Assembly: GCA_022565805.1 (NCBI GenBank)
Contig: JAIULZ010000003.1
Span: 1 to 64,000, forward strand
Direction of reading: 5' to 3'
DNA: 64,000 nt
Source: Balneolales bacterium
Lineage (GTDB): Bacteria > Bacteroidota > Rhodothermia > Balneolales > Cyclonatronaceae
Position numbers and translations under genes: made by a program
Shown here: in pieces, positions 1-64,000 of the stretch
How positions within the stretch are numbered: position 1 is the first letter of the stretch
Layout: the number at the start of each line of letters is the position of its first letter
The notes under the pieces: model-generated
What the model saw: the letters and a program-made list of their open reading frames with translations, nothing else
Told to the model about the DNA's origin: nothing
Databases searched by the model: none

Positions 1-239
1 CCGAACGTAATTTAAATGGAATGAAGCCTGATTTTTAAAATTTTGATGAAGTTGACTTAAGTGAAATCGATGAATGAATTTGACCGAAACCGGAGTAGAG
101 GGGGAAGTTCTGTGCTAACATTCAAACCAATTTTAGAGTTACCAAAAATCGTGAGAAAATTTTGCAATGCAGGCGTTGGAATTTCGAATCTACGCTAATT
201 CGCAGCTTGAAAATGGTCGTAAAGCCTTGCTTACCAAAG
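1..239. other. Window edge, no gene recognised
   Basis: AT-rich sequence between the window edge and the stop codon of the DUF2306-like gene. I see no convincing reading frame, hairpin followed by a T-run, or RNA fold here. It may hold the promoter or the end of a gene outside the window. Confidence 0.4.
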
Positions 240-881
240 CTATTTGCTTTTCGAAGATCCTAAAACTTTTCGGCTGCTGTATATGATAAGCGGAGTGATG
301 ACAACGGTTGGCGCAATCCAAACTATCCAAACAGGATCAGTTTCTATGTTCGTAACTAAAAATGCGGTTATAGCGGCGATTGTAGCTCCCATCATGGAGC
401 CGAGGTGCGTACGGATTCTCTCTTTTCCTTTTACGGGTCCGTCTTTATAGGCTCTGAGGCTGGAAAAAGCCAGTTGACCGCCAATTAATCCGAAAACGCC
501 TAAAACAATTCCAAAACCTGAGCCCTGCAAATAGTAATAAACGCCCATGCTTAACATAATCATAGAAGTAACAAGCATGATAACATCCGCGGTCTTATCC
601 GGCCATTGCGGTAATCCGCTCCTGTTAAGCGCAGAACGCCATCCGTTAAAAGTTAAGTAAAAGCTGAAAATTCCAATAACAAGCAGAAATACATTTGGCT
701 TAATCAGGGTCATGGGAACAGTAGTAAGGAAAACGATCGTCATTCCCCACACGAAGACCTTTCCCGAAATCACGTGAATCTTATGATTATCACGAACTAC
801 TTTTGTATAAATGGCCACAAAACTGCTTAACAAAGCGGCGAATCCACCGGCTATGTGGGTAATGAGCAAAAATGTATACAT
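240..881 (-). CDS. DUF2306-like multi-pass membrane protein
   Basis: A small inner-membrane protein of about 213 residues with roughly six to seven hydrophobic segments spread over its whole length. The N-terminal pattern (a His after the first helix start, LLITHIAGGFAALL, then a short polar loop with HKIHVISGK) resembles the DUF2306 family of uncharacterised membrane proteins, which often have helix-embedded histidines. The longest frame begins with GTG at 887, but an ATG two codons later (881) has AGAG a few bases upstream, so I prefer it. It is transcribed divergently from clpB, with about 320 bp between the genes. No function can be assigned. The family call rests on general pattern, and the membrane location is well supported. 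Confidence 0.65.
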   Translation of the reverse strand: MYTFLLITHIAGGFAALLSSFVAIYTKVVRDNHKIHVISGKVFVWGMTIVFLTTVPMTLIKPNVFLLVIGIFSFYLTFNGWRSALNRSGLPQWPDKTADVIMLVTSMIMLSMGVYYYLQGSGFGIVLGVFGLIGGQLAFSSLRAYKDGPVKGKERIRTHLGSMMGATIAAITAFLVTNIETDPVWIVWIAPTVVITPLIIYSSRKVLGSSKSK

Positions 882-1200
882 AGGCACTCTGGTTTGGGCA
901 TTGTGAAGTGTGATTTTTTTTAGCTTGAATTAGCAAAACAGCATGTAGTACGTAACACCAAAGATTTAGTTAAATGAATTACCGAATTTCCTGGGTCACA
1001 GACAAAAAGGCGGTTTGGGAGTACAAAAGCAACATATATGCTGACATCGGTTGCATTATTGCAGACACTTTAAGCATGCCGGCAGACAAAAAAGTATGAG
1101 CCTGTCTGCATCTGATGAAATAAAGGCAGGTACTAAAGAATGGAATAATATTAGCGTCTATACTTTAAAAAAAAACAAGAAATATGAAATTCCATTTGTT
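882..1200. other. Divergent intergenic region upstream of clpB
   Basis: About 320 bp between the divergent DUF2306-like gene and clpB. It should hold both promoters. An open frame runs through part of it (from 1051) into clpB, but its residues do not look like a Clp N-domain. I see no inverted repeat of the heat-shock CIRCE type. Confidence 0.4.
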
Positions 1201-3834
1201 ATGAATCTGAATAAATTTACTCTAAAAGCGCAAGAGGCCATACAGGCGGCTTTCGATCTTGCTGCAGAAACGGGGCAGCAGGCTGTGGAGCCGGCACACT
1301 TGCTGGCCGCAATTTTGAAAGATAAAGAGAGCATTGTGCCGGGCATGATAAAAAAAAGCGGTGCTTCGCTCAATCGAATTGAAGACCGGCTTAAAGATTA
1401 TCTTGCTACACAACCAAAGGTGCAGGGCGCAACAGTTAGCGGGCAATATCCAGGTAATGAGCTAAAGCAGCTGCTCGACAGTGCTTCTAAGCTGGCTGGT
1501 TCCATGGGCGACGAATATGTAAGCTCAGAGCATCTGCTGCTGGCCACTTTAGATCAGAAATCAGCTCCGGCAAGCATGCTAAAGGATGAGGGCGTAACTT
1601 TGGCTGGTCTCAAAAAGCTGCTTAAAGAGGTGCGCGGCTCGAATAAAGCCAACGACCCGAACGCAGAAAACAGATATCAATCCCTTAAAAAGTATACCCG
1701 CGATTTAAACGAGCTTGCCGAGAAAAACAAGCTTGATCCGGTTATTGGCCGGGATCAGGAAATTCGCCGGGTGATGCAAATCCTCAATCGCAGAACAAAA
1801 AACAATCCGGTTTTAATTGGTGAGCCAGGCGTGGGTAAAACCGCTATTGCCGAAGGACTCGCGCTGCGTATTGTTTCCGGAGATGTGCCAGAAGATTTAA
1901 AATCGAAGCGCATTCTTTCTCTGGATATGGGCTCGCTTATTGCCGGAGCAAAGTACAGAGGCGAATTCGAAGATAGGCTCAAAGCAGTTATTAAGGAAGT
2001 TACCGAAGCCGCGGGCGAAATTATTCTGTTTATAGATGAAATTCACACGCTGGTGGGAGCCGGTGCTTCAGAAGGAGCAATGGATGCCGCAAATATTCTG
2101 AAACCCGCTTTGGCCAGAGGTGAGCTTAGATCTATTGGCGCAACCACCCTTGCCGAATACCGGAAATATATCGAAAAAGACAAAGCGCTTGAGCGACGCC
2201 TGCAAACCGTCTTAGTTGGTGAGCCCGGTGTTGAAGATACGATTTCTATTTTACGCGGAATTAAAGAGCGTTACGAGCTGCATCACGGTGTGCGGATTAC
2301 AGACAGCGCCATCGTTTCGGCCGCTGAACTTTCGCATCGATATATTTCCGACCGCTTTTTACCCGATAAAGCCATCGACTTGATAGATGAAGCCGCATCA
2401 CGTCTGCGCATTCAGATCGATTCTCTGCCCGAAGAGATGGATCAAATCGAGCGACAGATTCGTCAGCTCGAAATCGAGCGGGAGGCTCTAAAGCGCGAAA
2501 AAGATACCTCCAAGACAGACAGCATTCGTAAGGAGCTGGCCGACTTAAACGAAGACTGGAATCGCCTTAAAGTGCACTGGTCTGCCGAAAGAGACCTTAT
2601 TCATAAAACTCAGGATCTTAAAAAGACCATCGAGTTAACAAAAATCGAGGCCGAAAAAGCTGAGCGAAGCGGTAACTACGAAAAAGTAGCAGAGCTTCGC
2701 TACGGTACCATCACCCGACTCGAGAAAGACCTCGATAATACCAAGAAAGAGCTGGCCGAACTCCAGAAAGATAAGGCCATGCTAAAAGAAGAGGTAGATG
2801 CAGAAGAAATCGCCGACATTATTTCCCGCTGGACGGGCATCCCAGTTTCGAAAATGCTGCAAAGTGAGCGTCAGAAATTATTAATGATGGAAGAACATTT
2901 GCACAAGCGCGTAGTTGGTCAGAATGAAGCTATAGAGGCTGTTTCAAACGCTGTGCGCCGCTCCAGAAGCGGTTTACAGGACGCAAGCAGACCGGTTGGT
3001 TCTTTTATTTTTCTGGGTTCAACCGGTGTTGGAAAAACGGAATTAGCACGGTCTTTAGCCGAATATCTTTTTGATGATGAGCACGCTATGGTTCGAATCG
3101 ACATGAGCGAGTACATGGAGCGTCATTCCGTGAGCCGGCTTATTGGTGCGCCTCCGGGCTATGTGGGCTACGACGAGGGCGGACAGCTAACCGAAGCTGT
3201 GCGCAGAAAACCCTACTCGGTTATTTTGCTGGATGAAATCGAAAAAGCCCATCCAGACGTATTCAACATTTTGCTGCAGGTTCTGGATGAAGGACGCCTG
3301 ACCGACAATAAGGGTGTTACGGTTAATTTTACGAACGCCATCATTATTATGACCAGCAATATCGGTTCACACCTTATACAGAAGAGAATTTCAGAAAAGG
3401 GTGATGGGCTTAGTGCTGCGGATTACGACGAACTGCAAAACGAGCTGTACGCGCAGTTAAGGCAAACCATTCGTCCCGAATTTCTCAACAGAATTGATGA
3501 TGTAATCGTATTTCATCCGCTTAGCAGAGAGCATTTACGCCATGTGGTAGATATACAGCTAAAGCAGGTGCATGAAATGCTTGCAAAAAACAAAGTGGAA
3601 GTCCGTATTTCAGATAAAGTGAAAGATTGGCTGTCCTCACGCGGTTTCGACCCTACTTTTGGTGCCAGACCGCTTAAGCGGCTCATACAGAAAGAAGTGG
3701 TTAACGAGCTGGCAAAATTACTGATAAGGCGATCTGCAGAAGGTGTTTCAATTTTTGATGTTTCCATCAAAAAAGACGGCACCGGACTTGAATTTCTGGA
3801 AGTCTTTGAAGATGTAGAAGCCTGGGTAGAGTAA
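1201..3834 (+). CDS. clpB: ATP-dependent chaperone ClpB (disaggregase)
   Basis: Hexameric AAA+ cytoplasmic disaggregase that threads aggregated proteins together with DnaK/DnaJ/GrpE. The start at 1201 ([15 protein letters not shown]) matches the usual ClpB N-terminus. The open frame runs 50 codons further upstream, but those residues are unlike the family. From this start the protein is 877 residues, normal for ClpB. Order: Clp repeat N-domain (about 1-145), first AAA module with Walker A GEPGVGKT (207-214) and LFIDEIHTL, long coiled-coil middle domain (about 400-530, which separates ClpB from ClpA/ClpC), second AAA module with Walker A GSTGVGKT (606-613) and [14 protein letters not shown], and the D2-small domain with GARPLKR. 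The tail ends acidic ([11 protein letters not shown]). It is followed by a strong terminator and appears monocistronic. Confidence 0.97.
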
Positions 3835-3889
3835 ACTAAGGCTGCATCATCCCAAGCAGATGAATTCGTTTTGCCATAGTAAAAAACAG

Positions 3890-3927
3890 AAAAGGCGAAT
3901 CTCACGATTGGTGAGATTCGCCTTTTT
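3890..3927. terminator. Bidirectional intrinsic terminator between clpB and ggt
   Basis: A perfect inverted repeat: AAAGGCGAATCTCAC (3891-3905), 5-base loop GATTG, and its complement (3911-3925), with an A-run before and a T-run after. It can stop transcription from clpB and from the opposing direction. Confidence 0.9.
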
Positions 3928-4023
3928 GGATTTCGGGCTGGAAATAGTGAGCAGTAGTTTTCGAAAAAATAGGTGCTATCACTGCCTGCATTTTGATTAG
4001 ACCCGCTGAATTTTGAGTCCTGC

Positions 4024-5976
4024 CTAATAACCAGCCGGACTTCCATCCCGGCGGGGATCGGAGGAAGCTTCTATAATGCCATCCTGCCGCACTTTTATTA
4101 TCTGCATCCCTCCAAAGTAAACATCAATAGGCCTGCGAACCCGAACCGGGTGACCAATCCGGCGCATTTGAATGACGATATCCTGAGGAACAAGACCCTC
4201 AAATTCTACTTCATCTGCCCATCTTCTGGATATAAACCGGGGTGCTGCATTGGCTTCGAATACATCCATCCCAAAGTCGATAATATTGCTGATCGCCATG
4301 GTTACCGTTACAGGTATTCTTGCCCCGCCTGCCGCGCCAATAACCAGAAACGGATCACCATTTTGCATGACCATTGTTGGCGCAATTGTGCTTCGCGGAA
4401 TACGTCCGGGTCGCATGTTGTTAACAGCCGTAGAGCCAAAATTGGCCTGACCGCTATTCATCACCACGCCATCTATAGTAATACCGGAACCGAATAAAAG
4501 CCCGACCGTTGAAGTAAGCGAAACCATGTTTCCATCGGCATCGATAACGGTTATATGCGTTGTATTATCCTGTCCTTCTTCTGGCTCTTCTTCGGTGTCT
4601 GGCACCCAATCGTCGTCGTCCTCAATTTCTACCCGCACCGTATCGCGTCCTGAGCTTCTGAAAATTGTTTGAAGAAAACCGCCGCGTCTTCTGTTGGTCT
4701 GCTCGTCGCGCTGTGCACCCCAGGAATCGAACTTATCGTCGCCCCACCAGTCGTAAGAAGAAGCATCATCCTCCAGATCGTCGGTGAAAAACCAGGAAAA
4801 ATCGTCTGGCACGCCCCGCTCCCAATCTGCATCTGCTACGGAAGCATCATTAAAATTGAACGGATTTCCAGGTTCTGTATCCCGTAAGCGCTCATGATTT
4901 GCCATTCCCATTCGGATATCCGAAACCCGGTTTCGGGCAAAGGCACGCGAAGCCAGGCCGGTTGCCGGAACATCAAAAAAGTCTGGGTCGCCAATAAACG
5001 ACAGGCGATCTGCATAGGAGCGCTTAAACAGCTCGATTAAAAAGTGCATGGTTTCGGGAGACTCGGTGTAGTGCCCGTATCGGGAAAAATCAAAATGCTC
5101 CAGCATTTGAAGCGATTGAATTACAAGTAATCCTGCAACCGGTGGCGCCGAAGCTATAATATCGTAGCCACGATAGGTGCCGCGAACAGGATCTCTCCAT
5201 ACGGGTGCGAACTCAGAGAAATCTTCGGCAGTAAAAGTGCCCCCATGCTCGTTGAGCCCGTTAATGAGCCTTGCTGCAAGCTCGCCACGATAAAAGGCAT
5301 CTCTGCCGCCTTCGATAACTTCCTCCATTACATCTGCTAAAGCAGGGTTTCTGAGCACAAAATCTCTGCCGACCGGCTGACCATTTTCTGTAAATAGTTC
5401 TTTGGACTCTTCGTAAAGAAGTAACTTGCTATGGGTGGCATGAATCCTGGAATAAAGTACAGAATCTGGCACAAAACCTTCGCGGGCAATCTCTACCGAA
5501 GGCCGAATGTGCGCCTCCCTGTCGAGCACGGCCCAGCGCTCACGCAATTCTTCCATCCCGGCTACAAAACCGGGTACGCTAACCGCCCGAACCGAAGCTT
5601 CGTCGGTGCCGGGTGTAAAAGAAAGGGGATTCATGGGAGACCGGGGATAAAAATCCAGATTGTAGTGCCGCCCTTCCGACTTAATATAAACAAGCGCGTT
5701 TCCGCCGCCACCAAGGCCGGAGCCGTTTGGTTCCAGCACGCCCAGCGCGTAGGCGGCAGCTATGGCCGCATCAACAGCGTTTCCGCCCTGTTTTAATATT
5801 TCAAGGGCTATGCGCGATGCTTCCGGGCTTGCCGTGGCAACAGCCGCATTTTCTGCCTCAATAAACTTTTTGGTTCGGTCTACTTGTCCGGTTGTTATAT
5901 CCGGAGCAAGCAGAACGAAAGCAATGGAGAAGCTTAGCAGAAACAGGATATTCGACAAAAGCTTTTTTTGAATCAT
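4024..5976 (-). CDS. ggt: Gamma-glutamyltransferase with acidic insertion
   Basis: Secreted Ntn-hydrolase that removes gamma-glutamyl groups from glutathione and related compounds. The start at 5976 (MIQKKLLSNILFLLSF) gives a clean signal peptide ending near TGQ. Upstream in-frame codons overlap the next gene and lack that signal. The protein is 650 residues. Visible family features are the early AxHPLAT-equivalent (AVATASPEASRIALEILKQGGNAVDAAIA), GSGLGGGGN, and the self-cleavage motif TTHITVIDADGNMVSLT, whose first Thr (about residue 472) should be the nucleophile freed by autoprocessing. The Thr sits much later than in typical family members because of a roughly 80-90-residue Asp/Glu/Trp-rich insertion just before it (4564 to about 4870). 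It lies 40 bp downstream of the barrel gene and is probably co-transcribed with it. Confidence 0.92.
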   Translation of the reverse strand: MIQKKLLSNILFLLSFSIAFVLLAPDITTGQVDRTKKFIEAENAAVATASPEASRIALEILKQGGNAVDAAIAAAYALGVLEPNGSGLGGGGNALVYIKSEGRHYNLDFYPRSPMNPLSFTPGTDEASVRAVSVPGFVAGMEELRERWAVLDREAHIRPSVEIAREGFVPDSVLYSRIHATHSKLLLYEESKELFTENGQPVGRDFVLRNPALADVMEEVIEGGRDAFYRGELAARLINGLNEHGGTFTAEDFSEFAPVWRDPVRGTYRGYDIIASAPPVAGLLVIQSLQMLEHFDFSRYGHYTESPETMHFLIELFKRSYADRLSFIGDPDFFDVPATGLASRAFARNRVSDIRMGMANHERLRDTEPGNPFNFNDASVADADWERGVPDDFSWFFTDDLEDDASSYDWWGDDKFDSWGAQRDEQTNRRRGGFLQTIFRSSGRDTVRVEIEDDDDWVPDTEEEPEEGQDNTTHITVIDADGNMVSLTSTVGLLFGSGITIDGVVMNSGQANFGSTAVNNMRPGRIPRSTIAPTMVMQNGDPFLVIGAAGGARIPVTVTMAISNIIDFGMDVFEANAAPRFISRRWADEVEFEGLVPQDIVIQMRRIGHPVRVRRPIDVYFGGMQIIKVRQDGIIEASSDPRRDGSPAGY

Positions 5977-6016
5977 AGATTTTATTGTTGTTAAAAGTGT
6001 GATTTTGCAAAGCCTT

Positions 6017-7300
6017 CTAAAAGCGAACATGCCATTCCAGCATATAGCGGTGTATGGAAAATCTGTCGCGTGTTGAGCTTTCGGGCAGATTGGGATTAAA
6101 ACCATCTTCGTTGGGCTGCCTTAACACATACCTGAACTGAAAACGTGAGTTTCGCGTAGCAGCATAGAACAGCCGGGCAGAAAACTCGTTGTTCATGCTG
6201 TTGTAGTTGTCGTTGTCGATAAACTCGGTAACGTAGATATATTGTAGCTGCAACCGAAGTCGTTGCATCGCTTGCGGAACAAAATAAATACGATTGTACC
6301 AAATACGACTGCCTTCGAGGTTGGCGCCATCCTGCGGAAAATCGCCACCGATTACGCCATTGGCAAAACCGGCACGGTCACCCCAGAAAAAACTGGGGTA
6401 AAGCGGACTAAAACGTTCAATTCTGTCTGTTGTTTCGTCATTTCCCTGATATGCAGCGTAGCGAGTTTCCAGTTTTACCCATCGGAAAGGCCCCATACTC
6501 CAGCGATAGCCAAGCCCGGCCATGAAACCCATACCAGACATTTCGGGGAATCCGGGCGCGGTGTTAAAGGTTTGATGCGCAACTTCACCAAAATATTCGA
6601 GCTCCGGGTCCCAGAAACTACCGCGGATTCCGGCGCCCAATATGTAGCTGTCGTTGTACATGCCATCCAGGCGGTTCAGAATAAAATACGACATCAGGTC
6701 CTGCTGAAGCACCGTGCGGGAAAGTCTTGCTATGAAAAGCTTGTCTCCACCAGAATCAGGAAAGAGTCCGCTCGGACTCAGATTCTGGCGAGTTACTGAT
6801 CCAAATAGAGACAGCGTAAAATCATATTTAGACACATCTGCCCGAAGGCCATCGAATAATCGGGCATAGCTGATAGACGAGCCCTGAGACAGACCCCGGC
6901 CAATGGGGAATTGCTGCCTTCCTACCCGAAAACGCATCACATCAAAAAAGGGCGCATCCGGAACTACAATTTCAGCAAACAGCTGACTAATTCCATAATA
7001 CATTTCTTCGGTTCCGGCTATGTTTCTGGTTACAGACAAAGGATTATCTGTAAAGGTCATCAGCTCAGAATAAAAGGTAACGTTTTCGCCCACATTCGAG
7101 CGAACATTTAGTCTTCCCAGATAGCGAATGTAGTAAAGATCCTGACGATCCTGAATGCCACCGCTAAACGAGTCGTAGTAAAAACGCGTGCGGAAATCGC
7201 CCGTTACGGTAAATTGTGCCTTAACTTCGGCTGCCCCGCAACAAATGAGCAGAACGAGCAGCAATACATATTTGGAATACATATGAATGATATTTTTCAT
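6017..7300 (-). CDS. Outer-membrane beta-barrel (porin-like) protein
   Basis: 427 residues with a signal peptide (hydrophobic run LLVLLICC, cleavage near VKAQF). Alternating hydrophobic/polar strands follow through to a terminal aromatic residue (EWHVRF), the usual C-terminal signal for outer-membrane barrel insertion. The motif FRVGRQQFPIGRG and the early TVTGDFRTRFYY resemble alginate-export/porin-type barrels. No close named family is claimed. Its ATG overlaps the stop codon of the upstream lipoprotein gene (ATGA at 7297-7300), so the two are probably translationally coupled. ggt follows 40 bp downstream. It is probably a channel or substrate porin working with its partner lipoprotein. The substrate is unknown. 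Confidence 0.8.
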   Translation of the reverse strand: MKNIIHMYSKYVLLLVLLICCGAAEVKAQFTVTGDFRTRFYYDSFSGGIQDRQDLYYIRYLGRLNVRSNVGENVTFYSELMTFTDNPLSVTRNIAGTEEMYYGISQLFAEIVVPDAPFFDVMRFRVGRQQFPIGRGLSQGSSISYARLFDGLRADVSKYDFTLSLFGSVTRQNLSPSGLFPDSGGDKLFIARLSRTVLQQDLMSYFILNRLDGMYNDSYILGAGIRGSFWDPELEYFGEVAHQTFNTAPGFPEMSGMGFMAGLGYRWSMGPFRWVKLETRYAAYQGNDETTDRIERFSPLYPSFFWGDRAGFANGVIGGDFPQDGANLEGSRIWYNRIYFVPQAMQRLRLQLQYIYVTEFIDNDNYNSMNNEFSARLFYAATRNSRFQFRYVLRQPNEDGFNPNLPESSTRDRFSIHRYMLEWHVRF

Positions 7301-9153
7301 GGTTGTTCCTCCTCGGTGTAAAGCACATCGGTGAGGATGTCGGGGCCGATTCGTGGCGATTCGATGGTTCGAAGGAGTTCTCCATCGCTGCTAACTTTAA
7401 GCACAAAGTCTGAGGCAAATCGGGAGATTACAATCCAGAAGTAATTGCCATCCCAGTCGATACCAATTGGCCAGCGATGGCTGTCGGGAATTCCGGCCGG
7501 CAAAGGTACCGTAAATACAGTTTCCCACTCATTATCGGAATCGTTCCAGGCGAATACAGCACCTTCGTCGCGGTCTGTAGCATGCAGTACGCCGTCTACA
7601 AAAGTAATTCCGCGCGTTTCTGATCCCGGTGTCTGAAATCCGTTCAGGATGTCGCCATTACTCGGATCAATCTGATAAACCTGATTGTCTCCCGAATTAA
7701 GCGCCCATAAATACCCGTCGTTAAAGGTAATGCCGCGAACGGTTCCGCCGTCGTTCGGGTAGGGTGCAGGAATTCTGCGAATTTCTTCAAGCAGGTTTCC
7801 GTCGGTAGCAAACTGAATGAGCGCCCGGTCTGAGCCGGCAGAGGCCATCCAAAGATGGGTTCCATCGAAAGCCAGACCCTGCGGACTTCCGGCCTGCGCC
7901 ATTTGTGATGTATCCCATTCCTGCTCAAGGGCACCGTCGGCTTCACGAATTTTATAGAGCCAATTGCTGTCGAAATCGAGCACGTATAAGAAACCGAATA
8001 GCGGTGCCTCTGCGGTAACTTCGAAGCCGTTTTCAAGTTCGGCCTGCTGTCCGTCCGGGTTTGTCAGGGTGATGGTTCTCATACCTGTAGCAGCCCCTGC
8101 GCTTATTTCTATTGTTGCGCTAAGCGCTTCAGCAGATTCATAACGCAGTTCCGTTACCGTAATACCGTCGCCAAAGTCAACAGATAATTCGCTACCGTTA
8201 CCGAATCCAGTTCCCTTAAGCTCGGTTTCCACGGTAGTTCCAAGAGCGCCTCGGTTTGGAACTACAGAATCGAGTACGGGAGCCGGTGCAAGACTCGCAT
8301 CCGTTTGAGTGAAAACAAATGGTCCCGGACTTGTGTATTGGTTAAGCTCAAACATTTGCTCAACTTCGCCGGTACGCCTTAATCTGAACAAATAATTGGT
8401 GGAAACGCTGCTGTTAATGGTCCAGAAATGAATAGAGCCGTTGGGCAGAATTTCGTACGTAATGCCGGAAGGGAATATGGAGAACTCTCCCGTTGGCGGC
8501 ACCGGAGCATCAAAAGCGTCGGTAAAAACCGGACGATCGAAGCGGAAATTCCAGAACTTATTGGCTTCACGATCGCCCAGATAAATTCCGGGCTGAGCGC
8601 CTCGCCCATACTGATCTCCGTTTGGCGGAATGTGTGAAATACCGCGTATTTCGGTAGAGGGCATATCATACTCACTTACGATTTCCCCGGTTTCGGGATT
8701 GATCTTGTACAGTGCCGGCGGAGTATTCAGGCTTACCGATCCGCTGTTTGCGGCCCAAAGATAGGTGCCATCGAAAGTAATATCGCGAACGGTTCCGCTT
8801 CCGTTTGGCGGCGCCGGAAAGCTTTGTATAACAACGGGTTCTTCACCGGAAAGATCCAGCTTGAAAAGACTGGTTGCCGGGCTTGAGGCAGAAATCCAGA
8901 CGTGAGATCCATCAAAAGTAATTCCCTGAATGAAGCTGTCATCCGTAATTTCTGCTACATTCCAAACGTTGAGCTGCTCCATGCGCCCGTTTAGCTGATA
9001 CAGATTCGACGTACCCCGATCCATCATATAAAAGAAGCCTTCATTCGTTGTGATGCTTCCCGATGAGGGCGTATCAGGCCCGAAAATATCGCAGGAATAC
9101 AGCGGAATCAGGCAAGTCAGCATCAGAATGCTGAGCCAAAAAGTTCGTTTCAT
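7297..9153 (-). CDS. Lipoprotein with propeller-like repeats and a TIG domain
   Basis: 618 residues. A short hydrophobic signal ends in the lipobox LYSC (lipidated Cys21). Two similar halves flank a central IPT/TIG immunoglobulin-like domain (about residues 285-385, starting near PVLDSVVPNRGALGTTV). Each half (about 30-280 and 385-615) carries repeats such as QGITFDGSHVWISAS, VRDITFDGTYLWAANSG and VRGITFNDGYLWALNSG, the pattern of beta-propeller proteins of the glutamine-cyclotransferase or streptogramin-lyase type. No catalytic residues could be placed, so a binding or scaffolding role is as likely as an enzymatic one. It overlaps the porin-like gene by four bases. Being surface or periplasmic and lipid-anchored is well supported. 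The function is not. Confidence 0.8.
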   Translation of the reverse strand: MKRTFWLSILMLTCLIPLYSCDIFGPDTPSSGSITTNEGFFYMMDRGTSNLYQLNGRMEQLNVWNVAEITDDSFIQGITFDGSHVWISASSPATSLFKLDLSGEEPVVIQSFPAPPNGSGTVRDITFDGTYLWAANSGSVSLNTPPALYKINPETGEIVSEYDMPSTEIRGISHIPPNGDQYGRGAQPGIYLGDREANKFWNFRFDRPVFTDAFDAPVPPTGEFSIFPSGITYEILPNGSIHFWTINSSVSTNYLFRLRRTGEVEQMFELNQYTSPGPFVFTQTDASLAPAPVLDSVVPNRGALGTTVETELKGTGFGNGSELSVDFGDGITVTELRYESAEALSATIEISAGAATGMRTITLTNPDGQQAELENGFEVTAEAPLFGFLYVLDFDSNWLYKIREADGALEQEWDTSQMAQAGSPQGLAFDGTHLWMASAGSDRALIQFATDGNLLEEIRRIPAPYPNDGGTVRGITFNDGYLWALNSGDNQVYQIDPSNGDILNGFQTPGSETRGITFVDGVLHATDRDEGAVFAWNDSDNEWETVFTVPLPAGIPDSHRWPIGIDWDGNYFWIVISRFASDFVLKVSSDGELLRTIESPRIGPDILTDVLYTEEEQP

Positions 9154-9223
9154 AAATTTATCTGAAATTGGTTTCTGATCATGAGAAGGCTCTGTGAAAC
9201 CTTCCTTTTTTGGATTTTCCGGC

Positions 9224-11242
9224 TTATTTAATAAGCATCATTCGTCCGCTTTGTACTGTGTTTCCGGCCGTAAGTCTGTAGATATAGACTCCACTGGAAA
9301 GCCTGGAAGCATCGAAGTTGAGATTATGTAGCCCGGCACCGAGCTGCTGATTATTGAGTAGCTGAGCCACGCGGCGGCCATCAACAGAGTACACGCTCAG
9401 CGAAGTCGGGTAGGAGGCATCCAGCTCGAAACTGATGCGAGTAGACGGGTTGAATGGGTTCGGATAGTTTTGATGCAGCTTGATTCCGCCCGTTATTTCC
9501 GGCTCAGGCTGTATGTTCACGTTAATTTCCGGCTCGTGTGCACCCATTACCGCTGGGTCATTTCGGTCGTTTCCGAAAAAGTCTGTAGGTACCGATGAAA
9601 TGGCGGGCGCCAGCAAGTTGTCGTTACTGAACATGCTTTCATCCAGAAACGGAGATTCTTCATCCTCAAATAATACTTCGAAAGATACCGAGTTTGAGTC
9701 GAAGCCGGTATTCTCCTGATGCTGAGCCAAAGTGGTTGCGTTGGTTTCGGTACCACCATGTCTGGATAAAAAGGTGTTATCTGCAGCAGAAGGTGAAGCT
9801 ACAAACCAAAGATTGTAGTCGGCATCCATGCTGGAAGCCGCGCTTAGAACCTGTCTGTAAAGGTAGGATGTAACATTTGGGTTGGAGTCGTTATTAATAA
9901 GTATGTTGTTTCTGAGGTCGATCGAAATAGAGGCGCTGCTAAAAGAGGAAATGCCAAAATAGTTCCAGCCATCTCCCTGTACATCCAGCGGATTCATTAC
10001 CAGGGTGTTGTGGTAAATGCGAATGTCTGCTTCGGCATTGTCGGGCGAAGCAATGTAGATGCCATCAAGCCTTTCACCATTTCCGCTGGTAGATGCAAAG
10101 CCGGTGAAGTAATTATTCGCTATATGAATGCTGTGGTTTTCTGTAAGGTCATTGGCGATTTCGATCATGCGAACGCCGCTGCCGCCATCAAAACCATTAA
10201 ACGTATTTGCATGAATTTGAAAGCTTCCGCCGGCATCAACCCAAACGCCACGCGTAATGCCAGAATCGGAATATAGATTGGTGAAGCTGTTGTTTTCGAT
10301 TTCAAAGTTTCCGGCTGAGCTTGCGCGAACGGCTGCAAAGGTGTTGGCGCTCGCGCTGCCGTCGAAGGAGTTTTCCAGAATCTGCACGACTGCATCGGGG
10401 CTGTAAAGCTCTTCTACATAAACGCCGTATCCAAAAAAGTTGCTCTGCTGGTTTACGCTGATATTATTTCCCGAAATCAAGCTGTTTCCACCTTTTTCAC
10501 GAAGCCAAACTCCGTAACGGTTTACCTCAATGTCGTTATCGATTACCGTTAAATCCGGTCCAAATTGAGCCTCCGTGATGCCGTCGGTGAGTACGGCGCG
10601 GGATGAGTTCGCGGCCAGATTTCGGATGTAGTTATTTACTATGCGAACATTCTGATGCCTTGCCTCTGCGCGGCTCGTAATCCGAATGGTGTTGAAAGGG
10701 TTATCACTCTGATTGATGAGAATATTTGTGTTGGCTATCTCGATATTTTCGGTAGCCGCTACCAGCCGAAAACTGCTGCTGCCGTTGGCATCTTCGCTTG
10801 TTTGCAACGTTAAATCCCTGCTGCTGCCTCCAGCTGTGTTCGACCCGTCGATAATGATGTTCCGTGTAAACGTTAGCGCATCGGCACTGCCGGATATATC
10901 TGAAAGCCCGAAAATGAGGGCACCGTCGTATACACCATTATCTTCAGAAGCGCTGAAGGTAATTACCGGGCTTGTTCCGGCAGCCGGCTTAATAGTTACG
11001 GTATTGTCTTCGCCGGGATCGAAACCAATGGCAATATTCTGAGTTTCTTCGATATCGCTGCTTATGAGGAAAACAACATCACCGCTGTTTCCCTGCGCCA
11101 TTAAATCGTCTATGGCAGCACGTAGAGTAGGATAGTCGCTACCCTCACCCACCGTGTAGCTACCCGATAATTGCGCAAGAGCTTTGTCATGAAGGATGAA
11201 TAAACTAATAATGAGAAGGAGTTTTAGTATATGCTGTTTCAT
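9224..11242 (-). CDS. Secreted beta-helix protein with type IX sorting tail (paralogue 1)
   Basis: 672 residues with an N-terminal signal (LKLLLIISLFILHDKALAQ). It is followed by a conserved opening module (LSGSYTVGEGSDYPTLRAAI, then SGDVVFLI and GFDPGEDNTVTIKP) that is nearly repeated in its neighbours. The middle (about 110-480) is rich in short Asn/Ile repeats such as NNYIRNLAANS and GNNISVNQ, typical of right-handed parallel beta-helices. It ends in a sorting domain of about 75 residues beginning NYPNPFNPSTRISFEL and ending GRMMLIK, so it should be exported by the type IX system and cell-attached or released. No catalytic residues for a polysaccharide lyase were identified. It is a member of a tandem paralogue set running to 21520. 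Confidence 0.88.
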   Translation of the reverse strand: MKQHILKLLLIISLFILHDKALAQLSGSYTVGEGSDYPTLRAAIDDLMAQGNSGDVVFLISSDIEETQNIAIGFDPGEDNTVTIKPAAGTSPVITFSASEDNGVYDGALIFGLSDISGSADALTFTRNIIIDGSNTAGGSSRDLTLQTSEDANGSSSFRLVAATENIEIANTNILINQSDNPFNTIRITSRAEARHQNVRIVNNYIRNLAANSSRAVLTDGITEAQFGPDLTVIDNDIEVNRYGVWLREKGGNSLISGNNISVNQQSNFFGYGVYVEELYSPDAVVQILENSFDGSASANTFAAVRASSAGNFEIENNSFTNLYSDSGITRGVWVDAGGSFQIHANTFNGFDGGSGVRMIEIANDLTENHSIHIANNYFTGFASTSGNGERLDGIYIASPDNAEADIRIYHNTLVMNPLDVQGDGWNYFGISSFSSASISIDLRNNILINNDSNPNVTSYLYRQVLSAASSMDADYNLWFVASPSAADNTFLSRHGGTETNATTLAQHQENTGFDSNSVSFEVLFEDEESPFLDESMFSNDNLLAPAISSVPTDFFGNDRNDPAVMGAHEPEINVNIQPEPEITGGIKLHQNYPNPFNPSTRISFELDASYPTSLSVYSVDGRRVAQLLNNQQLGAGLHNLNFDASRLSSGVYIYRLTAGNTVQSGRMMLIK

Positions 11243-11394
11243 GGTTGTGATAAGGTTAATTTCAATGAGCAGGTGCTTGTGTTGTGCTTTATAGGTTGAA
11301 ATCGTAGTTCATGTTGTTCCTATCCGCAAACTGCTCTTTTGGATTTATCAATGAAGGTTTTAGTAAATAGACCGGCTATTAGCTTTGTATTGAA

Positions 11395-11724
11395 TTATTT
11401 CACATAAGCCATGTTGCGCTGTAAACGCACCGTTGAGTAGCCGTTGTTAAATAACAGGGTACAGGTGTATTGGCCGGGTTTTAATCCGCTTGATACATAC
11501 CGTATTTTTTTTTTGCCGGATGTGGTATGTGTTTCTGAATACTGGAAAACGAGATTGCCAGTAGTGTCGTGGATTTGCAAAGTTGCATCTCCGGGATGGT
11601 CGATGGAATATGTTATGACCGTGCTAATCGTAAATGGATTTGGCTGATTAGGATACAGCTCAACCTCATCGTATGCGTCTTTTGAGGCAGAATTTGTATT
11701 AATTGGCAAATGGTTCGTTTTCAT
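11395..11724 (-). CDS. Orphan type IX sorting-domain-like mini-protein
   Basis: 109 residues consisting of little more than a sorting domain: YPNQPNPFTISTVITYSI near residue 30, then the expected strands (DATLQIHDTTGNLVFQY, SSGLKPGQYTCTLLFN). It has no visible signal peptide (it starts MKTNHLPINTNSASKD), so it is either a broken remnant of a larger paralogue or a cytoplasmic or regulatory stand-alone tail. It lies between two full-length members of the surface-protein array on the same strand. The NQPNPF variant differs from the NYPNPF of the neighbours, which argues for divergence rather than recent truncation. Expression is uncertain. Confidence 0.6.
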   Translation of the reverse strand: MKTNHLPINTNSASKDAYDEVELYPNQPNPFTISTVITYSIDHPGDATLQIHDTTGNLVFQYSETHTTSGKKKIRYVSSGLKPGQYTCTLLFNNGYSTVRLQRNMAYVK

Positions 11725-11794
11725 TACAGCTAAATTTTCTTTGCTAATTGCTTTGAATATCGATTACTAATCGAAGCGATTTAAAGCTTTATAT

Positions 11795-14572
11795 CTACTG
11801 TATAAGCGTCATTTTTCGGATTCTGATTTCGCTTCCTGCGCGAAGCCTGTACATATACACACCCGAAGCAAGACCAGATGCATCAAAGGTGATGTGATGG
11901 ATTCCCGCGGATAGCTGCTCACTGGCCAAAATGGCTACTCTTCTTCCAAGCAAGTCGAAGACCTCAAGCGTAACATTTGCGCTTTCTGGCAGCGAAAACC
12001 GTATTTGAGTAACCGGATTAAATGGATTTGGGTAATTTTGGTCCAACTTTAAATTTCCGGCTACATCATGGCTGTAACCTGCAGAGGTGGAAAGCTGTGT
12101 TCCTTCCCAGGCGCCCATGTAGGGCGAGTCGGGGTCGCGTTCTTTGCCATCGATATCGGTTGAAATACCAGCTGCCGCAGTACCGGCAAGTGCCGGGTCA
12201 CCATCGGAGTTTCCGCTGAGCCTCAGGTTCCCGGAGCTTACAAACTCAACAGGGACTTCTTGTCCGCTAACATCTTGAGCCGAAAGCTGTTGCCACTCAT
12301 CAAGATTGGTTACATTTCCATTTGCGCCACCCCATCTGCCAAAAAAGTTCTGGTTTTCGACAGAGGGAGCACTCACAAAGATATTGTTAAAATCTGAGGT
12401 CCAGCTTCCGGCAGACAAAAACCGGAAAATGCCGTATGAGACTATTTCGGGCTGTTCGTCTTTCAGCACAATGATGTTATTCTTTACAAGCGCGCTTATT
12501 TGGTTGTTGCTGTTCATCTGTATCCCGCGGTATCTCCAGCCATCTCCGCCGGTATAATTGAGCGGCTGCATCAATAGGGTGTTGTGAAATACATTTGCCT
12601 GTAATGCTCCATCGGGCGAGGCCAAAAGAATGCCGTAAAAATAGACGTCATCAGTCGGGTTAGCTCCGTTGTACTCAAATCCGAAAAGCATGTTATTGTA
12701 AATTTCGACGGTTCCGGAAGCGGCGATTTCGATTCCGTACAGTTGTCCCCGTGCAGAAAGCCGGCTGAATTCATTATTGAAGATTTCTATTTTAACATCA
12801 CCCGTTGCGGTATCTTCTATGAACACGCCCCGCGCCAAAAATCCATCGTTTTCATGTATTCGAATCTCATTATTGTGAAACCGGGTATCGCCGCCAAACT
12901 CACGAAGCCAGAGCCCATACCGGCTTGCTTCAATCAGGCTGCTTTTAATGGTGAGTAATCCGGGTGGCGATAAGGGCCTTTCGAATGCATCGCGAACAGC
13001 AATTGCCCTGGCCGAAGAACGGCTTTTGTTTTTGATGTTAACCTTATCGAAGACCACATCAGAAACCAGATAATCGACCTGATCTCTGCGCAGATTTGTG
13101 ATGAGTACCGCTTCGAAGCTGGGCTGATTTATCTCGATATTCAGGTTTCGGATTTGCAGATTCTCTGCATGTAAAATCCGTATGTAATTGGTAGCTGCTG
13201 CGTTGTTTGAGGTGCGGAACGTCATGTTTTCACTGCTCCCGGCTTCGCCATTTCCGCCCTGTATGGTCAGGTTTTTAACTTTTCTGAGCTGGCTCCAGTT
13301 GTCTGCTTCTGCTCCTATTACAAGCGCCCCGTTAATGCTGGAATTTCCATTTTCGCCCGCAAATGTTACCGTTGGAACAACGCCCTCAAGCGGACGAATG
13401 GTGAGCTCATACCCAGCGGTGTTTGTTCCTATAAATACATTTCCGGTTTCGGTGAGGTCGCTTGTAATTACTACATCCAGATCGCCGTCGAGCTCGCGCG
13501 ACGATAAAAACTGAAACGCTTCTTCCAGGCTGCTGTAATCCGGATTCTGATTGCCCGGCGCAGAGCCTGGTTCGCCCACATAAATAATTCCGCCCGGAAC
13601 CGCATCCTGAAACGCAATTCCAAATGTCGAAATCACCGTATTTATGGGCGTGCTCATGTCGTTGTAGTCACCCAGTTCGCGAAGGTACCGGGCCATTTCA
13701 TAATGGATGAAAGTATGCCCATTGGCAGCCGACCATTGGCCCTGTGGATTTTGCGTAGCCGCAAGCAGAGACAAGTCATTCATTGTATTTTCATCGTAAA
13801 CTCCGGCCGGAATATTTCTTTCTTCAAGCAAATCGGCCAGGGTGTAAAGCACGGGCTGCGGATGAATGGTGCCGTTTGAGATTACCACATCGGGATATCC
13901 ATCATAAATTGGGTTGGAATCATTAAAGCCATGTAGCTGCAGTGCTTCGGCTTCTGCCCATACCTCATGTGCGCGCTGGAAAATACTGGGATGATCTCTT
14001 GCCACATCCGAAACGGGATTTGTTCCCTGCGGACCATTTGAAAATCGATGGGCACCGGCAATGGAATAAAACCTCATTCTGTGCCGGACAAACGATCGGG
14101 CTCCAACCTGTGGCGTATTAATATCAAAGAGCGGATGCGGTACCTGAACGTGTACGTTTCGGTCGAAATTCTCTCTTATTACATACATTCCCCAGCCGCG
14201 TGTGATGGGAGCCGGCTCATAGATCAGATAAAAGGTATCCGGGTTTTCTCCAGTGTGATGAAATCTGTAAAACTGATATCCATACTGATCCAGAATTGGC
14301 TGTACAGCACTGTAGTTACCGCTTTTCATATATTCGAATACCTGTCCGAAATCGTCTATTTCCTGCTGCGTTGGCGGCTGATAACCGTTGCTGCCGGAAC
14401 CGGGCATATGCGATACAATTTCCTGAAACAGAAACGTATTAAAGCTGCCAGTAAAATCTGTCTGAGCCGTTGCATAATTACTTATAAATAGCATTGGAAG
14501 CATGCAGATCAGCCAGAGCAGCAATCGCGGTGTACTCGTAGTTATTTGCGAATTCGTATTTCGGATAGACAT
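11795..14572 (-). CDS. Secreted protein: N-terminal globular domain, beta-helix, type IX tail
   Basis: 925 residues with a signal segment (LLLWLICMLPMLFISNYATAQ). Unlike its paralogues, it carries an extra domain of about 270 residues (about 40-310) before the shared beta-helix module. The extra domain has clustered His/Asp/Glu: HVQVPHPLFD (His146, Asp150), AGAHRF (His175), QRAHEVW (His202) and GHTFIHYEMARYL (His286, His290, Glu292). This layout resembles zinc amidohydrolases of the N-formylglutamate/poly-gamma-glutamate hydrolase type, but I cannot confirm the fold. The beta-helix (about 330-760) and the NYPNPFNPVTQIRFSLPE tail match the neighbours. A role in hydrolysing a surface or environmental polymer is an inference only. 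Confidence 0.85.
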   Translation of the reverse strand: MSIRNTNSQITTSTPRLLLWLICMLPMLFISNYATAQTDFTGSFNTFLFQEIVSHMPGSGSNGYQPPTQQEIDDFGQVFEYMKSGNYSAVQPILDQYGYQFYRFHHTGENPDTFYLIYEPAPITRGWGMYVIRENFDRNVHVQVPHPLFDINTPQVGARSFVRHRMRFYSIAGAHRFSNGPQGTNPVSDVARDHPSIFQRAHEVWAEAEALQLHGFNDSNPIYDGYPDVVISNGTIHPQPVLYTLADLLEERNIPAGVYDENTMNDLSLLAATQNPQGQWSAANGHTFIHYEMARYLRELGDYNDMSTPINTVISTFGIAFQDAVPGGIIYVGEPGSAPGNQNPDYSSLEEAFQFLSSRELDGDLDVVITSDLTETGNVFIGTNTAGYELTIRPLEGVVPTVTFAGENGNSSINGALVIGAEADNWSQLRKVKNLTIQGGNGEAGSSENMTFRTSNNAAATNYIRILHAENLQIRNLNIEINQPSFEAVLITNLRRDQVDYLVSDVVFDKVNIKNKSRSSARAIAVRDAFERPLSPPGLLTIKSSLIEASRYGLWLREFGGDTRFHNNEIRIHENDGFLARGVFIEDTATGDVKIEIFNNEFSRLSARGQLYGIEIAASGTVEIYNNMLFGFEYNGANPTDDVYFYGILLASPDGALQANVFHNTLLMQPLNYTGGDGWRYRGIQMNSNNQISALVKNNIIVLKDEQPEIVSYGIFRFLSAGSWTSDFNNIFVSAPSVENQNFFGRWGGANGNVTNLDEWQQLSAQDVSGQEVPVEFVSSGNLRLSGNSDGDPALAGTAAAGISTDIDGKERDPDSPYMGAWEGTQLSTSAGYSHDVAGNLKLDQNYPNPFNPVTQIRFSLPESANVTLEVFDLLGRRVAILASEQLSAGIHHITFDASGLASGVYMYRLRAGSEIRIRKMTLIQ

Positions 14573-14757
14573 ATTCTAAAAAGAGATTGCGAAGCGATAA
14601 TGTGAAAGTAGGCTTGGGAAAAAACAGACTCGTAGAAACGCGACAGCGAAAAATTGGCCGTAGTCAACGCCGGAGTCCCGAATAATCGGATCGAAAGACA
14701 GAAGACGGCAAATAAACGGTTTCCCAAAGCCTTCTGAAAGCATGATGCAGTTCAAGT

Positions 14758-17700
14758 CTATTTTACAAGCATCATTTTTCGGGTATATACTTGATTACCA
14801 GCGCTTAATCGTATCAGGTAAATTCCGCTTGAGAGACTGCTTCCGTCGAATGTTCGGGTGTGGCTGCCTGCGGTTAAAGATTCGTTTACCACAAGACTTG
14901 CCACCCGCTGACCCAAAATATTCATCACTTCGAGGGTAACAATCTCGGCCGAAGCAAGGTCGAAGGCGATTTTGGTCTGCGGATTAAAGGGGTTGGGGTA
15001 ATTTTGGTGAAGGGCTGTTTCGGCAGGTAATTCATTTCCGGGCAGGGATGTGCCAACAGTATGAATGAGCTCTATATCGAAATCAGACCAGCTTATTTGC
15101 TCTCCGTCTGCTACGGAAACTACTAACCGGTTTATGGATAAATTTCCGCTGAGGATGCTTTCATGAATTGAAAAATCCATCACAAAAAACTGACTAGCCG
15201 AAACGGGCGCTGTAAGTCCTTTGTGCACCCATGCGCCTCTGAAAACGGGAACCTCATGCTGGGAAAAACTCAGCAGATTTCCTGATTCGTACCAATTTTC
15301 TGCCCAGTCGCCTTTTTGGGTTTCATCAAGCTGAATGGCGTTGCTTCCTGCACCTTCTATTTCCAGATCGTAGGCAAGTCCCTGAATTTGAACATCTGAA
15401 GCGGGACGAATTTTGGCGGTCAGCTGATCGCCGGGGTTCAAATCGGGTAGTAATACAGTAAATGGGTTTGAGTGAGTGTCGGCACGGTTAGCGTGTGTTT
15501 TGCCAAAATTGAGCCCAACAGCAAGAAGGTCGGAGTGATTTACAACACCATCACCATTTGTGTCGGAGTAGGTAGCTACTTCCGGGTTCCAGGGTTCAGC
15601 GGGCTGAGGAGTCCAATCTGAGCTACTGTCTTCTCTTGCTGGTCCGGTAGATCCCCAGAATGTTCCCAATGAGAGTACATCCAACTCATCAACAATGCCA
15701 TCATTATTGGCATCACCCGGCCAAACGATAACCAAATCGGGCTCGGGAAGGCTATCATCATCGTTAAAGAAAACAGTATCAAGAACTTGCTCAGAGCCGG
15801 GCTCGCCTAGTGTGAAAACTCTGTTTAGCATAGGATCCTCGCCAAGAAGTTCCCAGCCATCGTTTGGAAGCGTTCTGCCATCGCCAGCCTGAATGAAAAA
15901 CTTGTACTCCGAAGGAGTACCGGCCTCACCTTCTATAGCTCGGCTGATGGAATAAACTAAGCTGTTTTCTGCCACAGGGCTCATTTCATCATCCAAGCCG
16001 AAATCGTTGAAATCACCTCTTAGAAATACCTGATCACCTGCATCAAGACTGAAATTTTCAAGTTCCTGCTGTATGCTCATGTCTACCGAAAAAGTGACAA
16101 TGCGCTCATTCATGTTAAGCTGCGGACCCTCAAAAGCGCCGCGGTACGGATTATCCGGATCTCTCGGAGTACCATCTATATCGGCAGGCACTTCGGCTAA
16201 GGGAAGTCCAGCCAGATCGAAGTCGCCAAGGGAGTTGCCGCTCAGACGAAGGTCATCGCTACTAACAAACTCAACGGACTTGAAAATAGCGTTTTCATCT
16301 TCGCCGGTGCTGTTTTGATGCCCCTCAAGTGTAGCGGTATTTGTGCTTGCAGCTCCATGTCTCGACAGCCATGTTTCACTCGATTCCGGATTTTCTACAA
16401 ACCAAAGATTGAAATCTGCGCTTAAATCCGAAGCCGCCGAACCGCCCTGATAATACGCATGGCTGATTACACTGCTGCCATTATTGTCGGCATTAACAAA
16501 GATGTTATTCAAAAGGTCAACAGAAATCCGCGCATTGCTGAATACGGATAGACCGCGATAGGTCCAGCCGGAGCCACTAACAGTAAGTGGATTCATGAGA
16601 ATGCTGTTGTTATACATTCGCAAACTGGCTTCTGCGGGATCCGCAGGGCTTCTTAAAATAATGCCAAACAGATTTTCGCCACTACCCTCCGAGCTGAATC
16701 CGGTAATCATATTGTTGGTTAGCGTTGCCGTGTAGCTGCTGCTCATGCCGCTGTTAAAGCTAATCACCTGCAGGCCGCCATCGCCCCGAAAATTGGTGAA
16801 TTCATTTCCATCAATTAAAAAGCTACTGCCTGCTTCCAGTTCAAGCGCGGTAAACAAGCCCTCTGCAGATAGCGCACGAAACATATTCGACTCTAAAGAA
16901 TATTCGGTCGGCGAATTAAGAAGCACTGCCGTTAAATCTCCGCTAACGGAACTGTTCTCAAAGGTATTACCGGTGATGGTGATCAGCCCGGTTTGGTCTC
17001 TGAATTCGATAAACCGTACCTCAGACGGGCTATCGAACTGACTAAATATGTTATTTGAGATCGAATAATTCCCGGCGGCCTCGGCCCAGATTCCGCGCGT
17101 AATCCCATCGCCTGAACTAAGCTCAGAAAAATCATTTCCCGAAATTTGGTACGAAGCCGGAGCGCTTGCGCGTATTCCAACCATGGTATTCGGGCTAAAA
17201 CTGTTTGTAAAACTATTGTTCTCAATTTCAATTACTGTTTCGGGGCTCGCTGTTTCATCAACTAAAACTCCATAGGCAAAGAAATTCCCGGTATGATCAA
17301 TCGAAATATTGTTGCCCCGTATAAAGCTGCTTCCACCAACTTCTCTTAGCCAGATACCGTAACGACGGGTAAGAATATCGTTGTTCTCTATCGTAAGAAC
17401 CGGACCGTTTACGGCATTTACGATGCCATCTGTTATGATCGCCCGAGCTGAATTTGCATTCAGGTTGGTGATTTCATTATTTATAAGGCGAATATCTTCA
17501 TGGCGGGAGTCGGAGCGGCTCGTAATTCGGATGGTGTTAAACGGGTTGCCCGACTGATTGATCTCAAAAATGGTGTTTAGAAACTGAATATTGTCGGTAT
17601 CACCTATAATTCTGAAAACATTATTTCCAAGCGCGCCTGTGTCTGTACGAAGGGTTAGGTCACGCGAATTGCCGCCCGGTTCCGAAGAGCCGTCGAAAAT

Positions 17701-18087
17701 AATATTTCGGGTTAAAGTAAGCGCGGCGCCTCCTCCATCGGGTTCGGTAAGACCTATCACAAGCGCCCCGTCGTAAAAACTGTTGGTGGAAGTACCAAGA
17801 AAAGTTACAACTGGAGCAGTACCCGGCAGCGGACGAATAGTAACGGTGTTTTCCTCGCCCGGATCAAAGCCAAGCACCACATTGGCCGACTCGGTAAGGT
17901 CTTCGGTTATCAAAAACGCAACATCACCGCTGTTTCCTTCGGTCATGAGGGTATCAAAAGCTTCTTTAAGCGTACTAAAATCCTGATCAATACCAATAGT
18001 GTAGGAACCGCTAAGCTGCGCTTGGGCGAGATTTATACTAAATAAAAAAAGGATGATACAGAGAGAAGAGTAAAGCTTTTTCATCAT
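14758..18087 (-). CDS. Secreted beta-helix protein with CBM-like and dockerin-like modules and type IX tail
   Basis: 1109 residues, the longest paralogue of the array. After a signal peptide (SLCIILFLFSINLAQAQ) comes the shared LSGSYTIGIDQDFSTLKEAF module and a long Asn-rich beta-helix (to about residue 620). A sandwich-like domain follows (about 659-765; VTFSVDMSIQQ, VFLRGDFNDFG, YKFFIQAGDG), similar to starch/glycogen-binding CBM20/48 folds. Next come two EF-hand-like loops of dockerin type I (PGDANNDGIVDELDVLSLG and DTNGDGVVNHSDLLAVGLN, about 787-860), a cohesin-like or Ig-like stretch, and the sorting tail (NYPNPFNPQTKIAFDL). The start may be either of two adjacent ATGs (18087 or 18084). 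The dockerin and CBM calls are pattern-based. Polysaccharide attachment is plausible. Confidence 0.88.
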   Translation of the reverse strand: MMKKLYSSLCIILFLFSINLAQAQLSGSYTIGIDQDFSTLKEAFDTLMTEGNSGDVAFLITEDLTESANVVLGFDPGEENTVTIRPLPGTAPVVTFLGTSTNSFYDGALVIGLTEPDGGGAALTLTRNIIFDGSSEPGGNSRDLTLRTDTGALGNNVFRIIGDTDNIQFLNTIFEINQSGNPFNTIRITSRSDSRHEDIRLINNEITNLNANSARAIITDGIVNAVNGPVLTIENNDILTRRYGIWLREVGGSSFIRGNNISIDHTGNFFAYGVLVDETASPETVIEIENNSFTNSFSPNTMVGIRASAPASYQISGNDFSELSSGDGITRGIWAEAAGNYSISNNIFSQFDSPSEVRFIEFRDQTGLITITGNTFENSSVSGDLTAVLLNSPTEYSLESNMFRALSAEGLFTALELEAGSSFLIDGNEFTNFRGDGGLQVISFNSGMSSSYTATLTNNMITGFSSEGSGENLFGIILRSPADPAEASLRMYNNSILMNPLTVSGSGWTYRGLSVFSNARISVDLLNNIFVNADNNGSSVISHAYYQGGSAASDLSADFNLWFVENPESSETWLSRHGAASTNTATLEGHQNSTGEDENAIFKSVEFVSSDDLRLSGNSLGDFDLAGLPLAEVPADIDGTPRDPDNPYRGAFEGPQLNMNERIVTFSVDMSIQQELENFSLDAGDQVFLRGDFNDFGLDDEMSPVAENSLVYSISRAIEGEAGTPSEYKFFIQAGDGRTLPNDGWELLGEDPMLNRVFTLGEPGSEQVLDTVFFNDDDSLPEPDLVIVWPGDANNDGIVDELDVLSLGTFWGSTGPAREDSSSDWTPQPAEPWNPEVATYSDTNGDGVVNHSDLLAVGLNFGKTHANRADTHSNPFTVLLPDLNPGDQLTAKIRPASDVQIQGLAYDLEIEGAGSNAIQLDETQKGDWAENWYESGNLLSFSQHEVPVFRGAWVHKGLTAPVSASQFFVMDFSIHESILSGNLSINRLVVSVADGEQISWSDFDIELIHTVGTSLPGNELPAETALHQNYPNPFNPQTKIAFDLASAEIVTLEVMNILGQRVASLVVNESLTAGSHTRTFDGSSLSSGIYLIRLSAGNQVYTRKMMLVK

Positions 18088-18245
18088 AAAATCAGGTTTA
18101 ATGGATGTGTTTGCCGCTTTAGTGAGCGCCGTATTTTCAGAAATTTATGTAGTGATAGCGAAGCGATAATGTTGCTCAACGGAAAGCTGTTTTGAAGCCC
18201 TCATCACAAAAATATTAGCGTGGCTGAACGGAATTTCATGGAGAT

Positions 18246-18282
18246 TTCCGGCTTGCTTAGTTTAGCAGTAAGCAAGCCGGAA
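18246..18282. other. Strong 14-bp hairpin between two paralogues
   Basis: TTCCGGCTTGCTTA (18246-18259) pairs perfectly with 18269-18282 across a 9-base loop. There is no T-run on either side, so it is not a classical intrinsic terminator. It lies just past the stop of the gene at 18317-21520 (minus strand) and may protect its mRNA end or lower read-through into the next paralogue. Confidence 0.6.
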
Positions 18283-18316
18283 TACCAGTAGTCGAATATT
18301 GCCCCTGCAATTGGGC

Positions 18317-21300
18317 TTATTTAATAAGCATCATTTTATTCGTGAGCTGTACAGAACCAGCCCGAAGGCGATAAATGTACACGCCACTTGCCAAATTTGT
18401 GGCATCAAATTGTGCTGTATGCACACCGGCCTGCTGCGTACCGTTAACAAGCGTAGATACACGCTGACCCTGAATATTAAAAACCTCGAGGCTTACTTCG
18501 GTATTTTCCGGCAGTGTGTAGCGAATGTTGGTTGTGGGGTTAAACGGATTTGGATAATTTTGACTGAGCGTGATTTTGCCGGGCAGCTCGTTTTCTGGCT
18601 GAGTCGATGTAGGATTTGCGGCGATGATGAGCGATAAACGGCTATCCACCGCATTCTTGCTGCTCAGTTCCGGACCTTTAATTGCCAGCTGATGCTCCAT
18701 AAAGCGATCTACTTCATTTTTTTCGAGCTCAAAAAGATATCTCTGCTCGGTACGTAAATTTATTTCTGTTCCTGTGTGATGATCGTAGAGGTAGACATTC
18801 CAGTAATGGGGTAAATTATCCATTACGGGCCAGATAAGCTCAATGCTGCCGTTTGTTGCCCGAAACAAATTATTTTCATCGGTATCCCAGGCTTCAAAAT
18901 AAAGCGGAATTTGAACCGATTCTGCTATTTCGGAAGGTAAATTCCGGATATCTAAAGGCTGACCATCTGTTTCGGTAAATAAGCTCAGAAACGGAATATA
19001 GTCGATTGGATAGAGACTCGGCACGTCTCCTGCATTCAGGTTTTCGGAGCCATGGTCGGTAAAGCTAATCCATAAATCAGATACCATTTTGCCGTTAAGT
19101 CTTGCTGCAAGCTGCAATCTGGAAGGCTCATTCAGATTATAGAATTCGGCATCATCGTCTGTTTGCGCGCTTTCAGGAATCGAAAGTGAAGGGGCATCTG
19201 CATCTGCATCATTGCGCACAAAAAATCCCTGAAACGGAGCAATAATGCCGTTAGTAAGGCTACCCGCGGTTCCATTCCATGTTCTCCATCCACCACCGGA
19301 GTCGCCATCGGCCGGGGCATCATCACCCGAATCAAACGGACCATCGAAGCTGTGGCTGTACACAAATACCTGATTACGCATCTGATTTCTGGTGAGTTCA
19401 TTAAAGTCAATGGCCGAGAAAAATGGGTTTCCCGCGAGAGTGAAAGCATCACCTCTTATTTGCATGGGTACGTCTACTGTGCCGGTGTGAAGCGCTCCGT
19501 TAAGGCTCAAAACTTTTGGCCAAACGGCGCTATCGGGATCATCGAAATCATCCTGGTCGAAAACATAAACTGCAATGCCGCTACCGGCAGATGTTGGCTG
19601 GTTCAGATCATCAACTGCCTGCCATTCTGCATCACTAAAAAAGAAAACATTACTTTCGCTTGTCTCCGGGAAGTTTGATCCTTCGGCACCCTGCGTCCAT
19701 ATTGGGTCTAATAAAGCAGAAAGCGTCTCATTAGTCGGAGAACTTAATAGCCGCCATCCCTGTGTACCGCCAATTAGAACGAGTGGAGAAAGCGGACTCG
19801 CCTCAAAGGCGCCTTTGTAAGGCAGATTTGGGTTTCGAACAGACCCATCGATATCGGTAGTAACACTCGGTATTGGGGTTCCGGCAAGTTCAGGATCTCC
19901 GTCCGAATCTCCGGTGAGGCGAAGATTCGAGCCAGAAACGAACTCTACAGCCTTAAATACAGAATTTTCGTCTTGAGAAGTGCTGTTTTGGTGACCAGCA
20001 AGCGTAGTAGTGTTGGTGCCTGTTCCTCCATGACGCGAAAGCCATGTATTGGCTGTGCCGGGATTGGCGACATACCATAGATTAAAATCTGAGGAGAAAG
20101 TGGCGGTAGCCGAGCCCAGCTGAGCATAGGCATAGCTGGTAACTTCACTTCCGTTATTATCTTCGTTAATAAAAATGTTGTTAAGCAGATTAACCGTTAG
20201 TCTTGCGTTGCTGAATACGCTTAAGCCGCGATAAGTCCAGCCGGAGCCCGAAACCTCGATTGGGTTCATGCGGATGGTGTTATAAAACATATTTAATTCG
20301 GCCGTGGCAGGAAACTCAGGCGAACGGAAAATAACGCCAAATAAACTCTCACCGCTACCATCGGAGGCAAAACCGGTGATCATATTGTTCACTAAAGTGG
20401 CCGAATAATCATCAGTGATATTGCTGCTAAAGCTGATAGCCTCGACGCCTCCATCCCCCTTAATGCCCGATATTTCGTTGGCGCTAATCATGATGTCAGC
20501 GGCCGATTCAATCTCAATTACTCTCAGGACATTTCCGGCTGAAAGGTTACTGAATAGGTTTGAATTAATGCTATATGAAGCGTTTTCATTTATCGAAACT
20601 AACGAAAACGACCCGCCTGCGCTGCTGTTCGAAAAATTATTCCCCCGGATTTCAACGGCTCCGTTCTCATCCAGAATTTCATCAATCAAAATACCATAAG
20701 CCTGTAGCGTTCCGGGCTCAGATATCTGAATCTGATTACCGATGATGCTGGTGCTGCCTGCCATTGTGCGTAGCCAAACGCCGTAGCGTCTTGCTTCTAT
20801 TTCGTTATCTCGAATATTAATGAGCCCCGGAGCCGATTCCGGGGTACTGAAACCTGCACCGGTAACTCCCCAAATATTGATTGCACGAGATGATGTTCTG
20901 CCCGATTGCGATGTAATTCGGTTGTTGATAATCGAGATATCGGAAGGCAGAAAATCGGCTCCATTTGTTCGTAACGGAGATATAAGGATGGTGTCGAACG
21001 ATTGCTGCTCTACGGTAACATCGGTATTTTTCCACCTTAGGTTTTCTACGTTTCCTACAATCCGGAAGTAATTAGACGTATTTGATGAGGCAGAAACCAC
21101 AAAGCTTAAGTCTCTGCTGTCGGTTCCGTTATTGGAACCATCAATAACGATATTTCGTGTGGGCGTTAGTGAATTCCAGTCGTCGGATGAAGCGCCAAAA
21201 ACGAGCGCTCCGTTTATATTACTGTTCGATGTTGCGCTGCTGAAAGTAACAACCGGAACGGCACCCTCTGCAGGGCGTATGCTTAGGGTGTGCGGTGATG

Positions 21301-21520
21301 GATCGAAGCCCAAAAAAACATTTTCACTTTCATTAAGATCTTCCTGAATCAGGAAAATAACGTCTCCGCTGTTGCCTTGCTGCATAAGAGTGGAAAAGGC
21401 TTCTGCAAGCGAGCTGAAATCGCCCTCGCTACCCAGCGTATAGCTCCCGGATAGCTGGCCAAAGGCAGTATTAAGACCAGGCAATAGGAAAATTAAAAAT
21501 AATAGTAGTAGATTCTTCAT
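18317..21520 (-). CDS. Secreted beta-helix protein with type IX sorting tail (first gene of array)
   Basis: 1067 residues. The signal peptide (LLLLFLIFLLPGLNTAFGQ) is followed by the shared module LSGSYTLGSEGDFSSLAEAF and an Asn/Ser-rich beta-helix region to about residue 580. The second part (about 590-960) has a different character: WRLLSSPTNETLSALLDPIW, and GDAFTLAGNPFFSAIDFNEL, a pattern common near the C-terminus of large secreted FCB-group proteins and likely a beta-sandwich. The sorting tail begins NYPNPFNPTTNIRYTLPE and ends TNKMMLIK. It is the promoter-proximal member of the tandem array and lies divergent from the sensor kinase, with a sigma-54-like promoter 60-75 bp upstream of its start. 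The ligand or substrate is unknown. Confidence 0.88.
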   Translation of the reverse strand: MKNLLLLFLIFLLPGLNTAFGQLSGSYTLGSEGDFSSLAEAFSTLMQQGNSGDVIFLIQEDLNESENVFLGFDPSPHTLSIRPAEGAVPVVTFSSATSNSNINGALVFGASSDDWNSLTPTRNIVIDGSNNGTDSRDLSFVVSASSNTSNYFRIVGNVENLRWKNTDVTVEQQSFDTILISPLRTNGADFLPSDISIINNRITSQSGRTSSRAINIWGVTGAGFSTPESAPGLINIRDNEIEARRYGVWLRTMAGSTSIIGNQIQISEPGTLQAYGILIDEILDENGAVEIRGNNFSNSSAGGSFSLVSINENASYSINSNLFSNLSAGNVLRVIEIESAADIMISANEISGIKGDGGVEAISFSSNITDDYSATLVNNMITGFASDGSGESLFGVIFRSPEFPATAELNMFYNTIRMNPIEVSGSGWTYRGLSVFSNARLTVNLLNNIFINEDNNGSEVTSYAYAQLGSATATFSSDFNLWYVANPGTANTWLSRHGGTGTNTTTLAGHQNSTSQDENSVFKAVEFVSGSNLRLTGDSDGDPELAGTPIPSVTTDIDGSVRNPNLPYKGAFEASPLSPLVLIGGTQGWRLLSSPTNETLSALLDPIWTQGAEGSNFPETSESNVFFFSDAEWQAVDDLNQPTSAGSGIAVYVFDQDDFDDPDSAVWPKVLSLNGALHTGTVDVPMQIRGDAFTLAGNPFFSAIDFNELTRNQMRNQVFVYSHSFDGPFDSGDDAPADGDSGGGWRTWNGTAGSLTNGIIAPFQGFFVRNDADADAPSLSIPESAQTDDDAEFYNLNEPSRLQLAARLNGKMVSDLWISFTDHGSENLNAGDVPSLYPIDYIPFLSLFTETDGQPLDIRNLPSEIAESVQIPLYFEAWDTDENNLFRATNGSIELIWPVMDNLPHYWNVYLYDHHTGTEINLRTEQRYLFELEKNEVDRFMEHQLAIKGPELSSKNAVDSRLSLIIAANPTSTQPENELPGKITLSQNYPNPFNPTTNIRYTLPENTEVSLEVFNIQGQRVSTLVNGTQQAGVHTAQFDATNLASGVYIYRLRAGSVQLTNKMMLIK

Positions 21521-21580
21521 ATAATTCTGAATTCTGATTTCAGGTTAGCAGTCCATTTAGAAGCGATATTTAGTTAAATG

Positions 21581-21597
21581 ACAAATACTGTGCCAAA
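21581..21597 (-). promoter_or_regulatory. Sigma-54-like promoter facing the surface-protein array
   Basis: On the minus strand the sequence reads TTGGCACAGTATTTGT. This matches the sigma-54 consensus TTGGCACG-N4-TTGC with a perfect -24 box and correct GG-to-G spacing, with T in place of C at the last -12 base. The predicted transcript would begin about 50 bp before the ATG at 21520. A sigma-54 activator is encoded on the other side of this intergenic region. Prediction only. Confidence 0.55.
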
Positions 21598-21647
21598 ATT
21601 AAAAATGCATGATTACATTAAGTATAGCTCAATAGTATTTCTTTTTT

Positions 21648-21695
21648 CGGGCTGTTAAGACCCAAGGTAACGGGCTATATTAGCCCGCTTTTTTT
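21648..21695 (+). terminator. Intrinsic terminator/attenuator-like hairpin in the leader of the kinase operon
   Basis: CGGGCTA (21671-21677), loop TAT, TAGCCCG (21681-21687), then C and a run of eight T. This is an intrinsic terminator oriented toward the kinase gene, 100 bp before its ATG and with no gene upstream on this strand. A second CGGGCT at 21648-21653 could pair with the same AGCCCG and act as the competing arm. This suggests attenuation or a short leader RNA. Confidence 0.55.
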
Positions 21696-21796
21696 TGACA
21701 ACAGAGCGAGATTCGATTTTTTTACTCACTTTACCGGCATACAGAAAACTCCAAAAATCAGTTTGTAATAAGTTAGAAATTACCCGAAATAGCATT

Positions 21797-23350
21797 ATGA
21801 CAAGTCCCAACCTCAGAACCAAAGCGCTAATCATTGCCGCAATTTTTGCGGTACTTGTAATCGGTATGTCCGTTTATTTCTCGTCGAGTATCAACCAGAA
21901 AAAGGAAAACATCATTGCTGTAAATACAGAAGTTTCTATTAGGGCCATGGAGCATTTCAGCGAAGAAATACGCCCGATACTCGAGCAGGTTTGGCGCGAT
22001 GAGCTTGAAGGCAAGGAAGCCATCACCCGAAAAGATGAACGCGAGGCCGATTCTTTGCTTTCGGCTGCCGTAAAGCGAATATTAAAGGAATACGACGGGA
22101 TTGAAGGAGGGATTTATTTTTACACGCTGGATGAATTTATTGGCTATGCATACCCCTCTATCCCGTCTCCAAAGCCCGTTTTTGGCCCGCCGCCCCGATC
22201 GTATAATATCATTAGAGATCAGGTAAGGGCTTCAATTTTGGAAGACCGAACTATTGTTGAGCTCCACGGCTTTGATCCGGCAACCTTTCCGCTTTCAACC
22301 AAGCCGATAGAAATAGATGGAGAAAACGTAGCCGCTTTGTGGACACGGGTTCATATCGCCCGCGAACTTGCTGCAACCGGGAATGTAACCCGGGCGCTTA
22401 TTAATATGACGCTGATTGTTACGCTTCTCGGCTTTATTATTGCGCTCGCTGTTTCATGGAAACTGAAGCACAATCTGGAAGAAATTCGCGACGGGCTGGA
22501 GCGCATCAAAAGCGACAATACCTATCGTCTTCCCGAGAAAAGAGGTCTTCCGGGCTATGTTAGCCATTACATAAACGATTTAATTACCAATCTTTTTGAA
22601 GAGCAGCAAAAACGGGAAATACTCGAAAGAGAGCTCAATCAGAAGAAAAAAATGGCGACTCTTGGAAAGATGATTGCGGGAGTTGCGCACGAAATAAACA
22701 CGCCAATATCAATAATAAAAACAAGGGTGCAAATCTGGGAGAGGCAGATTCTTAAGCTAAATGGAAAAGCCGAAAATCAGCCGGTATCTATAGATTCTAT
22801 GGAGCTTGTGCGTCATGAAATTGACCGGGTATCCAAGCTAGTAAAACGTCTGCTCGTATTTTCAAGGCCTGTTTCGGAGCGAAAACATGTTTTTGACTTG
22901 ATGGATGTAATTCGCGAACGGGTTAAAATCATAAAAAAGAATCAGCCGGGACTGTACGAAATTATTCAAATAGAAAATTGTGATGATGCATTTCCAATTT
23001 ATGGCGACGCCAATGCCATTGAACAAGTCTTGATTAATGTGCTAAACAACAGCTATCAGGCCGGAGCCGAACACGTTTGGATCAGGCTCGTTAAGCCAGC
23101 AGATTCTGCGACCGCTTTGCTCGAAATTGAAGATGACGGAAGCGGAATCTCTGAAGCTTCGCTCGATAAAATATTTGATCCCTTCTATACTACAAAAGAT
23201 GATGGTACCGGCTTGGGCCTGTCTATTTCGTATGAAATAATTCGTGCGCATAGCGGTAAAATGGTTTATAGACAGGCCAAAATACAGGGTACCGTTTGTT
23301 CTGTTGAGTTGCCTCTCACGAAAAAAGATGAAATTGAAGTATATGCATAG
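21797..23350 (+). CDS. Membrane sensor histidine kinase of a sigma-54 two-component system
   Basis: 517 residues from the ATG at 21797 (MTSPNLRTKALIIAAI); the frame extends upstream without family features. TM1 (about 9-28) and TM2 (about 199-221) enclose a periplasmic sensor of about 165 residues that I cannot assign to a family. It contains YFYTLDEFIGYAYPS and a proline-rich SPKPVFGPPP. Then come a HAMP-like linker (about 222-270), a HisKA domain with AGVAHEINTP (phospho-accepting His298), and an HATPase domain with the N-box NVLNNSYQAG, G1 EDDGSG and FYTTKDDGTGLGLSI. This arrangement matches NtrB/AtoS-like kinases that partner sigma-54 activators. Its stop overlaps the start of the regulator by eight bases, so the two are translationally coupled. 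The signal is unknown. Confidence 0.93.
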   Translation: MTSPNLRTKALIIAAIFAVLVIGMSVYFSSSINQKKENIIAVNTEVSIRAMEHFSEEIRPILEQVWRDELEGKEAITRKDEREADSLLSAAVKRILKEYDGIEGGIYFYTLDEFIGYAYPSIPSPKPVFGPPPRSYNIIRDQVRASILEDRTIVELHGFDPATFPLSTKPIEIDGENVAALWTRVHIARELAATGNVTRALINMTLIVTLLGFIIALAVSWKLKHNLEEIRDGLERIKSDNTYRLPEKRGLPGYVSHYINDLITNLFEEQQKREILERELNQKKKMATLGKMIAGVAHEINTPISIIKTRVQIWERQILKLNGKAENQPVSIDSMELVRHEIDRVSKLVKRLLVFSRPVSERKHVFDLMDVIRERVKIIKKNQPGLYEIIQIENCDDAFPIYGDANAIEQVLINVLNNSYQAGAEHVWIRLVKPADSATALLEIEDDGSGISEASLDKIFDPFYTTKDDGTGLGLSISYEIIRAHSGKMVYRQAKIQGTVCSVELPLTKKDEIEVYA

Positions 23351-24707
23351 TAATGTAACCATATTGATTGCCGATGATGAAGCGGCCATGCGCAAAAATC
23401 TGAAAGAAGTTCTTACAGATGAAGGCTACACCGTAGACGAAGCTGAGAATGGAGAAGAAGCCTACAAAACGGCCCTTCGTGACAAACCCGACCTGATTTT
23501 ACTCGATATCAGAATGCCCGTAATGGATGGAATGGAGGTATTGTCGCGGCTGAGTGAGCAATTACCGCAAATCCCGGTTATTATTTTTACCGCTTTTGGA
23601 ACTAGCGAACGCCCAATTGAGGCCATGAAAGCCGGTGCTTACGACTACGTAGAAAAACCGTTTGATTTGGAAGAGCTGTTATTGCTCATAAAAAGAGCCG
23701 TGGAGTATTCTGGAATGCAGCATGAGCTAAAAGAGTTGAGGCGTGAAATTTCTAACTCGCATAGCATGAACACAAAGCTGGTGGGCACGGGCGGAAAAAT
23801 GCAGCAGATTTTTAAAATGGTGGGGAAAGTAGCTAACAGCGACGCAAACGTACTTATTTTAGGCGAAAGTGGTGTAGGTAAGGAAGTTATCGCAGATGCT
23901 ATACAGCGATACTCAAACCGGAAAGATAAGCCGTTTATAAAGGTGAATTGCGGCGCGCTGCCGGAATCTCTGCTCGAAAGTGAGCTTTTTGGTCACGAAG
24001 CTGGTGCTTTTACTGGAGCAGGAAAACAGCGCAAAGGACGATTCGAGCTTGCAGCAGGCGGAACAATCTTTCTCGACGAAATCGATTCCATACCGCAAGC
24101 ACTGCAGGTTAAGCTGCTGAGGGTAATTCAGCATAAATCTTTTGAACGCGTTGGGGGCGAGGAAACCATCACAATAAATACGCGAATTATTGCCGCCACA
24201 AATAAAAATCTGGAAGAAGAAGTAAAAGCCGGAAGATTTCGTGAAGACCTGTATTACCGCCTGAACATTATTTTTATAAAAGTGCCTCCGCTGCGCGAAA
24301 AGCCCGAAGATATACCGGCCTTAGTAGATCATTTTCTGGAAAAATACCGAACCACGGGCAAACACTTTGTTTCTGAAGATGTGATGAGAATTCTGATGGA
24401 ACAAAAATGGCCCGGTAATATTCGCGAGCTCGAAAATGTAATTCAGCACGCAATTGTGATGTCGCACGGGGATGTAATTACACCTGAGCATTTGCCGCAG
24501 CGGATGCGAAACCATGTGCAGGCAACTGAAAGTCCTGATTTTGAGCTCGGTGCTAATTCCTTGAAATTTCTTACATCTAAATACGAGAAAAAACTTATTC
24601 AGAAGGCGCTTCAAAAAACCGGCGGTAATAAAACGAAAGCAGCAGAGCTATTGCAGGTAAACCGCAGACAGCTGTTTACCAAAATCAAGCAGTATAGGCT
24701 GGAGTAA
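23343..24707 (+). CDS. Sigma-54-dependent response regulator (NtrC family)
   Basis: 454 residues from the ATG at 23343, which overlaps the kinase stop. A longer frame from 23244 would sit inside the kinase gene. Receiver domain (1-120): acidic pair DDE near residue 12, phospho-accepting Asp55 in LLDIRMPVMDG, Thr in FTAFG, Lys in VEKPF. AAA+ domain (about 145-375): Walker A GESGVGKE (174-181), the sigma-54-contacting GAFTGA loop (221-226), Walker B GTIFLDEID, and the arginine-finger region. The C-terminal Fis-type helix-turn-helix ends KTKAAELLQVNRRQLFTKIKQ. All motifs needed for RpoN activation are intact. Likely targets include the divergent surface-protein array, whose upstream region carries a sigma-54-like promoter. 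Confidence 0.95.
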   Translation: MHSNVTILIADDEAAMRKNLKEVLTDEGYTVDEAENGEEAYKTALRDKPDLILLDIRMPVMDGMEVLSRLSEQLPQIPVIIFTAFGTSERPIEAMKAGAYDYVEKPFDLEELLLLIKRAVEYSGMQHELKELRREISNSHSMNTKLVGTGGKMQQIFKMVGKVANSDANVLILGESGVGKEVIADAIQRYSNRKDKPFIKVNCGALPESLLESELFGHEAGAFTGAGKQRKGRFELAAGGTIFLDEIDSIPQALQVKLLRVIQHKSFERVGGEETITINTRIIAATNKNLEEEVKAGRFREDLYYRLNIIFIKVPPLREKPEDIPALVDHFLEKYRTTGKHFVSEDVMRILMEQKWPGNIRELENVIQHAIVMSHGDVITPEHLPQRMRNHVQATESPDFELGANSLKFLTSKYEKKLIQKALQKTGGNKTKAAELLQVNRRQLFTKIKQYRLE

Positions 24708-25091
24708 TTTTTCAGGTATCAGGTAACAGGTTAAAGGAGCTTACGAAAGCAAGAACAAAACGCCCGAGCCCTTATGCTGTTAAAATCAGGAAATTACCCG
24801 AGGGTAATTCTTCGAATTTACCAACAGACTCTGTTGAAGAAAGACCTGACAAGATTCTAAAATCCTGTCAGGTCTTTTGGATGAAAAACGAACTACTCGC
24901 CCTTACAAACGCAAAACCTTGAACTGGAGAATCTTAATTTATAAATCGAACTCCGGTTATAACGGTAAGCGGTAAACTTAGCTATAAGAAAGCAGGCAAC
25001 TAAGGAATCAGAAATCGGAAAATCCAATAAAAACACCCTTTGTTGTATTTGTGCAGAGTCGACTGCAGACTGAGCCTGTAGGTAGCGCCCG
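24708..25091. other. Intergenic region with a convergent terminator
   Basis: About 380 bp between the regulator gene (+) and the DUF4143 ATPase gene (-), which converge here. It contains the terminator at 24840-24878. No other gene is supported. The short frames that cross it lack any protein-like composition. Confidence 0.5.
24840..24878. terminator. Bidirectional intrinsic terminator
   Basis: AAGACCTGACA (from 24841) pairs with TGTCAGGTCTT (ending 24876), and an inner stem GATT/AATC extends the hairpin. It is flanked by A and T runs. It separates the two-component operon from the converging ATPase gene. Confidence 0.85.
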
Positions 25092-26285
25092 CTAATTAAG
25101 GCTTTGTACATAGTTGAGCCATTTTTCCAGGCCGCTTACCTGTACTTTCTTGTGAACCGGGTAATCTTCGTCTACCGGAATAATCATGTAGTTGACTTCC
25201 GTGTTTGTGTCTTCGATTACGTTCAGGAAGCCTTTTTCAAGCTTAGGTGACAGACTACGCTTGGCGTCGGCGCAGGCCACGGGTACACCTTTTCGCACAA
25301 TTACCATGTCGGCTTCTGCTCCGTGGTGCGTTCTGTAAAAGTAGAGTTTGCAGTTTCCTGGCAGTACGGCCATGGTCTGCTCGACCACAAAACCTTCCCA
25401 AGAGCCGCCAACGGCAATGTTTTGCTGCAGCTGATCCATAGATTCTATATCGAGCAGCGAATGAAAAAATCCGGAATCGCGCACATATACTTTCGGTGCC
25501 TTAACTACGCGCTTTTTTACGTTAATAGCCCATGGCCGAAGTAACCGCAGAATATAAGCGTGCTCAAGGTAGTGCAGGTATCTGGAAATAGTACTCCTGC
25601 TTACCCCAAGCGATCTGCCGATAGTTTCCTGATTTATATGTGTGCCCTGTTGCTGAGCTATTAGAAGCATAAAGGTACGCAGCTTATCGTAATCTGTATT
25701 TAACCCAAGCACAGATAAGTCTCGCTCAACGAAAGTAAAGAGAAAGTCACCCAACCATCTCAAGCCAGATTTATCATTCTTTGAGAGAAAAGCCTTCGGG
25801 AATCCACCTCTGAACCATAACCGGCTGAGCTCAGTTTGTCCGCCAACTTCATGGAATGAAAAGGGGAAGAGCTCTTCATAGGCTATCCGCCCGGCAAGAG
25901 ATTCGCTGGTTTTCCGGATTAGCGTAGGGGATGCCGAGCCGAGAACAAGAAATCTGCCGTTTCTGCGATCTCGATCAACAACCGATCGAAGAATCGGGAA
26001 TAATTCGGGCAGGTGCTGTATTTCATCAAGCACTACTAGCTTATCTGCATTTTGCTCAAAGAAAAGCTCGGGCTCCTGCAGCTTAGACAGGTCCCGGGGT
26101 GATTCAAGATCGAGATATAGCGCTTCCTTTTGCCGCTTACGGGCAATCTGTAAAGCAAGTGTGGTTTTGCCAACCTGTCTTGCTCCGGTAATGGCCACAA
26201 CCGGAGAGTCTGATAATAACTCGGTTATGATGCTTTCTTTTCTTCTATTGTAGGATGGCGCTTCCATAATTATGGGTAATTCCAT
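25092..26285 (-). CDS. DUF4143-type P-loop ATPase (AAA_14/PD-(D/E)xK-like)
   Basis: 397 residues. An N-terminal AAA domain has Walker A GARQVGKTT (34-42), Walker B KLVVLDEIQ (82-90) and sensor-like FLVLGSASP. It is followed by a winged-helix segment (INQETIGRSLGVSRSTISRYL, about 218-237) and the DUF4143 region (GSWEGFVVEQ near 294-303). The C-terminal part has HGAEADMVI (Asp326) and ACADAKRS (Asp340, Lys342), an arrangement like PD-(D/E)xK nucleases, with Asp replacing the usual Glu. The family is abundant and often multi-copy in Bacteroidetes-type genomes, and its function is unclear. Starts are possible at 26285 or, six codons in, at 26267. Immediately upstream lies the 53-bp palindrome array, whose nearest hairpin abuts the start codon and suggests autoregulation through the winged helix. 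Confidence 0.88.
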   Translation of the reverse strand: MELPIIMEAPSYNRRKESIITELLSDSPVVAITGARQVGKTTLALQIARKRQKEALYLDLESPRDLSKLQEPELFFEQNADKLVVLDEIQHLPELFPILRSVVDRDRRNGRFLVLGSASPTLIRKTSESLAGRIAYEELFPFSFHEVGGQTELSRLWFRGGFPKAFLSKNDKSGLRWLGDFLFTFVERDLSVLGLNTDYDKLRTFMLLIAQQQGTHINQETIGRSLGVSRSTISRYLHYLEHAYILRLLRPWAINVKKRVVKAPKVYVRDSGFFHSLLDIESMDQLQQNIAVGGSWEGFVVEQTMAVLPGNCKLYFYRTHHGAEADMVIVRKGVPVACADAKRSLSPKLEKGFLNVIEDTNTEVNYMIIPVDEDYPVHKKVQVSGLEKWLNYVQSLN

Positions 26286-26292
26286 GATCGAA

Positions 26293-26545
26293 TTTCACGG
26301 TAAAAATTTTTTTTTACCGTGAAATATGCTCATGTGATAATCGATTTTCACGGTAATATAAGAAATTTACCGTGAAAATCGATTACAAAATAACTGTTTT
26401 TTATGGTAAGAAAGTATTATTACCGTGAAAAATGCATATATCATAATCGTTCTTCACGGTGTTACTTTTATCTTACCGTGAAATTCGCATATATGATAAT
26501 CGATTTTCACGGTAAAAAGTGCTCACCTACCGTGAAAATCGATTA
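26293..26545. repeat. 53-bp-periodic array of inverted repeats (operator-like)
   Basis: Five tandem units start at 26293, 26346, 26399, 26452 and 26505, exactly 53 bp apart. Each has TTTCACGGTAA, about 10 variable bases, then TTACCGTGAAA (right arms at 26314, 26367, 26420, 26473 and 26527). The left arm of unit 3 is decayed (TTTTATGGTAA) and unit 4 reads CTTCACGGTGT. The 21-base intervals are also related: ATAATCGAT ends three of them, and its inverse ATCGATTA begins the other two. 53 bp is close to five helical turns, so all sites face one side of the helix. It sits directly upstream of the ATPase start codon. Confidence 0.9.
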
Positions 26546-26663
26546 TATAGAAGGGATTAATATTGACTTTATTTGCAAGTCTATATTTATATTTCTTCTC
26601 TTAAAATCTTGGAAACCAGTTTAAGGAAGCTTTGAGAAACCAAAAGATTTAGTCGTATTCTAG

Positions 26664-26714
26664 CCCCAGGTAAAAACAAAACCGATGCCCCCTATGCTTC
26701 GGTTTTGCCTGGGG
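26664..26714. other. Large imperfect hairpin downstream of sbcC
   Basis: CCCCAGG (26664-26670) and CAAAACCGA (26677-26685) pair with TCGGTTTTG (26699-26707) and CCTGGGG (26708-26714), leaving a 6-base bulge TAAAAA and a 13-base loop. It starts 57 bases past the sbcC stop (minus strand). There is no T-run next to it, so its role as terminator or mRNA-end structure is uncertain. Confidence 0.5.
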
Positions 26715-26770
26715 GACAAGGCAGGGGTAGATAAGTATAATTTTGTATAAGTCTTTTTTAAGTGAAGTTA

Positions 26771-29700
26771 CTATGTCCAGCTTGTCACTACTTTACTTCC
26801 TTCTGCAGATGTATTTTCAATTCGTAAATAGACATCAATTTCTTGTTGTAACTCTTCTACGTGCGATATAATACCGACTACCCTCGATTCCTGACGAAGA
26901 GATTTTAGGGTGTTAAATACAGTTTGGAGAGATTCTTTGTCGAGCGAACCGAACCCTTCATCCAGAAAGAAAAAGTTTTGCCGGGTTTTATTTCTTTGCT
27001 GTACGCTTTCTGCAAGAGCAAGGGCCAGACATAAAGAAGCCTGAAAGGTTTGTCCACCAGATAGCGTTTTTACGCTTCGCAACCGGCCGTCGTTTAAATA
27101 ATCCCGCACATGAAAATTATTTTTATCGGTTAATTCCAGTCTCAGCTGCTGACGCGTTAATACATAAAATCGTTTGTTTGCAGTATCACAAAGCTGTCGC
27201 AGATAGACCGATGAAATGTAGTTTACGAAGCCGCTGCTCGAGAATAGTTTTTTTAACACATCGAGGTCATTTAAACGAGCATCCAGAAGATCGATTTCTT
27301 TTTGAAGCTTTCGCTTGGTTGCGAAGTCCGTCTTTAGTTTTTCGGCTTGTCTTGCAGCGGCGCCGCTGTTTTCTATGAGCTGATCTACCTCGTTTGTAAC
27401 AAGATCAATCTCCTTCTTAAGCTCGTTAAAAGCGTTTTCATCGAAAGTTTGTGTGCCTAATTCTGTGTCAAGTTCGGCTTTCTGAATCTCCGCAGAATGC
27501 AGCTCTCTTTTAAAGCCATCTATTTGGTTTCTTAGCTTTTCTGTGTTCGGCTCGGCTGCCAGAATAGAGGCCACTTCTTCGGTCGATTCGAACTCAGAGT
27601 TGCTTAGCCCGGCAAGTAATTTTTCGTTGGCTTCTTTATAATTACTTTCTGTTAATTTGAGCTGCTTTTTCGTTTGTGAAAGCTGTGTTTCCGTTACAGT
27701 AAGCCGGGTAGAGAGCTCTTCCCGCTTATTTTTCAGCTGCTCATATCTTTCATCCGTTAACTGAATCTCAGCCCGAAGCTGTCGCATTTCTGTGTTGATC
27801 GTCCCCGCATCAATCAAACCAAAATCTGTATATGTTATGGACTTGAGGCTTTCAATAAGCGACGATTCTGCTCCCTGCAGTTTGTTCAGCCGGCCATCGA
27901 GTGAGCTCAATATCTCTTTTTGGTTTTCAGAGGCTTCAGATTCTTTGTCCATTTTCTTCAGTAGCTCTTTTAGTTTCTGCTGAAGCGCCTTAATTTTATT
28001 TTTGGCCAATTCTTGTCGCTCAAGCTCCGCCTGAAATTTGGTCTTTGATTGCGGGTCATAGACTTCCCAAACAAACTCTTTTTCATGCGCTACCTGCTTG
28101 CCTTTCAATTCCTTTTGCTGCTTATTTAGCTCTTCATACTGCTCCCGCGTTTCATTCATTTTGCCACCAAGCTCGGCATAGCGGCTTTTTAAATTTCCGG
28201 CTTTCTCGAGCTTTTCTTTGGTAATCAGCAGTAGATTTTCCACCTTAGCTATTTCTTTGCTTGAGTCATTTTTGAGAGGAGAAGGGTGCTCGTTCGAACC
28301 ACAAAGCGGGCAGGCGCTTCCCTCATGCAGTGCATTAGCAAACTCCCCTAATTTTTGGTGAACTTTTAAGTGACTTAATTGATTCTGCAGCTCTTCAGAC
28401 TGCTTGTATGTTTCTGTAACAAATGACCCAAGCTGCTGTTGCACTTCTTTCAGGCTTAAATCGCTGCTAAAGCTTGTCTCAAGCTGTAAATTAGACTCTG
28501 CGATTCCCTTTCGGAGGTTTTCATTAATAGTCTGAATTCGCTTCTCAACGGTGCTCAGCTCATTTTGCTTTGCAGCGGCGGCATCAGAAATATCCTGCTT
28601 ACGATGGTACCATTTTTCAATTTCGTAGAGCTCTTTCTCATCGGTAATGGAGTCCTGTTTTTCAGCAATACTGCTTTCCAGCTTTTGCTTTTCCTCACGC
28701 TTTTCAGCCAGCAATAGCGCAAACTGCTCCAGTTCTTTTTTGATCTTTTTTCTTTGTTGCGAAAGGGCCGCAATTTCCTGCTCATTAATCTTTATTTGCA
28801 GCAGAGTTTCATAATCTGCCAGCTTTGTTTTTCGCGCATCCCGCACTGCATAATCATTGCTAACCTTCTCCCACTCTTCGGCAATAGCATTTAGCTGCGA
28901 CTGTATTTCAGCCAGATTTTTTTGGCCTTGCTCAGTCTCAAGGTTTAAGTTTTTTAGCTCATTTTTGAGTCTTCTCTTTTGGTTTAAGGGCTCAGAAAAC
29001 AGGCGCAAACAGCGCTCATAACGGCGAAGTTTTTCTTCCAGCGCCATAATTTCGGGTTGCTGATTGCTCAGTTTTTGTAGCCGGTCTTTAAGCTCTTCAC
29101 GCTTCAGATGCTTTCCTTTCTTTTGCTCCAGAGCGGCAAAGGCATCCGTTTTTTCTATTTTCAACTTCCGTTTCGAATCCAGTTCCTTCCGTAAAGTGGC
29201 CGCTTTTTCTTCATGCAGGGTGATGCTCTCCTCGCTCAAATCTTCATACTGAAGCATTTGTCCGCGGAGATTTTCCATTTTCCCAGTGCTACTCTTTATG
29301 AGAATACCCGTTTGCAAGGAAAACTCAAAACGGTCTAAGTTGAAGATTTCCTTTAGCATTCTCGTGCGGTCGGCATCGCCAAGCTGTAAAAACTCCTGAA
29401 ATTTCCCCTGCGGAATAATAATGGTCCGCCTGAAATTGTCGTAGCTCAGGCCAATAATATCGGCAGGGTTAGATTCTTCGACCGCCTGCCAGTCACCGCC
29501 TATTCGCTGAAAAGTACGTCTGTTAAACGTTCTAACGTTTTCAAAATCATTTCCTGCTCGTTTGCCTTCCACGATAAAGCGCCAGTCTTCATCGCGGTGG
29601 TTGGTGCACTCGAAATCGATGAGCAGGCTGTTCGATTTCAGGTTCATCATGTTATAGTTTCGCTTATCCTGTTTGTTGAGCCGCTCTGTTTCTCCGTAAA

Positions 29701-29854
29701 TGGCATATGAGATGGCTTCAAGTACCGAAGATTTTCCCGAGCCCACCGTACCGAAAATGCCAAATATCTGAGACTCAAGTAGTCTTTCGAAGTCGATGGT
29801 TTGCTTTTCCTGATAGGAGTATAGCCCTTGTATAGTTAGTTTTTTTGGAAGCAT
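26771..29854 (-). CDS. sbcC: Exonuclease SbcC (SMC-like ATPase subunit)
   Basis: 1027 residues. ATPase subunit of the SbcCD nuclease, which opens DNA hairpins and trims protein-blocked double-strand ends. Walker A FGTVGSGKSS (about 34-43), then two long coiled-coil arms meeting at a zinc hook CPLC (Cys515, Cys518), and a C-terminal half with the ABC signature LSGGQTFQASL and Walker B FFFLDEGFGSLD. Length and order are normal for SbcC/Rad50. Its ATG overlaps the sbcD stop by one base (TAATG at 29854), so the pair is co-translated. It is the last gene of the sbcDC unit, with the hairpin at 26664-26714 beyond it. Confidence 0.96.
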   Translation of the reverse strand: MLPKKLTIQGLYSYQEKQTIDFERLLESQIFGIFGTVGSGKSSVLEAISYAIYGETERLNKQDKRNYNMMNLKSNSLLIDFECTNHRDEDWRFIVEGKRAGNDFENVRTFNRRTFQRIGGDWQAVEESNPADIIGLSYDNFRRTIIIPQGKFQEFLQLGDADRTRMLKEIFNLDRFEFSLQTGILIKSSTGKMENLRGQMLQYEDLSEESITLHEEKAATLRKELDSKRKLKIEKTDAFAALEQKKGKHLKREELKDRLQKLSNQQPEIMALEEKLRRYERCLRLFSEPLNQKRRLKNELKNLNLETEQGQKNLAEIQSQLNAIAEEWEKVSNDYAVRDARKTKLADYETLLQIKINEQEIAALSQQRKKIKKELEQFALLLAEKREEKQKLESSIAEKQDSITDEKELYEIEKWYHRKQDISDAAAAKQNELSTVEKRIQTINENLRKGIAESNLQLETSFSSDLSLKEVQQQLGSFVTETYKQSEELQNQLSHLKVHQKLGEFANALHEGSACPLCGSNEHPSPLKNDSSKEIAKVENLLLITKEKLEKAGNLKSRYAELGGKMNETREQYEELNKQQKELKGKQVAHEKEFVWEVYDPQSKTKFQAELERQELAKNKIKALQQKLKELLKKMDKESEASENQKEILSSLDGRLNKLQGAESSLIESLKSITYTDFGLIDAGTINTEMRQLRAEIQLTDERYEQLKNKREELSTRLTVTETQLSQTKKQLKLTESNYKEANEKLLAGLSNSEFESTEEVASILAAEPNTEKLRNQIDGFKRELHSAEIQKAELDTELGTQTFDENAFNELKKEIDLVTNEVDQLIENSGAAARQAEKLKTDFATKRKLQKEIDLLDARLNDLDVLKKLFSSSGFVNYISSVYLRQLCDTANKRFYVLTRQQLRLELTDKNNFHVRDYLNDGRLRSVKTLSGGQTFQASLCLALALAESVQQRNKTRQNFFFLDEGFGSLDKESLQTVFNTLKSLRQESRVVGIISHVEELQQEIDVYLRIENTSAEGSKVVTSWT

Positions 29855-31080
29855 TATTCTGTTCCTCCGGCCTGAATTTCGCGAAATAGCTCAAGCAAAC
29901 GGGCACCCGGTGATTGCCCCGCGTTTTTGTTTTTAAAATAATCAGCAAACAGCTCATCCATGGGCTTATCGATATCTATATTTTGTGATGCAACTGAGCC
30001 ATCACTTTGCTTTTCGGTTACCGAAGGAATTATGGTAACAATGCCATCATGAAGACTGTTGAGCTTTTTCCGGTCGGCAGAGCTGAGATAATCTTCGGTT
30101 ACCAGATTTAGTTCTACAAGGGCGTGGGCGTTTTCTTTGAGCAGGGTGATGGCTTCCTCAACTCCATTTGCTTTTAGCCGGCGAAGAGGTCTTCCGCTTT
30201 TGAGCGGTATACGCTCTATTTTTACCGGTTTTCCGGGCTCGGCATCTATCATTACAACATATTTTTGCTGTTCGGCTTCGCTAAAGCTGTAGCTGAGCAG
30301 GCTGCTGCTATAGATTACGGGCTTTTCTCCAGAGCGAATTTCGATATAGCGGTGCAGATGCCCGAGCGCGGTATATTGTATTTGTTCCGGAATTTGGTCG
30401 GCATACATTTGCTGTGCACCGCCAACATGCAAAACCGGCTTCTCATCTTCCGGCTCCGATAAGGTTTTGCCCGATGCAGGCGTAAAAAAAAGATGGGCCA
30501 TAAGCAGATTGATGCCATTATTATCGCAATACTTATCGGCAAGCGTTATCCACTGTGCCGATAGCGTGTCGCGCATTTCTTTTTCGGTATCTTCGGTTCC
30601 GAAAAAAGTTTTGAGCCGCTGCTCATTGGCGTATGGCGTAAGAAGTATTCTCACGGGTACAGAATGGCCGGGAATGGCGAGTTCTGCAAATCCGGGCTCG
30701 GAGCGCATCACCCTTAAACCAGAAGACAATTCGAATTGAGGTATTTCGGAGGTTGGGTAGCCGGCGAAGATAATGCCGCATTCGCGGGCAAGCGGATCCG
30801 GAGCCTCAATACGATCGGCAGAATCATGGTTCCCGGCAATGGCTACAACGGGACATTTTCCGTCTTTTGAGAGTCGTTTCAGGGTTTTGTAAAAGAGCTC
30901 AACGGCCTGTGTAGACGGGTTAAAGGTATCGAAAAGGTCTCCGGCTATGAGAATTAGATCGGCTTTTTGCTCTCCGGCTATGTCACAAATTTCTTCAAGC
31001 ACATTTTTTTGCTCTTCAATACGCTCGAAACGTTCGAGTCGTTTACCCAAATGCCAGTCTGCGGTGTGTAGAATTCTCAT
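29854..31080 (-). CDS. sbcD: Exonuclease SbcD (Mre11-like nuclease subunit)
   Basis: 408 residues. Manganese-dependent phosphoesterase that forms the nuclease core of SbcCD. Metal-binding motifs are in family order: HTADWHLGK (residues 5-13), AGDLFDTFNPS, VAIAGNHDSADR, followed by an ALGHLHRY-type HxH motif. A capping domain fills the C-terminal third. It ends overlapping the start of sbcC by one base. A terminator for the preceding 2-oxoglutarate dehydrogenase gene lies between the two genes, so sbcDC probably has its own promoter around 31081-31110. Confidence 0.96.
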   Translation of the reverse strand: MRILHTADWHLGKRLERFERIEEQKNVLEEICDIAGEQKADLILIAGDLFDTFNPSTQAVELFYKTLKRLSKDGKCPVVAIAGNHDSADRIEAPDPLARECGIIFAGYPTSEIPQFELSSGLRVMRSEPGFAELAIPGHSVPVRILLTPYANEQRLKTFFGTEDTEKEMRDTLSAQWITLADKYCDNNGINLLMAHLFFTPASGKTLSEPEDEKPVLHVGGAQQMYADQIPEQIQYTALGHLHRYIEIRSGEKPVIYSSSLLSYSFSEAEQQKYVVMIDAEPGKPVKIERIPLKSGRPLRRLKANGVEEAITLLKENAHALVELNLVTEDYLSSADRKKLNSLHDGIVTIIPSVTEKQSDGSVASQNIDIDKPMDELFADYFKNKNAGQSPGARLLELFREIQAGGTE

Positions 31081-31113
31081 TTTCTGTTAGCTGAAGAGTT
31101 TTATTTTTTAGCG

Positions 31114-31154
31114 AAAAAAAAGGCTTCGGCACAATTACTATTGCGCCAAAGCCT
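31114..31154 (-). terminator. Intrinsic terminator of the 2-oxoglutarate dehydrogenase gene
   Basis: On the minus strand GGCTTTGGCGCAAT, a short AGTA loop and ATTGTGCCGAAGCC form a stem with two mismatches, followed by eight T (31114-31121). It sits 34 bases after the stop codon. Confidence 0.9.
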
Positions 31155-31187
31155 GAAGATATACAGCAGAAAACAAACGAAGGAGCC

Positions 31188-34100
31188 TTAGCTCAGGGCT
31201 TCGTTTAACAGCTTTTCCTGCTCGGCATTATGCAGTTTCATCGTTCCGGCTGCGGGGGAAGCAGACGTGAAACGGCCTACATATTTAATATCGAATTCAT
31301 TGTTTAAATCCTGCTCAAATCTGGATCGGATAAAGGTCCATGCACCCATGTTACGGGCTTCTTCCTGGCACCAAATTACTTCTTTGGCGTTCTCGAAACG
31401 GGCAATTTCTTCCCGAACATCTGAATCCGGAAACGGGTAATATTGCTCGATACGAACGAGAGCGATATCGTTTTTTTCCAGCTCTTTGCGTTTTTGGAAG
31501 AGATCGTAGTAGACTTTGCCCGAACAGAAAACGATTTTACGCACATCTGCAGCGTTTACTTCATCATCCCCAATAACGTAGTTAAAATGCCCGTTGGCGA
31601 GCTCTTCGGTTTGAGAAACTGCCAAAGGATGTCTTAAAAGGCTTTTTGGGGTAAATACGATTGTAGGTTTTTTGACGGTAGAAAATGCCTGACGACGAAT
31701 TAAGTGGAAGAATTGTGCAGGCGTGGTACAGTTTACCACCCGCATATTATCTTCGGCGCAGAGTTGTAAGAAACGCTCCATGCGGGCCGATGAATGCTCC
31801 GGTCCCTGACCCTCATAGCCATGTGGTAGCAGCATCATAAGATTACTTACTTGTCTCCACTTGGTTTCTGAGGATGAAATATACTGGTCGATGATAATTT
31901 GAGCACCGTTCACAAAATCTCCGAACTGAGCTTCCCAAAGCACAACCGAATCCAGCTTGGAAGCGCTGTAGCCAAATTCGAAACCAAGTGCAGCAAATTC
32001 GCTTAACAGACTATTATAGACTTGAAAAGTCGCCTGATCTTCAGAAATATTGTTTAATGGCGTGAATTTCTGATTGGTTTCGGTGCCATGAAGTACAGAA
32101 TGGCGGTGCGAGAATGTACCGCGCTCCGAATCCTGACCAGCAAGGCGAATATCAATACCTTCTACCAGCAAGCTTCCGAATGCGAGGGCCTCGCCATAGC
32201 CCCAGTCTATCTTTTTCTCATTTTTTTCTACAATTTCGTTACGTTTGGCAAGAATACGGAGCAGCTTCGGGTTTGCGTCGAAATCGGTTGGAACCGTATT
32301 AAGCTTAAATGCAATTTGCTTGAGCGAATCTACGCTCATTTTGGTCTCAATGGCCTCTTCGCGCTCAGACTGTTTGCTTTGTAGTCGTAAGGTGTCTTTT
32401 TCGCCGATTTCGTAGGAAGGTTGAGATTTTGCTGCGCTGAAAGCTTCTTCCAGGATTTCGTCGAATTCGCGAAAAATGTCGTCTACTTCTTCTTGTGTAA
32501 GTTCTCCTTTTCTAAGAAGAGTACTTGTATAAATCTGCCGCACCTGCGGATGGTCTTTAATCTCGCGGTAGAGACCAGGTTGTGTAAATGCGGGCTCATC
32601 ACCCTCGTTATGCCCATGTTTGCGATAACAAATAAGGTCTATTACCACATCTTTGCCGAATTTCTGGCGATAATCGAGAGCCAGGTTTATAGCGTGAACG
32701 CATGCTTCGGGATCATCTCCGTTTACATGGAAAATCGGCGCCAGAATCATCTTAGCAAGATCTGAAGCATAGCGAGTTGAGCGTCCGTCTACAGGAAGCG
32801 TTGTAAAGCCAATCTGATTATTAATAATCAAGTGGATGGTGCCCCCGGTTTTATAACCGTTAAGCTGAGACATGGTAAGGGTCTCGGCCACAACACCTTG
32901 ACCAGCAAAAGCTGCATCGCCGTGAATAAGCAACGGAATTACTTTTTCGCCGCTGTTTTCCCCACCGATGATGTCTTGCTTCGCCCGAACAGCTCCTTCT
33001 ACTACCGGATTTACAGACTCCAGGTGCGATGGATTTGGCATGAGCTGTAGCTTAATTTCTTTGCCATCTGAGCTCTTAAATACGCTTTTGGTACCAAGGT
33101 GATATTTCACATCGCCGGAACCCTGAGCTGTGTCCGGATCGATATTTCCCTCAAATTCCGAAAAAATCTGCTTGTAGGATTTGCCCATAATATTTACGAG
33201 AACGTTTAAACGTCCGCGGTGGGCCATGCCAAAAACAACTTCTTCTACATCGTAATCGGCTGCTCTTTCCAGCATTTGGTGAATCGTGGGAATTACAGAT
33301 TCGGCGCCTTCTAGTGAAAACCGTTTATGGCCAATGTATTTTTTATGCAAAAACTCTTCGAAAGCTGATGCCTGATTTAGTTTCTGCAGAATTTTCCGTT
33401 TCTGTTCTTTTTCCAGTTTGCTGGTATTGAGGCTGCCTTCCATGGTATCGGTGAGCCAGTTACGTTCGTCGAGATTCAGAACGTGGGTGTATTCGGCACC
33501 GATTTTGCGACAGTACGTATCGCGGAGCAGGCTCACAATTTCACGAAGCGGGGCTTTATCGTGCCCGCCCAGGCCACCGCAGTAAAACTCACGGTCCATG
33601 TCCCACATGGTTAAGCCGTGGTATTCATAATCTAATTCGGGGTGTAATACGGCTCCGTGATTCAGCGGGTTGATGTCTGCCAGTACATGTCCATGGGTGC
33701 GGTACATATTTATGAGATCAAGTACCGATACGGCTTTTTTGGTAGCAGCTACATTATCGCCATTGCCGCCAAGGAAGCCCGCATAATTATCTTGCCCATA
33801 GGGAATCGGGTCGTAAGGAATTTTCAGGTCTGCAAAGATACCATCATAGAAATCATCGTTGCCGATAAGCATGCTGTGAATTTTCGACAGAAAGTTTCCG
33901 GACTCTGCACCCTGAATAATACGATGATCATAGGTGCTGGTAACGGTCATTACTTTACTAATACCCAGATGGTTAAGCAGATCCGGAGACATAGCCTGAA
34001 ACTCTGCAGGGTAATCCATTGCGCCAGTTGCAACGATGGTTCCCTGACCTTTCATGAGGCGAGGCAGGGAAGAAACAGTACCGATGGTGCCCGGGTTGGT

Positions 34101-34850
34101 TATGCTAACCGTAGTTCCCTGAAAGTCGTCTAACTCCAGTTTTTGGTTACGTGCTTTCGATATCAGCTCATAATAGGCAATCAGGAATTCCTTAAAATTC
34201 ATCTGATCTACGGCTTTAATATTGGCTACCACAAGATTGCGCGCACCGCCTTTACCCGGCAAATCTATGGCAATACCAAGGTTAACGTGCTCGGGGTGTA
34301 CCTTAACCGGTTTGCCATTCTCGTCGAGGTCGTAGTACGCATTCATCGATGGCACAGACTTTATAGCCCTGATAACCGCCCAAGCAATAAAATGCGTAAA
34401 GGTAGCCTTTGGCTCACCACGATCCATAAGATGCCTGTTGATGATATTCCGGTCTTCCATGAGCATTTTAACCGGAATTACCCGAAGAGATGTAGCCGTT
34501 GGAACCTCAAGGCTTACATCCATATTTTCAGCTATCTTGGCCGGGGCACCCCTTAGCGGCTCTATGCGTGCGCCTTCAGAAACCGCTTTTTTAGCACCAT
34601 TATTTTTTGGAGGTATTGATTTTGATGCAGCAACCTCACTCTTAGGAGCAGCTTTCTGCGTAGCTTGGGCTGTCGGGCGGCCGTTTTCCGGCTTTGGCTC
34701 GGCTGCGAGTCCCTGAAGTAATTCAGAGCTGTTTTCGTCGAAATATTTTTTCCAGTACCCGGGAACCGATTCCGGATTCTCCTGATACTGCTTAAGTAGT
34801 TCCTCAACCAATGCCGCATTTGGGCCGAATAATGCTTCAAGTGACTTCAA
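31188..34850 (-). CDS. sucA: Fused 2-oxoglutarate dehydrogenase E2-E1 (Kgd/SucA-type)
   Basis: 1220 residues. TCA-cycle enzyme that decarboxylates 2-oxoglutarate with thiamine diphosphate and carries a succinyltransferase domain in the same chain. It starts at a TTG (34850). The residues KSLEALFGPNAALVEELLKQY form the classical E1 N-terminal helix, and the next upstream in-frame codon of interest is a stop, so TTG is well supported. Then come an Ala/Pro/Lys linker, an E2 catalytic domain (about 95-340) with DHRIIQGAESG (catalytic His309), and the E1 part with GMAHRGRLNVL, GDAAFAGQGVVAETL and NNQIGFTT. There is no lipoyl domain in this chain, as in mycobacterial Kgd, so a separate lipoylated protein must exist elsewhere. 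The gene appears monocistronic. Confidence 0.95.
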   Translation of the reverse strand: MKSLEALFGPNAALVEELLKQYQENPESVPGYWKKYFDENSSELLQGLAAEPKPENGRPTAQATQKAAPKSEVAASKSIPPKNNGAKKAVSEGARIEPLRGAPAKIAENMDVSLEVPTATSLRVIPVKMLMEDRNIINRHLMDRGEPKATFTHFIAWAVIRAIKSVPSMNAYYDLDENGKPVKVHPEHVNLGIAIDLPGKGGARNLVVANIKAVDQMNFKEFLIAYYELISKARNQKLELDDFQGTTVSITNPGTIGTVSSLPRLMKGQGTIVATGAMDYPAEFQAMSPDLLNHLGISKVMTVTSTYDHRIIQGAESGNFLSKIHSMLIGNDDFYDGIFADLKIPYDPIPYGQDNYAGFLGGNGDNVAATKKAVSVLDLINMYRTHGHVLADINPLNHGAVLHPELDYEYHGLTMWDMDREFYCGGLGGHDKAPLREIVSLLRDTYCRKIGAEYTHVLNLDERNWLTDTMEGSLNTSKLEKEQKRKILQKLNQASAFEEFLHKKYIGHKRFSLEGAESVIPTIHQMLERAADYDVEEVVFGMAHRGRLNVLVNIMGKSYKQIFSEFEGNIDPDTAQGSGDVKYHLGTKSVFKSSDGKEIKLQLMPNPSHLESVNPVVEGAVRAKQDIIGGENSGEKVIPLLIHGDAAFAGQGVVAETLTMSQLNGYKTGGTIHLIINNQIGFTTLPVDGRSTRYASDLAKMILAPIFHVNGDDPEACVHAINLALDYRQKFGKDVVIDLICYRKHGHNEGDEPAFTQPGLYREIKDHPQVRQIYTSTLLRKGELTQEEVDDIFREFDEILEEAFSAAKSQPSYEIGEKDTLRLQSKQSEREEAIETKMSVDSLKQIAFKLNTVPTDFDANPKLLRILAKRNEIVEKNEKKIDWGYGEALAFGSLLVEGIDIRLAGQDSERGTFSHRHSVLHGTETNQKFTPLNNISEDQATFQVYNSLLSEFAALGFEFGYSASKLDSVVLWEAQFGDFVNGAQIIIDQYISSSETKWRQVSNLMMLLPHGYEGQGPEHSSARMERFLQLCAEDNMRVVNCTTPAQFFHLIRRQAFSTVKKPTIVFTPKSLLRHPLAVSQTEELANGHFNYVIGDDEVNAADVRKIVFCSGKVYYDLFQKRKELEKNDIALVRIEQYYPFPDSDVREEIARFENAKEVIWCQEEARNMGAWTFIRSRFEQDLNNEFDIKYVGRFTSASPAAGTMKLHNAEQEKLLNEALS

Positions 34851-36629
34851 GGCGATTGAAATATGTAGTTAATAATAACAGTAAAATTCTCTTTGCCGGC
34901 TATAACCATTTGTCCAACTTCGTTTTAAATAAGACTGATTACAAGCATAATATATGCAATAATCAAAACCAGAACCTTGTGGACGAGTCTTAAGCACAGA
35001 CTAATTGTTTCTGAAATAAATGTGTGTAAATACTGAGGGTTCCCATTGGAAATGTTTTAAGTATCTGTAAAAGCATTTATTTAGCACATCAGAAACGTTG
35101 GTCTGAGCTAAATACAAACTTTAGATAAAAAAACATGCTAAAACTTCTCATTTAAGCAATTTCCCGGGTTCAGGCATAAATTAGCAAACAAGTATTTTTA
35201 GTTTAAGCTGCTATCATTTGCAAATGTATAACCTAGCTTGGAATATGCAGGTTTTAAAAGAAACTTTCACCTTAAATTATAAGATTATGGTATAAAAAAG
35301 TTTTGACCGGCAAACATAATAGATGATGGTGCTGAAGCTGAATAATTGGCGATTGGCCTGTTTAAACGAAACTATAGTCATTAATACTTAAACACCACTT
35401 TAGCAGTTCAAAAATTAGCTATTATTGTTATTGGGAAAGTTTTGTGCCAGCAAAATGACAGAAGACGGAAGACCGGGAAATGGAAGTCTGGTGTCAGTGG
35501 CAGCAAGTAGCAATTAACAATTAAGAAAGTGCATTTTCAGGGTTGGCATTCAAATACTCAAGAAAAACTCTCCCGAAGCACTCCCCGACGGTTCCCCGAA
35601 TGGTGGGGGCAGGCTCGGGACAAGTTGCGAACCACTGCAGTGCCAAATAGTGTAATATGCTAAGGTTCAATACTTTAGAAGGTGGTAAGGAATAAATTAT
35701 TTAACCAGAAATAAGAAGTTGAGCTAAAAAAGCGAATTAACATATCAAAACCTTGCTGCACACGGCGACCAAAACATAAGGTCTGGGTTGCTGGCCCCAA
35801 CGAAGTCTGGCATTGAGTTACGGAGTAAAGCACGGATTAAAAAAAACGAGTCCGCATATTCTTGAAATCAGTATATCAGCCAAGGGTAACGATTTAAACA
35901 CATCAAAGTGATAATCGCATATGTCAATCACCCACTATCAAATATTCAGCTTAAGATCATTTTTACTGATCCATTAATTCAAACAGCGAAAGTTGAAATG
36001 AAATAAAGAAATCGATCCGTTCTTTTGTTTGTGGCAGAGGCTCTATTATGATGTTTTTTTACTGCAACCAGAAATAAAAATAAACTGCTACTATAAATTA
36101 TATGCAAGAAATAGAAAACGTATGAATTGGCAGAGTCTGATACCATTAGAAGGGTTATATTGCGAAACGACTTGCCGAAAAGCTTTGGAAAACCGTTTTT
36201 GCAGGTCTTATACTCCTACAGTACAAATAAATTCTGATAAAGAGCTGATGCTTCGCATTTATCCGGCATTAAATATGCTGTGCCTTACGCTTTGGCAGAA
36301 TTTTAAATCTGGATTTGAAAAATTATACTATCTAAAGAATAGATGCTAGTGTGTTTGTTAGCCGTCTTTTTTATCCGGTTTAAGGGGATAAAAAAATCAG
36401 AAATATATTTTCAAAGTCTTTTACTAGCAAAAGGTTATATGTGAGACGCAGGGCCGATCTATTGCCTATGAAATAACTGCTACAATATATTATTAAGTCA
36501 AATTAAGCATTAATCTACCGATACAAGGTGCACGATGAATGCAAAAAGCTTGTTTAAATTAGCTTTCGGGCAAAAAATCAAGCCGAAGAATTAAAACTAA
36601 CTCTCTTTTTTAAAATAATTGATGTTCAT
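34851..36629. other. Long region without a recognisable gene
   Basis: 1.78 kb of AT-rich sequence between the divergent sucA-type and pepF genes. Several short frames exist, the longest at 36029-36349 (106 codons), but its Tyr/Cys/Leu-rich product has no domain-like composition. The patch around 35450-35830 is richer in G and C and looks like eroded sequence. No tRNA-like fold, terminator pair or transposase fragment was identified. Promoters for both flanking genes should lie here. Confidence 0.5.
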
Positions 36630-38423
36630 ATGAAAAAAGTAACGGGCTCAGAGTCTATTAAATGGAACTTGGATGATCTTTACAAAAGTACAGACGATCC
36701 CGCGCTTAAAGAGGATAAACTGAAAATTGTGGAAATGGCGGAATCTTTCTCATCTAAATATAAAGGTGAAATAGATTTGTTGTCGCCAAGTGAACTTAAA
36801 GACGCCCTTGCTGCTTATGAAGAAATCTACGATTTGATGAGTAAAATTGGCTCCTATGCTTACTTGGCGTGGAGTGCCGATACCGAGAATGCATCTCTTG
36901 GAAAGCTAATGCAGGAAAGTAACGAGCTGGGAGCCGAAGTTAATCAGCACCTGGTTTTCTTTGATCTAGAAATGCTGGCTTTTAGCGACGATAAAGCCGA
37001 ATCGTTCTCGAATAGCAAAGAGCTTGAAGGCTACCGGCACTATCTAAAGGTGTCCAGAAAGTATAAGCCGTATATGTTAAGCGAAGAACAGGAACAGCTA
37101 CTTTCATTAAAATCGGTAACGGGGAAAAACGCTTGGGTTCGATATTTCGATGAAACCCTGGGCGCAGCTCGCTTTAGCCTGAATGAAGAAACTCTTACAG
37201 AACAGGAAGTGCTGAGTAAGCTGCATGAATCTGATCGTGCCCTTCGCGAGCTTGCCGCTAATTCGCTTACCGATGGGCTAAAAAAACTAAGCCGGACTCT
37301 CACTTTTATTTTTAACACCCTACTTGCAGACAAAGCATCTACCGATAAACTGCGCAAATACCCCGACTGGCTTACGTCAAGAAATCTGTCAAACGAAATT
37401 AAGAGCGAAACGGTAGATTCACTGGTTTCATCAGTTACGGCTGCATATCCTGTAGTTCAGCGGTATTATAAGCTTAAAGCTTCGTTGCTTGGCCTCGATA
37501 AACTCAAAGATTTTGATCGGTACGCGCCCGTTGCGGAAAATGAAACTACCGTAACCTGGAATAAAGCCAAGGAAATGGTGCTTATGGCATATGGGAAGTT
37601 TAGTCCTGAAATGGAAGAAATCGCCGCCAAATTCTTTGATGAGCAATGGATTGATGCTGCGATAAGACCCGGAAAAAGAGGCGGGGCATACTCTGCATCC
37701 ACAGCAGTTTCTGTGCATCCCTACGTTTTCATGAATTACGACGGAAAAATAAGGGATGTGCAAACACTAGCGCATGAGCTTGGTCACGGTGTACATCAGT
37801 ATTTGTCGAGAGAACAAGGACCCCTGCAGGCCGGCACACCGTTAACCACCGCCGAAACGGCGTCAGTTTTTGGTGAAATGCTCGTTTTCCAGGACTTAAT
37901 GGCTCGTTTGGAAAAGCCAGAAGAGAAGCTTGCGCTGCTAATGGGTAAAATAGACGATACCATTGCTACCGTTTTCAGGCAAGTATCTATGAACAGGTTT
38001 GAAAACGCAATGCATAATGCGCGAAGGAATGAGGGTGAGCTTTCTGCTGAACGATTCAACGAACTTTGGATGAATACGCAGCGCGAGTTATACGGAGATT
38101 CGGTTGAATTAACTGATAACTACCAGTATTGGTGGAGCTATATACCACATTTCCTGCATACCCCGGGCTATGTTTATGCGTATGCATTTGGTGAATTATT
38201 AGTACTATCGCTGTACGATCGCTATAAACATGAGCCGAATGGCTTCCCCGATGCGTATATTGAAGTATTAAAAGCCGGCGGCAGTGCATCGCCCGAAGAA
38301 TTAACCCAAAAGCTCGGCGTTGACATTAACAATGAAAATTTTTGGAAAAGCGGGCTTCGGTTTGTGAGTCTGTTAGTAGACGAGGCCGAAGAACTTGCAG
38401 CGCAGATTAAGCAACAGGCATGA
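36630..38423 (+). CDS. pepF: Oligoendopeptidase F (M3 family metallopeptidase)
   Basis: 597 residues, cytoplasmic. Zinc peptidase that cleaves oligopeptides. The HExxH motif HELGH (His382, Glu383, His386) is followed by the downstream zinc-ligand helix TTAETASVFGEM. The N-terminal helical half (IKWNLDDLYKSTDDP) is the typical PepF opening. Length matches the family. It starts with an ATG at 36630. The GAF-type gene follows after 53 bp on the same strand and may be co-transcribed, although nothing links the functions. Confidence 0.95.
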   Translation: MKKVTGSESIKWNLDDLYKSTDDPALKEDKLKIVEMAESFSSKYKGEIDLLSPSELKDALAAYEEIYDLMSKIGSYAYLAWSADTENASLGKLMQESNELGAEVNQHLVFFDLEMLAFSDDKAESFSNSKELEGYRHYLKVSRKYKPYMLSEEQEQLLSLKSVTGKNAWVRYFDETLGAARFSLNEETLTEQEVLSKLHESDRALRELAANSLTDGLKKLSRTLTFIFNTLLADKASTDKLRKYPDWLTSRNLSNEIKSETVDSLVSSVTAAYPVVQRYYKLKASLLGLDKLKDFDRYAPVAENETTVTWNKAKEMVLMAYGKFSPEMEEIAAKFFDEQWIDAAIRPGKRGGAYSASTAVSVHPYVFMNYDGKIRDVQTLAHELGHGVHQYLSREQGPLQAGTPLTTAETASVFGEMLVFQDLMARLEKPEEKLALLMGKIDDTIATVFRQVSMNRFENAMHNARRNEGELSAERFNELWMNTQRELYGDSVELTDNYQYWWSYIPHFLHTPGYVYAYAFGELLVLSLYDRYKHEPNGFPDAYIEVLKAGGSASPEELTQKLGVDINNENFWKSGLRFVSLLVDEAEELAAQIKQQA

Positions 38424-38476
38424 ACGAATACTAGAATTAGACGGCACTAAAATATTTATCACTTTTTTAGAATACT

Positions 38477-39994
38477 ATGGCTGTGAACAGCACGGCAGAA
38501 CCACTATTAACCAGCAGAAGTCTGGCCGATCGCAAGCGTGAAGACCGGGCATTGTCTCATTTTAAGGAAACTGTGGGGCAGCTCGTTCATATGCTTAGGG
38601 TTGCTTTTGGCTCAGAAACAGCATACATGTACTGGGTAAACAGGCAGAGAAGGCAGTTTGTGCTTGAAGCTTGTTCTACTACATTAGATGATGTTGTATT
38701 CCAGGACAGGGTAAATTTTGCAGATCATTTTCTCAGCGATTGGTCAGATCTTACTCAGGATGAAGTGCTGGAAGTGGGGGGATCTGTACTTTATGAAGAC
38801 TTAAAGCATCATATTGGTGAATCTGAAGTTGGGGCAGTTATCATTCTTCCTTTTGTTAATAACCGCGAAACGGTAGCGCTTACAGTTATAGAAATTGAGC
38901 ATGCCGACTTGCTTAGCGAAAGTCAGGGAGAAGTGGCTGCTGCATATCATAACGCGCTTAGTAATATGCTTAATACCTACCTCGAACTAAGCGATCTGAT
39001 TGAGGAAGAAACAAAGTGGAGTCGGTTCGACGAAACCCTGGCTGAGTTCTCCGAGATTATGGATATGCACGAAATTCTGGGTTATCTTGTAAATAAATCA
39101 TCGGCAATGGTGCCCAACGGTGGCAGCGCCCTGCTGGCTCGTGGTGCAGATGGCTGGCATGTATTACTTACGGCAGGCGACTCTCGGGAAACAGTACCGG
39201 CAGGTCTGCGCATGACCGAAAACTCGCAGGCAAGTTTGGCCTTAAGAACTGGGAAAGCTCAGTTTGCGCTTCATTTTAATAGTAACCCTAAGAGAATTTC
39301 GCCCGCCGAGCACCGAACAGAAGGTGCTTCTCTTGCAATTCCCGTACAAATACACGATAGGAGACAGGCTGTAGTTGTTGTTTGGGACGAAAACCCACTG
39401 CTTTTTAGAGAATCATCTATTCATATGTTTGAAACGATGGCGCGTGTTGCGGGCCTTAGGCTTAGCCAGGCCCGTTTCGGTATTAAAAATGAGCAGGATA
39501 TGTTAAGTACCGATTCGGGAGCATATAGTCTCGAAGTACTCGAATCTTTGCTGAAAAGTAAAATAACACGGGCAAAAGAAGGCGTAAAGCTTAAAAACAG
39601 CTTTCTTATTTTTATATCCCCTAAAGATTATCAAAATTTGCGAACCCGCTACCGGCTCGAGCATCTTAAAAATTTGCAGGCCGCTCTGGTTAAAGACATT
39701 AACCCCAATGAATGGGGCTTACCCGGTCTCGTTACCTTTTATGCCGATAGCTTATACGCAGTTTATGTGCAGGCCGAAGATGAGTCAATTGTTGCGAAAT
39801 GGCTTCGTGGATTTAATCAGCGGGTTACAGATGCATCTTTAGTTTCGGATAGCTACATTGGTGACATCGATTTTTTTGTGTCTATAACGGCCTTGAAACT
39901 GGATAAAAGCGATCCCTTTGATATTCTACAGGCCGCCAAAAGAGAATTTAATGAAGCTGTACGAAGTTCACGAACGCTTAGCCAAATGTACTAA
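38477..39994 (+). CDS. GAF-domain protein with degenerate GGDEF-like C-terminus
   Basis: 505 residues, no signal peptide or membrane segment. Two GAF-like sensory domains are suggested (about 20-170 and 185-335; GAVIILPFVNNRETVALTVIE and GASLAIPVQIHDRRQAVVVVWD both look like GAF core strands). They are followed by a domain (about 345-505) with a GGDEF-like alternation of helices and strands (NSFLIFISPKDYQNLR, GLVTFYADSLYAVYVQAED) but no GGDEF active site, so it is probably inactive in making c-di-GMP. It may bind a ligand or a partner. It follows pepF closely. A cyclic-nucleotide role is speculative. The domain assignments are by pattern only. Confidence 0.6.
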   Translation: MAVNSTAEPLLTSRSLADRKREDRALSHFKETVGQLVHMLRVAFGSETAYMYWVNRQRRQFVLEACSTTLDDVVFQDRVNFADHFLSDWSDLTQDEVLEVGGSVLYEDLKHHIGESEVGAVIILPFVNNRETVALTVIEIEHADLLSESQGEVAAAYHNALSNMLNTYLELSDLIEEETKWSRFDETLAEFSEIMDMHEILGYLVNKSSAMVPNGGSALLARGADGWHVLLTAGDSRETVPAGLRMTENSQASLALRTGKAQFALHFNSNPKRISPAEHRTEGASLAIPVQIHDRRQAVVVVWDENPLLFRESSIHMFETMARVAGLRLSQARFGIKNEQDMLSTDSGAYSLEVLESLLKSKITRAKEGVKLKNSFLIFISPKDYQNLRTRYRLEHLKNLQAALVKDINPNEWGLPGLVTFYADSLYAVYVQAEDESIVAKWLRGFNQRVTDASLVSDSYIGDIDFFVSITALKLDKSDPFDILQAAKREFNEAVRSSRTLSQMY

Positions 39995-40183
39995 TGAATG
40001 CCTCCGCCCGGATAGGAGCGCATGGCGATGTAAAATCTGCGTTTCGGGGAAAAAGAAGACAGTCTAATACCCAACATGCTTTGCTTCTTATTTTTGGTGA
40101 AAAGATTCGATTTTAAAATGGCTTTTTTTGCGGAGCGATATGATTTTGATTTCTAAGCAGAATGATATTAACTAAATAAATGT

Positions 40184-41347
40184 ATGGGAAATATCTACGT
40201 AATTGTTATTGACGGGCTAGGCTGTGGACATCAGGAAGACGCCTGGAAATATGGTGATGAAGGCAGTAATACGCTTGGTCATGTACTGGCAGAAACTAAA
40301 ATAAGCTTGCCAAATCTAGAAAAGTTTGGGTTAGGCAACATCATTCCCCTGGACTCGGTCTTGCCGGTCTTAAATCCTCTTGCAGCTATTGGTAAAATGC
40401 GGGAAGTGTCGCCCGGTAAAGATTCCACGACCGGGCATTGGGAAATTGCTGGAATTAAGCCGGATTCAGATTTTCCATACTATCCGAATGGATTTCCATC
40501 AGATATATTGCAAAAATTTAAGGAGTTAACCGGGGTTGAAGGTGTTCTTGCCAATAAACCATACTCCGGAACAGATGTGATACGCGATTATGGGGATGAG
40601 CATTTAAAATCCGGTAAGCCCATCATCTATACTTCTGCCGATAGCGTGTTTCAGATTGCCTGCCATACAGACGTAACTCCACTCGAAAAACTGTATGAAT
40701 GGTGCACTATAGCCCGAAATGAAATTATGATAAACGAACATTCGGTTGGTCGTGTAATTGCGCGCCCCTTTGCCGGTGTAAGCGGTGATTTTTACCGCCT
40801 AAGTGACCACCGTAAAGATTTTTCACTTCTGCCACCAGAGCCTAATTTAATGAGTGTTTTGGAGCAATCCGGAATCAAGAGGTACTCTGTGGGGAAAATT
40901 ATAGACCTATTTGCAAATAAAGGCTTTACACAATACCGGAAAACACGAAGTAATGCAGAGGGCATTGCACAGCTTTTATCTGTAATGAAAGCCGTAGAAA
41001 ACAGCTTTATATTCGTAAATCTGATTGATACCGATCAGCTTTTCGGTCATCGAAATGATCCCGCAGGGTTTGCGGGCTCTCTGGAAGAATTCGACCGTGC
41101 TTTGCCTGCTATTTTGTCGGGGCTGGGCGACGATGATGTGCTTATGATTACGGCCGATCATGGTAACGATCCGACGACGGGTTCTACAGATCATGCCAGA
41201 GAATTTGTACCAGTGTTGTTATATCCGGCTGCTAAAGCAGTTTCGATTAACTTGGGTATAAGAGGTCAGTTTTCTGATATAGCAGTTACCGTTTGTGATT
41301 ACTTCGGTTTACATCACTCTTTTGAGGGTAAAAGCATGCTTAAATAA
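40184..41347 (+). CDS. deoB: Phosphopentomutase (DeoB family)
   Basis: 387 residues. Alkaline-phosphatase-superfamily mutase converting ribose-1-phosphate or deoxyribose-1-phosphate to the 5-phosphate in nucleoside salvage. Metal and substrate motifs are in order: VIDGLGCG (Asp10), GKDSTTGHWE with the catalytic Thr (about residues 78-87), ADSVFQIACH, NLIDTDQLFGHRND, TADHGNDPTTGSTDHAREF. Length is normal. The gap to the preceding GAF-type gene is 189 bp. An AT-rich hairpin overlaps its stop codon and may be its terminator. Confidence 0.93.
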   Translation: MGNIYVIVIDGLGCGHQEDAWKYGDEGSNTLGHVLAETKISLPNLEKFGLGNIIPLDSVLPVLNPLAAIGKMREVSPGKDSTTGHWEIAGIKPDSDFPYYPNGFPSDILQKFKELTGVEGVLANKPYSGTDVIRDYGDEHLKSGKPIIYTSADSVFQIACHTDVTPLEKLYEWCTIARNEIMINEHSVGRVIARPFAGVSGDFYRLSDHRKDFSLLPPEPNLMSVLEQSGIKRYSVGKIIDLFANKGFTQYRKTRSNAEGIAQLLSVMKAVENSFIFVNLIDTDQLFGHRNDPAGFAGSLEEFDRALPAILSGLGDDDVLMITADHGNDPTTGSTDHAREFVPVLLYPAAKAVSINLGIRGQFSDIAVTVCDYFGLHHSFEGKSMLK

Positions 41348-41362
41348 AACATGCTTTTATAA
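41330..41362 (+). terminator. Likely terminator overlapping the deoB stop codon
   Basis: AAAAGCATG (41330-41338) pairs with CATGCTTTT (41350-41358) across an 11-base loop that contains the TAA stop. The hairpin is AT-rich with a short T tract, so termination strength is uncertain. Confidence 0.45.
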
Positions 41363-41982
41363 TATTCTTCTGTAACAATAATTCTTTCATACCGTCATAC
41401 TAAATACGTACTGTGTATTTTTACCAGAAGAAGATTCTGCAAACTAATTTTTTGCCTGTTTCCGGCCTAGTAGCCTGCGTTATTAACGATTATAACGATT
41501 ATAACGATTATGGAGCTGAATACGCACAAAGCAAAGAAGTTTTCAAATCGCTCTTTGTAATAACAAATACCTGCTACTATAAAGATTTATTCGTGTAATA
41601 ATTGAACAGCAATTGGGTACGCAAATTCAGGTTTACAATAGCCTGGCCTAACCGAAATTGCTTTTCGGCAAGGCATAAGGCCTGTGGCCGAATAGCTTTG
41701 GAAACAGCAAGAACCTGCAATTTCATAAGAAGTCTTGTAATTTAGGTAAATGAACGCTACTTTATTTTGCTAGACTAAATGTCTCAGATATTCGTTAATA
41801 ATACATTGAGAAATTTATCTTAATAATTAATTTTTATAGTCTTGCTGGCAAACTTCGGTTAGCTAACAAGACTATCTTTGCAGGCCGGCACAATGCCGTT
41901 AGCAGTTCTGTAAATCGGATAGATTGCTATAGAATACAGCCTGTTTTTGAACTAACATGTAACCCAAAGCGGATTTTAACAC
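41348..41982. other. Intergenic region upstream of the sigma factor gene
   Basis: 635 bp. Contains a short 9-bp tandem repeat (ATTATAACG at 41489-41506, with partial copies before and after, 41482-41512). The frame at 41413-41598 follows the repeat (DYNDYNDYG) and is not supported as a gene. The sigma-factor promoter must lie here, but I could not place it with confidence. Confidence 0.4.
41482..41512. repeat. Short 9-bp tandem repeat
   Basis: The unit ATTATAACG occurs at 41489-41497 and 41498-41506, followed by a partial copy and preceded by a shortened ATTAACG. A minor slippage repeat. Confidence 0.8.
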
Positions 41983-42867
41983 GTGTCTAAAAAGAAAAAA
42001 AAGGATCCCAAAAATCCAGCTCCAAGCGGAATTTCAACCAGAGAGTCACAGTCCCTTGATCGCTACCTTCAGGAAATTGGAAAAGTAAGCCTTATTACTC
42101 CCGAAGAGGAAGTCGATCTCGCCAAAAAAATTCAAAATGGTGATCAGGATGCCCTCGAAAAGCTTACTCAGGCTAACTTGCGTTTCGTGGTTTCTGTGGC
42201 GAAACAGTACCAAAATCAGGGACTTTCTTTAGGCGATTTAATAAATGAAGGAAATCTTGGTTTGATAAAAGCTGCCAAGAGATTCGATGAGACCCGTGGA
42301 TTTAAGTTCATCTCATACGCTGTTTGGTGGATCAGACAGTCTATTCTGCAGGCACTTGCAGAGCAAAGCCGAATAGTAAGGCTTCCGTTAAACCGTGTCG
42401 GTGCGCTTAACAAAATTGGCAAAGAGCTATCCAAGCTTGAGCAGGAATACGAAAGATTGCCCTCCGCCGCAGAACTGTCCGAGTCTTTGGATATGACGGT
42501 TTCTGAAGTCGCAGATACACTTAAGATTTCCGGCCGACATCTTTCTGTAGACGCTCCATTTGCACAAGGCGAAGATAATCGTCTCCTTGATGTAATCGAA
42601 AACGAGGAGACACCAAATCCGGATCTGGAGTTGATGAGCGAATCGCTAAAGGTCGAAATTGAGCGGGCATTGTCTAAACTAAGTACCCGGGAAGCTGAGG
42701 TAATTCGTCTTTACTTTGGTATTGGCCGTGAGCATTCTCTAACTCTTGAAGAAATTGGAGAGCGTTTTGATCTAACACGCGAGCGTGTAAGACAGATTAA
42801 GGAAAAAGCACTTCGTAAATTAAGACATCACAACAGAAGCATGGCGCTTCGGGCTTATTTAGGATAG
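41983..42867 (+). CDS. rpoD: Primary-type sigma-70 factor (RpoD/SigA-like, no region 1.1)
   Basis: 294 residues, GTG start at 41983 followed by a Lys-rich stretch. Regions 1.2 ([12 protein letters not shown]), 2 ([47 protein letters not shown]), 3 ([16 protein letters not shown]) and 4 ([25 protein letters not shown]) are all intact. Region 1.1 and the non-conserved insertion are absent, as in the short primary sigma factors of Bacteroidetes relatives. RpoD is my choice because region 2 is complete and of the housekeeping type. An alternative primary-like factor cannot be excluded. A strong terminator follows at 42966. Confidence 0.9.
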
Positions 42868-43413
42868 TGTTGATATCTGCTTAAAGCGCGCTTCGATGGT
42901 TGTAAGTGTATGAATTATCAGCATGGGCTGATACGTACTTATAAACCAAAGATATTTTTTTAAAGAACCCGGCTTTGTCCGGGTTTTTTTTATGGCTTAA
43001 AATGTGGTTCAGCATTTGAATCGCTTCGGTACACTTTTATTAAACACTGTTTAAACTGCCGGAAATTTTTTTTAACCCGGATTGAATAAAAAGAATAAAA
43101 TTCCGTTTATCAAGTATAGATTGAGGAGATTTTGAGACGTAGATTTTAGCTTTCCTTATTTTTCCCAGCGCAGAATTATACATTGATTTTATTTAAGATG
43201 AAGACTTGGAGTAATTTGGCGAGCGTTTGAACTTAACCGGTTTCATGCTTTAGAATCAGCAAGAAATTGAATATATTTACAACTGAATCAAGTAGTAAAA
43301 AAATAATTACTCCAAATTATTTAGAGACATAATCCGTTAGGCTTAGCAGTTGGAACAAATACTCGATTAAGGGAGTACACTATATTCCGAGCCATAAATC
43401 AGAGGTACCTATT
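42868..43413. other. Intergenic region after the sigma factor gene
   Basis: 546 bp. Apart from the terminator at 42966-42991 I see no gene or folded RNA. The second half is AT-rich and should hold the promoter of the lipoprotein gene at 43414. Confidence 0.4.
42966..42991 (+). terminator. Intrinsic terminator of the sigma factor gene
   Basis: AACCCGG (42966-42972) pairs with CCGGGTT (42979-42985) across a 6-base loop, followed by a run of T. Confidence 0.9.
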
Positions 43414-44448
43414 ATGAAAAGAACGTTAATTATTTTGCTTTTGGCATCACCGCTTTTCTTAGCGGGCTGCTACACGCAACTCGAGACCATCGAAAGAGAC
43501 AGGGGTTCTCAAAGAGCAGCTGGCCATGGATATACAAGCGTAGACAACGCCTACGACAGTCATTACGCCTATGATGACTATGTGCAGGGATATTACGATG
43601 GTGTATTTGACGCAAACCTGAGCTTCAGGGAGTATAACCATAGCAGATTTCATTCAAGCCTTGGTTTTCACTGGGGGCGGCCCGGCTTTGCGTTCGGTTA
43701 TGGATATTCTCATTTTTATGATCCTTTTTGGCATTATTACCAGCTATACGATCCATTTTATTTCTCCTTGTACGGTTTTTATGGTCATAGCAGACATCAC
43801 CGTTTTCATAGATATTCTCATTTTTATTCGCCTTGGGGCTGGGGCGGTTTTGGCCATAGTAATGTTGTGATATTTAATAATTTTTATGGTTCTGGTAGCT
43901 CAGGATCCTCCATAGTTCGTGGACCACGTAACAATGGTATTCATCGCGGTAATGTAACTTCAAACCGAACTTCAGGTATTGCAGGAAGAGGTCTGGATCG
44001 CCAAGACAATCGAACTAGACAACGCGGTTTTGTGGCGCCCGGTGCAAATCGCACCGATCTTAGACCTGGCAGTAGCAGAGGAGTAAATCCACCGGCATCA
44101 GTAGATCGCAGAAGAAATGCGCCGGCACCTGCAGTAAACAGAGGTAATACAAATACCCGTAGCCCGCAGGCGAGCCCTCAGCGGCCAAGAAGCGGTAACA
44201 ATTCCGGTACAGTTAACAGAGGGAGGTCGTCTTCTGGCAATAGTTCTTCGGGCACAGCTAACCGCAATCGTGGCGGAAATAACCAAAGTTCAGGAACGGT
44301 TAACAGAAACCGTGGAAATAATAATTCTTCGTCTTCTTCCAATAACAGAAACAGGAACAGAGACAACAATAACCTGCAGGACGACAGTATTTCTATGATG
44401 AAGGAAGTACCGTTGAAGGGTAATTTGTTGAAAATTAACCTGACCTGA
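43414..44448 (+). CDS. Low-complexity lipoprotein (Tyr/His-rich, then Arg/Asn/Ser-rich)
   Basis: 344 residues, no recognised family. The signal ends in the lipobox LAGC (Cys19). Residues about 40-165 are dominated by Tyr, His, Phe, Gly and Trp (for example FYGHSRHHRFHRYSHFY). Residues about 170-330 are a disordered Arg/Asn/Ser/Pro/Gly region with repeats of GTVNRG/GTANRN type. A short, more ordinary C-terminus (MMKEVPLKGNLLKINLT) follows. Probably a surface-exposed or envelope-coating lipoprotein. The positively charged tail could bind DNA, polysaccharide or peptidoglycan, but that is a guess. It is followed by its own terminator, then the FadL-like gene. Confidence 0.7.
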   Translation: MKRTLIILLLASPLFLAGCYTQLETIERDRGSQRAAGHGYTSVDNAYDSHYAYDDYVQGYYDGVFDANLSFREYNHSRFHSSLGFHWGRPGFAFGYGYSHFYDPFWHYYQLYDPFYFSLYGFYGHSRHHRFHRYSHFYSPWGWGGFGHSNVVIFNNFYGSGSSGSSIVRGPRNNGIHRGNVTSNRTSGIAGRGLDRQDNRTRQRGFVAPGANRTDLRPGSSRGVNPPASVDRRRNAPAPAVNRGNTNTRSPQASPQRPRSGNNSGTVNRGRSSSGNSSSGTANRNRGGNNQSSGTVNRNRGNNNSSSSSNNRNRNRDNNNLQDDSISMMKEVPLKGNLLKINLT

Positions 44449-44503
44449 CTTTTTGCTGTAACAATCTCTTCTTTAAGCTATTTGATTATAGATCTCATCA
44501 CCA

Positions 44504-44535
44504 AAAGCAGCTTAGATTCTTAAGCTGCTTTTTTT
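44504..44535 (+). terminator. Intrinsic terminator after the low-complexity lipoprotein gene
   Basis: AAAGCAGCTTA (44504-44514) pairs with TAAGCTGCTTT (44521-44531) across a 6-base loop, followed by T residues. It lies just before the FadL-like gene. Confidence 0.85.
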
Positions 44536-44557
44536 AATCACATTCATTGCTCGTACT

Positions 44558-46039
44558 ATGAAATACATTTTGTTTAGTGGCTTGCTAATTGGGTTTATTA
44601 TGATGTCTGCCCTCCCTGCAGAAGCTCAAAACAGATTCGACGCATTGCGTTTTTCAACTCAATATCCCGCTGGAGATGCAGCCAATGTGGCACGGGGTGG
44701 TGCCTCGGTTGCCGACTATGCCGGATATGGATCTGTATTGTTAAATCCCGCAACACTTGGTCTTGCTCCGTCATCATCCTTTCATATCGGTATTGGCTTA
44801 AGAGATGTTTCTGAAGATGCTCTGTACCTTAACCGGAATAACTCATACGATGATTCACAGACTGCCTTTACAAATATCGGTTTTGTGTACCGTTTCCCTA
44901 CAGTACAAGGTAGTTTTGTAATTGGTGGTGGTTATAATCAGCTTGCAGACTTTAACCGCGCGTACCGTTTGAACGCGCAAAACCCGACGAGTTCAATTAC
45001 TGATTTCTTCTTTGACAGCCCTTTTTATTTTGATACTGCATTTAATGCATTTGCTATAGAAACCGATGATTTTGGTGACTTCCCCATTTTTCGTCCCTTT
45101 TTTGATGAACCTTTCAGAGGGATACGGCAAACTGCAACTGTTACCGAAAGAGGTCAATTAGGTGAATTTACTGCATCTTTGGGTACAGAGTTTATGGAAA
45201 ACTTTTTTGTAGGGGCAACGATTGGAATTCCTGTAGGTTCATATTCCTATCGGCGAGATTTTCTGGAAAGGGATGTCGACCGGGTATTTGGCGATCTTGA
45301 TACGCAAATTAATGGAGAAGACTTTACCATTCCGGCACCAGATAATGTATTGCTTCAGGATCGAATTGACGCTGATATTAGCGGATTTTCTGCAAGGCTG
45401 GGGTTTATTTATAAACCAATTGAGTTCCTCAGCGTTGGGGTTAGCTATGCGCTACCCACAATTTACAGTATAGACGAAAGCTATTCTGTTTTTATTCAAA
45501 CCACCTATGAGGCTGGTGGAACCGAGTCGGACAGACTCCGGGGCGAAACATCCTATAGAGTTAAAACGCCATCCCGCCTCGCTTTTGGTGTTGCTACACA
45601 TCAGCTTCCGGTTAATTTTAATGCATCTGTAGAGCGCGTTGGAAATAGTAGCATACAGTTCAGGAATTTTGGAGACCTCGGCCTGGAAGTTCAGGAGAAT
45701 GAGGATATTCGTGAAGATTTCAGGGATGTTTTTAACTTTCGGGCTGGTGTTACGCTAGATATTTCCGATGTAGTACAGCCTTCTGTGGGCTATGCATTTA
45801 TGCCTGCTGTAAGCCGCACTAATAGTGAAGATCTACAATTTGTGAGCGGTGGTCTGCGCCTCGGTGTTAACCAAAGTTTGAGTCTTAATTTTGCAGTTCA
45901 GTATCTTTTCTTTAACGACAATCAGATTGTTTACAGCCATTACGATTATAATCTTGATGACGGTACTTTTCGAGACGTGGGCGTGCGATCGTCCGTAGAT
46001 CGTTTTCATGTGATGATTGGCGCAAATTTTAGTTTCTGA
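44558..46039 (+). CDS. FadL/OmpP1-type outer-membrane transport protein
   Basis: 493 residues with signal peptide (LLIGFIMMSALPAEAQ). The opening after cleavage (ARGGASVADYAGYGSVLLNPATLGL) is the classical FadL-family start, where the N-terminus forms the hatch of a 14-stranded barrel. The body is of alternating strands, ending in the aromatic MIGANFSF. The family imports long-chain fatty acids or other hydrophobic molecules across the outer membrane. The substrate here is unknown. It follows a terminator by about 25 bp, so its promoter must be very close or the terminator leaky. A bidirectional terminator follows. Confidence 0.85.
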   Translation: MKYILFSGLLIGFIMMSALPAEAQNRFDALRFSTQYPAGDAANVARGGASVADYAGYGSVLLNPATLGLAPSSSFHIGIGLRDVSEDALYLNRNNSYDDSQTAFTNIGFVYRFPTVQGSFVIGGGYNQLADFNRAYRLNAQNPTSSITDFFFDSPFYFDTAFNAFAIETDDFGDFPIFRPFFDEPFRGIRQTATVTERGQLGEFTASLGTEFMENFFVGATIGIPVGSYSYRRDFLERDVDRVFGDLDTQINGEDFTIPAPDNVLLQDRIDADISGFSARLGFIYKPIEFLSVGVSYALPTIYSIDESYSVFIQTTYEAGGTESDRLRGETSYRVKTPSRLAFGVATHQLPVNFNASVERVGNSSIQFRNFGDLGLEVQENEDIREDFRDVFNFRAGVTLDISDVVQPSVGYAFMPAVSRTNSEDLQFVSGGLRLGVNQSLSLNFAVQYLFFNDNQIVYSHYDYNLDDGTFRDVGVRSSVDRFHVMIGANFSF

Positions 46040-46235
46040 TAGATGGTTTTAAATAAGCCAATAATTGAATCCTTTTCCCTGTTTTTGTATTAAAAACAGA
46101 TCTGCAGAAATATCATATATTTTGGGTGTCGAGCGGCCCAAATGTCGTTTATAATTCTGCTCTGACTAAGTGAAAAATTTGTATTCAAATAACCTTACGT
46201 CGAATCTTTTTTGTTGAAATCTATTACCCATCAAA

Positions 46236-46269
46236 AAAAGCCTGAATTTACTTTTAAATTCAGGCTTTT
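46236..46269. terminator. Bidirectional terminator between the FadL-like and Usp genes
   Basis: AAAAGCCTGAATTTA (46236-46250), loop CTTT, TAAATTCAGGCTTTT (46255-46269), with A residues before and T after. A perfect 15-bp stem serving both convergent genes. Confidence 0.9.
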
Positions 46270-46309
46270 GTATATCAGGTTAACTGTAATGAGATTTCTG
46301 AGTTGAATG

Positions 46310-47227
46310 CTAGTCAGATTTCTCGTTTTCTATAGCTTCTTTTTTCATTTTGGTAGCTGCATCCGGATTAATACTTAGCACAGCGCATTTCACGTGTCGT
46401 GCAACCTGAGATGTTGTGCTGCCAAGCATCATATAGTCTAGCCCGGTGCGACCTATCGTAGAAATAACAATCAGATTGTAAAACTGCTCCTGAGTCCGTT
46501 TAAGTATGGCTTCGTGAGCAGAGCGGTTGCTCATTATCACTTTTGGAGTAACTTTACCCGGTAGATTGTTGAAATAGGTTTTCGCAATGGTATTTAAGCC
46601 TTCTTGTCTCATATCATAGGTAGATTCGGCCTTAGCAAGAGAATCGAAGTTATCGTAAATAACTGCATGGAAAAGATCAACATCTGCTCCGGTAATCTCT
46701 GCAATTCGTGCAGCATGCGGATATGCAGCCTTAGCGTTCTCCGAAAAATCGGTTGGGACTAAAATTCTGGTAAGTGGGGCAAATTCTGTTTTGTCTTCTA
46801 CAATCATAACCGGGACTGCAGACATGCGCAACACCTTTTCTGCTACAGAACCTAACAGAAATCTTTTAAAACCTGTTCGGCCATGTGTGCTTAAGACAAT
46901 CAGATCGTAATCTTCACTCGTTTCTACAATCGCGTGTGCGGGGTTTCCTATGCCAATAAGTCCATTGTCTAAACGCGTCTCGTGAATGTAGCGACCGGCT
47001 AAATCATTAAGCCTCGTAGTAAGGCTGACCTCAATATCCGAGAGATTTTTTTGTGTCTGTGAACCCGAACTCATGTAGTGAAAGCCATCCAGATCTGTAA
47101 TAGGTATGTAGGAATGAAAGGGGGTTACCGTTCCATTCAAAATACTTGCCATCTCTTCTGCGACAGAAAATGCCTTCTTACTAAGATCTGAAAAATCGGT
47201 AGGTACTAAAATTCGTGCTTTATCCAT
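46310..47227 (-). CDS. Tandem universal stress protein (two UspA domains)
   Basis: 305 residues. Two successive Usp domains, each starting RILVPTDFS (near residues 4 and 150) and each with the nucleotide-binding pattern G-2x-G-9x-G-S/T (GRTGFKRFLLGSVAEKV and GRTGLDYMMLGSTTSQV). Probably ATP-binding cytoplasmic stress proteins. The partner or signal is unknown. The frame extends to a TTG at 47251, but the ATG at 47227 has a good Shine-Dalgarno GGAG 6 bases upstream, so I choose 47227. Transcribed toward the FadL-like gene and separated from it by a strong terminator. Confidence 0.9.
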   Translation of the reverse strand: MDKARILVPTDFSDLSKKAFSVAEEMASILNGTVTPFHSYIPITDLDGFHYMSSGSQTQKNLSDIEVSLTTRLNDLAGRYIHETRLDNGLIGIGNPAHAIVETSEDYDLIVLSTHGRTGFKRFLLGSVAEKVLRMSAVPVMIVEDKTEFAPLTRILVPTDFSENAKAAYPHAARIAEITGADVDLFHAVIYDNFDSLAKAESTYDMRQEGLNTIAKTYFNNLPGKVTPKVIMSNRSAHEAILKRTQEQFYNLIVISTIGRTGLDYMMLGSTTSQVARHVKCAVLSINPDAATKMKKEAIENEKSD

Positions 47228-48035
47228 ATTAACTCCATTGTTAGAATTCAAGGGCCGGAAGGGTAATTAATTAATCTTAAATACGGTCTTTTCACTTAAT
47301 ATCAGCATTAAAATTTTAAAGTACATCTATTTGATAAATGTCTTGCCTGCTTTTTAATAATTAAGTGGATTTAAGTAGTATTGTTATGTTTTAGATTGGT
47401 TTAAAAGCTGGAAGATAAGCCGAGTCTTGCTAAATTCGCGATGATGAAATCATCACTTGGTTCAGATTATCTTTATCTAATGAACTAAATTCTTATTCAA
47501 TTTGGTGAAAAAAAGTGTGAATCTCAATCATAATCTAATATAAGTATTAAATTATTGTTGTCTCAATATAATCGACTCTGCTTATCGCTTGTTTTTGAGA
47601 TAAATGTAATTTAATAAAGCTAAAGAAGGTGTTTTTCTGGAATGATGCTTTCACAGATCGATAATAATTTTGCGATAGCAAAGTAGCGGTTTGTGTATTT
47701 TAGTTTCTAACAGGCCTTAAAAATTATTCGTTTGTCCGACCTCATATTTCACACAGCCTTATCATTTGAATACGACTCAATTTGCTTGTATTTCTGAAGT
47801 TTCATAAAAAAATAAAAATTCGGTCTGCTATACTTAAGCAGGATTTTTCGGAGCCGCATAAATCATTACTTTAGGATAATGATATTTCGTAGAAAAATTG
47901 TTAATTGAGTCATCGAAGATATAAAAGGCTATATTTCCACTGTAAATATTCTGTTTTTATAGAGTTTTAAAAATAAAATCTTTCGATAGCTAAGTGCAGA
48001 ATAGTTCCTTTCTAAATCAAATTATATAATACTTT
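47228..48035. other. Divergent intergenic region, no gene seen
   Basis: About 800 bp of AT-rich sequence between the Usp gene (-) and the DUF432 gene (+). It holds no frame of note. It should contain both promoters. A TATAAT at 48025 is only a few bases before the ATG, so it is not a credible promoter box. Confidence 0.4.
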
Positions 48036-48941
48036 ATGTCAGCAGATGAATCTCAAAGATTTTGGGGCACTCAGATTCTTGAAAAGGCAGATGAAAGAAG
48101 GTTAGATCTTGGCGACCAGTTAGCTATCTTCCTGAAAAAAGTACAAAATGAAATATGGATAGCCCACGAGACTCCGGATAGCGGGTTTTCGAAAGACCAA
48201 GGTGTGTTGCTGCCCCCTTCAGGTGATGAAGATACAGCAGCTGCAGATACTAATCCTGAGCAAGTGGACACTCAGAATGAAGCTGCTGACGATACAGCTG
48301 ATGAAGCTAAACCTGAAGCCAGGAAATGGAATCGTTGGGCCTTTAAAGCATCAGAGACTATACTTGAAGTTTTACCAATGATGCCGGCGAGCCCTTTAAT
48401 TGTGAGACCTGAATATCCATTTAAGTTAGTACCCGGCGCAACAGCGCGCTTTTTTACGCGGATACCTTTAACAGTTGGTTTATACGATAAGGCCGATGGT
48501 ATGATAAAACTCCTTGAAATACCTAGTGTAGTTTTGTCCAATACCTGGTTTGGAGATTTTGAAAATGGTGAGCTGTGTTTTTGGCTAAAAACTACAGCCA
48601 GAAGAAACTTAGAAGAAGTCGTATTTAAACCATGGCTTTGCACCTGTCCTATCTTTATCCAAAATACGTCTGATGAAGAGCTGAATATTGATAAACTATG
48701 TTTACGGGTAGAACGCCTAAGTATATTCGAAAATGAGCAGGGAATCTGGTCAGATGAGCTGGATATTAACTACAGAGGGGGAGACAGCTTCTCAGATCTG
48801 CGAGTCTCAGGCTTACCTCCCGATGATGCGAAAAATGCTAAATTAATAGGTAAACCCAGAAATCCTGCCAGAAAAGGCATAGCTGAAAAAACGTTTAAGG
48901 TGTTAAATACGATTCAAAGTCTTAAACTTCATCTTGGGTAA
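48036..48941 (+). CDS. DUF432 family protein
   Basis: 301 residues, no signal or membrane segment. The C-terminal two thirds (about 105-300; VPGATARFFTRIPLTVGLY, VVFKPWLCTCPIFIQNTSDEELNIDKLCLRVERLSIF) match the DUF432 family, which is often encoded beside MscS channels. An acidic Asp/Glu-rich linker (about 70-95) is inserted in the N-terminal third. It ends 12 bp before the MscS gene and is probably co-translated with it. A role as a cytoplasmic partner or modulator of the channel is inferred from this pairing only. The family has no established activity that I know of. Confidence 0.8.
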   Translation: MSADESQRFWGTQILEKADERRLDLGDQLAIFLKKVQNEIWIAHETPDSGFSKDQGVLLPPSGDEDTAAADTNPEQVDTQNEAADDTADEAKPEARKWNRWAFKASETILEVLPMMPASPLIVRPEYPFKLVPGATARFFTRIPLTVGLYDKADGMIKLLEIPSVVLSNTWFGDFENGELCFWLKTTARRNLEEVVFKPWLCTCPIFIQNTSDEELNIDKLCLRVERLSIFENEQGIWSDELDINYRGGDSFSDLRVSGLPPDDAKNAKLIGKPRNPARKGIAEKTFKVLNTIQSLKLHLG

Positions 48942-48953
48942 TACAGAAAAATT

Positions 48954-49814
48954 ATGCAGCCAATAGTAGATTATTTATCTAATTATCTGGATTTAGATAT
49001 CTTTTTAAGGGCTTCCCTGCTTATTCTCGTGGGAATTCCTTTGTTACTTTTCCTGCGGAGATGGATTCGCTCCATAATTCAGGAAAATTACAGCCCGCAT
49101 TATGCCATGCTTTTTGGCAAGATAACCTATTATATAGGTTTTGTTATCCTGATGGTAACAGTTCTTAATCAGCTTGGTTTTAAACTGGGGCCCTTACTTG
49201 GGGCAGCTGGTATTGCGAGTGTTGCAATAGGCTTTGCATCTCAAACCAGTATATCTAACATTATAAGTGGCTTCTTTCTTATAGGGGAAAAAGCTTTTGA
49301 AACCGGAGATATAATTAATGTAAATGGAACAATAGGCGTAGTTCTGTCTATTGATACGATGTCTGTTAAGTTACGCGCTTTTGACAACCGCTTTATTAGG
49401 ATACCGAATGAGATGATGTTAAAAAGCCAGGTTATTAATATTACGCGCTTTCCGATTCGGCGGGCGGAACTGAAAATTTCTGTAGCCTATAAAGAAGATC
49501 TTACCAAAGTTCAGAAAATACTTGCAGATGTTGTTGAAAAAAATCCACTTGCTTTGCAGGAACCGGCTATGAACCTCATTTTTGAAGGCTTTAACAGCTC
49601 TTCTATTGACTTTCAGCTAAATGTATGGACAGCCAAAGAGCACTTTTTGTTGCTGAGAACTGGTTTGTATATGCAGATTAAAAAGCGGTTTGATGAAGAA
49701 GGAATCGAAATTCCGTTTCCGCATCTGTCTATTTATACTGGTGAAGCCAGTAAACCTTTCCCGGTTATGAATATGACTGAAAAAGAGCCAAAGCAGGAGC
49801 CTAAACTAAACTAA
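48954..49814 (+). CDS. Small mechanosensitive channel (MscS family)
   Basis: 286 residues. Three membrane segments in about the first 105 residues, the third with the Gly/Ala-rich pore helix GPLLGAAGIASVAIGFASQ, then the beta domain (FETGDIINVNGTIGVVLSIDTMSVKLR) and the alpha/beta cytoplasmic domain. Closes or opens with membrane tension to release solutes during osmotic down-shock. Paired with DUF432. The short, single-domain form is typical of MscS rather than the larger MscK-type proteins. Confidence 0.95.
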   Translation: MQPIVDYLSNYLDLDIFLRASLLILVGIPLLLFLRRWIRSIIQENYSPHYAMLFGKITYYIGFVILMVTVLNQLGFKLGPLLGAAGIASVAIGFASQTSISNIISGFFLIGEKAFETGDIINVNGTIGVVLSIDTMSVKLRAFDNRFIRIPNEMMLKSQVINITRFPIRRAELKISVAYKEDLTKVQKILADVVEKNPLALQEPAMNLIFEGFNSSSIDFQLNVWTAKEHFLLLRTGLYMQIKKRFDEEGIEIPFPHLSIYTGEASKPFPVMNMTEKEPKQEPKLN

Positions 49815-49897
49815 ACTAATACGGAAATTAGGGTTCCGGCTTCTTTCCTCCTTTACCTTTATATGACATAAGATTTCGTAATTAGCAGGAGTTTATT

Positions 49898-50209
49898 ATG
49901 ATTTATGCTGTAACTATTTTTATAGATAAAAGTGTAGAAAAAGAGTGGTGCCGTTGGATGGTAGAACACCATATACCAAATGTGCTGTCTACGAAGTTGT
50001 TTCTAGGCTGCAGAATGATGAAGTCTTTAAATAGCTGTAAAGATGGTAGCAAAAGTGCTTACCGTATGCAGTATGTGCTTTCCGGAAAAGATAAGCTGGA
50101 AGAGTATGAAGAAAGATTCGCTGGTGAAATGAGAGCCGAAGCAAACCTTTTGTTTGCCGGTAAATTCGAAGCAGAACGGGATGTACTCGAGGTGCTTAGA
50201 GAATTCTGA
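49898..50209 (+). CDS. DUF4286 family protein
   Basis: 103 residues, start with a clear AGGAG upstream (49887-49891). The opening MIYAVTIFIDKSVEKEW and EWCRWMVEHHIPNVLSTKLF are typical of DUF4286, a small family of unknown function with a ferredoxin-like fold. It follows the MscS gene by 84 bp, so co-transcription is possible. The strong terminator at 50371 ends this transcript. Confidence 0.85.
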   Translation: MIYAVTIFIDKSVEKEWCRWMVEHHIPNVLSTKLFLGCRMMKSLNSCKDGSKSAYRMQYVLSGKDKLEEYEERFAGEMRAEANLLFAGKFEAERDVLEVLREF

Positions 50210-50370
50210 CTTTCAGGATTAAGCCGTCAAATATCTGGTAAAATGCTTACAGTCTCCCAAGTTCAAGTTTCAAAGCGCACCTTCAGCAAGTTTTAATTTG
50301 AAAGTTCCGCAGATGTCCTTGTTCGACCTATCATTTTATTAAAACAGTCTTTTTACTTAAAATCATTAAC

Positions 50371-50409
50371 AAAAAAAGGCATCCCGGTTACCCGGGACGC
50401 CTTTTTTTT
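50371..50409. terminator. Bidirectional terminator between the DUF4286 and subtilase genes
   Basis: GGCATCCCGG (50378-50387), loop TTAC, CCGGGACGCC (50392-50401) with one mismatch, flanked by seven A and eight T. Confidence 0.9.
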
Positions 50410-50449
50410 GTTTAAATGTTGCTGCTACTTTAGCGTTAAAATAAGTTAC

Positions 50450-53400
50450 TTACTTAACCAGCATCATCTTCTGTGTTTGTATAAAGCTGCCGGCCTGCAA
50501 ACGGTAGATGTACATACCGCTTGATAGTTTGGCGGCATCAAACATTACAGAGTGTATACCCGGGTTTCTCATTTCATTGTTTACCAAAGTAGCTACCCGC
50601 TGCCCCTGGAGGTTAAATACTTCCAGCGTAACATTGCTGGCCTCAGGCAGGGCAAACTCTATTTGAGTTGTAGGGTTAAACGGGTTCGGGTAATTTTGAT
50701 TCAGAGCAAAATCTCTGGGTATTTCTTCATCTCCGGCTGTTGAGCTTGGCGTTACTACCGTCATATTAAGCTGTACGGTACGTACGGGGTTGGCAGGATC
50801 ATTGCTGCTTACGCTCATTACGGCAGAATATGAACCTGGCTCTACATTGCCACGGAAACGAACTGTTACCGGACGAATTTCACCCGGATCAAGAGAACCA
50901 GTGTTTTGTACGAATAAAATCCAGGATGGAGTTGACTCAAGATCAGCATCGGAATTTATTTCAGAACCAGGTGTGGTGCCACTGCTATGAGAGGCCTGTG
51001 TAGTTTCTGAAAAGCTAACGGTATAGTTCAGTATGCTTCCACCTGCATTTCTGAAGTTGATGTCTTCGGGCACAATCTGACCTTCTTCAACTTCTACATT
51101 AACTATAGCACGATTGAGACGAAGGTCCGGTGCGCCAGCTGCACTACCATTTAATACGATCTCGATGGTATCTTGTTCGGGATTTGCGCTTTCTATCGAA
51201 AGCGTTCCGGAAAGTTCGTCATCATCGGTTGGGTTGTAGGTAACAACAAGCATGGCCGAAGACAGCGCAGGAACTACATTAGTGCCGTTGCTTAGTTCAG
51301 CAGAAATAAAGGGATTATCACTGCCAAAATTGTCGATAACCAGATCTGCGCGGCCACTATTTATAAGTTCAATTTCTATTGATTCAGGATAATCGATGTA
51401 GACAAGTCCAAAATCGACACCATCCGATGCCGGGGAAACATCTGCCAAACCACCTACGGCCTCAATAGCTATTGGAACGCTGGCAAATGCGTTGTCCAGA
51501 TCGTTGTTAAGGAACATGAGGTTCCATTCGTAGAGACCATTCACAAAGTCTGAGCCGTCTACATTAACAGTTACCTCTACAGATGCGCCCGGTTCAATTG
51601 TTTCCTGTACAGGAGAAACAGCTAACCAGGAGGGTAGCCCTTGTGATAGATTTACGCTTTTAAGGCTTTGTGCATAATCCGAGTTATATGCAACCTGAAG
51701 CGCATCTTCTGTATTAGGCGACTGAATACCGATAGTGGCGCGGTCGGTAACCCCATCCATTTCAAGGTATTGGAATGTGATGTTTCCACCTGCACTCAAT
51801 ATCGCCTGGAAAGTATAGGAGTTTGCTCCCTCATCATTATTTCTATTAAGCTGATCCCACTGAATGATGAAGGTATTATCGGCTTCATTGTGTGCAACAT
51901 AAACCGCCCCGTTTTCACCCAGCTGTAAATTATTCCAGAATGGGGCAATTAAGTCGCGGGGAAGAGTGGTTTGTACCGGAAGGGGTGCATTATTCGGGGC
52001 ACCTGTTGTTGGTATTGTCACAAAAGAAGCAAAACCATTAATGGCAATATTAATACTTTCCTTCATATCGCCGTAAAATGGGAAAGCAAAAGGAAGATCA
52101 ACGCTTGTAGAGCCGCTGCTTTGGTTTCCAAACGATAGCTCTGTTCCGGTTTCGGAAATGTCGTTCCAGGAGAATGTCAATCCCTGAAGTTCTTCATCGT
52201 CTACCCAGAAGTAACCAAACTGATCCGGACCACCGGTTCCTTGTAATACGGGGTTACCGCTTTCGGTTCCATCGCTGGCTTCTGTAACTCTAAATCGGCA
52301 GTCCAGAGCATTTACAGGGTTTAAAGAAGAAGCTGCGCGTTCGCTAAAGCTTGCTGGTACAAAGTAACGTAGCGTGCCTTCTCCATTATTGGTTACGGTA
52401 AACGTGTACTCCGAAGATTCCTGAACCGTTATTTCGTCGGTAATATTATCAACCGAAATAGAAATAGATGCGGGATCATCGGTAGTTGACGTGGCTACAT
52501 TGCTTAGCCCAGATTCATTACCAAAAACATCTAGTGTGCGAATGGCGAAATAATAAGTAGTAGAGTTTTCAAGGCCTCTCACAAAGAAAGATTCCTCAGT
52601 ACCGGCATTTGCAGGCCTAGGGATATTCATAGCCATAGATGCGCTCTCAAAGTTTGTATCGGTGATGGGTTCTGTGCTGAAACGAATTTCGTAGCTTCCT
52701 GCACGTCCTTCCATACCGCTGTTTCCTACAGCTGTCCAGCTAAGGCTCGCCAGATTCTGACCAATAAAATCAATGCTAAGATCCGAAATTGTTGCCGGGG
52801 GCACACCATCGTCTACAAGTACGGAATTGGCAGCGTTAATTCTGCCACCCGAAATAGAAATATTTTCGAAAGCAGGTAATACGTCAACGCCTTCCATTAT
52901 CCGGTCGCGGATAAAGTGGTAGTCGGCATCCGGGTTGGCAGAAAGAATAAGACCGGCTAAGCCGGCAACGTGTGGAGATGCCATTGAAGTACCGCTAAGG
53001 TAGGTATAACCACCATTTGGAATGGTAGAGCGGATGTTGGTGCCAGGTGCGAAAACGTGTACAGTTTCGGCTCCGAAGCAAGATCCGGGATTTCTGGTAT
53101 CCGATGGAGTAGAATTTCCAACTGAGAATACATTATCGAAATCGCGCATCAGGTTAGCGGGATATACATTTAGAATGTCGTTATTATTGTTTGAATTTCC
53201 CGCTGAAGTAATAAAGAAATGCCCGGCCTGTTGTGCTGCTTCTGCCATGGCAACATAGGCAGGAGATGGCCCTGCCGAGGTTGGTGTTTGCGTGCCATAA
53301 CTATTGTTAGAAATCATAGCGCCGTTTTCAATAGCGTATGTAACGCCCTGAACAATTGCTGATTGGGGGCAACCATTATTTCCACATACCCTTACGGCCA

Positions 53401-54172
53401 TAATGCGGGCGTTCCACATTACTCCAGTAATTCCGATACCATTGTTACCTACTGCAGCAATGGTTCCGGCTACGTGTGTTCCGTGACCGTTGTTATCCAT
53501 TGGATTATTAATCGGGCCGCCGGCAAAGTTTGCACCAAAATTACCATCGGCATCCTGCCACATATTGGGTGAAAGGTCGGGGTGGTTATAATCCACACCG
53601 GAATCCAAAACAGCTATAACCACTTCTTGATCCCCTGTTTCCATTTCCCAGGCTTCGGGGGCAGAAATGTCGGCACCTGCAATACCATTAAAAGGCGGGC
53701 CTCCCATATTACGTAATCCCCAAAGAAGGTTAAACTGAGGATCATTTGGTATAATACCTTCTTCCATCGGGAAGCCATTTGCTTCCATTATTTCTTCGAA
53801 GGTAGACTCTACCACTTCCGGCAGGTCGTAAATAATGTCTGGCTGTATGAAATCTACCAGGGGGTGAGAGGCATATTCTGCGATGATATCGTTCATGCTT
53901 CTGTCTCTGAAAGACCACACTTCTGCACCAATAAAATTAAGGGAAAATTCAGCTTCTGCATTCATTTGCTGCTGTATAGAAGCAATTTCAGCAGACTGAA
54001 CACCCTGATTGAATCGTATAATTACTCGGTTTGGGATAAAGTTAATTTCGCCAAAACCCTGGATTTCCGCAGTTGTTACTTCAAAGTCCTGAGCATTTGC
54101 AGGACTGAATTGCAAAGCAAGGGTAAAGCAAACAACTAACGCTGTTAGAAGGCGTGTAGTAGTTTTAGTCAT
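50450..54172 (-). CDS. Secreted subtilase (S8 family) with Ig-like repeats and type IX tail
   Basis: 1240 residues. Signal peptide (LVVCFTLALQFSPANAQ), an inhibitor-like propeptide, and then a subtilisin domain with Asp190 (VLDSGVDYNHPDL), His230 (NNGHGTHVAGT), oxyanion Asn326 (SAGNSNN) and Ser396 (GTSMASPHVAG). All catalytic residues are present. It is followed by a fibronectin-type domain (about 460-580), beta-sandwich repeats of the choice-of-anchor type, HYDIN-like domains, and a sorting tail NYPNPFNPTTQIEFALPE ending TQKMMLVK. An exported protease for degrading external protein. Substrate unknown. The neighbouring gene encodes a second subtilase of different architecture. Confidence 0.95.
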   Translation of the reverse strand: MTKTTTRLLTALVVCFTLALQFSPANAQDFEVTTAEIQGFGEINFIPNRVIIRFNQGVQSAEIASIQQQMNAEAEFSLNFIGAEVWSFRDRSMNDIIAEYASHPLVDFIQPDIIYDLPEVVESTFEEIMEANGFPMEEGIIPNDPQFNLLWGLRNMGGPPFNGIAGADISAPEAWEMETGDQEVVIAVLDSGVDYNHPDLSPNMWQDADGNFGANFAGGPINNPMDNNGHGTHVAGTIAAVGNNGIGITGVMWNARIMAVRVCGNNGCPQSAIVQGVTYAIENGAMISNNSYGTQTPTSAGPSPAYVAMAEAAQQAGHFFITSAGNSNNNNDILNVYPANLMRDFDNVFSVGNSTPSDTRNPGSCFGAETVHVFAPGTNIRSTIPNGGYTYLSGTSMASPHVAGLAGLILSANPDADYHFIRDRIMEGVDVLPAFENISISGGRINAANSVLVDDGVPPATISDLSIDFIGQNLASLSWTAVGNSGMEGRAGSYEIRFSTEPITDTNFESASMAMNIPRPANAGTEESFFVRGLENSTTYYFAIRTLDVFGNESGLSNVATSTTDDPASISISVDNITDEITVQESSEYTFTVTNNGEGTLRYFVPASFSERAASSLNPVNALDCRFRVTEASDGTESGNPVLQGTGGPDQFGYFWVDDEELQGLTFSWNDISETGTELSFGNQSSGSTSVDLPFAFPFYGDMKESINIAINGFASFVTIPTTGAPNNAPLPVQTTLPRDLIAPFWNNLQLGENGAVYVAHNEADNTFIIQWDQLNRNNDEGANSYTFQAILSAGGNITFQYLEMDGVTDRATIGIQSPNTEDALQVAYNSDYAQSLKSVNLSQGLPSWLAVSPVQETIEPGASVEVTVNVDGSDFVNGLYEWNLMFLNNDLDNAFASVPIAIEAVGGLADVSPASDGVDFGLVYIDYPESIEIELINSGRADLVIDNFGSDNPFISAELSNGTNVVPALSSAMLVVTYNPTDDDELSGTLSIESANPEQDTIEIVLNGSAAGAPDLRLNRAIVNVEVEEGQIVPEDINFRNAGGSILNYTVSFSETTQASHSSGTTPGSEINSDADLESTPSWILFVQNTGSLDPGEIRPVTVRFRGNVEPGSYSAVMSVSSNDPANPVRTVQLNMTVVTPSSTAGDEEIPRDFALNQNYPNPFNPTTQIEFALPEASNVTLEVFNLQGQRVATLVNNEMRNPGIHSVMFDAAKLSSGMYIYRLQAGSFIQTQKMMLVK

Positions 54173-54735
54173 GTTGTTTGTAGTAGATTAGTTAGTTTTG
54201 TTTCCATTTAAATCCTACCGTCTTTGGAGCTGTCGTTCGTTTGTTCCAAGTTCCATACTATCTGTAAGTAATACCATAGCTTTTAGAATACATAAAGATA
54301 CTTGCTGGTTCTTTTAACAGAAGCCATATTATTATATACAGTTAATAGCCGGTGGGTAAGCCTGGTCAATTTTAACTCAATTAATTTTAAGAAATTTAGA
54401 GTTTGTATTTTAAGTGCTTGACTGGCATAGTGGATTTATAATTACAAAATATTGATTCAATTCTGCTTATCCAAAGACCGGTACTCACTTTTTACATTTT
54501 TAGAGTCCATTTCAAGCCATTTTTAGTATTATTCTGTTAAAAAACTATTCGGGACCCATAACTAAAGAATCCGTTGGCAGAAAATGAGTGCATTATAGAC
54601 CAAGTTAAGATGTGTATTCTTTCGGTCATTTTTTTAAAGTCCTTGCAGTCAAACGATTTAATACAAAAAAGGCAGCCCGAAAATCGGGCTGCCTTTCAGC
54701 GTTTGAATTGCTTTAAGCTGTAAGTATTTAAAATG
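54173..54735. other. Intergenic region between the two subtilase genes
   Basis: 563 bp with a strong terminator at 54665-54693 for the upstream gene (on the minus strand). The rest is AT-rich and should hold the promoter of the downstream subtilase. No gene seen. Confidence 0.5.
54665..54693 (-). terminator. Intrinsic terminator of the larger subtilase gene
   Basis: GGCAGCCCGA (54671-54680) pairs with TCGGGCTGCC (54684-54693) across a 3-base loop. On the minus strand it is followed by six T (54665-54670). Confidence 0.92.
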
Positions 54736-57700
54736 TTATTTAAGCAACATCATCTTACGTGTAGATACATAGTTCCCGGCTTGTATTCTGTAGATATACA
54801 TTCCGGAAGATAGTCTTCCTGCATCGAAGCTTACGCTGTGTCTGCCTGCATTCTGCTGTCCGTTAACCAAAATAGCTACACGCTGGCCCTGTACATTAAA
54901 TACCTCCAGGCGAACCTCTGATGCTTCGGGTAGAGCGTAGCTTATTTGTGTAGTAGGATTAAAGGGATTCGGATAGTTTTGATCCAGAGAGTAGGCTTCG
55001 GGCAGATCTGCAACCCCTTCTCTGTTGCTGGTTGCGTTACGAGGCATTAGCACGGTTCCGTCTGGAAAGACTGCCATCAGCTGCAACAGGCCATCTGTGG
55101 TTGGAACTTCCCCTTCGCCGCCTGAGAGTACCATAACAGCGCTTTTGCCTGGTATGAGTGAGAAGTCTTCTTCAAAAATGGCAATACGGTTACCGCTTAT
55201 ACTATCAAAAACATCGAAGACGTTACGATCTGCTTCGAAATAAAGGTAGTCTGTATGTTCGCCTGTTGAAAGGCCTTCTGCGAAAAATGGCTGATTTCTT
55301 AGGGAAAGGTCAATTTCTGTGAAGCCATCCAAGCCGTTAAGAAATGCAAAAGCCATTCTGTTAGGATCGTCTGATTCGAGCATTACCGGATGTACGACCG
55401 AGAGAAGTATGCCACTTTCTTCGTTCACACTGCCGGTGAGGGCAAATGTATAGTGCTCGCCACGCTCTAACAGTAGAAATTCCCTTAATGCAGCGTTAGC
55501 AGGGCTTTCCCCGGCAGGTGTAATCAAGAGTTCAAGCTCTGTTTCTGCGGGTATATCGCGAAATGTAGTAGCTTCGCCATAGGCAAGGCCTTCTGTAAAT
55601 AAAACGTCATTCACATAAATATCTACCAGTTCCGGGTTGGTGCTGGCGCTGTGCACAATTTGCCCGCGTGCGGTTGGTTCGCCCTGTACTTCTACCCGAA
55701 GCGGCATACTTATAGATTCCTGTAGCGGATCATTGGTAAATACCATTAGCATAACATCATACTGAGAGGGCATTAATTCTGTGGCGTCTATGCTTAGCAA
55801 GCCTTCGGTTGTGGCGCTGCTGTTTACAGAACCAGAAGCCGGCTCTGCCTCAATCCAGCTAATATTACTGCTGTTAAGCCCGCCCGTATGGGAGATGGCG
55901 GTCCAGTCGGGGGTTCCGCTTAAAGTAGCAATAACGCTTGAAGAACCACTAACAGGCTGAACAGCATAAAACACAGTTTCATCAGCAGATTGAGCTGTGG
56001 CAACTGCGTGCCCAAGAGCTACATTCCAGCTAAGCTGTTTAATCTTATGCGTTTCGGGTAATATTACACCTGTATAGGTAATACTTGTGTTTCTTCTATC
56101 GCCGGGGCTAAACCGAAGTAGTTCGTTCTGCTCGTTTCCGGCTAAAACCGCTCCGGAGGGTAACACAGTAATGGAATTTAGCCTGGTTTCTGCCCGGTAG
56201 GTTGCAATGGCCCGGTTGCCATCTACCCGATAAATAACCGATTTCTCCGCTTCTGTACTAAGTACATAAAGCTGCCCCGTATTGGGATGGATGCCTAAAT
56301 CTGCGAGCTCACCGGTTATTCCGCTAATTGTGCCTTGGTTTCTAAGGTCTCCGGAGCTTAGATTGATGTTTACAATCTCATTTTGCCCGTTCACAGCATA
56401 AGCAGAAGTGGCTGAGCCTGGAATCATGCGTATATGGTTAAGTGCACCTAGTTTGCTATGGTTGCGTTCTTCAGAAAGCTTCGCATCGAGACTGTAATTA
56501 TGCATCAACAAACCCGATTCTCTGGTGTAACCCGCAACAAGTGTAAAGTTGTCGGTAAAGGATTCTAAAGAGGCTGGAGAGTCGCTTTTGTTGCCATACA
56601 GCATTCGGTACGCATTTGCATTTACGAACTGCAGCTCATAATCCAGAGTTGCCGAACCTGTGTTCGCAATACTAAAAGTGGAGGAGCTTGTCTCGCCGGT
56701 TATAAGTACGTAAGATTCTTCTTCAAGCAAAAAGGCTGCAACTGGTGGCTCAACTCCTTGTCCACTAAGTGGAATGATGAGCTCAGGTGTGTTTTCAAGA
56801 CTTGTTTCAAGCAGCAATTCAGCTGCTACGGCTTCATCGTTTTCGGGGGTAAAACGTACATGTACAAGCTTGCTTTGCCCCGGTGCCAGATGGAAGGGCT
56901 CGGTTTCTACAGTAAATAGTTCAGAATCGGTACTGATGCCGGTTATATTAGCGGCCGCGGTTCCGGTATTTTCTACACTTACAGACTGTAGTTTAGATCC
57001 GTTTAGGAAAGTATCACCAAAATTAAGCTCATCAGAACTTAGGCTAAGCGTGGCTGAGCCTTCTCCTATCTGGAATATTATGGGTAATGCCAGACTAGGC
57101 AACCCAACTGTATTTGAGATAATTGAAAGCTGATCGGAGTAAATACCGCTAGCCAGACCCTCGGGGCTAAAAATAACGTCGATATCCATCGACTCTCCGG
57201 CATCGACAGTTCCGGTATTATGCGAGAAGCTAACCCATTCGGGTGCACTGCTAATTTGTATCGCTAAATTACTTTCAAGATAACTTGTATTGTAAGCAAT
57301 CTGCAGGCCGTCGCTGCCGTCCTGATTTTCTATACCAACAGTGTTTTGGCTTAGGTTTCCTGTTAAGGAGAGGTACTGGAACTTTATCGTACCGGTGGAT
57401 CCAAGAATCGCTTGAAACGTAAAGTTACTACCTGTGTTAAAGGATTTTGGTACCCCATCCCACTGTATGATAAAACGGTTTTGCGATTGGTCGTGGTATG
57501 TGTAAACGCGCCCTGTACTCCTCATGTCGAGATCGTCCCAGAGAACGGCCAGAAAGTTAGAAGGCTGTGCCGATCTGGGTATTTGATAATTTGTAAAGCC
57601 ATCACCCGTGAACCCCCCGAAATTAATCCAGCCGTTTACAGAAACTCTGGCTGAAGAATAGCTGTCGCCGTAGAATGGAAAATCGAATGGGAAATCAATG

Positions 57701-59943
57701 GCCGTATTATTATCCCAACTGCCGGTTAATGCAGATACTTCCGTACCAATTTCTGATATATCGAACCAGTCGAATTGTACACCACTGCCTTCCTCGTTGC
57801 TGTCTACCCAGATGTAGCCAAACTCATCGGGCCCACCGCCACCAAATAGCACGGGGTGACCAACTCTTTCGTCTGCCAGACCCCTTTCGGCCGGAGCGTT
57901 ATCCTGTATTCGGGAGGTCTGGTTTTTTACGGAACCGCTGCGGGAAAGTAGTTCTTCGATTAGCGATACATTTGGTATAGAAAAAGACATAGCTGCATTG
58001 CCTTCGTTGCTTATTGTAAGCAAAGCTGGCACGTCTTCACCGCCTTCTTCTGCTACGGCGAATAATTCGCCGGGCTGTGCTACTACTTGAGGACTACCCT
58101 GTGTTTCTGCGGATACGGAATTTGATATTAGGGATGTGTTTCCAAAGAAGTCGGAGGTCTTTACAGCAAAATAATAGGTAGTAGAATGCTCCAACCCGGA
58201 TATGCGGTAAGACTCATCGGTACCAGCCGATTGCGGACGCGAGTTTATTTCGAAACGTAAAGCACCATAAAAGTTGGATTCTGTAATTGGGTTTTTGGAA
58301 TAGCGGATATCATAGGAAAAAGCTGTTCCCTCCATTTCTGAACCACCAGGTGCCGACCAGTTTAAATCGGCAAATGTGGAGCCGGTTTCTGCTACTTCAA
58401 GATCAGAAATAGCCGCAGGCGGTATGCCGCTATCCACTTCAAGGGCACGAAGTGCATTAAGGCGACCGCTGCCAAGCTCATAATTCGGGTTAAGGTGATC
58501 AATAGGATCGGTAGTGGATACTAACCGCTCGAAGATTTCGTCTGGCGTAATGCCTTCATCTTTAAACTTGGAGGCAATAAGAGCCGCAACACCCGATACG
58601 TGTGGGGTGGCCATAGATGTACCCTGATAAAACTGGTAATTGCCGTTTGTAATAGTGCTTAAAACACCTTCGGGATCGTTGGTGAAAGCAGTTTCTCCAC
58701 CCGGAGCAGACATATGCACCCACGGCCCCCATTGCGAGTACCAGGATCTTTGGTCGTTCATGTTAGTAGCAGCTATGGCCATAATTTCGGGATTTGAAGC
58801 CACTGGCTGGTTAGGGGTACTTACGTTGCTGTTACCCGCTGCAAAAATAACGAGACCACCTTGTATGGGTCCACTTGGCTCACCGTCGGGGCCGTATCCG
58901 GCGGTTTCTATGAAATAGAGAATAGCGTCTCGAAGCACTTGAGAAAATCCACCACCACCCCAGCTGTTGCTGGAAATTACGGCTCCATTGTCGGCACCGT
59001 ATACAATGGCTTCTGCAAAACCACCGCCTCCCGTTGCTCCAACAAACACCCGGCTTGTCATAATACGTACACCACTGCCAGATGTGCCGTCGCCACCGGC
59101 AACGCCGGCAACACCAACTCCATTGTTGTTGGTAGCGGCAATGGTTCCGGAACAGTGGCTGCCGTGTCCGTTAGTATCCTGGATATTGCTGGAGTTGGTA
59201 ACATGCGACCAGCCATGAAAGTCATCTATATAGCCGTTTTCCGGACCAGGTACGGGATTTATCCATAAAGCATCAACAAGGTCGGGATGGTTTAAATCGA
59301 TACCGGTATCCAGAACTTGTACAATTATATCGGAATTTCCGGTTTCAATTTCCCATGCATCAAAGAGAGAAATGTCGGCTCCTGGGGTGCCACCGTTTTG
59401 GCCGGTATTATGGTAATGCCATTGATCGTCCAGGCGAGGGTCGTCGAAGGGGAAGTCGCCGCTGTTTGTATTGCCACGCATTTCAAGAAGCTGTTCGGCA
59501 GTAAATGGATCAGAAACCGGGTTTCCGTAAATTTCATATTGATAAGCTCTTTCGGCATGCTTTATGTTCGCATCTGCACTAAAGATTTGGATAGCAGTGC
59601 CAACTTCTGTGTTTGAAGCAAAGGTAATTGTATACCAGCGATCCAAACCGTAACGGGCATGTTGTTCGGCATAACGGGGATCAGTGGTAATTGTTTGCCG
59701 CATGGAAACTACGTTCAGCTGCTCACTTATGGCATCAATTGAAGGAATTGCTGTTCTTGCTTCCAGAGTTGCTGCCTGACGGTTAAAAAAAGGCATTGAT
59801 TCTTCTGAAAGCTGTATAATTAGCTTGTTATCGTGATATGGGGTGTCGTTTGATTGCGAGTATACAAGATTTGTTCCGGCTGTTAAGCCCATGAAAACAA
59901 ATATGCATACAGCGCTTACGACTGACGTAAATATATGCTGCAT
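54736..59943 (-). CDS. Large secreted subtilase (S8 family) with DUF4397 and type IX tail
   Basis: 1735 residues. Signal peptide (VVSAVCIFVFMGLTAGTNLVYS), propeptide, then a subtilisin domain with Asp212 (VLDTGIDLNHPDL), His260 (DTNGHGSHCSGT), oxyanion Asn371 (AAGNSNVS) and Ser443 (GTSMATPHVSG). A fibronectin-type domain, HYDIN-like domains with repeats (LNFGDTFLNGSKLQSVSVEN), a propeller-like stretch (about 1150-1340), a DUF4397 region (about 1420-1640; RGQIVHSASTNPELVDIYVN), and a sorting tail NYPNPFNPTTQISYALPE follow. All catalytic residues are present. It lies upstream of, and on the same strand as, the smaller subtilase gene but ends at its own terminator, so it is a separate transcript. 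Confidence 0.95.
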   Translation of the reverse strand: MQHIFTSVVSAVCIFVFMGLTAGTNLVYSQSNDTPYHDNKLIIQLSEESMPFFNRQAATLEARTAIPSIDAISEQLNVVSMRQTITTDPRYAEQHARYGLDRWYTITFASNTEVGTAIQIFSADANIKHAERAYQYEIYGNPVSDPFTAEQLLEMRGNTNSGDFPFDDPRLDDQWHYHNTGQNGGTPGADISLFDAWEIETGNSDIIVQVLDTGIDLNHPDLVDALWINPVPGPENGYIDDFHGWSHVTNSSNIQDTNGHGSHCSGTIAATNNNGVGVAGVAGGDGTSGSGVRIMTSRVFVGATGGGGFAEAIVYGADNGAVISSNSWGGGGFSQVLRDAILYFIETAGYGPDGEPSGPIQGGLVIFAAGNSNVSTPNQPVASNPEIMAIAATNMNDQRSWYSQWGPWVHMSAPGGETAFTNDPEGVLSTITNGNYQFYQGTSMATPHVSGVAALIASKFKDEGITPDEIFERLVSTTDPIDHLNPNYELGSGRLNALRALEVDSGIPPAAISDLEVAETGSTFADLNWSAPGGSEMEGTAFSYDIRYSKNPITESNFYGALRFEINSRPQSAGTDESYRISGLEHSTTYYFAVKTSDFFGNTSLISNSVSAETQGSPQVVAQPGELFAVAEEGGEDVPALLTISNEGNAAMSFSIPNVSLIEELLSRSGSVKNQTSRIQDNAPAERGLADERVGHPVLFGGGGPDEFGYIWVDSNEEGSGVQFDWFDISEIGTEVSALTGSWDNNTAIDFPFDFPFYGDSYSSARVSVNGWINFGGFTGDGFTNYQIPRSAQPSNFLAVLWDDLDMRSTGRVYTYHDQSQNRFIIQWDGVPKSFNTGSNFTFQAILGSTGTIKFQYLSLTGNLSQNTVGIENQDGSDGLQIAYNTSYLESNLAIQISSAPEWVSFSHNTGTVDAGESMDIDVIFSPEGLASGIYSDQLSIISNTVGLPSLALPIIFQIGEGSATLSLSSDELNFGDTFLNGSKLQSVSVENTGTAAANITGISTDSELFTVETEPFHLAPGQSKLVHVRFTPENDEAVAAELLLETSLENTPELIIPLSGQGVEPPVAAFLLEEESYVLITGETSSSTFSIANTGSATLDYELQFVNANAYRMLYGNKSDSPASLESFTDNFTLVAGYTRESGLLMHNYSLDAKLSEERNHSKLGALNHIRMIPGSATSAYAVNGQNEIVNINLSSGDLRNQGTISGITGELADLGIHPNTGQLYVLSTEAEKSVIYRVDGNRAIATYRAETRLNSITVLPSGAVLAGNEQNELLRFSPGDRRNTSITYTGVILPETHKIKQLSWNVALGHAVATAQSADETVFYAVQPVSGSSSVIATLSGTPDWTAISHTGGLNSSNISWIEAEPASGSVNSSATTEGLLSIDATELMPSQYDVMLMVFTNDPLQESISMPLRVEVQGEPTARGQIVHSASTNPELVDIYVNDVLFTEGLAYGEATTFRDIPAETELELLITPAGESPANAALREFLLLERGEHYTFALTGSVNEESGILLSVVHPVMLESDDPNRMAFAFLNGLDGFTEIDLSLRNQPFFAEGLSTGEHTDYLYFEADRNVFDVFDSISGNRIAIFEEDFSLIPGKSAVMVLSGGEGEVPTTDGLLQLMAVFPDGTVLMPRNATSNREGVADLPEAYSLDQNYPNPFNPTTQISYALPEASEVRLEVFNVQGQRVAILVNGQQNAGRHSVSFDAGRLSSGMYIYRIQAGNYVSTRKMMLLK

Positions 59944-61378
59944 GATGTATTATTTGCGTTAAGTGAGGGTTTGTTTTATATCAGGTTTCGGATCTATATA
60001 GATAAGGCAGAAGACCTGAATCATTTTTTGTGATAAGATGATTTCTACGGTTACGGCCCTGTATGAGCCAAGGAAGAAGACGGGTGGACTACTGGTTTTG
60101 AAAACCCTATACCCACAAAGAAATAAAAGTAATGCCAGCTATCGAAAGCGGAGTTATTTGTTTCTTTTAGGTAGAAAGGTGGGAAGAAAAAAACTGGAGT
60201 TTTGTAGATCAAAATAGAGGCTTAACTAACATTTGAAGGGCATACTATAAAATCGGCCAGATCAGTGCTTGCAGTTCGGGATACAAAATATCAATTGTCG
60301 ATAAAATGCCTGAGCTAAGGCGGTCGGTATGGTTTAGGGTGTTTTTGTTTTTTATTCTAATTTTAGTCTAATAAAATACTTCTATTATGTTTGATAATGG
60401 CAGAAGCTGAAAATAGACAAGTATTTGGGCTACTTTAATACTTTACCGCTGCATACGATCAAATGGTCAAATTTTTTTCATAGTCATCTGCAAGAAAATC
60501 ATTCGATGGTTAATTTTGGCTTTTGGTAAGCAGTATCAATAGATTTGATTGTGGATAATTTTATTAAAATAGTAATCTTCTTTGAATCATAAAAAAACGA
60601 AAGTTTTCTACAACTTTTGAAGCTTGAACCGAAGGATCAGCAAAAGTGATATTAATCCTAAAATTTGGTTGTAGGAGATTTGATGATGTAAGTTTGCCAC
60701 TTTGAGGGGTATCGATTTTTGCACTCGGCAGATTCTCTGAATCCAAGGAAAACCGGAGGTTTTTTTGTGATTCATTAAATCGCAGGATTCCAGAATATTT
60801 TGCGAAGTCTACCATCCGGGCTTGCAATATCTGTATCTTTCATGCCTGACGGCTCTCTTCGATTACACTGTTTCAAAATAAAGTGAATTACTTCGGAAGT
60901 ACTTGGCTTTTTGATGTCTCCTTTTATTTCAGCGATTTAAATTTTCCAACAAATGTGCTACACTGGGGTAAGATGTTTTTATTTATCTGCGTTTTTTCAA
61001 CTCATAATAAATTGCTTTTCCCTAATCTTCGTTATTGGATGCAAACATGTATGCTTAAGCTTTTGGATTTAAATTGAAGACAAAAATTGATGCTCAGTTT
61101 TCAATGTTTTTTTGATTATAAGAGCTTTTCAATAATTGATCTCAAATTTCAGTATTTTGAGATATACGTTTGGGAAGCGTGTTCAAACTAATTGTTCGTA
61201 AACTCTTTTAAGATTAGGCTTAGAAATGCGTTTATGTAATTTTCAAACGTTACTCTTATCATCATTACAGGCGATTTGGCAGAAGAGTAGCAGTGCGCCG
61301 AGAATAGATTTATACGTTCTAAACTTCGCTTAAACTTCCCGTTTATTTGTCCTAATAATTTTAATTCAAAACAAATTT
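59944..61378. other. Long AT-rich divergent intergenic region
   Basis: 1.4 kb between the large subtilase gene (-) and the DUF4920 gene (+). Small frames at 60564-60827 (-) and 60883-61077 (+) have no protein-like composition and no clear ribosome site, so I do not call them. A weak sigma-54-like match (TTGGCAGAAGAGTAGCA at 61276-61292) lies 87 bp before the DUF4920 start. Confidence 0.45.
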
Positions 61379-61873
61379 ATGAAACTAAATCGAGTTTACC
61401 CCGTTATTATTTTTCTACTTGCATCATATGTTACTCTGGCATGTAGCTCAGAATCTGCGCAGGAAAAGGAAGACTCACATAACGAATCCGTTTTTTTTGG
61501 TGATTCCTTTGAGGCTGTTTCCTTTACGAGCATAGATGAAGTAATTCCGGTAGTAACCGCAGAAGAAAGCGGAATGTATACGGTTAAAGGAGAAGTCGTT
61601 CAGGTTTGCCAAAGTAAAGGTTGTTGGTTAACGCTATTTGCCGAAGACGGTACTCAGGTACGGGTAACTTTCAAAGATTATGCATTTTTTGTACCTAAGG
61701 ATATAGCTGGTCGCGAAGTGGTTATGCATGGTATAGCCTGGGTAGATGAAGTTAGCGTGGCAAGTCTAAGACATTATGCAATGGATGCCGGCGACACAGA
61801 AGAAGAAATCGCCGCTATAAATGAGCCTAAACGAAGCTACTATTTTGAAGCTACTGGCGTAATGCTTCTTTAA
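61379..61873 (+). CDS. DUF4920 lipoprotein
   Basis: 164 residues. The signal ends in a lipobox TLAC (Cys22) followed by SSES, so it is probably outer-membrane-attached. The body (about 45-160) has the DUF4920 pattern: YTVKGEVVQVCQSKGCWLTL, VRVTFKDYAFFVPKDIAGREVVMHGIAW. The paired cysteines CQSKGC and the nearby Phe/Tyr residues suggest metal or small-ligand binding. DUF4920 has no established activity. It is followed after 24 bp by the CxxCH lipoprotein, so they are likely co-transcribed. Confidence 0.85.
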   Translation: MKLNRVYPVIIFLLASYVTLACSSESAQEKEDSHNESVFFGDSFEAVSFTSIDEVIPVVTAEESGMYTVKGEVVQVCQSKGCWLTLFAEDGTQVRVTFKDYAFFVPKDIAGREVVMHGIAWVDEVSVASLRHYAMDAGDTEEEIAAINEPKRSYYFEATGVMLL

Positions 61874-61897
61874 TTTTATGAAGGTTGCCTTAACCCA

Positions 61898-62371
61898 ATG
61901 CCCGCCCAAATGTTATTAAAAGGTTTAATTGATAAAAAATATCGCCTGATTAGTTTATTGGGCTGTTTTGCACTATTCGTTGTTTCTTCTTTAGTTATGG
62001 TGGCTTGCCAAAGCGAAAAAGATGGAGCGGCAACGCTCTCAGAACTTATGAGAGACCGAACAAATCAGCTACAGGAAATTAAAGATATGCTTGAAGCCGG
62101 AGACGAGATGGAATCTGCGACCTTCATTTATGATGCCTTTATCGCCGGTGTGCCATCAAGAGATGCCCTAGGTGAACCTGCAGTGCAAGGGCAATTGATG
62201 GCCTTCGATCGTTTTTACGCCTCTTTTTTGAATGATATTAACCGGGACAGTTATACCATGGTTATACAAACTTGCATCAGTTGTCATGAAAGACTTTGTC
62301 CCGGCCCGCTCAGGCTAATAAGAAGTATGGCGCTCGAGCCCATTCCTGAACCCGGTTTTACGAGGTTTTAA
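61898..62371 (+). CDS. CxxCH lipoprotein (cytochrome c-like)
   Basis: 157 residues. The signal segment ends in VMVAC (Cys37), giving a lipidated product. A single heme-attachment motif CISCH (Cys126, Cys129, His130) lies close to the C-terminus after a helical stretch, the layout of class II cytochromes c and of short heme-binding electron-transfer lipoproteins. The extra Cys (ERLCPGP) just after it is unusual. Exact start uncertain (MPAQM or the Met four codons later). Immediately downstream of the DUF4920 gene, suggesting a shared envelope redox role, but no partner oxidase is in the window. Confidence 0.7.
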   Translation: MPAQMLLKGLIDKKYRLISLLGCFALFVVSSLVMVACQSEKDGAATLSELMRDRTNQLQEIKDMLEAGDEMESATFIYDAFIAGVPSRDALGEPAVQGQLMAFDRFYASFLNDINRDSYTMVIQTCISCHERLCPGPLRLIRSMALEPIPEPGFTRF

Positions 62372-62522
62372 TCAAATAAATTCCTCTCTGCAATAGTGCT
62401 CATCAATCGTATTCCGGCACGTATCTGGTTTCTTAATCTATTTGTGTATACATAGGCTGGGGGAAAATATTCTGTTCATCACTAAATACATTTATGGTAA
62501 ACCTAAAGAATAAAGCTATCTG

Positions 62523-64000
62523 ATGAAGTTCGTTACTTCGATGCTTACCACGTTTTTACAGGAAAAAGATACGAAAACTAATATTGCTGGTTTAGTTAAG
62601 TTCTTTGCTTTTCTTGCCGGCTTAGTTGTGCTTTATTCTGCAACGTTTATTTATCTAATGAAGCTGGAGGGGCAGGAGCACAGTGTGCTCTCAAGTGCCT
62701 ACTGGACCCTCACGGTTATGTCTACGCTAGGTTTTGGAGATATTGTTTTTGAATCAGACCTTGGCCGTGCGTTTTCAATGCTGGTTCTGTTGTCGGGAAT
62801 TATATTATTGCTGGTAGTGCTGCCTTTTACTTTCATCCAGTTTTTTTATGCGCCCTGGCTGGAAGCCTATCAAAAAACAAAAACTCCATCAGAATTGCAT
62901 CCGGATATTCATAATCATGTAATTATTACAAATTTTGATTCGGTGACCCGTTCGCTTATTGCCAAGCTTAACGATTTTAATCATAAGTATTATATACTCG
63001 TAAAAGATCAGCAAATGGCAATCGATCTATATAATGATGGCTATAAAGTAGTTGTAGGTGAACATGGAGACCCCGCAACATACGAGCGAATTCAGATAAA
63101 AAATGCAGCCATGTTAGTTGCGAGCTGTAACGATATGGTTAATACCAGTATCGCATTCACGGTAAGAGAGTTAACAACCAAGGTGCCAATTGTAGCGTTG
63201 GCTAGTTACGAAGCTTCAGTAGATATTTTAAAACTGGCTGGGAGTAATAACGTAATTCAGCTTGCCCGTATGCTTGGTCAGTCTCTTGCGCGTCGTACTC
63301 TCGGCGGTAGTGCAAGAGTTCATGTAATAGGTCGTTTCGATCAGCTTGTAATTGGTGAAGCGCCCGCCATAGATACCCCACTTGTGGGCAAAACAATTGC
63401 AGAAAGCCAGCTTAGGCAGACTACCGGAGTAAGCGTTATCGGGGTTTGGGAAAGAGGGAAATTTATACCCGCCATGCCCGATACCATGATAAATAAACAT
63501 ACTGTTTTGGTATTGGCCGGTAAGGTAGAACAGCTCCGTAATTACGACGAATATTTCGGGATTTATCATGCAGACGACAGACCAGTTATTATTATTGGCG
63601 GTGGGAGAGTTGGTGAAGCCACCGCAGCCTCTCTAGAACAGCGAAAAATGGATTACAAGCTGGTAGAAAAAGATCCCATGAGAATAAAAGATCCGGAGCG
63701 TTATATTCTGGGGGATGCCGCCGATCTGGAAACTCTCAAAAGAGCGGGAATTGATACAGCGCATACGGTTATAATTACTACCAATAAAGATGAGATGAAT
63801 ATTTATCTCACACTCTATTGTCGCAGACTAAGACCAGATATCCAAATTACAGCCCGTTCGACCGACGACCGTAATATTAATAGCATGCACAGAGCCGGTG
63901 CCGATTTTGTTATGTCGTATGCAACGATGGGCGCAAATGCCATATATAACCTGCTCGACGGTACAGAGGTACTAACCCTTGCAGAAGGCCTTGAAGTTTT
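62523..64000 (+). CDS. Two-TM potassium channel with two TrkA-N (RCK) domains, 3' end beyond the window
   Basis: Starts with ATG at 62523 and runs open to the window end (over 490 residues seen). Two membrane segments (about 27-47 and 82-106) flank a pore with the selectivity filter TLGFGD (Thr68 to Asp73), the K+-channel signature with Phe for the usual Tyr. A first TrkA-N Rossmann domain (about 125-240; HVIITNFDSVTRSL-like) is followed by a second with GGGRVGEATAASL (about 359-371) and TNKDEMNIYL. Likely a ligand-gated K+ channel of the inner membrane, similar in layout to Kch/MthK proteins but with two regulatory domains. It follows the CxxCH lipoprotein gene by 150 bp. Confidence 0.92.
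   Translation, partial: MKFVTSMLTTFLQEKDTKTNIAGLVKFFAFLAGLVVLYSATFIYLMKLEGQEHSVLSSAYWTLTVMSTLGFGDIVFESDLGRAFSMLVLLSGIILLLVVLPFTFIQFFYAPWLEAYQKTKTPSELHPDIHNHVIITNFDSVTRSLIAKLNDFNHKYYILVKDQQMAIDLYNDGYKVVVGEHGDPATYERIQIKNAAMLVASCNDMVNTSIAFTVRELTTKVPIVALASYEASVDILKLAGSNNVIQLARMLGQSLARRTLGGSARVHVIGRFDQLVIGEAPAIDTPLVGKTIAESQLRQTTGVSVIGVWERGKFIPAMPDTMINKHTVLVLAGKVEQLRNYDEYFGIYHADDRPVIIIGGGRVGEATAASLEQRKMDYKLVEKDPMRIKDPERYILGDAADLETLKRAGIDTAHTVIITTNKDEMNIYLTLYCRRLRPDIQITARSTDDRNINSMHRAGADFVMSYATMGANAIYNLLDGTEVLTLAEGLEV

Follow-up and report, generated by a model that had tools for sequence, protein, structure and literature searches.

Five palindromes in a 53-bp register lie at positions 26293-26545 of the analysed window, a 64,000-nucleotide stretch of DNA from a Balneolales bacterium, directly before the minus-strand open reading frame 25092-26285, which encodes an AAA_14/winged-helix/DUF4143 ATPase of the PDC-S01 family (397 amino acids). 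From comparative sequence analysis, the array is probably a gene-private, cis-acting operator that is bound cooperatively, on one face of the helix, by the encoded ATPase itself and serves autoregulation. The initial annotation had described the array as a local feature beside a DUF4143 ATPase. It is real at that place, but its scope was understated, since a palindrome at the start codon is a trait of the whole family.

All five arm pairs were found where they had initially been placed, with the 53-bp period. The left arm TTTCACGGTAA is exact at 26293, 26346 and 26505, and the right arm TTACCGTGAAA at 26314, 26367, 26420 and 26473. The conservation claimed for the arms holds for these seven, but the left arms at 26399 (TTTTATGGTAA) and 26452 (CTTCACGGTGT) carry two and three mismatches, respectively, and the right arm at 26527 carries one, together with the one-base slip (+1) already reported for the array end. 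Also confirmed was a 20-bp block at 26337-26356 that recurs identically at 26496-26515, 159 bp or 3 x 53 away. The clearer natural unit is an imperfect palindrome of about 43 bp, TTTACCGTGAAAATCGATTAT-nnn-ATATGCGATTTTCACGGTAAA (43-45 bp), which with a spacer of about 10 bp gives the 53-bp period. The array holds four full units of this kind and two outer half-sites. Unit 1 (TTACCGTGAAA ... TTTCACGGTAA, 26314-26356), closest to the gene, and unit 4 (26473-26515) have both arms exact; units 2 (26367-26409) and 3 (26420-26462) each have one of the degenerate left arms. The gene-proximal half-site ATGATCGAATTTCACGGTAA (26284-26303) extends to the annotated start codon, and the gene-distal half-site (26527-26546, with TACCGTGAAAATCGATTAT at 26528-26546) is shifted by one base. 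The array unit farthest upstream is about 250 bp from the start. The ATAATCGAT element had been thought to alternate in orientation; strict alternation did not hold, the five intervals reading +,-,+,+,-, because only one inner half of each 43-bp unit is well preserved (ATAATCGAT), the other being degenerate and ATATGCG-like.

Arm matches with at most two mismatches number nine in the array (shuffle mean 0.23, maximum 3 in 1000), and one 11-mer family is present there in eight copies against a null maximum of 3. Over the whole window, ten one-mismatch arm matches occur where 1.4 are expected. The exact 11-mer arm has seven occurrences in the 4.47-Mb genome, all of them inside the array, and the 110 genome-wide matches with at most one mismatch are background, close to the 103 of a reversed-pattern control. 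A sigma-70 scan at the array gave nothing useful, and a role of the palindromes as terminators was ruled out by a terminator scan, which found none. Elsewhere in the window, a short tandem repeat with 3.1 copies of TAACGATTA is located at 41484-41511.

The neighbouring ATPase matches the profiles of the PADLOC candidate defence family PDC-S01 over residues 5-350 (E 9.4e-89), as do 57 of 57 diverse aligned relatives. Its AAA_14 domain comprises residues 27-147 (25845-26207, minus strand), with Walker A residues G34-K40-T41 and Walker B residues D87-E88. Among 113 proteins, G34, G39, K40 and D87 are conserved in 100%, E88 in 93% and T42 in 92%. A winged-helix/HTH (wHTH) region follows at residues 214-252 (25530-25646, minus strand), its recognition helix at about 228-240, within a DUF4143 profile match at residues 187-336 (25278-25727, minus strand) that also contains E297 and E324/D326; a D340-x-K342 pair lies just past that match (25260-25268, minus strand). 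E297, E324 and D326 are invariant in 113 relatives, and (E/D)340-x-K342 is kept in about 91-93%. Together these residues fit the pattern of a PD-(D/E)XK nuclease, the fold being a prediction, and PDC-S01 has been assigned in the literature as an ATPase fused to PD-(D/E)XK (PMC12988326). An AlphaFold2 model built from just five sequences had a mean pLDDT of 46.5, too low to support the fold, and a PDB sequence search yielded no matches beyond generic ATPases plus two Walker-type ATPases of archaea (2fna, 2qen). Judging by the orthologue alignment, the true translation start may be Met7 (26267).

Conservation of the ATPase within the genus equals that of ClpB, and synonymous sites are saturated, which speaks for long residence of the gene. 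There is no support for recent horizontal transfer into the window genome, the synonymous divergence being that of ClpB. Viral contigs yielded no relative, and the 11 matches in phage records are all distant. The SbcC encoded on the other side of the array (26771-29854) is 52% identical to its counterpart in the related genome G097, compared with 86% for the ATPase and 81% for ClpB.

The array travels with the gene. Whether arrays recur upstream of orthologues was a question raised by the initial annotation, and they do so immediately upstream of the gene in all four of the closest relatives from outside the genome set (L006-L009, 59-86% identical), while related palindromes are found in the upstream regions that were read of further homologues of at least 46% identity; at L014 the array sits about 140-230 bp upstream. 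In G095 and G097 the gene order is sbcC-array-ATPase-clpB, whereas by eye sbcC adjoins a DinB-like gene in G093 and G096. The genes at L007, L008 and in G093 have neighbourhoods other than sbcC and still carry the array, which therefore belongs to the gene and not to the place. In G093 (C1:1361667-1363226; loci L048 and L013), a 136-bp piece of array plus flank is repeated downstream of the ATPase with 88% identity. The gene is thus flanked by arrays on both sides, perhaps as the scar of a tandem duplication.

The spelling of the arms shifts between groups (TTTACCGTGAAA, TTTACCATGAAA, TTTACCCTGAAA/TTTACCCCGAAA), and the partner arm shifts to match. This compensatory variation is visible on both sides as ACC[G/A/C]TGAAA / TTTCA[C/T/G]GGT, and at the two C-G positions that flank the variable one pairing is kept in 26 of 26 cases. 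The unit of about 43 bp and the 53-bp period are retained while the arm sequence changes. Approximate direct repeats were detected at a lag of 53 in 11 loci and of 54 in six (14 distinct loci; shuffles gave 0.23 per lag), so that the 53-bp arrangement does recur before DUF4143 ATPases, even at loci with unrelated motifs (L055, L062). These loci are related to each other, and the count is therefore evidence of conservation, not of 14 separate origins.

Arrays scattered apart from ATPase genes would have spoken against the association. An exact search of 240 Rhodothermia genomes found the palindrome in four, each time at this ATPase gene, and no orphan copies away from it. The arms are nearly unchanged relative to G097 despite a difference of 67.5% at the four-fold degenerate sites of the gene, a contrast that points to selection on the array.

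Sites of dyad symmetry over a gene's own start occur across the family, not only at the window ATPase. The best inverted repeat between -85 and +15 of the start, with start codons picked by rule, was compared with dinucleotide shuffles (p<=0.05, floor 0.01) in test sets that share a few genes. Among Rhodothermia homologues, 41 of 72 had a palindrome at p<=0.05, 28 of them at the floor, whereas the three control regions gave 4, 2 and 4. A second set, made up of Bacteroidota homologues and of plasmid-borne homologues from Pseudomonadota, Deinococcota, Chlamydiota and Actinomycetota, gave 31 of 42 (5, 0 and 1 in control regions), and paralogues in G096 and G093 gave 15 of 25, compared with 1 of 25 in the control. 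The starts of other genes scored in 9 of 56 cases on the same plasmids and in 4 of 28 in the window, a count that includes the window ATPase gene itself. Family palindromes have a median centre of -26 and a median span of 39 bp, and their motif depends on the subfamily; one example, from rhizobia, Acidithiobacillus and Rhodothermia, is ATCCTTGCAAAT...GCAAGGATG. About one-third of family members fail the test, which counts against a family-wide operator reading; some of these have direct-repeat or imperfect versions when inspected by eye (L120, L138, L144). One PDC-S01 relative, at L140 on an Acidithiobacillus caldus megaplasmid, overlaps a downstream gene with an Xre/MbcA/ParS-type antitoxin domain, possibly a two-gene arrangement.

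The palindromes are also private to each gene. The same-genus genomes G096 and G093 carry 16 and 14 DUF4143 genes, respectively, versus five in the window genome, a strong lineage-specific expansion. Seven orthologous pairs of candidate operators between these two genomes had a mean score of 31.4, six of the seven above every shuffle, compared with 7.7 for non-orthologous pairs, 8.0 for paralogues within a genome and 7.8 for shuffled DNA. Orthologues thus share their candidate operators and paralogues differ, as expected of operator specificity. A paralogue in the window genome (L001, G000:C96:8596-8681) has its own three-unit array, TTTGGTGAAnnTAATCACCAAA, with a 32-bp period (about three helical turns), which occurs nowhere else in that genome. 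One private site per gene is predicted by self-recognition and not by a shared regulator. Before another DUF4143 gene, a perfect 58-bp palindrome, TGACTGAATTAACGTAAATTGCGTCAGTTAACTGACGCAATTTACGTTAATTCAGTCA, is identical in two species (L160 and L170; G096 C158 and G093 at 4.16 Mb).

In the mechanism proposed here, the ATPase-nuclease would bind the 43-bp palindromes through its winged helix, as dimers or larger assemblies. Since the units are 53 bp, or five helical turns, apart, successive complexes would be placed on one DNA face, where they could cooperate. The array extends to the start codon, and its occupancy would for that reason shut off or throttle transcription of the ATPase gene itself, holding down the level of a nuclease that could do harm; repression would be lifted by an invader, by DNA damage or when the protein is lost. 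Each family member would recognise its own spelling, so that paralogues in one cell would not cross-regulate each other. We infer the identity of the binder, repression rather than activation on binding, the trigger and a purpose in defence from the arrangement of the sites and the domains of the protein. A hint, in the form of a published sign of inducibility, comes from the AAA_14/DUF4143 gene TT_P0211 of T. thermophilus, which one table row gives as 6.6-fold higher with plasmid DNA (PMC4406477); the likely gene was assigned solely from its place on pTT27, and the palindrome upstream of it is weak to modest (p 0.025).

Which part of the protein would read the motif was approached by partial Mantel correlation. 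Motif similarity correlated with the wHTH region at r 0.16 given the AAA domain and at 0.08 given the AAA and nuclease domains; the values were 0.13 for the recognition helix, 0.26 for the nuclease domain and -0.06 for the AAA domain. All of these values are low and carry a phylogenetic confound, the nuclease domain and the two ends of the protein giving the highest; they are compatible with recognition by the wHTH region, without singling it out.

Several other explanations can be weighed against autoregulation by the ATPase. The array might be mainly an assembly or licensing platform, where the ATPase oligomerises for its storage, activation or orientation, in the manner known from iterons or centromere-like repeats, promoter control being secondary. 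Up to five units at a fixed helical phase exceed the needs of a simple repressor, the farthest unit is some 250 bp from the start, and G093 has its array duplicate downstream of the gene as well; yet in most family members a single palindrome covers the start codon (centre at a median of -26), which is the placement of an operator, and no arrays occur away from the gene in the 240 genomes, so that this explanation is possible but rather unlikely. Dedicated regulators are the usual binders of palindromic operators at promoters, and a separate transcription factor might be the binder here too. The unrelated palindromes among the paralogues of one genome would, however, demand one dedicated regulator each, no regulator gene consistently adjoins family members across the contexts seen, and the exact palindrome has no other sites in the genome; a factor of this kind is improbable.

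It is similarly doubtful, and if anything slightly more so, that the palindromes work as RNA, in the form of leader hairpins that block or tune translation. The sense strand of the array has a very stable predicted RNA fold (-112.7 kcal/mol, z -13.3) and an arm contains or adjoins the start codon in many members, but long DNA palindromes trivially fold well as RNA. Mismatched pairs in 26 array units show no wobble excess (G-T 26, A-C 32), as DNA dyads would give, although the single start palindromes across the family lean weakly the other way (G-T 19, A-C 9). An Rfam scan of the array gave nothing above gathering scores; its sub-threshold matches are eukaryotic and miRNA-like, noise expected from any long hairpin. 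Helical phasing at 53 bp would be meaningless for RNA, and this phasing at five turns, with the conservation far upstream, fits a role as DNA. Least probable of all, and very unlikely, is a mobile or homing element comprising the ATPase-nuclease, with the palindromes as its termini or as the sites it recognises. Occurrence in the class is patchy (60 of 245 genomes), genomic positions differ within one genus, paralogues are many in two relatives and the G093 gene has an array duplicate on its other flank. Against this, the array is normally one-sided, G093 alone having a downstream copy, the 240 genomes hold no orphan arrays, and the long residence of the gene, judged by comparison with ClpB, does not suit a mobile element. 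A comparison at sbcC also found no clean empty site, the flanks differing between G093/G096 and G095/G097.

Autoregulation of dangerous effectors through palindromic operators is a known principle, as in C proteins, toxin-antitoxin systems and RptR (PMC12255303). The C proteins of type II restriction-modification systems likewise tune a dangerous nuclease by binding palindromes, the C-boxes, before the gene (PMC12255303), but they are small, separate regulators, whereas here regulator, ATPase and nuclease would be a single predicted polypeptide. RptR, from restriction-modification defence islands, represses itself through several phased palindromic repeats upstream of its own start (PMC12255303). 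Homologues of RptR keep the same sites, palindromes of 6 bp set in 9-bp repeats, in contrast to the units of about 43 bp with a 53-bp period described here, whose sequence differs between paralogues. Toxin-antitoxin operators are generally known for autoregulation by a DNA-binding subunit at a self-specific operator, in the service of a potentially harmful effector (PMC12255303); the window ATPase differs in that no separate antitoxin gene is seen, wHTH region and effector being joined in one protein.

PDC-S01 has been reported as the fourth most common prokaryotic defence system, with 29,494 occurrences in Bacteria and 9,986 in Archaea, and is a candidate family without validated function or mechanism, experimental validation being pending for most PDCs (PMC12988326). 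The window ATPase is a member by profile, like its relatives. In the openly licensed papers searched, no description was found of private operators, 53-bp arrays or any other cis-acting operator for this family. The principle of autoregulation and the PDC-S01 label are thus known; the private palindromes and the 53-bp arrays appear to be new for PDC-S01 and, as far as the sequences indicate, of wide reach.

Each PDC-S01 member would thereby gain a candidate cognate DNA site, available as a defined 43-bp probe for EMSA, footprinting, reporter and structural work. The many natural pairs of protein and candidate operator with unrelated sequences would be useful for the study of wHTH specificity and for orthogonal gene switches, and a specific cooperative assembly follows as a prediction from the constant 53-bp geometry. 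More tentatively, members of the family may in general have, at their own gene, a palindromic stretch of DNA that serves as a private address, where the ATPase-nuclease oligomerises at exact helical phase; beyond feedback, this address would then set how the nuclease is held inactive and how it is released upon the arrival of foreign DNA.
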